64,000 bases of DNA. It comes from Peltaster fructicola. Its lineage: Eukaryota; Ascomycota; Dothideomycetes. The DNA is taken from the NCBI GenBank assembly GCA_001592805.2, contig CP051140.1, positions 1-64,000 of the forward strand, given 5' to 3'. The notes beneath the pieces are model-generated. The model was not told the origin of the DNA. It made no database searches and was given only the letters and a program-made list of their open reading frames with translations. The stretch's first letter is position 1. Each line of letters opens with the position of its first letter. Position numbers and translations under genes: made by a program. Below, one piece after another: positions 1-64,000 of this stretch.

Positions 1-89
1 CCCTACCCTACCCTACCCTACCCTACCCTACCCTACCCTACCCTACCCTACCCTACCCTACCCTACCCTACCCTACCCTACCCTACCCT
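1..89. repeat. Telomere, CCCTA (TAGGG) five-base repeat array
   Basis: Seventeen perfect head-to-tail copies of CCCTA plus a final CCCT occupy the very start of the window, so the left edge is a chromosome end with the C-rich strand reading inwards. The unit is five bases, not the six-base CCCTAA (TTAGGG) usual in filamentous fungi; no copy carries a second A. The array passes abruptly into satellite-like subtelomeric sequence after base 89. Confidence 0.95.
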
Positions 90-120
90 TGCAGTGTGAG
101 CCTCCCAAGCCCCATGAGGA

Positions 121-3100
121 GACGCTCTGTGCTCTTGAGTCCTTTGTTATGATGCTCTGCTACCGCCGTGGACGTTAAGCAATCGGCAAAGGAGCTCGCT
201 CCAAGCAGCGACAACACAGGTCCAGTGAATATTGCCAGTATGAGCTACTCAGCTTTCGTGGTGGCTTCAAGATGCTCTGTACTCTTGAATGAGTCGTCTT
301 CCGGCGGTGTTGTTGTTCTGAACGTCGAGTAATGTGAAGATCAAGCTCATCGCCTACTGCGACATCACGGCATGCGACACCATCATGCGAGCTCTGTGAG
401 TTCTTCGGGGACCATCACTGCTTCTCGACGCTCTGCGCTGTTGTCGACCATCATGCTGAGTTGCTGCTGTAGCCATTGCGGAACATCGGTCTGACGATCA
501 CTCACTTGCTGCAACTTGACCGCTGTCGAAGAGCTCAGTTGGCGTGTGCGAGCACTGTAATACCCATCGCTGCGTGCCGGAGACTCAAAGATGCTCACTT
601 CACGGCCTCCCAGCTCTGCTGCTGCTTCAGTGATCGAGAATCGAGAGGCTGAAGCTCACTCAACTGCGGCGACGATATCGACCGTCAAGGTGCTCATCCG
701 GTATCTGGAGGCTCTCAAAGCACCACTGTTGACTTGATCCAGCTCTGCACTTCTTAATGAACCATCTCTCGACTCTTTTGCTGCTGTGGCGATCGAGAAA
801 CGATGCTGCAAGATCAGAGATATCTCCCGGCGTCGACGGCTGTTGTTGATACAAAACTCCTTCTGAGCACTCAATAGCATGTCGCAGGGCTTGATCTAGC
901 CTGGCGCTACTCATCGATACACGAGTGACGTCTGCAGCATGCAAGTCGCTTGGTGAATGAGCAAAGACCCAACGTCGTCCAGAATCGTCCATCAGTAGGA
1001 CTCTCGCACGGCCGTCGCTCTCAGAGACCTCTCGGAGGACATCGCACGGTCTTCCCGCTCTTGCGCAAAGCTCTGCGACAAGAACAAGCCGTATAGCTGC
1101 TCCAGTCGTTGTAGACAGTCCTTGAGGTTCAGCGTGACCACATTCACCGTCTGCTCCAGCGCCAAAGTTGCGCTGCTCTTGTGCCATCGACGTATCCATT
1201 GTGTCTCTCTCCGACTCTTGCGCTACACCTTGCGACATCAGTGAGCCCTCCAGGTGCGCCCGTGTGTCTTGCGATCGTCCTTAGAAGCTATGGTGATGAC
1301 CGTCCATCGGCGGTGGCTTCGATTCGCTGCGATGACATTTGTCCGTCGCCGGCTGCTTTCACTGACTGCGGCTGTCTCTGCGCGTCGTCGGTGTTGCTCG
1401 CTGGCTACAGCAGTGTCTGTTCAATCGTAGGTGCCTGTCGCTGGCTGCAGCACTCTCTCTCATCAGTGTCTCTGACTAGCTGCCATGGCGATAACTGTCG
1501 TCGGCTGTGGTGCTATGATGCCATGATAGCACCGCTGTGTGGCTCGCCGATGCCATTCGATGTCGGTCGGCTATTTGACGAGTGCTGTTGTCGATGGATG
1601 TTGCGAAGACCCGTGTGACGCTGAAGACCCTCTGCCACAACATTAGTAGTAACACCTCCGGCAGCCCTGACAACTTCTCAGCTTGCAGTACTCTCTCCTA
1701 GCTCTCGATACCAGGAAGAATCAGCTCTGCAACATGTGTGGTCTTTGAGGAACGACGAGAAAGACTAGCTGAAGCTGACTCACCTATGCCCTCCTTGTGA
1801 CTGTGTACAGTATGCAAAACACGAGCGCACTCTCCAGAAGATAGATTCGAGTCGCAGCTCACCCATCGTATATCGCTGAAGGTCTCAGCATGTGTGTTCG
1901 TCGAGTAATGGCTGTAAGAAGTTCACCTGGCTGAACGAGTACTCCGGCAACAACATGCCTTAGACAGCACCCATGCTCTTGCCCTACTGCATGCCAGCTG
2001 TAGACGGTCCACACTATCCATGGCGTGGAGCGTGAGCCCTTCTGGTGCACTCTCAGATATGCTGTCATTGTCCTCTTAGTCTCCATGCTCTTCACCAATC
2101 TGTCGATACCACCCGGCGGTGTCACCAACTGTCCCCTGCTCTTGCTACTAGGTCTACGCTATCGCTAGATGTGTTGATCAGTGCTGCAATTGCTCTGTGT
2201 GGTGGACAAAGACTGATCGTAGATGTAGTGGGTAGTGATGTCTTGGTACAAGACCAGGGTCTCCGGGGCCTGCGCGGTGCTTTGGTACTCTCGCACGCAA
2301 TGAAGAGCATCGAGCTTATCGATCGCCATAGGCATGGCATGCCTGCAATGTGTACTCGTGGAGGATTGTCTGTGTGGAGTCAGCTGGGTTGAGCTCTTCC
2401 GACAGCACCATCTCCTCTGCGCAGCACTGAAGCAATTCCAGCTACTCTCGTAGCAATAGTACAAGCTCTCAGCTATCCATTGATGTATGGATCACCCTGG
2501 GGACAGACCTGCTTGGAATGTGAAAAATGATTGAAGTCACTCACCTGCGACACCTCCGTCACTCACCAAGTGTTTGCACTGCTCCAATGCCCTCAGCTAC
2601 CATGCAGGACGATAGCAGACACTCTTGGCTTCTCGCTGATGTGTTCCACATCGCAACAGCTGCTCTGTGCGATGCACAAAGGCCATTGACAGCTGCACCA
2701 TTACGCTCACAACAGACAGCACCGTGACGGCGTGTGTACTCCAATACTCTCAACAACGTTATCCACTGATCACTTGCTCTTACACTCTGCCCTCCGTCAT
2801 GGACATGCTGTTCAGTCGCTCGCTTCGTTGTGTAATGGCTCTCGGAAGTGCGGACTTCGTGACGCTCAGCGACAAGTACACCACTCTCAACACATTGTAT
2901 CCTTCCTCCGACTCTTACACTCGCATCTATGAGCCTCTCAGAATATGCGGACGTAGCGGATTCGGTGTCTGGGCGTGGCGCTGCTGTCTTAGGATCGTGA
3001 TGAGGTGGGAAGGCATGTGGTGGTGTCGGAGGAGGTACAGTGCAGCTGTACTGCTCGCGGTCGGCTGTCGTGGTCTTTGGCTACTCGCATACTCTCGACG

Positions 3101-5250
3101 CTCTCGTTTGGGGCTTGAAATGAGCTGCCTGCGATGTGTGTTCGTCGAATAATACCTGGTTGAAGATCAGCTTGATCAACAGCAGCACCACCGACTTGTG
3201 TGCTCGATGTCCACCAAGGCGCCAGGTCTTCTCCAGATATGTTCCTTCATCTCCGTCGCGATCATTTGGTGCTTGGAAGAGGTCCCTGCAGTGCACGGCG
3301 ATTGAGTAGCACCTGCTCCAAGATCGGCGTCTCGCAGCCCAGCATATCGACGACTTCCTCAAATCGTTTCGAGAGTATCAGGCGTCCTGTGAGCACTCTC
3401 TCCGGCTCGTACGCTCTGCATGACAGCAAGTACGAGCACTGCATGTGCTGTGCGGTGTGTTTTGACCATCCAATTTTGCAAAGTGCTCCACCAGGATCAC
3501 CACTCTGCCTTTTATCCTGACTCCTGGACAGCCCACCTGCCTCTCAACTTGTTCTCCTACTCTTACGGATCAATCTGATGTATGAACAAATGCTGCAGGA
3601 TGTCTGGTCGTCGAACGGTACCTGTTTGAAGATCAGGTTATCCACATAGTCGCACGCACCTCAACGGCGATACCAACGTCTGTACAACATCTGCACGTTT
3701 CCACGAGCTCAGCTTACTCTCACGCACTTGCTGAGGCAGCTTGATCGACCTTTCCTGGTGCTTTGGTAGTTGGGATGTAGCAATCGTCATGCTCAGTGTC
3801 GGCAGCATCAACACCCAGCGCAGGACGTGAGCCATCGCAAGACTCCCGAAACTGCAGTCCAGCGATAGCGCAGCTCGATAGCTCTGATCTGTAGCTTGAT
3901 TGAGCTGGACAGGTCTTCTGTGATCTGAAGACAACCATCGAGAAGATGTATGACCTTTGAGTTGTCACCACGATGTGCGAGCCGCCAGTGACAATGAGGC
4001 GTCTTTGCTGGCCGTTATGCGATTCTTTGTGTTCGTAGCTCTTGATCGTAATGACCCTGAAGCCTGCAAGATGCGCAATCGTCGAGTTATCGCTGTTGTC
4101 GTGTGCACTTGTGCAGAAGTTCGGCCTGAAGAACGTGGACGTATGTAGCCTGTATACCCTTTTCGACAATCCTAGCTCTTCCCGTTGACGATACGCTATC
4201 GGTTGATGGTCTCGCAGGCTCTGCAACTGCTCTGTGTGGTCGTAGATGCATCGTGCCGCTCGTCCATGTGCCTCAGCTTCACTGTCGACGACACTCCGAA
4301 CGGCAGCTTGTATACTGGATTTGACAGCCCCAGTTCTTCCTGTCGGCACTGCACAGTCGATTGATGGTCTCGCAGACTCTGCAACTGCTCTGCGCCTTCA
4401 TGATATCATTGCGACGCTCCTCGGTGTGCCTCAGCTTCATCGTCCACAACACACCCGCGAATAGCATGTATTCTGGTGTCAATCTATCCAGCTCTTTCTG
4501 TAGCTCTGTAGCTCTCATGCGCAGCGATTGCGAAGTGTGCAGCTTCAGTTCCGACCGAGAAATGGTGGTGTGATGATGGCAGTGTGTCCAGCTTCGAATG
4601 TCACAAGCAATGCCCTGCAGCTCCAATATTCATATACCACCATTCCCTGCTCTTTCTGTAGCTTCGAAACTTGCTACGACGTGGTTGGTGGTGTTTACAG
4701 GTGCTCTGATCGTTGCTGAAGATGTTGTCGTGTCGAAGGAGGTCCTATTTCATGATCAGCAACATCGACAACGCCACTGCTCCAGAGCTCTCAAGCAAGT
4801 CGCAGCTGATAGTGTACACTCTACACTCTTGCTTGAAGCATGCCTCGCTCTTCTGACGGCTCTGTGCGCTGAGATATCGCTGTCGGCGTCGAACGTTGCG
4901 CTGGTCCATGAACAGCGATGTCAAGATCATCAAGGCTTCGGATGCTCTAAAAGATGGCCTAGCTGATAGAGTAGGCTCGGCGCTCTTGCTAGAAGTATAG
5001 CTCATTCCTCTGATGGCTCTGTACGTTGAGGTGTGGTCGTCGGCGTCGAACGTCGCTCTGGTCCATCGGTAGCAATATGAGCACCGCCACGGCGCTATGA
5101 GTCTTCAAGGACACCGCAGCTGAGAGAGCACACTCGCCGCTTCCGCCACAAGTATCTGTCATCTTGCTGACTGCTCTGCACGTTGAGGTATGGCTGTCAC
5201 CGTCGTACGCCGCCCTGCTTCTTCATCAGCAACTACACCACCTGTACGAA
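121..5250. repeat. Degenerate ~157-bp tandem satellite, telomere-proximal part
   Basis: Related words recur at a near-constant interval. A GAYGCTCTG-type word starts at 121, 271, 427, 590 (diverged) and 741. A CCAGCTCTTYCTG-type word starts at 4172, 4330, 4488 and 4646, exactly 158 bp apart. GATGGTCTCGCAG starts at 4205 and 4363. A GRYKGCTCTG word starts at 4855, 5012 and 5169, exactly 157 bp apart. A separate motif around CGTCGARTAAT, followed by TGAAGATCA in most copies, starts at 323, 1899, 3143 and 3609; the intervals are close to 10, 8 and 3 units. Units differ by roughly a third of their bases, so it is an old array. Exact borders cannot be set by eye. Confidence 0.7.
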
Positions 5251-6330
5251 CCGTAAGACTCCCGAAAGATATCTTGGTCGATACAGCAGAGTCAACACTG
5301 TCATATGAGGCTATACTGATCCCTCGATCGCGTGTCGTCGTCTCGTTACACGTCTGTTGTGATGCGCGCGCTTGTCGCAATCATGCGTCTCGGCGTCTTG
5401 CTGTGGTGGTCGTGTACATCTATACTGTCCACTGGGCGATAACAGGCACTCGGCGCTCTCGATGACAACAAACACGAGCGCAATAGCAGTCCGACTCGTG
5501 GATTTGTTGATGTCGTTGTCTTGGGTATGAGGGCTTTGCAGAGTTTTTCACATGTCAGCGGAGACATCACCAGCACTCTTGGCACCACTTCTTCGACCAT
5601 TGCGACACCCATGCTGTCTCAACACTCCCGAAATAATGCTCAGGAGGTAGTAGATGTTATACGCTATCGTCTCAGCTTTGAACGAGCTGCATAGCACGCG
5701 TAGCCATGCAGATATAACCATTTGCGCTCTGTGCTCGGGTACTTTGCAAATTTGTGTTGCAGTCAATTCCATCCACTCAATTGCACATGCGTTTCGGTTC
5801 TTCAACAAGCGATATACCAATGATACATTGACTACGGATGTGTACAGCACCGCCCACGGCCTACCGCATCCTTTAGTGATCGTACGACGCTCGTATCCAG
5901 CTCAATGCCTCAAACATGCGCGGATGGACCACAATCCTTGGTCTGGGCTGCTCACAAGGACGATGATGAGCTGCTCATGCAATGCTGGAATCGTTGTCAA
6001 TGGACTTGAGCTCTATGCTCTCTCTGGCACACACCCTACACATCTAGACCCTGTGCAATAAGCAAGCACTGACAACGAGGGCGATGTACAGCCTCTGACA
6101 GTAGGTGTTCGAACGCTTTTGACAACTCCCTGCTGCAGATACACACACACAGAAGAGCCGTCGACAAGCTCGCCAAGGCAAGAGTGGACGCTTGATGTGC
6201 TGTGGGAGCCTCGACAACGCATGTGAGCTTCTCACGGCGGTCAATGTCTTGGATGATGATTGTGGGCTCTCATCAATTGATGAATGTCTTCACCAGCTAC
6301 TGTCAGCTCAAGCCGGATAGTAGACGTCTT

Positions 6331-6930
6331 CAGCAGTGTTTCTGGGCTCTTACAGTTGTCGGACATCCTCAACAAGGAATCTGGACTGGATATGGCTAGC
6401 GGACGGCTTCATGAAGGACTACAAGCTTTCGGCGATCATTGCATGGCTCAGACAACACCTGTGAGCTTCTAACCACGATGGACGTGGTCAACAACATCTC
6501 CGAGATGCCACTGATTAGCAGTCCAGCTTCTAGCGACTGGTGCATGCTTCGACAAAGCCTGTGAAATTCCAGCGAAGAAAGGACGTTCTCAGCACGATGG
6601 TGAGCTCTGAGTGTTCAGTAGACGGCTTCGACGTTGCCGAGAAGATCCTTGTGACCGGTAGACGGCTTCAACAGCAACGACGAGCTCTCGATGAGCAGCG
6701 GACGGCCCCGACATGGACGGCGAACTTCTTAGGATCAATAGGCGGACTAGGCATCGACAACGAGCTTCTTGTGGAGGATCGACGGCCTCACTGGTAGCCA
6801 TGTTCTTACACTAATCGGCAGACGTTCTCGACATTGATTGTGAGCTCAGGCGATCGTCGTACACCCTTAGCGATGGTCGTGAACTATCACTTTCTTGACT
6901 TCGACAAGAGCCATCTGAGACTCTCAGCAA
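6331..6930. repeat. Degenerate ~40-bp tandem repeat (GACGGCTTC..GAGCTCT)
   Basis: A module of the form GACGGCTTCRACA, about 12 bases, then GAGCTTCT/GAGCTCT recurs at about 6331, 6370, 6402, 6441, 6481, 6542, 6582, 6622, 6662, 6704, 6740, 6780, 6823, 6862 and 6897. Most steps are 35-43 bp, with one step of about 60 bp. Four modules are about 157-160 bp, so this looks like the basic monomer from which the longer-period satellite is built. Copies are strongly diverged and no protein is encoded through them in one frame. Confidence 0.7.
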
Positions 6931-7340
6931 GAGGTGAGCGTATCCTCAGATCGTGCTGAGTCCCTGACGCTTTGCCAGTATAGAGTACAACAGGACAGCG
7001 GTCGACGGCCTGGGACGTGGGCACTCAGCTTCAATGCTCTGACGCCGAAGTTTAGCTCGTGTTGCTGCAATGTTGGTGTGGCGCCCAGGACAAGGCGGAG
7101 GCGCTCTCTGATTGCTGTTGACAGGACAATGACAAGCTTCAGATGCTCTTCGGCAGCCCGCGACGAGAGCGCAGAGGTCTGCAAGGGCCTGAACTGCTGC
7201 TAGGACATTGCCACGACGACTGCGAGCTTCCGAGACTCTGAACGCCAGTACGAACGACTCCTACAGCTCCAGCATCGTTGCGGCCAAGCGAACTGACGAC
7301 GGTTTCGATGCCTTGAATCTGCATCTAATGACAAGCTGAA

Positions 7341-7605
7341 GATGTGCAATGATGATCCTCAGCCCTCAAAGCCCTGGCTATCTGTGAGTAAGACAATCTC
7401 ATGACGGTCCTCGAATGCTGACGATCCTGCTGGTGGCAGTTTATGTCTTCAATGACCACAGCAACCTGACGATGTGCAATGAGAAGTCGCAACTTGACGT
7501 ATCGGCGATCTGCAAAGCAAAGGAAACCCACGACGGTCCTCAGACGCCAGAAAAGTCACAATGGGCTGATCTTGACCTCTGTAGCAGGATCCTCTGTAGC
7601 AGGAT
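7341..7605. repeat. Diverged ~130-bp tandem duplication and a 15-bp direct repeat
   Basis: GATGTGCAATGA starts at 7341 and 7471, and GACGGTCCTC starts at 7403 and 7532, so a segment of about 130 bp is present twice in tandem. At 7576-7605 the 15-mer CCTCTGTAGCAGGAT is repeated twice without change, a much more recent event than the surrounding divergence. Confidence 0.7.
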
Positions 7606-8759
7606 CATGAAGTGCTGCGACTGGGTAGGGGTTGAATGGCAAACCACTGAATCATGGTTATCGACGACATTGATCGTAGGCTGCCAAACGCCTCTGCATG
7701 GTTGAGAACATGACGTTGTGCTGTCCTTGCTCGAAGTCGAACAAATCAGACGCTGCCTATGAAGACTGTACAGTGACGAGAGAATCGATGAGCCGTTCAT
7801 GCTACTGCGCCTCTGTCAAGACAGATGATGTGCGGTTGTACTGCCAGTAGTCTGAAGCTGCAAAGGACCATGGATGCAGCTTGATATCGTGCTGTACTCC
7901 TCTCGACATCGCTCAGGATGTGTTGTGACATCGAACGTGGCCCAGAGGGCTGAGTGAGAGGGCTGGATCCGATTGTCGCTCTGCTCGTAGTTAACACATC
8001 TTCTTCTCCTCGGGTATGTGTCGTGGGCAACCCTTCAAGTCGTCAACAGCGGCCTGCTGATTGTCAGAACAGCTGTACAGCTCCAGTATTGATGACGACT
8101 CGCTGGCCATAGCGAATCTACGTTGACGACACCATGGTAGAACCATATCTTGCTACTGAGCTCTCTCGTGGCGATGCATTGATCACACCAGCGTAAGAAG
8201 ACGGCAGGAGTGTCGTGTCTGCCTTCGATGATGTGCTGATGCTGCTCTGCGTACTCATATTACTCGTGGACGACGGCGTCAATTGCAATGCTCTTTCGAT
8301 CATACTCGTCTCATAATGCTGCTTCGGTGACAGTAATGGTAATGGCGAGCTCTTGTGCCACTCACGACGACGACAAGGACCAACAGTCTCATGTGTTCGA
8401 CTTCATTGGCACCATTTGCTGCAATGGCTTCCCGATTGTTGATCAGTAAGAAACGTTAGGCTCTTAGATGATCCCCAGCGGCTTCCAGGACGAGCGGATA
8501 AGACACATTCACAAGCATCCGCACTAGACAATGGTCTTGACTGAGCTCTCACTAGTTCTGAGCGAGCTGCTACTTTCAAAGACATTGCAGACGTCCAGTA
8601 GTCTGAGGACATCGTCAGAAGTGCGCCTGACTATAGCGATCCTGTACACAGGGCTCCTGCAATATTGTAGCTGACTTGGCACCCATGACAAGAGTGCTGT
8701 CGACGTGGCACTGCTTTCATGATCCTCTGTTGCTTGTGAGGAGGGTTGTACGCTCCACG

Positions 8760-9230
8760 CGCTCCCGATCATGGTGGTGCTGTCATACCATCATGATGCT
8801 TGGTCGCTTCTCAACTGGATCGAGGGTTGCAACAATCGTCTGGTGCCTGCGTTGCTACGAGTGAGCGGTATCGAATGCTCAGTGGCCTTCTAATGACAAC
8901 GACGCTGTGACTGAGGTTCGCTGAACGATCAGATGCATCCTTGACGAGAGCATTGCTGTGATCATGCTATACTGCTTGTGACAGAGTTGTGTTGAGCGAT
9001 TGGCTGACGATAGCATGTTGCTGTTGCATATCTCATGCTAGAAGCCACTGCTGACCACGGTAGGAAGTCTCGTCGCTGGTTGGAACGATCCTCTGCATCC
9101 TTCGGCAGCTTCAGAGATGATGGCGAAACGTGAGCCCGAGAAGTGAGACTCTCCACGATGCTGACCACGATGCTCGTCACTATCCTATGGTAGAAGATCG
9201 TGTGTAGCGTGAGACAGTGTCGCTCATGAG
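8760..9230. repeat. Further ~158-bp period satellite units
   Basis: The word CGATC followed by an AT/TGCATCC-like stretch recurs near 8765, 8923 and 9083 (steps 158 and 160 bp). The second and third copies share GAACGATC and TGCATCCTT. This extends the same long period seen nearer the telomere to at least 9.2 kb. Confidence 0.5.
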
Positions 9231-9710
9231 CTGTGCAACGTGCTGTGGCTGCTGACGCAAGGCTTGGATCTTCCGGTGTACATCTTGCTGTATCTCAACT
9301 GATGCACGACGCTCATAACGACGACAACCTCGAATAAGCAGCCTCTACTGCGTACCACAGCGACATCGACAGTGACCGGCAAGGGCTCGAAAAGATCGTT
9401 GTTTTTCCTCCTCAACATCAGGCTCATCGACACATGCTTGCTGAACTCCGTCCCTGGTCTTGACGAGATATCACTGATGACTCCTCTGAGGCCTCTCGTG
9501 TTCGTGGTATGGTTGCGATGACAATGCATTATTGACTTGCTGGTCGTCTTTAGACAGACGACAACCATTCTATTGTTAGCTCAGGCTCGCTGTGACGCAA
9601 GATCAACCATTACCGAGAGCAGCTCAAGCAGCGTGCTCTGCGGAGCTGCTGCCTGACCAAATGAGATGGTGAAGACCGAGGTGATGGGTGTTGGGTGTAG
9701 ACGAATGAAG

Positions 9711-9770
9711 AACTGTGATTAACGAAAGACTGTGATTAACGAAAGACTGTGACCCCAAGACTGTGATTGC
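9711..9770. repeat. Short 17-bp tandem repeat (GACTGTGATTAACGAAA)
   Basis: Two nearly perfect 17-bp units (9711-9727 and 9728-9744) are followed by decayed GACTGTGA starts at 9745 and near 9759. It is a small minisatellite inside the gene-free region. Confidence 0.75.
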
Positions 9771-11614
9771 TGATGAAGACTTGGACGGCCAGATGTGAGG
9801 CATGCGGATGTGCACACTATGTTTGTGAGGGCATCTCAGCGCTCGTCAACCAAGCTGCTATGCTGAGATGCGAAGACGAGCAAGACGATTCGTTCTCGTG
9901 AAACCATACTGGTTGACAGCAGGTATTCAAGCTCAGAAGATGCAGTGCTTGCCTTGTCTGAGATCCTGCTGAGCTTCTGTTATAGAGACTGTGAATGATG
10001 GCGGATCGCTGACTGTCATTCTGTAGGCGTCGTGGTTCAGCGAACGAGGTGATGAGGGAGGTATGCTGCAGGCCAGCAAATCGACAAAGGACGTACGATT
10101 GGCATTGACGGCGGATCGAAAGAGTTTCGAATTGAGACTGCACTCGAAGAGTAGAACGAGGAACGATTGCAGGAATGTGAGGCAAAGGTGAGGGGATGAC
10201 CGCGTCAAGCCATAGTGCAACCACAGCACATGCGACAATATGCAGAGGAGTCTGCACAAGCAGGTCAGCTGACTGAGCATAGTCTGGTGTAGCAGAGTCG
10301 TGCATGTGAGTTGGGTGCTGGGCAGGGAGAGCATACGTTAATGCTGGAAGAGAGGATGCAGAAGCGATGATCATGTAGCTGGATGTGCAATATGGATAGG
10401 TGAGAGACGGGTCTGCGTGTGAGGGAGTGTGCTGTCAAGTGACACAGCAGCAAGATTGTCTTTTCGTGAGCCGGTGTGCTGTCGAGTGGTGTATGGACGA
10501 GATCGCGCGTCGGATAAGGTGTGCTCTGGAGCGTGCTTCGATGCGATCGTGCTTCTGAGCGATAGTCACCTCCAGGTGGTGCACATGCTGTCTTGCTATT
10601 GTCAGTGCTGTTACGGAGGCCTTTGAACTAGGTCAGGTCGTTGGGAATGAGAATCTTATCTTGATGGTGGTGAGGCCGCGTGAGACAATGTCGCCTTGCC
10701 TGCGATGTGTTGTGTATCGAAAGCTTCTTGTCAAGGTATTGCCTCGAGCATGCTGTCGAAGTACGCTGTATGAGCCTGAAGATGCTGCTGCAAAGGTATG
10801 GACGGCGCAGCGTCGTTCAATCTGAAGCCTCCTATGCTCGCAGTCTCGTACACGTAGGCGTTCTAGTCGAGCTTGCTCAAGTGGAATCCAACATCTGGAG
10901 AAAGATCACAACCATGCTGTGGACCGCCTCTTCTGACTGCTCTTGAGGAGATGATGATGAAGACTGTGTCGTATTGTCTCTTGGAGAACCCGATGGCCGT
11001 GCTTACGGAAAGGACAGTGCCATGCATGGAAGCCAGCTTCAGAGGCGGTGATCACTGCAGACCGTGATGGATCATAGGTACATGCAAAGCGGTGGCTCCA
11101 TAGGTGGTCTTGTAGTCTTCCTTCGGTCTTCTTCTGATCCTTGTAGCCTCGCCCTATGCTTCCTGTGTAGTTTTGTCTTGCTCTTTCTGTATGGTCATGC
11201 CTTGCTCTCTCGCTGTTCTCTTGCCGTGCTCTTCCTGCTTCATAGGAGCCGCTTACCTGTGTCATGTTGAGAACGCAGTAGTGAGGTGACCCAGTCGAAG
11301 GAAGAGGGATCGAAGTGAAGCGCAGGAGGGTGCGAAGGTGTTCGAGTGGTGTAGAAGCTTGTTTGGGTGCTTCAGGACAACGATCGTCTTTCGTGGGTGC
11401 CGATTCGAAGCAGGAGGATCGGCCCCAGACTGCTGCTGTGCTCTTGATGGCAGAGAATGCATACGATTGGACGTGGCAACATTGCTATGGCGTTGAAGCT
11501 CAAGATCGGAGGAGAGCTGGGTGTGTCTCGTGGTCCAGTCAAGGTTAGGAGATAAAACCGATCGCCTCGCACGACGATTCGACGAAAGTGTAGAAGTCTG
11601 AATCCTCCGGAGGA

Positions 11615-11690
11615 CAGCTTGAGGTGGAATGAGAGATCTGAATGGCTCATACACAGCTGGAGGTCGAAGGTAAGATCTGAGTAGCTCGAA
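11615..11690. repeat. Pair of ~39-bp repeat units
   Basis: CAGCTTGAGGTGG..AGATCTGAATGGCTC at 11615 and CAGCTGGAGGTCG..AGATCTGAGTAGCTCG at 11654 are 39 bp apart and align without gaps. The monomer length matches that at 6.3-6.9 kb although the sequence differs. Confidence 0.65.
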
Positions 11691-11825
11691 CTTCGTGGAG
11701 CAGCTAAGGCACTGGCGTAGAAGGCTGTGGCCTGTAAGACAGCTGGTCGCTGGAGTACCTGATTAGGTTGTAGACAAGCTCGAAGGACGGACAACAGCCT
11801 TTGACAAGTCAGTAAACGAATGAAA

Positions 11826-11900
11826 CTACCCTGCTTACCCTAGGAAATATACCACGACCCTTCGACCCTACTATCCGACCCTACTACCCATACCTACCCT
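11826..11900. repeat. Interstitial degenerate telomere-like tract
   Basis: Within 75 bases there are repeated CTACCCT, TACCCTA, GACCCTACT, GACCCTACTACCCA and CCTACCCT words, in the same orientation as the terminal telomere. The joins read CCCTAC/TACCC, as expected from decayed five-base CCCTA units, and no CCCTAA is present. It sits where the flanking repeat family changes, which fits an ancient chromosome end later buried by addition of 11.8 kb of new subtelomere, or a telomere capture or fusion scar. Confidence 0.7.
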
Positions 11901-36130: not shown

Positions 36131-37161
36131 ATGAAGTCTGACATTCCAACCGACGTTGGCCGACATGGTTTCCTCACCAAGGCTCTCTTCAAGCTGCCAC
36201 GCTCAGTTCGTGGTCATGTCGTCGCTACGCTTGGAGAGTTCTTCGGCACGATGAGTTTCATCTTCTTCGCCTTCGCAGGCACGCAGACAGCAAACATTGC
36301 GTGAGTAGCATCAAGTGGCGCATTCAAGACTGACATCAACAGCTCCAACACGAACACCGGAACCACCGTCATCACCACCGTCGTCTCAGCAACACCACAA
36401 CAGCTTCTCTACATCTCCCTCTCGTTCGGCTTCTCTCTCGCCGTCAATGCGTGGGTCTTCTTCCGCATCTCAGGTGGCCTGTTCAACCCTGCAGTAGGTC
36501 CACACCCCCATCATGCGCACATAGCTAATCCTCCAGGTCACACTCGGTATGGTCTTGATCGGCGCAATCTCATGGCTTCGTGGAATCTTCCTGTTCATCG
36601 CTCAGATGGTTGGTGCCATTGTGGGAGCTGCTCTTGTGGACGCGCTCTTCACAGGAGGTCTCAATGTCTCGACCACACCATCCGCGACGACATCAGATGC
36701 TCAAGCGGTCATCATTGAGATGCTGCTGACAACACTCCTCTGCTTCACCATCTTCATGCTGGCTGCTGAGAAGCACACTGGTAACTTCATCGCTCCAGTC
36801 GGTATTGGTCTTGCGCTCTTCGTGGCAGAGCTTGTCGGTGAGTCTACCCTTCCCGAGTGCTGCTCAACAACTAATCATGTCAGGCGTCTTCTGGACTGGT
36901 GGCTCTCTCAATCCTGCACGATCTTTCGCTCCTCCTGTCATTGTCGGCTTCAAGCGCACACAATGGATCTACTGGGTCGGACCTCTTGCCGGTTCATGCC
37001 TTGCCGTCATCATCTACAAGATCATCAAGGCTCTCGAGTACGAGACTGCGAACGACGACCCTGAAGCACTTCCACCCACCGGTCAAGCCGTTGCTCTCGT
37101 CAACACTTCGCAGCCATCGACCAATGGTCACGCTGACACTCGTGCGAAAGAGGAGGTTTGA
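36131..37161 (+). CDS. Aquaporin (MIP family water/solute channel)
   Basis: Four exons: 36131-36300, 36343-36493, 36537-36837 and 36884-37161, with introns of 42, 43 and 46 nt, all GT..AG in consistent phases, giving 299 residues. The product has a short cytosolic N-terminus, six membrane segments and both pore motifs. The first is GGLFNPAVTLG, split by intron 2; the second is GGSLNPARSF. The SxSFG(F) and WVFFRISGG segments are those of fungal orthodox aquaporins (water, possibly H2O2) rather than the longer aquaglyceroporins. The C-terminal tail of about 50 residues is hydrophilic. Length is normal for the family. It converges on the Zn2Cys6 regulator gene with 386 bp between stop codons. 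Plasma-membrane location is inferred. Confidence 0.95.
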
Positions 37162-37547
37162 GAAACGATGTACGATGAGTAATAGCATGGATAATGATTG
37201 CATAGCCTTGAGATATTTGCATACAGTATAGTGGAATACACTTGTTGCCTGCGAAAGCTATTTAACTCTTGCGCACGATATGGTGGAATACTTTTGCTTA
37301 TCACTGTACAAGAAGCATTTCGAGAGAATGTACTGGCGTACTTGGCCTTGCCTTACCATACACATTCTGTGAAGCTGCAACACGGCCTTCACTGGACGTC
37401 CTGCCTCATCGATGGTTCTTTGAACCTGCAAGGCAGCGGACTGTGTATGTTCTGCTCGCTCAATCATCCCTCAAAGATGCGACACGGTTGTCCATCAATC
37501 ATGCCACACAACCGCCCGTCGAAGCTGCAACACATACCGTGCTCGTC
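37162..37547. other. Convergent 3' region
   Basis: 386 bp between two converging genes; expected to hold both 3' untranslated regions. No other feature seen. Confidence 0.6.
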
Positions 37548-38807
37548 TCAATCAATTGCTACACCTTCATGCAGCTTCCTCTCCACCTTGTCTTCCTCAA
37601 CCTCACTGCACAGCACCTGCTGTACACTGCGAGCTTGCCACAGACCCTCCCTCTCAGGACAAACCGACAACAACGCCAGAGCACGACTCTTCGTCTCAGG
37701 ATCCACAGTCCCCGTGATGATAACTTCCAGCGTATTGATCAGATCAAGACCTAGCGAGAACGAATTCCTCTGCTTCTCCCTGCCCATTGGCAAGATCAGC
37801 TGCTCAATAGCATCAACGGCCAGCCCAAACTCCTTCGAATCTCGACCACCAAGCTTAGCAACCAGGACAAGCGACCTGACATAAGTTGCTCTCAGCTCCA
37901 TGGAGGATGCATCAGCAACACGGTCCCGTACTCGATTTGCTCTTCTCTTTAGCTCCTCGAAGATCCGCGGTAAATCATCTGCCGTCTCACCACGACAACG
38001 TCTCATTGTAGCATCTACCCTCGTCTTCATCACTTGCATGATCAGCCAATTCACTTCAAGCTGATCATCTTCCTCTCCTTGTAAGAGCTGATCAATTGTC
38101 CCACGAAACTGAACATCCATCATGGCCTTCAGATTCTTATCGCCTGTACCAGATTGTGTATACAGCCAGGCAGACGTACAGAAGCCTTGTAAGATCCCTA
38201 GAAATGGTCTAATCTGTGCGATCAACGCAGGCTTCGGCATGGTTGTGTTGACTATTCTAACAGCATTGCGAAGATGCAATGTCAGATTAGCTTTACTCCC
38301 TCGTAGCGACTCCAGAATGATGAACAACAAGCAACCAACGACCATGATGGGAGCCTGATCAAGAGCATACGTCGAGACTTCCATTCGCCAGAAAGTCAAG
38401 GCGTGATAGTATGCAACATCCGATTCTGTCCTGTGCTGAGAGCCTATCGCTGCGACGATCTTACGGAAGGCGACATTGTTGTATATGAGACAACTGAGTA
38501 TGCCACCCCAAGCAATGGCCGGTTGACATGTTGTGAATGATGGCAGGAGTCTTGAGTAGAAGTAGTCCACGCAATCGAAGTCCTTTGCAGCAACACGCAG
38601 TCGTGGGACGTGTGACAACACCCTGATATGGCCTAACAGATCCAGCGCCTGCTTCGAAGTGGAGATCTGGCGTAGCTCCCAATGGCAGTTGAGTTGAAGT
38701 CGCGCACAATCGCCACATACTGGTCTGCTCTCATCGCACTTCTTCCGTCGTCTTTTGCAGTTCTGACAGCCATTGCGGCTCTTCAAGCGAGGTCGCCTTG
38801 CACTCAT
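37548..38807 (-). CDS. Zn(II)2Cys6 transcription factor, short form
   Basis: A 419-residue single-exon protein. The DNA-binding zinc cluster is at the N-terminus: cysteines 14, 17, 24, 31, 34 and 41 in the C-x2-C-x6-C-x6-C-x2-C-x6-C pattern, with the basic KRRRKK loop. The rest is helical with no second recognisable motif except a weak fungal-specific regulatory region (FWRMEVSTYALDQAPIMVVG and LESLRGSKANLTLHLRNAVR). This compact architecture is common among pathway-specific regulators. It is divergently transcribed from the MFS transporter with 149 bp between the two starts, so regulation of the transporter, perhaps with autoregulation, is a natural inference. Nuclear. Confidence 0.92.
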   Translation of the reverse strand: MSARRPRLKSRNGCQNCKRRRKKCDESRPVCGDCARLQLNCHWELRQISTSKQALDLLGHIRVLSHVPRLRVAAKDFDCVDYFYSRLLPSFTTCQPAIAWGGILSCLIYNNVAFRKIVAAIGSQHRTESDVAYYHALTFWRMEVSTYALDQAPIMVVGCLLFIILESLRGSKANLTLHLRNAVRIVNTTMPKPALIAQIRPFLGILQGFCTSAWLYTQSGTGDKNLKAMMDVQFRGTIDQLLQGEEDDQLEVNWLIMQVMKTRVDATMRRCRGETADDLPRIFEELKRRANRVRDRVADASSMELRATYVRSLVLVAKLGGRDSKEFGLAVDAIEQLILPMGREKQRNSFSLGLDLINTLEVIITGTVDPETKSRALALLSVCPEREGLWQARSVQQVLCSEVEEDKVERKLHEGVAID

Positions 38808-38956
38808 CTGTGATGGGCATGACTTCTGACAAAGGTGCTACTGATCGGAAGAGTGTTGCAAGGATGTCTACACCCGATTGGATGAGGTTGTGTTTGCACA
38901 GTCATCAAAGAACGCCTGGCCCCTGGAAGCTCTTCTGATACTGACCCAAGACACCC
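38808..38956. promoter_or_regulatory. Divergent promoter of regulator and MFS transporter
   Basis: Only 149 bp separate the two ATGs, so the two genes must share regulatory DNA. I do not see a paired CGG inverted motif clear enough to call a binding site. Confidence 0.5.
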
Positions 38957-40324
38957 ATGTATCTGAATATCGCATACGTTCAATGTGTGGCAGTTAGTCT
39001 TGTGTGGGCGAGTCTCGGTTACGATGTATCACTCATCGTCGGGCTCCTCTCAAACGACCAATGGCTTGCGTTCAACCCGAATGAATCACTCCTTGGGCTT
39101 GTCATTGCTGCGTTCGTCATCGGCGCGACAGTAATCGCGATACCCTCAGCGTATATCAGTGATTACATTGGTCGACGAGAGAGCATCCGCTTTGGAAGCA
39201 TCTTCAGCTGCGTCTTCATCGTGCTGCAGACCTGCTCAGTGGATTGGAGGATGTTCCTGGCGATGAGGTTGCTGGGAGGTTGCGCTACAGCTGTTAGTCT
39301 CATCAATTCAAGTCCGTACCTGACTGAGAGCTGCAACCGCCATCGAGCCATCCTGACTGCACTCTCGCCAACGTTCTTCTACATCGGCAGCACTCCAGGA
39401 GCCTGGACAGCCTTTGGGACACTTCCGATTCAGTCCAGCTGGTCATGGCGGCTTGTCGTCATGTTTCAGCTGCCATGGTCACTCCTACAGCTCGTCCTTA
39501 TCAGCTGGTGTCCGGAGTCTCCTCAATGGCTATACCGACAAGGCAAGATCGAGGAGGCAGCTGCTGTGTTGCGAGGGATCCTAGGAGACAACGAGGCTGA
39601 CCAAGTGTTGCAGGGTTTCGGCCAATCAAGAGAGCATGGCTCTTGGAGGCACTTGATCTACGACCACAGACGTCTATTCCTGATAGTGCTGTTCGGATTG
39701 GGTACGCCCTGGCTAGGATCGGGCATCATTGGATCGTATCTTGGTCCTTTCCTAGCAACACTGGGTATCGCCAACCACCGACGACAGATCGCACTGAATG
39801 GTGGATTACAAGTTATGCAACTTGTGGTTTCTGTCATTTGTGCATTCCAGGTGGACAAGGTCGGTAGGAGACGTTTACTTGTCTTCTCAGCGATCAGCAT
39901 GCTGCTCTGCATGACTGCACTCACGACCTGCGCGGGTGTGCATGCTCATGGTATGAGTAACACAGCATCCATGATCGCGGTAGTGGCGATCTTCCTCTTT
40001 CTCTGCTCGTACAATGCCGGGTTCACAACGGTACCTGGAGTATACATAGCAGAGCTGATGCCGGCGGAGCTCAGGATGAAGGCTGGCGGGCTGTCCGCGT
40101 TGCTGAGTGGCATCGCCATGTCCATGAACCAGTGGCTGAATCCTATAGCTCTCAATGCTCTAGGGTGGCAATATCTCTTCGTCTTCGATGCTTGCTTGGT
40201 GGGTATGATTGTTGCATTGTTCTTCGTGGCGCCGGAGACCAAGGGTATGTCCCTTGCGGAAGCAGAGAAGGTTTGCGATGGGTATTGGCTTGAGATAAGG
40301 CCTCGAAGGACCAGTACTTCGTAG
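38957..40324 (+). CDS. MFS transporter, sugar-porter type
   Basis: A 455-residue membrane protein with about twelve hydrophobic segments. Sugar-porter signatures are visible: the loop after TM2 (SDYIGRRES, near residues 69-77), PESPQWLYRQG in the central region, FQVDKVGRRRLLVFS between TM8 and TM9, and PETKGMSLAEAE near the C-terminus. The encoded N-terminus is unusually short, beginning at TM1 (MYLNIAYVQCVAV); an in-frame stop 15 bases upstream shows that the ATG at 38957 is first unless a short 5' exon is spliced in. Substrate cannot be read from sequence; related proteins carry hexoses, lactose or quinate. Divergent pairing with a Zn2Cys6 gene suggests inducible uptake. Plasma membrane. 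Confidence 0.92.
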   Translation: MYLNIAYVQCVAVSLVWASLGYDVSLIVGLLSNDQWLAFNPNESLLGLVIAAFVIGATVIAIPSAYISDYIGRRESIRFGSIFSCVFIVLQTCSVDWRMFLAMRLLGGCATAVSLINSSPYLTESCNRHRAILTALSPTFFYIGSTPGAWTAFGTLPIQSSWSWRLVVMFQLPWSLLQLVLISWCPESPQWLYRQGKIEEAAAVLRGILGDNEADQVLQGFGQSREHGSWRHLIYDHRRLFLIVLFGLGTPWLGSGIIGSYLGPFLATLGIANHRRQIALNGGLQVMQLVVSVICAFQVDKVGRRRLLVFSAISMLLCMTALTTCAGVHAHGMSNTASMIAVVAIFLFLCSYNAGFTTVPGVYIAELMPAELRMKAGGLSALLSGIAMSMNQWLNPIALNALGWQYLFVFDACLVGMIVALFFVAPETKGMSLAEAEKVCDGYWLEIRPRRTSTS

Positions 40325-43300
40325 TCTCCGGTTCTCAGGGCTGCATAGACTGCACTTGTATCTTGTATTAGACAAATCGTCGTTCGAAGAGCTTCTTGCT
40401 GCGATGATCAAGAGTTTGTGTCTCCACGCCTGGTCAGAATGTGCTGTGTTCCGTAGGCTCGCAGTCAAACTGTGACAGTACTCGTCCTCGCATCTGTAGC
40501 TATCATGAGCATCATTAGCAAGATGATACGATCGACTCATTCTTGGTGATCTGCATAGATATGCAAGCAACCAGGACCAGTGACATCAGTCTGGAGGGTT
40601 GCCGTGCCTTACTCGAGGTGCGAGACCTCAACACGCCTCGACAGGGCGACATGCGCCGATTCAGTAGCGATCACTTTCGCAACGTGGTCCTCGACATACG
40701 CCTCTTACCAGGTAGCGGTCGTTACTATCTTTGCGCTCAAGACTTCGATCGCGAGGCTCGAAGAACATCGTACGCTGATGGCTTCGTGGATTGTATCTTC
40801 GATAATCTGATTGGTGTTCTCGCTCATCCAAGGCTCATCTCCTTATCAATCAACCACTGAACAGGACGAAGAGCTCGCAGGTCAAAGAATGGCTCGTAAG
40901 CTATGCCGGCGGGCAACACCGATTCGGAGAGTGGTCCATTTTCGTCTGATGCTACGAGAACACTCCATCTGTTGTCTCACATATCGCCGCACTTTGCCGG
41001 GGCCAGCATTGCCAACAGAATGGCGCTGACCACAACACGATCGATCGGAGCCTGTTGCACGACTGTTCATTCACTCTCGCGACTCAGATTGGGCGAGACA
41101 CTAGTGTCACCGATTGTCGCCCGCTGTCGACTGCTGTGTGAGCCGGGCATGACGAGCGCAGCAAGGTGTCGGCGCGATATGCTCTCAAATCAGTAGGTGG
41201 GAAGCAGAGTCTCTTGCCTTTGCTGTGGCTTGGGACGCCAAAGCGATGTTAAGCCCTGAACGGCATTCGGTATTGCAGCATCTTGTCATGCAGGACCATA
41301 CTCCGATGTACAGCAACATCAACACTGTCGATCAGTTCCATCTTCACCAGGTCGTACTCACCACTCAACCCAGTGCTTCGTGACAAGCTCTTGCGCTCAC
41401 AGAGATGGTTCGCTGGTCATGGTCATGCTGAGCTTCCTGAGGCCCGATCACTGTTCTCAGTCCCAAGAGCCAGCTCGACGAGCTATTACAAGTCGTCAAG
41501 ATCGCAGAGAGTCGTTGAGGACTCTACTGATGTACGATCAACGTAAGAGAGACCGAGCCATCATCCAGAGGCCTGTGTCGCGACTTGAGACGTCAATCGC
41601 AAGCAGTGTAACGACGCATTACGACTGAAGTGTGCGCTGCAGTCAGACAATGATGTGTTGCCCTGATATGATGGAACGTCGTTCTTGCATCGAGGATTCT
41701 CGTGTTTGAAAGACGGAGAGTTGCTGTCGAGATTTTGGCAAGAAGTGGACTGTGACACACGCGTCAGTCAAACTTAGCAGCACAACATGAAAACGTCCTA
41801 GCTGCGATCACAAATTTTCGACGAAGCCTTGAGGAGTTCTAGAAAGATCATGCCGTCGCCAAGGAAGATCTATCTGCGGACGGAGTCGACCATTGGGCTA
41901 CCTCAAGCATGTCATCGATATCGCGTGCCCAGAGATGCTACAGACGACCGTCCTCTCTCACGCAGGACGCGTTTCTCAAACAAGCTCGACACTCACGAGT
42001 CATAGTCGTGCATCAAACACCACTATGATGCTGTCCTCCACGCCAGAAGCTGCACAAGCGAAATGAAGCGACGTGAGTTCACCACACGACTCTTGCCCGA
42101 GTGGCTTGTCCCTCACGGCGTAGGAACGCAATGAATCGGCTCACCCGATCCACGAGACTCCCGGGAGCCTAATGCAGTCGTTACGACTGTGAGAACGGCT
42201 CGAAGCAGATGTCAAGCATCAAAGACAGGACAACGGCTAGTCAAGCTGGTAGCACTGGACACACGGTAGATCGCTGTTGACGGTGGGTCCAGGAGTGCTA
42301 CAAGCTCTTCGTCAAGCACGATGATCATGGATTGCTCTCGGAACAAGCAACGAGCAGAGCTACTCACACTGAGCTACGACACAGATACCATCGAGTCCGT
42401 TCGTCACTGTCTACCATCACGGACAATCTACAGCCTCACAATTGCTGACAAGCCGCCTGGAGCCTGCGTATGGTCATGACTTTGAGCGTGCACAGCCAAG
42501 GAGATCGACAAGAAAGAGCAGGATATAGCAAGATGGCTGTAACGATCCACACTTGCCCGCAATGGCTATGGGCATTCGCAAGCCTCGCCTGTCAGCAATG
42601 TATCCTCACTCGCATAGCCTTCACGATTCAGACGTGTGCTGAAAAGGGGAGTATCAACTACGTCCTAGTCTCCTACAGTCTATGTGCTCCCAGCACGAAA
42701 CTCTCGATGTCTGGACCACCAATCGTACTCCTACACACATCAACAGAGCTTGAATGAACAGCTGAGAACGCAGCGTCACATCTGGAACTACGGAACACTG
42801 TTGAACTGCATGATGTCAAGCTGTGGTCTCGCATCAGTCAACAGCTTGTGCTGCACCGTCCTGATCAAGGCTGCAACCACCATCTTATCCCAGAGCAAGA
42901 CAAGCGTACGTATCGCACTATGTGGATGCATACAGTCACAGCCTCGACATCACTGCAACGACACCCTCTCCAATTGCAGTAAGCGTATGGTTCCACGAGC
43001 TGTGCTCACATTACAGGCAGGCAACGCCATTCAGCATAGCCTGAGAGCTACACCCTTGCGCTGAGCTTCTGTGGGCGTCGTCAGAGCGCCGGGCATGGAG
43101 TTTCGTCGATTGCTCGTGATATTATGGTGGATGATGATTCAGAACATGGCTTTCATTGGCATAGAAACGACAGCCATTCCAAAGCTTGATCTGACTTTCA
43201 GTCTTCGGAGATCAGAGCAACCAAAGCACAACACTGCTCCACCAGCTCAATGAATGTCACGAACCTGTCGAAGCACATCATGCTGTCGGCGACCTGCCCA

Positions 43301-45143
43301 TGGACCCCAGCAGCAGAGATGGTCGACTCGCTCGCCAGACAGACACTCGAACGTACTGTGATACCAACGTGTCACGTAGAATAAGCCTACCACGACGGCC
43401 GAGCGCGGAGGGAGACTTGTCGCTTTCCAGTCATCGGGACAGATGATAATCTGCTCACACTACACCTGTGGTACGAGACGAGCGAAGAAAGACAGCAGAT
43501 TCGCATCGTCATACCTGGCAAGTTAGCTGACGAAGCTATGAGCAAGATGCAATGCAGATGACGGCACAGGCTCATGGCTGGACACAAGTCAACGACGACA
43601 GTAGCTACGCAGCGGTACAGCTGGCAAGGAGCTGAAGGGGTTGATCAAGGTGCGATGCAGGCAATGAAACAGCTCGTCATCATCAGCATACACACGGCAT
43701 AGCATCCTCAGCGGATCTTTGCGATGAACAAGCAAATGCATACCATCGCTAGAATGAACTTCTCTGAGTGTACCACAGCTGAATGCGTCCGCTATGTCAA
43801 GCAATCGTCTCATAGCTTGTTCTTGTGATAGTAATGCTGCTGTATGCTTCGTCTCCTTGTCAGGCTGGCCAGGCAGCAACCATGACCATCGGTCGTGCCA
43901 CTGCCTCCCGTAACATAGTAGCTATGCAGAGCAGGGGCCTTGACAAGTCGACGATACACAGTCAGGACCTCGCTGCAAGCCCATTTGAGATCTGTATCCA
44001 GCATAAGACGAGCTCAAGAGATCGAGCGGCTCAGCGTTCGGCCTCCTCTTACTTTTGCTCCATGCTCTTTCTCTTTCGGATGGTGGTCTGCAAGGACAAT
44101 AGATATTCCGATTGTGCTTATGAACTGAGAGGTAGGTAAGGTGGATCGTTGCAAGATGACTTGAAAGGTGGTGAAGGCGACAAGGTAGTCAGCTCCTTGG
44201 AACACAGAGGCTCCTAGATTGTAGTCAATCGAGTACTTTGATCAGCTGGACTGCATCGAGCTCGTCCACCACTTCGATGATGTGACAAGCTCACTGAGCA
44301 AAACGTATACTGTCCTACCTGTGGCCTGTGTTCTCACTCATCAGCATAAACTCAGAACATGTGCTGGGTGTGCACGGCATCAGTGCGGCTCATGCGCAAC
44401 GACTCGATGCGATCGCGCCTATGTCAACGGCCAGCGACCATGCTGTGTGGACCAATTTGCTGGCTCGTAGGTTCGTGTTGAACAAGACATGCGTAAGCTA
44501 TAACCGCGAAGCTGCCCAGCAGATCGACAAGATCAAGATTGATGGCGAGATCAATGCTGCGGTTCAACGCTCGTCGTGAGGGCGGATCTGAACAGGTGGT
44601 GGTGGTGGTTGTAGGAGAAAGGTGGCAGAGAACGCCGCGGCGAAGACTTGACGACGGCACGTCTCAAATGCTGCGAACTACATTCCTCTTTGCAGCCAAA
44701 ACACAACACGATGCTGGACGATGCAGTATGCGACCGCACCCCATGCCTCCTACAAGGTGCAGCTATACTGCTCCCTAGCACCCTCTGCCAACAGATCAAG
44801 GTGTACACGTAGGTTGTGATTCAGCTCGCTATGATGCTCACTTTGTCCTACCACCACATAGCACAATCTGATTGATGCTCCTCACGCTACTGACCACGAT
44901 CACTGACCATCTAATCCCTCCAGCAGCTAGTATCCTTGAGTTCCTGCCTGCAATATGCTCGAGACCCGAGTCCTGAAGCTATACGCATCAATGCCAGCAA
45001 GACTCCGAAGTGTACGTCAACACCCTACAACGGAGTCAAGCCCTTCATTGCTAGATCGACGTTGCTTTCCACCTCCATCCTTCAATGATGTCCCTTTGGC
45101 TCTCTTCGTCCGCTGCCATGCTGTCTCGTCATACTGCATCCCA
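40325..45143. other. Gene-poor stretch resembling subtelomeric sequence
   Basis: Nearly 5 kb with no defensible multi-exon gene. The DNA between about 41.7 and 44 kb has the same texture as the 13-18 kb block (A- and C-rich top strand, many CAAGAGC- and CGACAAG-type words, short open frames in all frames). It may be an old subtelomeric segment now internal. One small candidate ORF at 40561-40860 is listed separately. Confidence 0.45.
40561..40860 (+). CDS. Candidate small ORF, 99 residues, unknown
   Basis: ATG 40561 opens 99 codons with protein-like composition (ISLEGCRALLEVRDLNTP; RRFSSDHFRNVVLDIRLLPG; YADGFVDCIFDNLIGVLAHP). No domain, signal peptide or membrane segment is visible. It lies 236 bp downstream of the transporter stop on the same strand, so it might also be an exon or decayed piece of a longer gene. 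Confidence 0.3.
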   Translation: MQATRTSDISLEGCRALLEVRDLNTPRQGDMRRFSSDHFRNVVLDIRLLPGSGRYYLCAQDFDREARRTSYADGFVDCIFDNLIGVLAHPRLISLSINH

Positions 45144-45872
45144 TCAACACCCTAATCTCAGACTTGTCAACAGATCTGCAAGGGCATCCTGGTTAGGCAA
45201 TTGTCCGTGGACCTCATGCGGACCCCATTCACCCATGAGAGCATTGAGCATGTGCATATCAGCCATACGCTTGAACTCTTCCGGGCGAAAGACCTTCTCT
45301 GCCTCCAATTAGCTCGAGTCAGAAGACCGGTGACGGAACTCACCTCTGGCTGCCAGCTCAATCACACTCCAGTCGTGCTTCTTCGATCCGGAGGACGTCC
45401 GTTCAGGCCAATGCCAAAAGCCAGGATCCTCTAGCTCTGCTGCTGCAATAAACTCGAGGATCGCGCAGTTCATATTGAGAGTTGATCCCTTCCAGCCGGC
45501 AATCTGATCATAGCCGAGATCCAAGACTTCAGCTGAGAAGAGGACACGAAGGTGATTGATTGCAGCTCGTACTCGATCAGGAAGATCTTCAGACTCGATC
45601 GAGTCTTGACAACGGAACAGTGATCGAACAACGGATGTCACGATCTCATGGTCTTGCAGTCGTGCGGCAGGCGAGAAGTTGGAGTCTGTGAGCTTGTCGA
45701 ACACCAGGAGACGCTCCATCTTCATACGAAGACACTCGAAGACTGGGAACCTGCTTGTGCACTGGAGCCTATCAGACGATGCCTGTACAGAGTGGACTTC
45801 GACCACGTCCTCCTCGTCAGGAACGGTGAACGCTGACACCACGGGTTCCTCCTCAGGGACAATAAAACCCAT
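45144..45872 (-). CDS. Hypothetical protein, two exons
   Basis: Exon 1 (45344-45872) begins MGFIVPEEEPVV after an A/C-rich leader. A 45-nt intron (45299-45343; GTGAGT donor, CTAAT-like branch, GCAG acceptor) joins ...ELAARE to KVFRPEEFKRMADMHMLN. The protein ends ...LADLLTSLRLGC, 227 residues in all. It is soluble, somewhat acidic, with no signal peptide. Segments such as LQDHEIVTSVVRSLFRC and GWKGSTLNMNCAILEFIA look like helices of a folded domain. I do not recognise the family. The splice signals and continuation of sensible sequence across the intron make it a genuine gene. Confidence 0.72.
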
Positions 45873-46852
45873 CTTTGGTGGTTGGTACTTCTGTGAATGC
45901 TCAGAATGTATGCAAGAGAGTACTTGGTAAAGCGGTCGTTGCAGAGATTGTGTGTGTGTGTCTGAAGGTATGAGGAAGTGGACTCGGTCTGTCTTGGAGA
46001 GATCATGGTATCGCAGGTGTCAGAGACATCTACCTTGCTAAAGAACGAACGGATGCGTTAGGTGTAGTCACTTGTTGACTTCCAACACAAGGTCCTGCAC
46101 AGTACAGTCACTCAGCATTGGGCTTCTCTTCCTCTCTTCACAGAGCTTCGTTGTCCTGCGGCACGATTCAGACGTCAATCGAGTCAAGAGAAAGCATACC
46201 GGCAAAGAGGAAGCTCACCTAGTTAGCACTATCGTACTGAGGCGAAACTCAACAGGGTGCAGGCACATCAGAGTTCAACTGAAGCAGAACGTGCTTGGTG
46301 CGAGACCTCGAGATGTTGATGCTGTAGCCGTCAGAGCTGATCTTGCTGTGGATCATCGCTATGCAGGTGTCTTGCAACATGTTTCCCAAGGTCACGACAT
46401 AAGCTGTACATCATACACATTTACTTGCGCACGTACGGCACACGAACGACCTCTTCGCATCGTCCGGTCAACCATCATTCTGCGCAGTTATAGCGCTTTG
46501 TGAATGCAATGGCTCTGGGTTGGGACACCTCTAGAATGCAGTCGTGACAATAAGGTCATGCGGCTCGAACACAATCACAAACAAGTACGGCGCTCGAGTC
46601 GCACCCAGAGAAGCGATGCCGAGGATGAGCACGATGACATGAGACGATGAACCTAGAACAATCAAGCGAACGTACAGATCTACACGACAGATCGGCTGAC
46701 AGATCATCGGAATATGCTCTTGCAAGAGCTTACCTGTATGGATCACGAAGGAGTCTCACTGCTCAACAAACATGGCACTGTTCACTTTTAATGCACAGGA
46801 AGAAATTGGATGTATTATGCACTATTGATTAAGTATATCTTGATACAGAACT
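45873..46852. other. Intergenic, no gene seen
   Basis: About 1 kb between a minus-strand promoter on the left and the 3' end of the ferritin-like gene on the right. A 143-codon plus-strand frame (46072-46503) has no domain and overlaps other open frames; I do not call it. Confidence 0.5.
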
Positions 46853-47779
46853 CTAGTTGGACGATTCCATCCACTTAGCATAACGGTTGGTGTCGTTGTC
46901 AATCATTGGGACGACTGCTGGACCAGCAACGATGTTGTCATCAGTTGGTGTGTTGGTGTCTGAGGTCAAGACAAGGTACTCCTGACCAGACTGAATGCCA
47001 GCTGGGATGAGGACATCGTACTGAGTCTCGCGGTCGGTAAGCTCACCCTGGACTGGTCCAAGAGATGTGATGAACCAAGCAGCCTTGACGTTGTTGACTG
47101 GTGTTGCTGGCTTCACAGTAATGGTCAATCCGGTCCAGTCTGGAGTGTACGAGAGCAGGGAGAGGGCTGGGAATGCCTTGACTGGCAGTGCTGGGTTGGT
47201 TGATGGACAGCTGGTGATGAACTGTGCAGCAAGCGAGTAAACCTCATCGAAGTCCAAAGGAATGTCAAATGGAGCTGGGAAAGGAGACTGTCCTGGCTTC
47301 TGGTTCTTGCGGATGAAAGCACTGTGACGAGCCTCGACAGTCAAGATGGAGCCAGCAGCAGTGAGGTATGCCTTTGTGGAGATGTACTGAGCAGCACCGA
47401 GGTATGCACTGACACCGACACCCTCAAGGACGTTGGCAAGAGCAAGGAAGCTCTGCACATCGGTTAGACCGAAGTTGTAGGTGCATGCCTTGACTGGAGT
47501 GGCACCGGCGGCTGAGAGAGCACCAGAGAGGAAGCTGACATGGGTAGCCTCATCCTTGGCGATCTCTTGCAGGTCGCCGTAGAAGTAGTCAGGAAGACCT
47601 GCCTTGGTGAAATCGGCCTTGCTGAACTTGGCAAGAGTCTCGTTGTAGAAGGTAGACTCGAGGTACTCCAGGGTGAGAGCGTAGTTGAGGATCTGAGCGT
47701 CAGTTGGAGCGGTAGCTCGAATCTCGACTGGAGCGGCGGCAGCGGCGGCCACAAGGCCTGCAATGATGGAGTAGCGCAT
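46853..47779 (-). CDS. Secreted ferritin-like protein (Rds1-type stress protein)
   Basis: A single exon of 308 residues. Residues 1-16 form an alanine-rich signal peptide ([16 protein letters not shown]). Then comes a ferritin-like four-helix domain with metal-ligand-type motifs: [10 protein letters not shown] (helix 1), [14 protein letters not shown] (helix 2), [15 protein letters not shown] (helix 3) and [13 protein letters not shown] (helix 4). A beta-rich C-terminal extension follows (about residues 200-308). Fungal proteins of this architecture relate to S. pombe Rds1 and are induced by stress or nutrient change; catalytic activity is unknown. Codon use is strongly biased to C/G-ending codons and the gene has a good TATA box and short A/C-rich leader, all signs of high expression. 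Cell wall or extracellular. Confidence 0.93.
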
Positions 47780-47836
47780 ATTGATTAGATTGTTGGTAGT
47801 GGTGGATGATGATTAGAGCCATGGTGGACGTCGACG

Positions 47837-47844
47837 TTTATATA
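47837..47844 (-). promoter_or_regulatory. TATA box of the ferritin-like gene
   Basis: TATATAAA on the minus strand lies about 58 bases before the ATG, followed by a purine-poor leader ending CAATCTAATCAAT-ATG. This is the clearest TATA box in the window. Confidence 0.7.
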
Positions 47845-49962
47845 TGCGAGCAGTTCGTGAGGATTTGAATATTTCCCTTCCGTCCGCGATAGCAGTGTAA
47901 GATAATTTGATGTCTGGCCCGTTAGTATAGCGTGCCAATCATTCCTCCATTGGGACGACAATAAGCTAAACTTCAAGCTTATGCGTGTGAAGCAATCAGG
48001 GTCGAGAGATGACCTGCTGGTCGCAGAGCCAAGAGACTAGTCGATGAACGATCTGCGTAGTAGATCCCCAGGCTGGATACCCTGACGTGATGGACCAGAG
48101 CTGCTTATAGAGCCGGAAAGACACCCTTCCGATCTACTGTCTTAGCAGTGAACCAGTTCAATCGACTAGAACGAATTGTCAGACCACATGTCCGTGGTAT
48201 GACGATGATTTGGCGCTATCGAGCGGATGCGTGAGTGTCCGGATGGCACGGTGAGTACCTCTAGTATTGTTGCTTCTCGTCTCGCAGGCGATGTCTCGTA
48301 GCGACATCTCATCTGAGTTGCAGCACGAAGAAGTCGGCACGCTGCGGAAATGAGAAGGCAGTATTGTGAATCATTGCAGCGACGTGCCGTCCTATGGTAT
48401 TGTCAATCACCAGAGATATGTGTGGTTTCGGAGTGTTGTCATTCATCAGAGCGATGGTCCGTATGGTAGTACTGTCACTCATCAGGATGATGAGTCGTCT
48501 TGCAATGCTGTCACTCATCAGGGTGATAGCTCGTCTGGCAGTGCTGTGAAACGTCAGAGTGATAGCCCGTCTTGTGTATGTAGATCGCTCGAAATACAAT
48601 GCACAAGCAGACCAGTGGCGTCGAAGGCCGGTTTGCAATGTCAGGAAAACCCCTTGCGTGGGCATGGGCGGATGCAGGGCAAGATACTAGCAAGCAGTGC
48701 TGGCTTTCTCACTTTAGACATCTCCGATTGAGGCTAGGCTGCTACCAAACCTTTGATGTGTCATTCCTCGGATAACAAGCAGCCGGAGGATGAGAGATGT
48801 GTCAGAGGCGCTTCCTGCGAGGCAGTGTTGATGTCATTCTCAAGGAAAACCACTGTACTCCTCAGTGGCGTTTGTAAGAACTCTGAGCGAATCTGCTCAT
48901 CATTAGCAAGAAAAGTAATGAGCTCGCTCCCAGACAATGATGTGTGGGAGAAGAACATGACAGCAGCACTCGGGCAGCTTTCCCTGTAGCTATGCTCGTG
49001 TCCTGTTCGTTTAGCAGCAGCAAACGTCTGTCTACAATGGCATTGACGGAAACCATACTCGTGACGTTCGTCGCTATGATTGTGTTCGAGTCGTTGACCA
49101 GCACCGTGCTAGCTGCAAGTGACATCGGTCGATGACAAGGCTGACGCAGAAGCTGCTTGTCTATGCTCTCCAGCTCAATCCTCAGAACAATTGTCAAGAT
49201 GTTCTTGATCCGTCTCATGCAGAGCTCAAGCAGTCACTCGATGTCTTCTGTGATGCGTACAACCATACGTTGGTCAGGTATGTCCTGCAGTAAGGCTCGT
49301 GTGCCACACACTGCTCATCATGCCTTGTCTTTGGAACAGTATGCACTGTGAGGAACAGGCACTTGACCACTGCCATACCTTTGATAAACCCTGCGGCCAC
49401 ACGTCTAAGAGCTGTGGTTATCGGATTGTACTCTAGCCACGTCGCGCTGCTATCGTATGTATGCGTCCAGCTCTTTCAACACGCCGCCAGGGGAGGTGAG
49501 CAGTGTGGTCAAGGTGGAGGGATCAGCACAAGCTACCCAAGGGCCTTGATCTTCGGAGGACCTATCATAGCTGAGGTAGAGACCGGCTCATGGCATGTAG
49601 ACGTAGCAATCGCTGTAGCATAGCAATGCATGCTGGATGCGTCAGTCGTTATGTTGGACCAGCAGAAAGCTGATTCTGTCGAACACAGTGTTAGAGCGGC
49701 AGGACTTCGTTGGCGTGTCGCAGCAGGCGCGAAGTGACGTCGGAGCTGCTATCGGGGCGTACGAAGGTACATGATATCACACGGAGTGAGGCGCGCGATG
49801 CTTGGTGTATCTTGTATATATTGAAACAAGAGAGAGTTGTAGATCGCTGTAGAACAGCGGTGGCTGAAGCTCGATGTGGCGCAGTCAGCGGCCTCCAACA
49901 GCAATGAATACATTGATCAACAGCAACAACGCAGTCATGTCTCTCTCAATGCATCCTCAACC
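47845..49962. other. Intergenic with a minisatellite; no gene seen
   Basis: About 2 kb between two divergent genes. Apart from the 36-bp minisatellite (separate entry), open frames are short and unsupported. The right end holds the promoter of the large Zn2Cys6 gene. Confidence 0.5.
48351..48583. repeat. 36-bp minisatellite, about 6.5 copies
   Basis: Units start at 48351, 48387, 48423, 48459, 48495, 48531 and (partial) 48567. The consensus is TCGTCTGGCAGTGCTGTCAC then TCATCAGGGTGATAGC. Unit length is exactly 36 bp with no length changes, while bases vary by 10-35% between units. On the minus strand it stays open through the array as a 12-residue repeat (ARRAITLMSDSI-like), and it is also open on the plus strand. 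Confidence 0.88.
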
Positions 49963-52024
49963 ATGTCTGAAGGTCGAACGACGACAGGTACGACTGCTGC
50001 TAGACGAGACGTAGCGTGAGTAGTGACACAACATGTGTAGCAACACTCACACTGTCTAGATGCCTCCGCTGCAGACGCCAGCGTGTGTACTGCACCAAGA
50101 CGAAGCCAAAGTGCGATTCTTGTAGGAAAGGTCGCCACGACTGCGAGTACAGCGATGGGAGAAGGATAAGCGTACTCGCAAGGTGTGTCTCGTGTTCCTC
50201 CACTGTCAGCAATGGCTAATTCGCTCCAGCTATGTCGAAACACTCAAGGCACGACTGGCAGACTACGAGTGTTTGTGCAATAACCTTACCCGCCTGACCT
50301 CAATTGACTATCACAGCTCGCTTCCTCTCGCTAGAAGCACAGGATGAGCTCCTCGACTCAACTCCGGTATTAACAACATGGTCATTGGGTCAAGAGGGAC
50401 ACCAGAGTACCTCGGAGTGAGCTCTCCTACAGTCGCTGTCCGCCAGCTCAGCATCGCTGGTCATATGGATGTCAACAGAGAGGTACCTTCATACAACGAG
50501 GATGCTCTACGTCGCCGCATCTCTGTCACAAACCATGCATTCCTCCCGCCGTACACTGTCGCTATGAAGTACTTCCAAGCACAGCACTGCATGATTGGCA
50601 TGATATTCAACTTCGTCAGCGAGGAGGAGTTCGAGCGTCACCTCAGAGAATGTCTCCTTCAGCTACCTGACATCAACGACGCAGAAGCTTGCCTGAAGTA
50701 CTGTCAAGTTCTCATGGTCATGGCATTTGGTCAGATGTACGCTGTCAACATCTACTACAACGCAGACGGTCCTCCTGGATTCGCCTACTTTGCCCAAGCT
50801 CTTCAGTATCTGCCAGACATACACACAAACCCATCAGTCCTCTTCTGTGGAGTCCTGTCTCTCATCGGCTACTTCATGCAGAATCTAATCCGGCGAGATG
50901 CTGCCTTCATGTACCTTGGCCTCGCCCAGCGCATGGCACTGTCCCTAGCACTGCATGAAGAAGTCTCAATACCTGGCTTCGACGAAACTTTGAAGGAACA
51001 ACGCCGGCGAACATGGTGGTCTATCTACAGCATCGACCGCATCTTCTGCATCAAGTATGGCAACCCCGTCACCATGCACGACGAAGACATCTCAGTTGCG
51101 CTGCCCAACCGCCTTCCTCACGAGCCAGAATACTGCTCAGCCGTCGTACTCCGCCATTACACCATGCTTTCGCAGATTCTCAGTCAGATCATGGACCGCA
51201 TCTACAGAAAGACTGCGAAGAATGGCGGTCAGCTCATGGCTGCTGTGCAGGATATCATGCGAGCGCTCATCAAGTGGGAACAAGAACTCCCTTCCGAACT
51301 GCGAATGACATCTACAGAGATTCATCGCAGAGAGGCTGTGTCAACATATCTGCACTACTATCAGTGCATTTCGATGACAGCACGACCACTACTCTTCTGG
51401 GTGGTTGAGAAGCGCCTACAAGAGGGGACTACCGAAGACTGGCGAGCTGGTCTGCCTCAAGCCACGACTGGTATCATAGAGATGTGTATCAACGCTGCCA
51501 AAGATACCATCGCTATCATGAACGCTGCCGCAGACAAGGATCTTGTCACTGTCTTTGGCTACATGGATGGTGAGCATTGCTTCTGTGCTGCGCTAGTCAT
51601 GGTGGTTGTCAACATCGCTCTCCCATACAATGAGAAGAATGCACAATCTATGGAAGCTGGCCTGGCCTTGCTCGAGTCGCTGGCATCGAAGGGTAACCAT
51701 CATCTTGATGCTCGACATCAGATGTTGCTACAGCTGCTGCACCGTGGTCAATTGAGGTCAGAAGGGGATATTGTGCCTGATTACAACGAGCCAGACTTCA
51801 TGCCAACACTGCATCAGCATGCGCTAGATGGTGTCTTCCCTCCTGAAGCAACGACGGACCTTGATCTGCTGAACTTCAAGGCTGCATACTCGAGGTCAGA
51901 CATGAACATTGAGTCGGACCTGCAACATATGAGCAATTTCCCAGGCAGTCTTTCATGGCAGGAGATAGAGCAGCCCTCTCACGATCTAGGCGAGACTGAT
52001 GGTCTTATATACCAACTACAATGA
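49963..52024 (+). CDS. Zn(II)2Cys6 transcription factor with fungal-specific regulatory domain
   Basis: Proposed exons: 49963-50015, 50060-50182, 50230-50270 and 50349-52024, giving 630 residues. Introns 1 and 2 (44 and 47 nt; GTGAGT..CTAG and GTGTGT..CCAG) are clear because they restore the zinc cluster: cysteines 19, 22, 29, 36, 39 and 46 in ACLRCRRQRVYC..CDSCRKGRHDC. They are followed by the usual linker helix SYVETLKARLADYE. Intron 3 (50271-50348, GTTTGT..TGAG) is needed to avoid an in-frame stop and enter the long frame, but its exact ends are uncertain. The long exon holds the fungal_trans regulatory domain (YLGLAQRMALSLALHEEV; RRRTWWSIYSIDRIFCIKYG, around residues 250-320). Nuclear; targets unknown. 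It ends 184 bp from the converging basic hypothetical gene. Confidence 0.88.
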
Positions 52025-52208
52025 AGCAACGAACATTCGATCATGAGGAGAGTGTCATGAAGTGTCAGCTAGCTGTTCTGTCTGATTGCTACTGCGGTGC
52101 TGATCGTGTGCTGGGTCAACAGCCCTATTGCGATCTGCAATCGTCTTGCTTGATGAGTTCTCAAAGCGCTGTATGTTGCAAGACCTCTTTTCACGCTGAA
52201 GAGCTGAA

Positions 52209-52853
52209 TCACTTCTTGCGGCTCTTGACGACAGGCTTATCGTGGAGCATACGGACTTCGCCGTTTCGCTCTAGCATTACTGAGTAATGCCGCGAACCAT
52301 CCTCCTCCACATACTGACCAGGAATCCCAGTACTCAGGATGGTCCCTGTCTTCGTACCACGACCCCTGACCTCCTTTAGGTGGAATCGACCTCCGTAGTC
52401 CTTGGATCCGTCGATTACAGTATCATTGGACTCTATACTTGCACTATCGTCGACGTAGTCAGGATCGCTTGAGTGGTCACCATCAGGTATACTATCCGAT
52501 CCATATGCTGTGCGAGACTTGCGGCTCTTGACCTTGGCGCTGTCGTTGCTTTTCTTGGTCTTGGTCACTTTGACGGACTTGGACCTTCTGATGCCGCTGA
52601 ACTTCTGTGAAGGCTTTAAGGCGGCTGCTGCGGTGGAGTGATTTCCTTGGGCGTGGACAGTGTCCGTGGTCTGTTCACACTTCTGCTTGAGTTCGTTCTC
52701 GACCTTGAATTCGGCCTTGATCTTGCGACCGACGGATCTGGCGTGCGAGCTTGTGGCCTTGGAGGCTTGCTTCTTTGGAACTGTACTCTGAGCAGCATGC
52801 TTTCGCTTCGCACCCTGCTTCTTGCTTGCGTGTTGGTTCTTGGCAGCGGCCAT
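52209..52853 (-). CDS. Basic hypothetical protein, probably nuclear
   Basis: 214 residues, single exon, preceded by a typical A/C-rich leader. Residues 1-60 are Lys/Ala/Gln-rich (KKQGAKRKHAAQSTVPKKQA), then come low-complexity Lys/Ser stretches and an acidic patch (about residues 120-148). The C-terminus is more ordered: DYGGRFHLKEVRGRGTKTG and GQYVEEDGSRHYSVMLERNG. The C-terminal 55 residues look like a small beta-rich unit. Basic low-complexity plus acidic patches suggest a nucleic-acid or chromatin-associated protein, but I recognise no family. Confidence 0.7.
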   Translation of the reverse strand: MAAAKNQHASKKQGAKRKHAAQSTVPKKQASKATSSHARSVGRKIKAEFKVENELKQKCEQTTDTVHAQGNHSTAAAALKPSQKFSGIRRSKSVKVTKTKKSNDSAKVKSRKSRTAYGSDSIPDGDHSSDPDYVDDSASIESNDTVIDGSKDYGGRFHLKEVRGRGTKTGTILSTGIPGQYVEEDGSRHYSVMLERNGEVRMLHDKPVVKSRKK

Positions 52854-54394
52854 AGTGAAATGAGTTATGATTAGGATGTGTTAAGGAAGTTGTGGACAGT
52901 AGAAGCAAAGTCGATGAAAGTGTGAGTGAAGTTGTCGTGAGGGGCGACTTTCATATCGTGGTGGTGGTGATCCGTGCAGCGCCTATGCCGGTGCAGCTGA
53001 CGGCCCTGCAGACGTGAAGGTCGAAGTGAAGTTCAGGCTTCCTCGTCGAAGCATCTCAACAGCTATTCTGGCATATGGAGACTTCTGAAAACCTACTCTA
53101 GAGCAAGTCGGTACGATGGTGCGGCCGTGAAACCTTTTGGATTCCCATGGAACCCAAGCATGATCAAAGTCGTAGGCATTGCGTTGTACCCAAGGCCTTA
53201 CATCTGATGAACCTCGTGTTGACGCTTTGTGGCGGCTGTAGGATCTGTACTCATGGCGCGACAGCACGATCAAATGTGTCTCACCGGTACAGATGAGGAG
53301 AGAACGACCAAAGCAGAGATTGACAGCAATTGTAGTGGCCGTGGTTGAAGCCTGGGTCGAGGCCAAAACAGCACTGACTTGGATATAACTTCTGTCTCCG
53401 GACAGCGATAGGCTCGGTCTATTGTCGGTAAGAAGCCACACGCTAGAACAAGAGGCAGAAATGCGATTGCAAGTGTCGCTCTCACTTGAGCGTCAAGATC
53501 CGCACGACTTTGGAAGGCACGCGAAGTCTTATTCTATCTGTAAGCGTTAGCAGCTGTCAAGAAGTGTATTGACTCACAATTCAAAACGTGTTACGACCTA
53601 GCATAGCAACACGCAGAGCAGCAACATCAAAGGCTCCTGCAATGCTCCACATAAGACACACCGTCCAAGAAGAGCAGAAGATGACCTCTGTGGCATCCGA
53701 GTAACCCTGAAGTATAGTGTATATTGCAAGGCCATCTTCATGCACACAGGACTACGGTGACCAATAGCGCATGATCCTCCTGTTCATTGCCTTCTTGTCT
53801 GGTTGATAGCCGGGTTCAGCACAACGAAGACAGGTGTTCGGTGTATGACCAGGTCTCGGACGGTGCAGCGTCATCTTGACAATTACATTGGATCGTGTCT
53901 GGCGGCACACTGGTTGTGAACGGCATGCAAAGGTGTGCTGTTGAACTCAGAGCCGATGGGTGGACAGAGCAGATGCTGTCCAACCTGCATTGCTTGATCA
54001 GCATGGAGGATACTAGCCTTTGATCGTATGATTGTGCTTCCAGGCGACTCGATAGCTGCGCATTGTCAATTTGATTAGCAGCATGCGGACAGGAATGCAG
54101 TATGGTGCATCGTATAGATCCATCGACTGTCGGCATCGAAGGCAACGCAGAGCGCGATTGCTCCAGATCTTCATGGACTCATCATCTGATGGCCACAGCA
54201 ACCGCAGCATCAGAACGCGATAGCTGCCTGCACAAATCAATGGCATAGCATGTAGGAAGAAGAGATGAAGTCGGGAGTCTATGCGGCTAATTTGCAACCC
54301 CAGATTGAGCCGCGGTCGCCCAAAAGCTTATTCTGCGGCGTGCATCCTATTTGAGCTCCTCGTTGTCCTTCCCACTCTCCTGGCCATCGCGACA
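52854..54394. other. Intergenic, no gene seen
   Basis: About 1.5 kb between two divergent genes. A minus-strand 152-codon frame at 52983-53441 lacks a domain and has alternative frames open beside it; not called. The last 60 bases are the pyrimidine-rich leader of the acyltransferase gene. Confidence 0.5.
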
Positions 54395-56008
54395 ATGTCG
54401 CAACACCATGGCAACGAGCCTGGCAACAGCGAGATCGAAGCGCTGTTGATGGACGACCTCACGGTGAAAGAATCAACATTAGAAGCAGCGTACAAGCAGG
54501 ATCCTCCCTCAGCGATACAAAGAGCCCAGCGAGTCTTCATCAAGCTCTTCCAAGTTGCAACTCGATCTTTACGCTCCTCACCTCCTCGATCTACAACGAG
54601 CGCACAGTCTGCGGCGAAGTCATCCAGCCTCATATGCACGATCTTTAACTACCCACCAGCAGACTTCCAATGCAGACCGACAGGATGGCTCGATGGCCTT
54701 CGAGGTCTAGCAGCGCTCGAGGTCTACATCTTCCACTATATGGACCATTGGCTGGACAGATCATTAGCATACGGTGAAGGACGGTTTCGCGATCCAGCAA
54801 TCTACAGACTGCCATTCATTCGAACACTCTATGCCAGCGGTGACACAGCCGTCTGCGTCTTCTTTGCGATCTCAGGCTACGTTCTCACCCACCGCATGCT
54901 TGGTCTCATTCGCCAACGACGGACCGAAGAGCTTCACGCTTCGCTGTCCTCAGCTGTCTTTCGTCGAGGTATTCGTCTTTACATGCCTGTCATGATACAA
55001 GGCTTCACTCTCATGCTTGTCGGCCATCTTTTCAACTTCCCCAAGCCAGGCGGCTGGCAGAATGAGCCCTCGCTACTCCTTGAGACCAAGAGATGGGTTG
55101 TGAGGTTGATATGGCAGTGGTTGCCTCTTCGATATCCAGATCGATGGAATGAGTTGTTGAACATGTACGATGGAGGAATCTCATGGACAATCCCGCTGGA
55201 GTATCATGGCTCCTTGATCGTATACCTTGCACTACTCTTGTTCTCACGAACTCGCAGTATCCGTGTACGACAAGTCATCATCGCTGGCTTGATCGTTCTC
55301 AGCTTCCTCAAGGACGACTGGATTGGTGGGCAGTTTCTCCTTGGCATGGCATTCGCAGACTATCAGCTGGAGAAGAAGACGCACTCTCAGAACAGCGAGA
55401 AGGTTCGGAAGATCTTCTTCTTCGTAGTCTTCCTCTTCGGATTCTACCTTGCTGGACTGCCAGGAGGACATTACGTTGATGAACAGCAGAAGTTCAGACT
55501 TTGGTCTCGACCAGGATACGACTGGATCACACAACCTCTCGCCGCCATCGGCATGTATGCAGATCGACAAGCAGATCGTTACATCGAGTGCCTTGCAGGC
55601 ATTTGCATTGTCGTCGGCCTGGGCGAGACTGATCGTCTGAAGAGAATGCTAGAGACACGCTTCATACAGTATCTCGGCAAGATCTCATTCGGTCTATACT
55701 TGTGTCACATCTGGATGCATGAGTTCATCCTCCCTCTGGATAACTTCTGGCTTGGATTCATGCACATCGACTACACTGTCAGTCCGCATTTGAGATCGCC
55801 GAGCCTCAATTACTTCCTGGCATATATCATGATGATGACCTTTGCGACGACCTGCAACTTCATTGTTGCTGGCTTGTTTGAGCGATACATCGATGCCCCG
55901 TCAGTGCAGACGGGCAAGAACTTCGAAAAATGGTGCTTATCATTCGGAAAGGATGATAATGATGTCGAAGAGGCTCGACCGGCGCAGGCCAACGGTCATC
56001 CTACATGA
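54395..56008 (+). CDS. Acyltransferase-3 family membrane protein
   Basis: A single exon of 537 residues. After a polar N-terminus of about 95 residues the acyltransferase-3 fold begins: WLDGLRGLAALEVYIFHYMD carries the family RxxAxxxVxxxH-like motif with the catalytic-type histidine. Then come FFAISGYVLTHRML, RRGIRLYMPVMIQG, SWTIPLEYHGSLIVYLAL and about ten hydrophobic segments to ERYIDAPSVQ. Such proteins O-acylate carbohydrates or small molecules in membranes. The substrate is not predictable; many fungal members sit in accessory or secondary-metabolite regions. The start at 54395 (MSQHHGNEP) is preferred to an in-frame upstream codon at 54281, whose 38 extra residues include an odd hydrophobic segment and whose DNA looks like a pyrimidine-rich leader. 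Converges on the monooxygenase gene. Confidence 0.92.
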   Translation: MSQHHGNEPGNSEIEALLMDDLTVKESTLEAAYKQDPPSAIQRAQRVFIKLFQVATRSLRSSPPRSTTSAQSAAKSSSLICTIFNYPPADFQCRPTGWLDGLRGLAALEVYIFHYMDHWLDRSLAYGEGRFRDPAIYRLPFIRTLYASGDTAVCVFFAISGYVLTHRMLGLIRQRRTEELHASLSSAVFRRGIRLYMPVMIQGFTLMLVGHLFNFPKPGGWQNEPSLLLETKRWVVRLIWQWLPLRYPDRWNELLNMYDGGISWTIPLEYHGSLIVYLALLLFSRTRSIRVRQVIIAGLIVLSFLKDDWIGGQFLLGMAFADYQLEKKTHSQNSEKVRKIFFFVVFLFGFYLAGLPGGHYVDEQQKFRLWSRPGYDWITQPLAAIGMYADRQADRYIECLAGICIVVGLGETDRLKRMLETRFIQYLGKISFGLYLCHIWMHEFILPLDNFWLGFMHIDYTVSPHLRSPSLNYFLAYIMMMTFATTCNFIVAGLFERYIDAPSVQTGKNFEKWCLSFGKDDNDVEEARPAQANGHPT

Positions 56009-56630
56009 GGCGAACGAGGAGCATGCACTATTGACATCGAGCTCTTCACAAGTTCGAAGAGATCAGGCTGAGACAATCTCAATTGAATCATGCTCGCTAG
56101 CACATTGCCTTAGAGCAAGGAAGCTGCGTCGACTCGCATTTACCTCAGATGTGTCTACCAACGCACTACACAGGGAAAGTCTCGCCCAGCCAATGCTTCA
56201 CGCAGTCAAGGTTGGTCTATCAAGTGCTGATAGCCTGCAAGCAGTGTCAAGCAGTGATGGCAGACTATCGCACTCGGGCGATTGAGCTTCTAGCTTGACA
56301 TACGACCTTACTGCGGACTATTGAGATTCAGACATCGCAAAGAACTGTACTGTATAACTATGGCACATTGTACAACGCAAATGCGGCTCATCATGCAAGA
56401 ACCATAGCCATCTGGCTGGAGTGATCTTGTCAACGGCAATGCTGCTAGTAGCACGGATGTTATGACTATCTTCGAGTGTGCCTCCGGCGTCGCTGAGACC
56501 AACGCATAATGCCATTCTATAGCACGCACTATCATTGATACGATATCTATAAAGGTATATTGGAGAACACTCACTATCATCTGTTGACGGCTCACACGAC
56601 TCAAATGCTTGCAAGGCTAGGACAGCCTCT
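56009..56630. other. Convergent 3' region
   Basis: About 620 bp between converging genes. Open frames running out of the flanking genes are shadows or 3' untranslated sequence. Nothing else seen. Confidence 0.5.
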
Positions 56631-58006
56631 TCACTTCTTTGGCTTCTGGTAGCTCTCATCAAGGCTCCAACCATCCTGAAGCGTTCTGAAGCCAAAATCT
56701 TCAACAGGAACCTCACCAGCAGGTGGTCCAGCAAAGCCGGCCAACAAACTCTGCAAGTTCGAGACTGTAACCAACCACATGATGACCGACATAACCCATA
56801 ACGTCCACGCAGATTGAGGATACAAGATTCCAGGAGCACCAGGCACGAGCTTCTGGGCCTTTTCGACAGTCGGCCGCATCAGTGCTTCGTACGCGGCAAA
56901 TGCTGCAGTATGGTCGTGAGGATACCGGTACAGAGATCCGGCAAGGTTGTGAGCACCGGTCATGGCTAAGGTCGTGCCCATGCCAGAGATAGGTGATGCG
57001 CAGTATCTGTTGCTGTCAGCGTGGTCAACATTCATTGAGAGCACTCACCCTGCGTCGGCGAGAAGGACGACCCGACCTTTGCTCCAGGACGGCATCTGAA
57101 CCTGCGCAACAGGTGAATAGTAGAAGTCGTCTGCAGCATACATGGCCTTGATCAGCCTATCGCACTCCCAGCCTTCGCCTTCAAAGCATTCCTTCATCAG
57201 CGCCTTTGCTTGTCAACACCACCGAGCTCACGAGCTCCGGCTTCTTCGTAGCGTTTGTCCTCGGTCATGTATCCCATGAAGACGGTCGTGATCTTTGGGT
57301 CATGACTAGGCCTCACCATGATGCCTTTGCCGCCAGGAGCATGGAACCATCGTCGCCATTCACTATCGTTTCCACCTTTGGGCATACTGTAGAAGCCTCC
57401 GTACAGGCCAAGGTTATGGACACGCTCTTTCTCGCCTGCTTCGCCGAAGACCATCCGTCGAGTCCTGCTCTGTAATCCATCTGCACCCACGACCAGATCA
57501 TATCGTCGTTCCTCACCACTCTTTGCGAACCTCACCAGCACTTCTTGCCCTTGCTGATCAATAGATTCAAGGTAGTCGCCGAAGATGTACTCAATGCCAT
57601 GACCTCCCTTTTGCTTCACCTCCAGACTCAGCGTCTTACTTCGGTCGTAGAAGATCTGGCCAAGCTTGCCTCTGAGGATCTCGATATCGCTGGTACCTGT
57701 TTGTACGCTTCCTGTCTTGTCTGCTGCGAACTGACCCCATATGCGATCTTTGCTGTCGACCCATCGTGCGCCCTCTTCACCAGTCGTGTTCGATCGGATG
57801 GCAGTCTCGAGTCCTAGCTTGCGCATCAATGTGACGCCAGCGCCTCGTATGTCGATGTTCTGGCCTTGAGCTCGTAGGCAGTCTGCGCGCTCGACAATAG
57901 TGATACGAGGGAGCTGTTGTGCTGGTATGTCTTTGAGAAGAAGAAATGATGCCAGGACAGGTCCGGCAATGCCGCAGCCTACGATCAAGATGGATTGAGA
58001 AGTCAT
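56631..58006 (-). CDS. FAD-dependent monooxygenase (PHBH/TetX type), one-base frameshift
   Basis: The 5' exon begins MTSQSILIVGCGIAGPVLAS, a Rossmann FAD-binding GxGxxG at residues 10-15. It continues through RGAGVTLMRKLGLE and DLVVGADGLQSRTRR (the DG motif). A 42-nt intron (57007-57048, GTGAGT..ACAG) splits ...VVLLADAG from YCASPISGMGTTLAMTGAHN, the second FAD-binding motif (ADA where GDA is usual). The C-terminus has a hydrophobic segment (TLWVMSVIMWLVTV) and ends YQKPKK. The frame breaks at the A-run opposite 57205-57207: upstream it reads ..ELGGVDKQ, and downstream the true frame resumes KALMKECFEGEGWECDR; one more A would restore a 444-residue protein of normal length. So it is either a recent pseudogene or a sequencing homopolymer error. 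The product would hydroxylate an aromatic or polyketide-like substrate using NAD(P)H; substrate unknown. Confidence 0.88.
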
Positions 58007-58503
58007 GATGTTGGTGCTTGCTGAGGTTGGTGACTTGCGATGTGTTGAACATGGCAGAGCCAGGAAAACCTCAGCCTTTACATACCTGCTCTGAGACCCA
58101 CGTCATGGAAACCCTTCTACAACTCTCATAGGAGGCAGCGTATAGATGCAGCAGGAGTAGAGATCCTGAGAGGGTGGAAGGACGATCGAGAAGGGAAATC
58201 GAGAATACGAGCTCGGCCGCTCGTTTGGATTCTACCACCCGAGGAGGCTCCTCCGCTCGGGTGTTCCAGCACTCGAGCTCTTGACAGGAGATGCTCCTTG
58301 TGCGATGATCGGTGGAGAGATGCTGGCTGTCCAGTCAGACACCTACGCAAGCTTATCTGGAAGCAAAGATGAGGATCGAACTCGTCGTAAGACGGCATGG
58401 CCAAGCAGCAGCAACGCAACATTAGCGACTCATTCATGGCGGTGACGATATCGCGGGCTTTCTCAACTTGCAGGATCCTCAGCTCTTCAGTCATATCAGT
58501 ACA
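58007..58503. promoter_or_regulatory. Promoter of the monooxygenase gene
   Basis: The A/C-rich leader ACCTCAGCAAGCACCAACATC runs straight into the ATG, and TATGTAAA on the minus strand lies about 75 bases upstream. The left part is also the 3' flank of the dehydrogenase gene on the same strand. Confidence 0.45.
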
Positions 58504-59690
58504 CTACGTAGCGGTAATCTCTCTTCCCGTAGCCTGTCCATCCAGCTTGAACACGATCTTATGCACCTTTCTCGCCTCAAAGTCAATGTACGCCTGCGGC
58601 GCATCTTCAAGACTCATCGTCTTTCCACAGAGAAAGGCCACCTTCTTCTGCTCCTGCACAAGCAGCGCCAATGCCTCCTCGAAGATGCTCCTCACAGGAC
58701 AGCGACCGAATGCCATTGTGACGTTCTTGCCATACAGCTGCAGGCCATTGACTTCGAACTTCTGCGTGTGTACACCAATCGAGCTGATTGAACCCCAGGG
58801 CCTGATCAGATCGAATGACAACTGCCAGGCGTCGGCGTGACCGACAGCCTCCATCACAACATCAGCTCCTCGTCCGTCCGTCGCAGCCTTGATCTTCGAC
58901 ACTGGATCGTCGTTCAGGTTTATAGGTATTGCGCCAATCTTTCTGGCCTCTTCCAATCGCTCAGGTATGCTGTCAATCGCGTAGACAGTGTCGACCATCG
59001 TCAGTGCAGAGACGATCGCGCATATACCAACTGGACCACATCCAATACATGCGACGGTGTACTCCTTCCTATCTCTTGCAGGCAGGTCTTTCAAGAAGCG
59101 TGCTGCGGCAAAGTATCCAGTCGGAAAGATGTCTGCCATCAGCACGAGCATCTCTTCTGGAATGCCTTTAGGCGTGGTCACAAAGGTGGAATCGGCGAGA
59201 GGACATCGAACGTATTCAGCCTGGCCGCCATCGATGGTGTTTGCTGGTGCAGAGTTGCCGAACAGCTCACCCTTTGCGCATCGCGAGGCTTGCCCACGGA
59301 CACAGTAGTAGCACTCGCCGCATGCTGTGTAGAAAGGAACGACGACCTGCTTGTCAGTAATGTCCGCGCCCATCCTTTCGAACTTACCTTGTCGCCAATG
59401 TTGAACTTCTTCACTGCATCGCCCTTCTCTACGTTCTCGCCAACGAACTCATGTCCACAGATGAAGTCGGTAGGACACTTGAGATGTCCACGGTAGAAGT
59501 GCAAATCAGATCCACAGAGCGCTGTTGATGTGACCTTCAAGATTGCATCTGTAGGCTTTTGAATGGTTGGGACTGGTCGATCTTCGACAGCGACCTGTGA
59601 TTGCGTCAGAGCGGTCCACGCATTGGCTTTGTGGCATCTAACCTTATGCTCGCCCTTGAAGACGACTGCTCGCATTGTTTTGGGTGCCAT
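58504..59690 (-). CDS. Zinc-dependent alcohol dehydrogenase (MDR family)
   Basis: Three exons: 59643-59690, 59388-59594 and 58504-59346, with introns of 48 nt (GTTAGA..ACAG) and 41 nt (GTAAGT..GCAG), giving 365 residues. Catalytic zinc ligands are Cys43 (ALCGSDLHFYRGH) and His64-Glu65 (ICGHEFVGE). The structural zinc cysteines are 94, 97, 100 and 108 (CGECYYCVRGQASRC). The NAD(P)-binding turn is CIGCGPVGICA, and Asp in VYAIDS after the second strand suggests NAD. The family includes sorbitol, formaldehyde and threonine dehydrogenase-like enzymes; the closest by look are the GSH-independent formaldehyde or general fungal 'S-(hydroxymethyl)-like' dehydrogenases, but the substrate is not certain. 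Cytosolic. It lies upstream of the monooxygenase on the same strand, 497 bp apart, so co-function is possible but unproven. Confidence 0.94.
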
Positions 59691-60861
59691 TATGGTGCTT
59701 GTGTGTGCTTGGCGAAGACCTTGATGGTGATCTGTCTACGTGAAAGCAGCATCATGCCTTCAGACCGTAGACACACTCAGTGGGTCGACGGTATCGCATG
59801 AGGGGTCTTCGATGATGCTCCGGTCTTTGGTTTGCGCCCCGCTCGTTCGCTGGCATTGCCGCGGCCGACAGGACGACTCGTCTGTGCATACACTGCATTG
59901 TCGATGCTGTAAGATGCAGCTGTGGTGGACAGGACGTCCTGTCTTGCTGCTGAACATACTCTCATCCTGGCGGTGACGAATGTGAGACAGGCTGTGTTGG
60001 ACAAAGCCTCTCCATCGAGACTTCAGCTTGAGGAGTCAAGGACCCTCAGTCATCAATGGCATCTGGTCTCCATCAGCAAGCAAACTACTCTGGCATGCAT
60101 TTCCAGCATTGGTTGCCTGCCTGAAGTATCGTAATCCCTTACGAAGGCATTGTGTGCGCTTCGGTGCACGACCGAGCGTGGCAGCAGCGCGTCGGCATCC
60201 TCAGTAGACTCACCATTGACAGGAATCGAAGCATTACGAGTCCGGTATGTTATGGTGGCATCGTCTATGGTGCTCATCTCTTCTAGCTCCTTGTAGTTGT
60301 GTTGCTGTCGCTTGTAGGCTGAAAGCGTTGGTAAGTGGTAAAGGAGGATCGTCGTGGACAGAAGGGAAAATAGCCACACCAATTGCCTTGGAAATGAGCA
60401 ATGGAGATGCTGGAGATTGGAAGCCCTTCGATCCTGGATCAATAATGAATCTGAACGTCCTACCAGGTCTGAGTTGTTGAATCACAGCGATGCGTGCGCT
60501 GTGTGGACAAAGATGGACCCGGGCCTGTCATCGAAATGCTGTTGCACCTGGCTGCAGCTATTGCTGGCAAGAGACTGAGCTCGAAGAGTAAGTGAATGAT
60601 GATGGTGTCGCCGGAGGAAGGAGAATGAAAGTAGTAGAGAAGTTATCAGCCAAGCGGAATCTTCACCACTCGATCAGGAAGTTTGCGACAACAATCAATC
60701 GACATTTTGCCATTCACGATCCAGACTTTGGTAACGATCTCAACATTCACTTTACTGACCTCCGTCAGACTTATACTACATAGCAGTAACTCTCTAATAA
60801 TGCCAGGTATTACTACCCTCGTCGTTGGCATCGCATGGGTCAAGTACAAGCACGCCGAACG
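59691..60861. other. Divergent intergenic region, no gene seen
   Basis: It holds the promoter of the dehydrogenase (leader CACACACAAGCACCATA-ATG) on the left and that of the low-complexity gene on the right. Minus-strand frames at 60053-60485 lack domains and are not called. Confidence 0.5.
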
Positions 60862-62283
60862 ATGGCAGGTAATGAAGACCACGAAGAAAGCCTTGATGGT
60901 CATCTTCCTCGCAAGGACCCAGACAACCAACAAGCAGATGAGCTCGTGCCTTACACACCGTACACTCAGAAAGCTTTCGACGCCTTGCACGACTTCATGA
61001 ACTACATAACGTCGACACCAAAACGCAGTGCATCGGAGCGTCGTTCACGCAGACAGGATGTTGCCATGAGGCAAACCTTGATGCCTCCTGCACGCCACCA
61101 TGGCACACAGACAGACACGCAAGAAGACACACAAGACGACACTCATGAAGACGAACAGGCAGAGACCATGAAGCGAGTCTTGAAGCGTGCTGCACTTAAG
61201 GCAAGCACACAGGCAGACACGGAGGAAGGTACAACACAGGGAGATATCACGAGTCAACGCTTGAGGACTCCCGTCTTCGCCGACGCCATGAAGGTACTGT
61301 TGGGCCTGGGCAGAACACTCGTTGCCGCTGCAGAGCAGACAACAGACAGTCAGAGCAGCACATCGCATGAATCAGAATGTTTTGACGGCCACTCTGAGAG
61401 CATGAAAGCCAGTGATCAAGCGGCCAAACATGGAGAGGATCAAACAATCGACGACAGTGGGAGCGCTACATCAGAACGACCGCCTCTGCCAAGTCAACTC
61501 GAACACGGTAAGCAGCTCGAGCCACATAGAGAGACTCTTGCTTGTCCTGCTGGAACCTTACTCACACCTTTGGTGGCAGACTCGACAGACGTAGTCTTGG
61601 AGCTGACCGCTGCCATCGAGCCACCGATCATCAGAATCACACCGCCATCACGAGAAGTACCTCCTCTTACCTCAACAACTGTCCCGCCACCATCGGACGG
61701 CACCCTTCTACCTATACCGACAGTCATAAGACCGCGATCCAAGAAGGCGGCTCCATCTACACCCATCATCGTTACACTACCATCAGTAGACACATCCCTA
61801 CCGACGCCTTCGCCCATCGCGCCGCCGTCACAAGAACTATCTTTACCTACGTCGTCTATCACCACACCACCTACAGCGCAAGACTCGCCTCTAGCCACAC
61901 AGGCACTCATTTCACCATCGTCCACAGCAACACACATTGCTCACCAGCTTCCCAATGAGCAGTCTCCGACAGCTTGGTCAACTTACGAGCTTCTCGACGA
62001 GCAGCCTTTGAGAGCTTGTTCGACTTACGAGCTTCCTAAGAAGCAGCCTCTGAGAGCTTGGTCGACTTACGAGCTTCCTCAAGTTATACCAGGCTCCTTC
62101 AAGCTCTACATGCCTGGGCTTGGCAACCTACCGACATCATATACTGTCAAACCAGCCACGAAGAGCCGCACAGCACGTCAATATCACATACAGACAGGAG
62201 AGGATGGGATTGAAGAACGACATTTTGCAGCTGCTGTGAGCGCAGAGCTTAGACGTGGTGGTCTAGTTGAGCCTTGGATATGA
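60862..62283 (+). CDS. Low-complexity hypothetical protein with a 14-residue tandem repeat
   Basis: 473 residues from ATG 60862, chosen for A at -3 and G at +4. An in-frame ATG at 60835 would add nine residues, and splicing ATGCCAG at 60800 to 60870 would give the N-terminus MPGNEDHEES; I cannot decide among them. The protein opens with a charged, possibly helical segment (YTPYTQKAFDALHDFMNYIT). It passes through TQTDTQEDTQDDTHEDEQ, a Ser/Thr-rich middle, and a Pro/Thr/Ser-rich run (about 250-370). Then come 2.7 copies of a 42-bp repeat (61969-62090) encoding AWSTYELPxxQPLR. The last 60 residues look ordered (YHIQTGEDGIEERHFAAAVS). No membrane segment or signal. Function unknown; likely a disordered scaffold-like protein. 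Confidence 0.62.
   Translation: MAGNEDHEESLDGHLPRKDPDNQQADELVPYTPYTQKAFDALHDFMNYITSTPKRSASERRSRRQDVAMRQTLMPPARHHGTQTDTQEDTQDDTHEDEQAETMKRVLKRAALKASTQADTEEGTTQGDITSQRLRTPVFADAMKVLLGLGRTLVAAAEQTTDSQSSTSHESECFDGHSESMKASDQAAKHGEDQTIDDSGSATSERPPLPSQLEHGKQLEPHRETLACPAGTLLTPLVADSTDVVLELTAAIEPPIIRITPPSREVPPLTSTTVPPPSDGTLLPIPTVIRPRSKKAAPSTPIIVTLPSVDTSLPTPSPIAPPSQELSLPTSSITTPPTAQDSPLATQALISPSSTATHIAHQLPNEQSPTAWSTYELLDEQPLRACSTYELPKKQPLRAWSTYELPQVIPGSFKLYMPGLGNLPTSYTVKPATKSRTARQYHIQTGEDGIEERHFAAAVSAELRRGGLVEPWI
61969..62090 (+). repeat. 42-bp coding repeat, about 2.7 copies
   Basis: Three tandem units starting GCTTGGTCAACTTACGAGCT, GCTTGTTCGACTTACGAGCT and GCTTGGTCGACTTACGAGCT. The unit is 42 bp (14 codons), so copy-number change keeps the reading frame. 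Confidence 0.85.
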
Positions 62284-62624
62284 GTAGTGGTCTTCCGAAG
62301 TTGTATACTGTCCTATTGATCTAGCCCAGCTGAACTTGACAGAGTAGACAGTCTATGTCATGTAGCCACCATTGGCTCTTCAGCCTGAGATCGGCCTTCT
62401 GATGATACATCTGAGTGATTGGCTTCCGAATATTACACTCTGCGTGATAGATCTTCCAATGTTACATCTAGCATTTACCTTGCCATTAGCCTGCTTGACA
62501 CCCGCCTTCCAAGTAGTACGCTGATATGCATGAGATTCGTTCGGGGAACTATGCAGATATTCCTGAGACTCGCTCGTCGCAACGCCAGTGTTCAGCAACT
62601 TCGCTATGCTGTTCATGTTGCTGA
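62284..62624. other. Convergent 3' region
   Basis: 341 bp between converging genes. Repeated short words (CTTCCRA, TGTTACATCT-like) occur but no feature is clear. Confidence 0.5.
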
Positions 62625-64000
62625 CTATGCGTGGCGCGCACGCTTCTGAGCTCCATCACCACTGCCGCCCGGTCCGTCCTTACGCTTGCCATCACCTTGG
62701 CTGAACTCCTCCTGCTCAAGTTCCGGTGTGGTGTCTGGAGTAGTGTCAAAATCACTATCACCTTCGAGAAACTGATTGAGATAATCCATGGCGTTCCCGA
62801 GCTCTGGGCTTGCGTCGCGAATGACGCCCATGTTGTGTCCGAAGTCTGGAACGGCACCTGGACGGACGAATGGATTCGGCTCTTGAGCACGAGGCAGACG
62901 AAAGCCTGGCTGTAGAACGTCCTCGTCCAGTACGCCCTCTACCTGTGGTGCTGGACGGAGAGCGGGTGCCCGAGCAGCTGGACTCGGGCCAAGTCTAAGA
63001 TCGGCAAGGACCTGATCGTAGTCGTGTGGCTGACGCGAAGCCCATAGCTGGGTAAGCGAAACAACAGGACGTCGTTGATAGTGATGCTCGAACATCGCAT
63101 CTTGTAGCTCATTGTTGGCGCTTCGATCGATAGGAAGACTAGCAGGATTGCCATCATCCTCGCCTCCATTGTTTAACGAGTGCAATGAGTCCTCGATGAG
63201 GATTGGCCGGGCGGCTGTATTTCCAGCTACTGCTTGTGATCGCTCACCAGCTCGATGAGGTTGTCCAGCCACGGCTTCAACTTCTTCGGACTGCTCGGTC
63301 ATGGCATCATTTCCATCTGAATGTTCAGCCATTCCGACGTCTTCGTCGACAGACATATCGTCATCACTGCCATGCTGCTCGTCCCGCTCATCGTGTGAAC
63401 ATAAGACCTCGTTGTCAGATTGCATGACAACATCCTCGTCGTTGTCGGAGCCCTCCATGCGTTCGTCGTCTGCTATTGCAGCGTCTTCATTGTCCGATAC
63501 TCCATACAGGTCTTCTTCTTCTTCTTCATCCTGCGAGACTCGACGATTGTCCGTACTCGTAGCCGGTGCAGCGTCTTCGTCAACGTCAGATGTGATTCCA
63601 ACGTCAGAGGAGTTTGCCTGGTCCTCCGCCTCGGCTTGTGAAGCAGCGTCGGTCGCAGCTGGTGACACACGAGGCCCAGGAAGCTTGGCATGCTTTCGAT
63701 TGCTACGTCGTCGGACTGGACTTTCGTCCTCATCGCTATTGGCATCATCGTTGTGATAGGAAGACTCACTACCATCCTCGTCGTAGTTGTCAGAAGGCTC
63801 ATTATCGGTATCATCATAGCCATCGGCGTCTTCATCGACAGTATTCGTATTGATCTCAGCATGCTCCTGTTCGCCCTGCGCCGGAGACGTTGGGTCATCT
63901 GACTCGGTGTCACTGGAGCCTTCGTCCTCGTCCTGGCGAGTTGTAGAGTTCCGTGTCTGAGGATTGCCCACCGCGCGTGCCGAGTCGCCAGGTTGATCGG
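62625..64000 (-). CDS. Acidic low-complexity protein, 5' end outside the window
   Basis: The frame is open from the stop at 62625 to the window edge, so the gene is partial at its N-terminus; at least 458 residues are visible. The first two thirds are dominated by Asp/Glu/Ser runs (DEDADGYDDTDNEPSDNYDE, SQDEEEEEDLYG, DDDMSVDEDVGMAEHSDG) with one basic patch (RRRSNRKHAK), giving a nuclear-type disordered acidic region. The C-terminal third is better ordered (VVSLTQLWASRQPHDYDQVL; NAMDYLNQFLEGDSD) and ends with a basic tail (KRKDGPGGSGDGAQKRARHA). Acidic stretches plus a bipartite-like basic end suggest a chromatin or histone-binding protein, but I recognise no domain. Plus-strand frames opposite it are antisense shadows. 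Confidence 0.72.
   Translation of the reverse strand, partial: DQPGDSARAVGNPQTRNSTTRQDEDEGSSDTESDDPTSPAQGEQEHAEINTNTVDEDADGYDDTDNEPSDNYDEDGSESSYHNDDANSDEDESPVRRRSNRKHAKLPGPRVSPAATDAASQAEAEDQANSSDVGITSDVDEDAAPATSTDNRRVSQDEEEEEDLYGVSDNEDAAIADDERMEGSDNDEDVVMQSDNEVLCSHDERDEQHGSDDDMSVDEDVGMAEHSDGNDAMTEQSEEVEAVAGQPHRAGERSQAVAGNTAARPILIEDSLHSLNNGGEDDGNPASLPIDRSANNELQDAMFEHHYQRRPVVSLTQLWASRQPHDYDQVLADLRLGPSPAARAPALRPAPQVEGVLDEDVLQPGFRLPRAQEPNPFVRPGAVPDFGHNMGVIRDASPELGNAMDYLNQFLEGDSDFDTTPDTTPELEQEEFSQGDGKRKDGPGGSGDGAQKRARHA

Follow-up and report, generated by a model that had tools for sequence, protein, structure and literature searches.

The five-base TAGGG telomere of Peltaster fructicola: a near-pure repeat at all ten contig ends, with candidate changes in the telomerase RNA template and in a Tay1-like protein

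Introduction

Telomeres of most Pezizomycotina are built from TTAGGG units, as stated in the accessible text of the TelFinder study (PMC10100673). For Peltaster fructicola, the available sections of the genome paper published in 2020 (PMC7181583) describe an 18.99 Mb genome in five telomere-to-telomere chromosomes of 2.77-4.89 Mb with the repeat TAGGG, which its authors present as unseen before in other fungi and for which they name Giardia as the parallel. The TAGGG telomere of this fungus is thus already known. TAGGG is also given for P. fructicola by TelFinder (PMC10100673, 2023, in the text available), an entry that probably rests on the same assembly. As far as they are accessible, PMC7181583 and PMC10100673 back the statement of a first-pass annotation of the DNA studied here that TTAGGG is usual in filamentous fungi and that TAGGG is best known from Giardia. 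Neither TAGGG nor Peltaster is mentioned in the text of the TeloBase paper, and no publication on the telomerase RNA or the telomere proteins of P. fructicola was found in the open-licence papers searched.

Telomerase RNA templates of the TTAGGG kind are described for Aspergillus in the accessible part of PMC3603654. Tay1 has two telobox Myb domains and no TRF domain, and a precedent exists for a Tay1-type protein that tolerates altered repeats (PMC6746865, available sections). What is added here to the published repeat is an analysis of the binding proteins and of the template. The window, i.e. the whole stretch of DNA that was analysed, comprises 64,000 nucleotides and corresponds to C2:1-64000 of a five-contig assembly (C1 to C5) that totals 18,987,130 bases; its base 1 is therefore a contig end.

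Results

TAGGG arrays at the contig ends

Positions 1-89 of the window consist of (CCCTA)17 followed by CCCT (Tandem Repeats Finder; 100% matches, score 178), in agreement with the 17 CCCTA units counted in the first-pass annotation. They form the telomere at the left end of C2 (chromosome 2). Its G-rich strand, (TAGGG)n, is read on the - strand, 5' to 3' in the direction of base 1. The array is common to all ten contig ends. Counted on the C-rich strand, left and right ends hold 15 and 16 units in C1, 17 and 18 in C2, 21 and 9 in C3, 19 and 24 in C4, and 18 and 21 in C5, with terminal tracts of 47-124 bases. The total of 178 units is made up of 177 CCCTA and a lone CCCA, which lies in the right-hand array of C5. 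No CCCTAA was present within 150 bases of the tip at any end. Inspection of all contig ends for TAGGG versus TTAGGG, which had been proposed as a check, thus upheld the idea of a five-base telomere in a filamentous ascomycete.

Genome-wide, (CCCTA)3 was present at 155 places compared to none for the reversed-order control; among the matches listed, at least 100 places were at contig ends, and the ten arrays sum to 155. TTAGGGTTAGGG had no match in the whole genome. When up to one mismatch was allowed, CCCTAACCCTAA was found at four places genome-wide, none of them exact, and its control at 39. All five left ends read CCCTA and all five right ends TAGGG. The arrays are terminal short tandem repeats with the G-rich strand oriented 5' to 3' towards the end, as is characteristic of the telomerase type (TxAyGz). 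They abut ten different subtelomeric sequences, and the joins fall at differing points of the unit, which would be expected of ends grown by telomerase.

The ACCCT cluster and the subtelomeres

An 'interstitial tract' at 11.83 kb had been put forward as an argument that the five-base unit is old. At 11828..11900 (+ strand) there is a cluster of six irregularly spaced ACCCT in the C-rich sense, which start at 11828, 11837, 11857, 11865, 11878 and 11896. None of 200 dinucleotide-shuffled versions of the window reached six ACCCT in 80 bases (shuffle mean 1.7). The cluster contains three CCCTA, followed by C in two cases and by G in one. Hence, the cluster is real and the CCCTAC joins exist in two places, but no two units stand in tandem and the cluster is no telomere array; a single 8-base stretch of the array, CCTACCCT at 11893, is present. 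It may represent a decayed telomere seed or a group of telobox-protein sites. Since its units do not form a tandem array, it was rejected as proof of an old unit. Nor can it date the repeat, because interstitial TTAGGG arrays are missing genome-wide as well.

Subtelomeric DNA was assigned to 90..12500 (no strand; right border arbitrary). Its four ORFs of at least 150 aa gave no Pfam match over the cut-off; a low subtelomeric gene density is reported in the accessible text of PMC7181583. A decayed tandem repeat of 157-158 bases is located at 4147..5250 (+ strand) with copies at 4147, 4305, 4787, 4944 and 5101, the non-reference copies being 61-72% like their reference. A 157-base period is also present in the left end of C3 (L013), and periods of 406-407 bases were seen in C1 left, C1 right and C3 right, accompanied by periods of 201 and 215 in the first two.

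The outer ~6 kb of C1 left (L009), C1 right (L010) and C3 right (L014) showed strong mutual homology, unlike what is stated in the available sections of PMC7181583, which report no homology between any of the subtelomeres for regions of up to 25 kb, at thresholds of E 1e-3 and >10% coverage. Examples are one piece of 2,371 bases (84%) and another of 1,460 bases (89%); once joined, the pieces of a pair add up to 2.9-3.5 kb. These three ends account for 153 of the 156 matches between ends; the remaining three measure 36, 48 and 137 bases, the last of which links C4 left and C4 right. As the best single piece covers just under 10% of 25 kb and joined pieces cover more than 10%, the published cut-off explains the discrepancy only if single pieces were judged one at a time.

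Telomerase protein and telomere-binding proteins

The TERT locus was found on C4 near 517-520 kb. It encodes the TERT RNA-binding domain (PF12009, E 1.7e-42, C4:518480-518878) and a reverse transcriptase domain (RVT_1, E 7.9e-13); TERT_C, with E 5e-4, is below its cut-off. The reading frame contains IDVQGCFDSL and RLIDDFLLI, which we take to be the catalytic motifs A and C. POT1-family matches above the cut-off were obtained at two places, C1:420065 and C5:692512.

Two candidate duplex-binding proteins were identified on C3. The first (near 2,441-2,443 kb; entry AMS68_004865) belongs to the TRF/TBF1 type as it has a TRF domain (PF08558, E 1.7e-38) followed by a telobox Myb. The latter remains below the cut-off of PF00249 (21.8 vs 24.4 bits) and matches the solved chains of trf1 (E 4e-28) and TBF1 (E 4.7e-23). 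The second (near 2,182.7-2,183.9 kb, in locus L043, C3:2180000-2186500) is Tay1-like, with two PF00249 Myb stretches in a protein devoid of PF08558; the telobox motifs are RTALDLKDRFR in Myb1 and RTRTDLRDRMR in Myb2. Two homologues among the best 120 of its 231 matches are named telomere-associated (protein) 1.

According to the first-pass annotation, the changed unit implies that the telomere-binding proteins have adapted. The TRF/TBF1-type protein was compared with the best 120 of 896 matches, the top one being the species' own entry, which leaves 119 relatives. Every residue of its recognition helix KDRNQVQLKDKARNLK is invariant across these 119 best-listed relatives, and the string RNQVQLKDKARNLK is present in all of the best 120 of 896 homologues. 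Odd residues are located outside the recognition helix, namely Val 259 (in none of the 119 relatives) and Gln 319 (in one of them). The named relatives are presumably Dothideomycetes; TTAGGG telomeres were assumed for the 119 from the general statement on Pezizomycotina in the accessible text of PMC10100673.

The Tay1-like protein was compared with the best 120 of 231 matches. The Myb1 helix has the majority residue at each position. The Myb2 helix HRTRTDLRDRMR contains a rare arginine that is present in 4 of 121 aligned proteins (best-listed matches); the others have Ala (51), Pro (34), Ser (29), Thr (2) or a gap (1) at this site. Carriers of the arginine are the window organism, P0121 (98% identical), P0122 and P0123, which form one clade with a support of 0.99; P0122 and P0123 are encoded on contigs of 6,307 and 1,395 bases, respectively. 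In the HMMER alignment, the arginine aligns with the Ser that precedes the telobox Val of the solved TRF1 chain 1ity_A, in a part of helix 3 that is expected to touch DNA. Other rare residues of the protein (Ser 93, Gln 104, Gln 205, Thr 212 and Leu 248) are each found in one or two of 119 relatives, with P0121 left out of this count, and the helix residue Met 240 is common to 41 of 118 relatives. Judged by sequence comparison, the Myb2 arginine is a lead for adaptation, beside the other rare residues. The expected adaptation was thus not borne out for the TRF/TBF1-type protein, and any change in the recognition helices of the two candidate duplex-binding proteins would be confined to a single rare residue, that of the Tay1-like protein.

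Search for the telomerase RNA gene

Template-like words were searched genome-wide together with their reversed controls. CTACCCTAAC was found at 6 places (control, 46), CTACCCTAC without C on either side at 34 non-telomeric places (123), TACCCTAAC not preceded by C at 22 places (85), and CTACCCTAA not followed by C at 10 places (50). The four words are 3.6 to 7.7 times rarer genome-wide than their own reversed forms.

No convincing telomerase RNA gene was recognised at the 67 sites read of 72, i.e. 36 of the CTACCCTAAC/CTACCCTAC sets, which cover 30 of the 34 CTACCCTAC places, and 31 of the TACCCTAAC/CTACCCTAA sets. Stop-free frames of 120 codons or more enclose 30 of the former 36 sites, and such frames of more than 100 codons enclose 27 of the latter 31. 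Clear sites of the first group are L048, L054, L072, L074, L076 and L079, five of which are CTACCCTAC sites; L076 alone among the six is followed by more than 500 clear bases. Clear sites of the second group are L085, L101, L104 and L110, each viewed in a stretch of 700 bases. Around the five clear CTACCCTAC sites (30 read), a series of Sm, splice-site and branch-point motifs was sought and none was found.

A whole-genome search with the Rfam model RF02462 gave no match at E<=10. Scoring reached just 2 of the 2434 first-look candidates, and no match was obtained in any control genome, so that this search says little either way. At E<=5, RF02462 had no match in the loci scanned, the last 30 of which were only 700-2,100 bases long, and L076 (C4:2183067) gave none at E<=10.

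L105 (C3:2459765) drew attention on visual inspection, as a short hairpin stands immediately 5' of CTACCCTAA and a run of T follows. The site folds no better than shuffled sequence (z 0.18), and 83 bases downstream begins an open frame of 114 codons or more, presumably DBP10-like; a Pfam search with the fragment returned only Stm1_N, below the cut-off. Based on the DNA near the site, L105 was rejected as telomerase RNA because of this open frame and the shuffle-like fold. Its CTACCCTAA is possibly a promoter site of the telobox type. A stem-loop pattern modelled on the vertebrate P6.1 matched 85 places compared to 95 for its control, and three of the 85 were exact. L081, the only exact match with stem pairing by eye, is within a 477-codon open frame and was discarded. 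L045 (C1:1721648-1721686) contains an inverted pair, CTACCCTAAC and GTTAGGGTAC, about 20 bases apart, which resembles a double site for telobox proteins; C1:1721677, another of the 72 places, lies within L045.

Templates that would yield TAGGG

Copying, translocation and re-alignment (with at least two bases paired) were modelled in a toy simulation that runs without a boundary element or kinetics. Templates of the TTAGGG type with 9-11 bases and each of their one-base deletions were used as input. When CUAACCCUAAC, CUAACCCUAA and UAACCCUAA each lost one A from the copied half (5'), the product was pure TAGGG; when the same templates lost one A from the alignment half (3'), TTAGGG stayed in place. 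Loss of one of their three central Cs resulted in TTAGG. Loss of U stopped the cycle, except at the 5' end of UAACCCUAA, where TTAGGG was kept. In this model one mutation is therefore enough, and CCCUAA may stay in the template. As CUACCCUAAC still yields pure TAGGG in the simulation, the view that a CCCTAA-type template speaks against the five-base unit is too strict.

A change in both halves, resulting in a fully periodic template such as CUACCCUAC, is possible though rather unlikely. It differs from the single deletion only in the form of the template; pure TAGGG was obtained with it in the simulation too, and nothing in the present data separates the two cases. It requires two changes where one suffices in the simulation, and the five clear CTACCCTAC sites, to which such a template might correspond, have neither an RF02462 match nor the Sm, splice-site and branch-point series. 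Improbable to a much higher degree is a template that is still of the TTAGGG type and has a shifted boundary, so that copying stops earlier and re-alignment by one base gives TAGGG: slippage or misalignment, sometimes with an extra T, has been suggested for Aspergillus kawachii and A. niger in the accessible part of PMC3603654, but alignment by a single T should produce a mixture of TAGGG and TTAGGG, and the ends contain 177 CCCTA, one CCCA and no CCCTAA. Very improbable indeed is an artefact of base-calling or polishing by which one T per unit was dropped from a true TTAGGG, as the second T is missing in 178 of 178 units at ten ends with no residual CCCTAA, and as the assembly was made by SPAdes with Illumina reads, Pilon at ~256x Illumina and then Nanopolish (PMC7181583, available sections), even if all repeat evidence comes from this one nanopore plus Illumina assembly, in which the ten ends are not independent experiments and the telomere tips may be poorly polished.

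Discussion

The array at positions 1-89 is very probably a real, telomerase-made TAGGG telomere that goes back to a changed template of whatever form. We infer on sound grounds that the telomerase RNA template has changed, and this change would account for a unit with one base fewer than the TTAGGG found in most Pezizomycotina. The simplest route, which we favour somewhat, is the loss of one A in the copied (5') half, e.g. from CUAACCCUAAC to CUACCCUAAC. After such a deletion telomerase would add GGTAG per cycle and the alignment half would not need to change; the template would have a form such as CUACCCUAA(C).

The change may have been tolerated because telobox proteins are predicted to read the AGGGT core, which is retained in TAGGG. 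The recognition helix of the TRF/TBF1-type protein was retained, and one residue in the second Myb of the Tay1-like protein may represent an adjustment. Taken together, a single-base deletion in the copied half, tolerated through core reading by the TRF/TBF1-type telobox and followed by a compensating arginine in Myb2 of the Tay1-like protein, is a tentative and, as a whole, doubtful scenario. If it holds true, relatives with the Myb2 arginine should carry TAGGG telomeres as well.

Peltaster thus offers a clean natural case in which the unit has been shortened by one base and the recognition helix of a likely duplex-binding protein is unchanged. It makes a viable change of telomere repeat amenable to testing, i.e. 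which protein tolerated it and which one adapted. Beyond the published repeat, the testable part concerns the template of the telomerase RNA and the arginine of the Tay1-like protein, and searches for telomerase RNA should admit templates with CCCUAA on the alignment side.

With respect to known systems, the telomere studied here is the same as the published one of P. fructicola: the species, the size of the assembly, the number of chromosomes and the unit found at every end all agree. The TTAGGG telomeres of most Pezizomycotina share the AGGG core with those of Peltaster and have one T more per unit, and relatives of Peltaster possess telobox protein genes of the same kinds. Nosema muscidifuracis, a fungus in the wide sense, also has a shortened unit: according to the accessible text of PMC11592040, its telomeres are a TAGG/TTAGG composite in which TAGGG is a minor unit (1.5%) and, unlike in Peltaster, the four-base TAGG is the main one, so that five bases are not the minimum for a unit. 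The five-base unit of Giardia, as given in the available parts of PMC7181583 and PMC10100673, is identical to that of Peltaster. Giardia is an unrelated protist, and the likeness would reflect convergence, not kinship.
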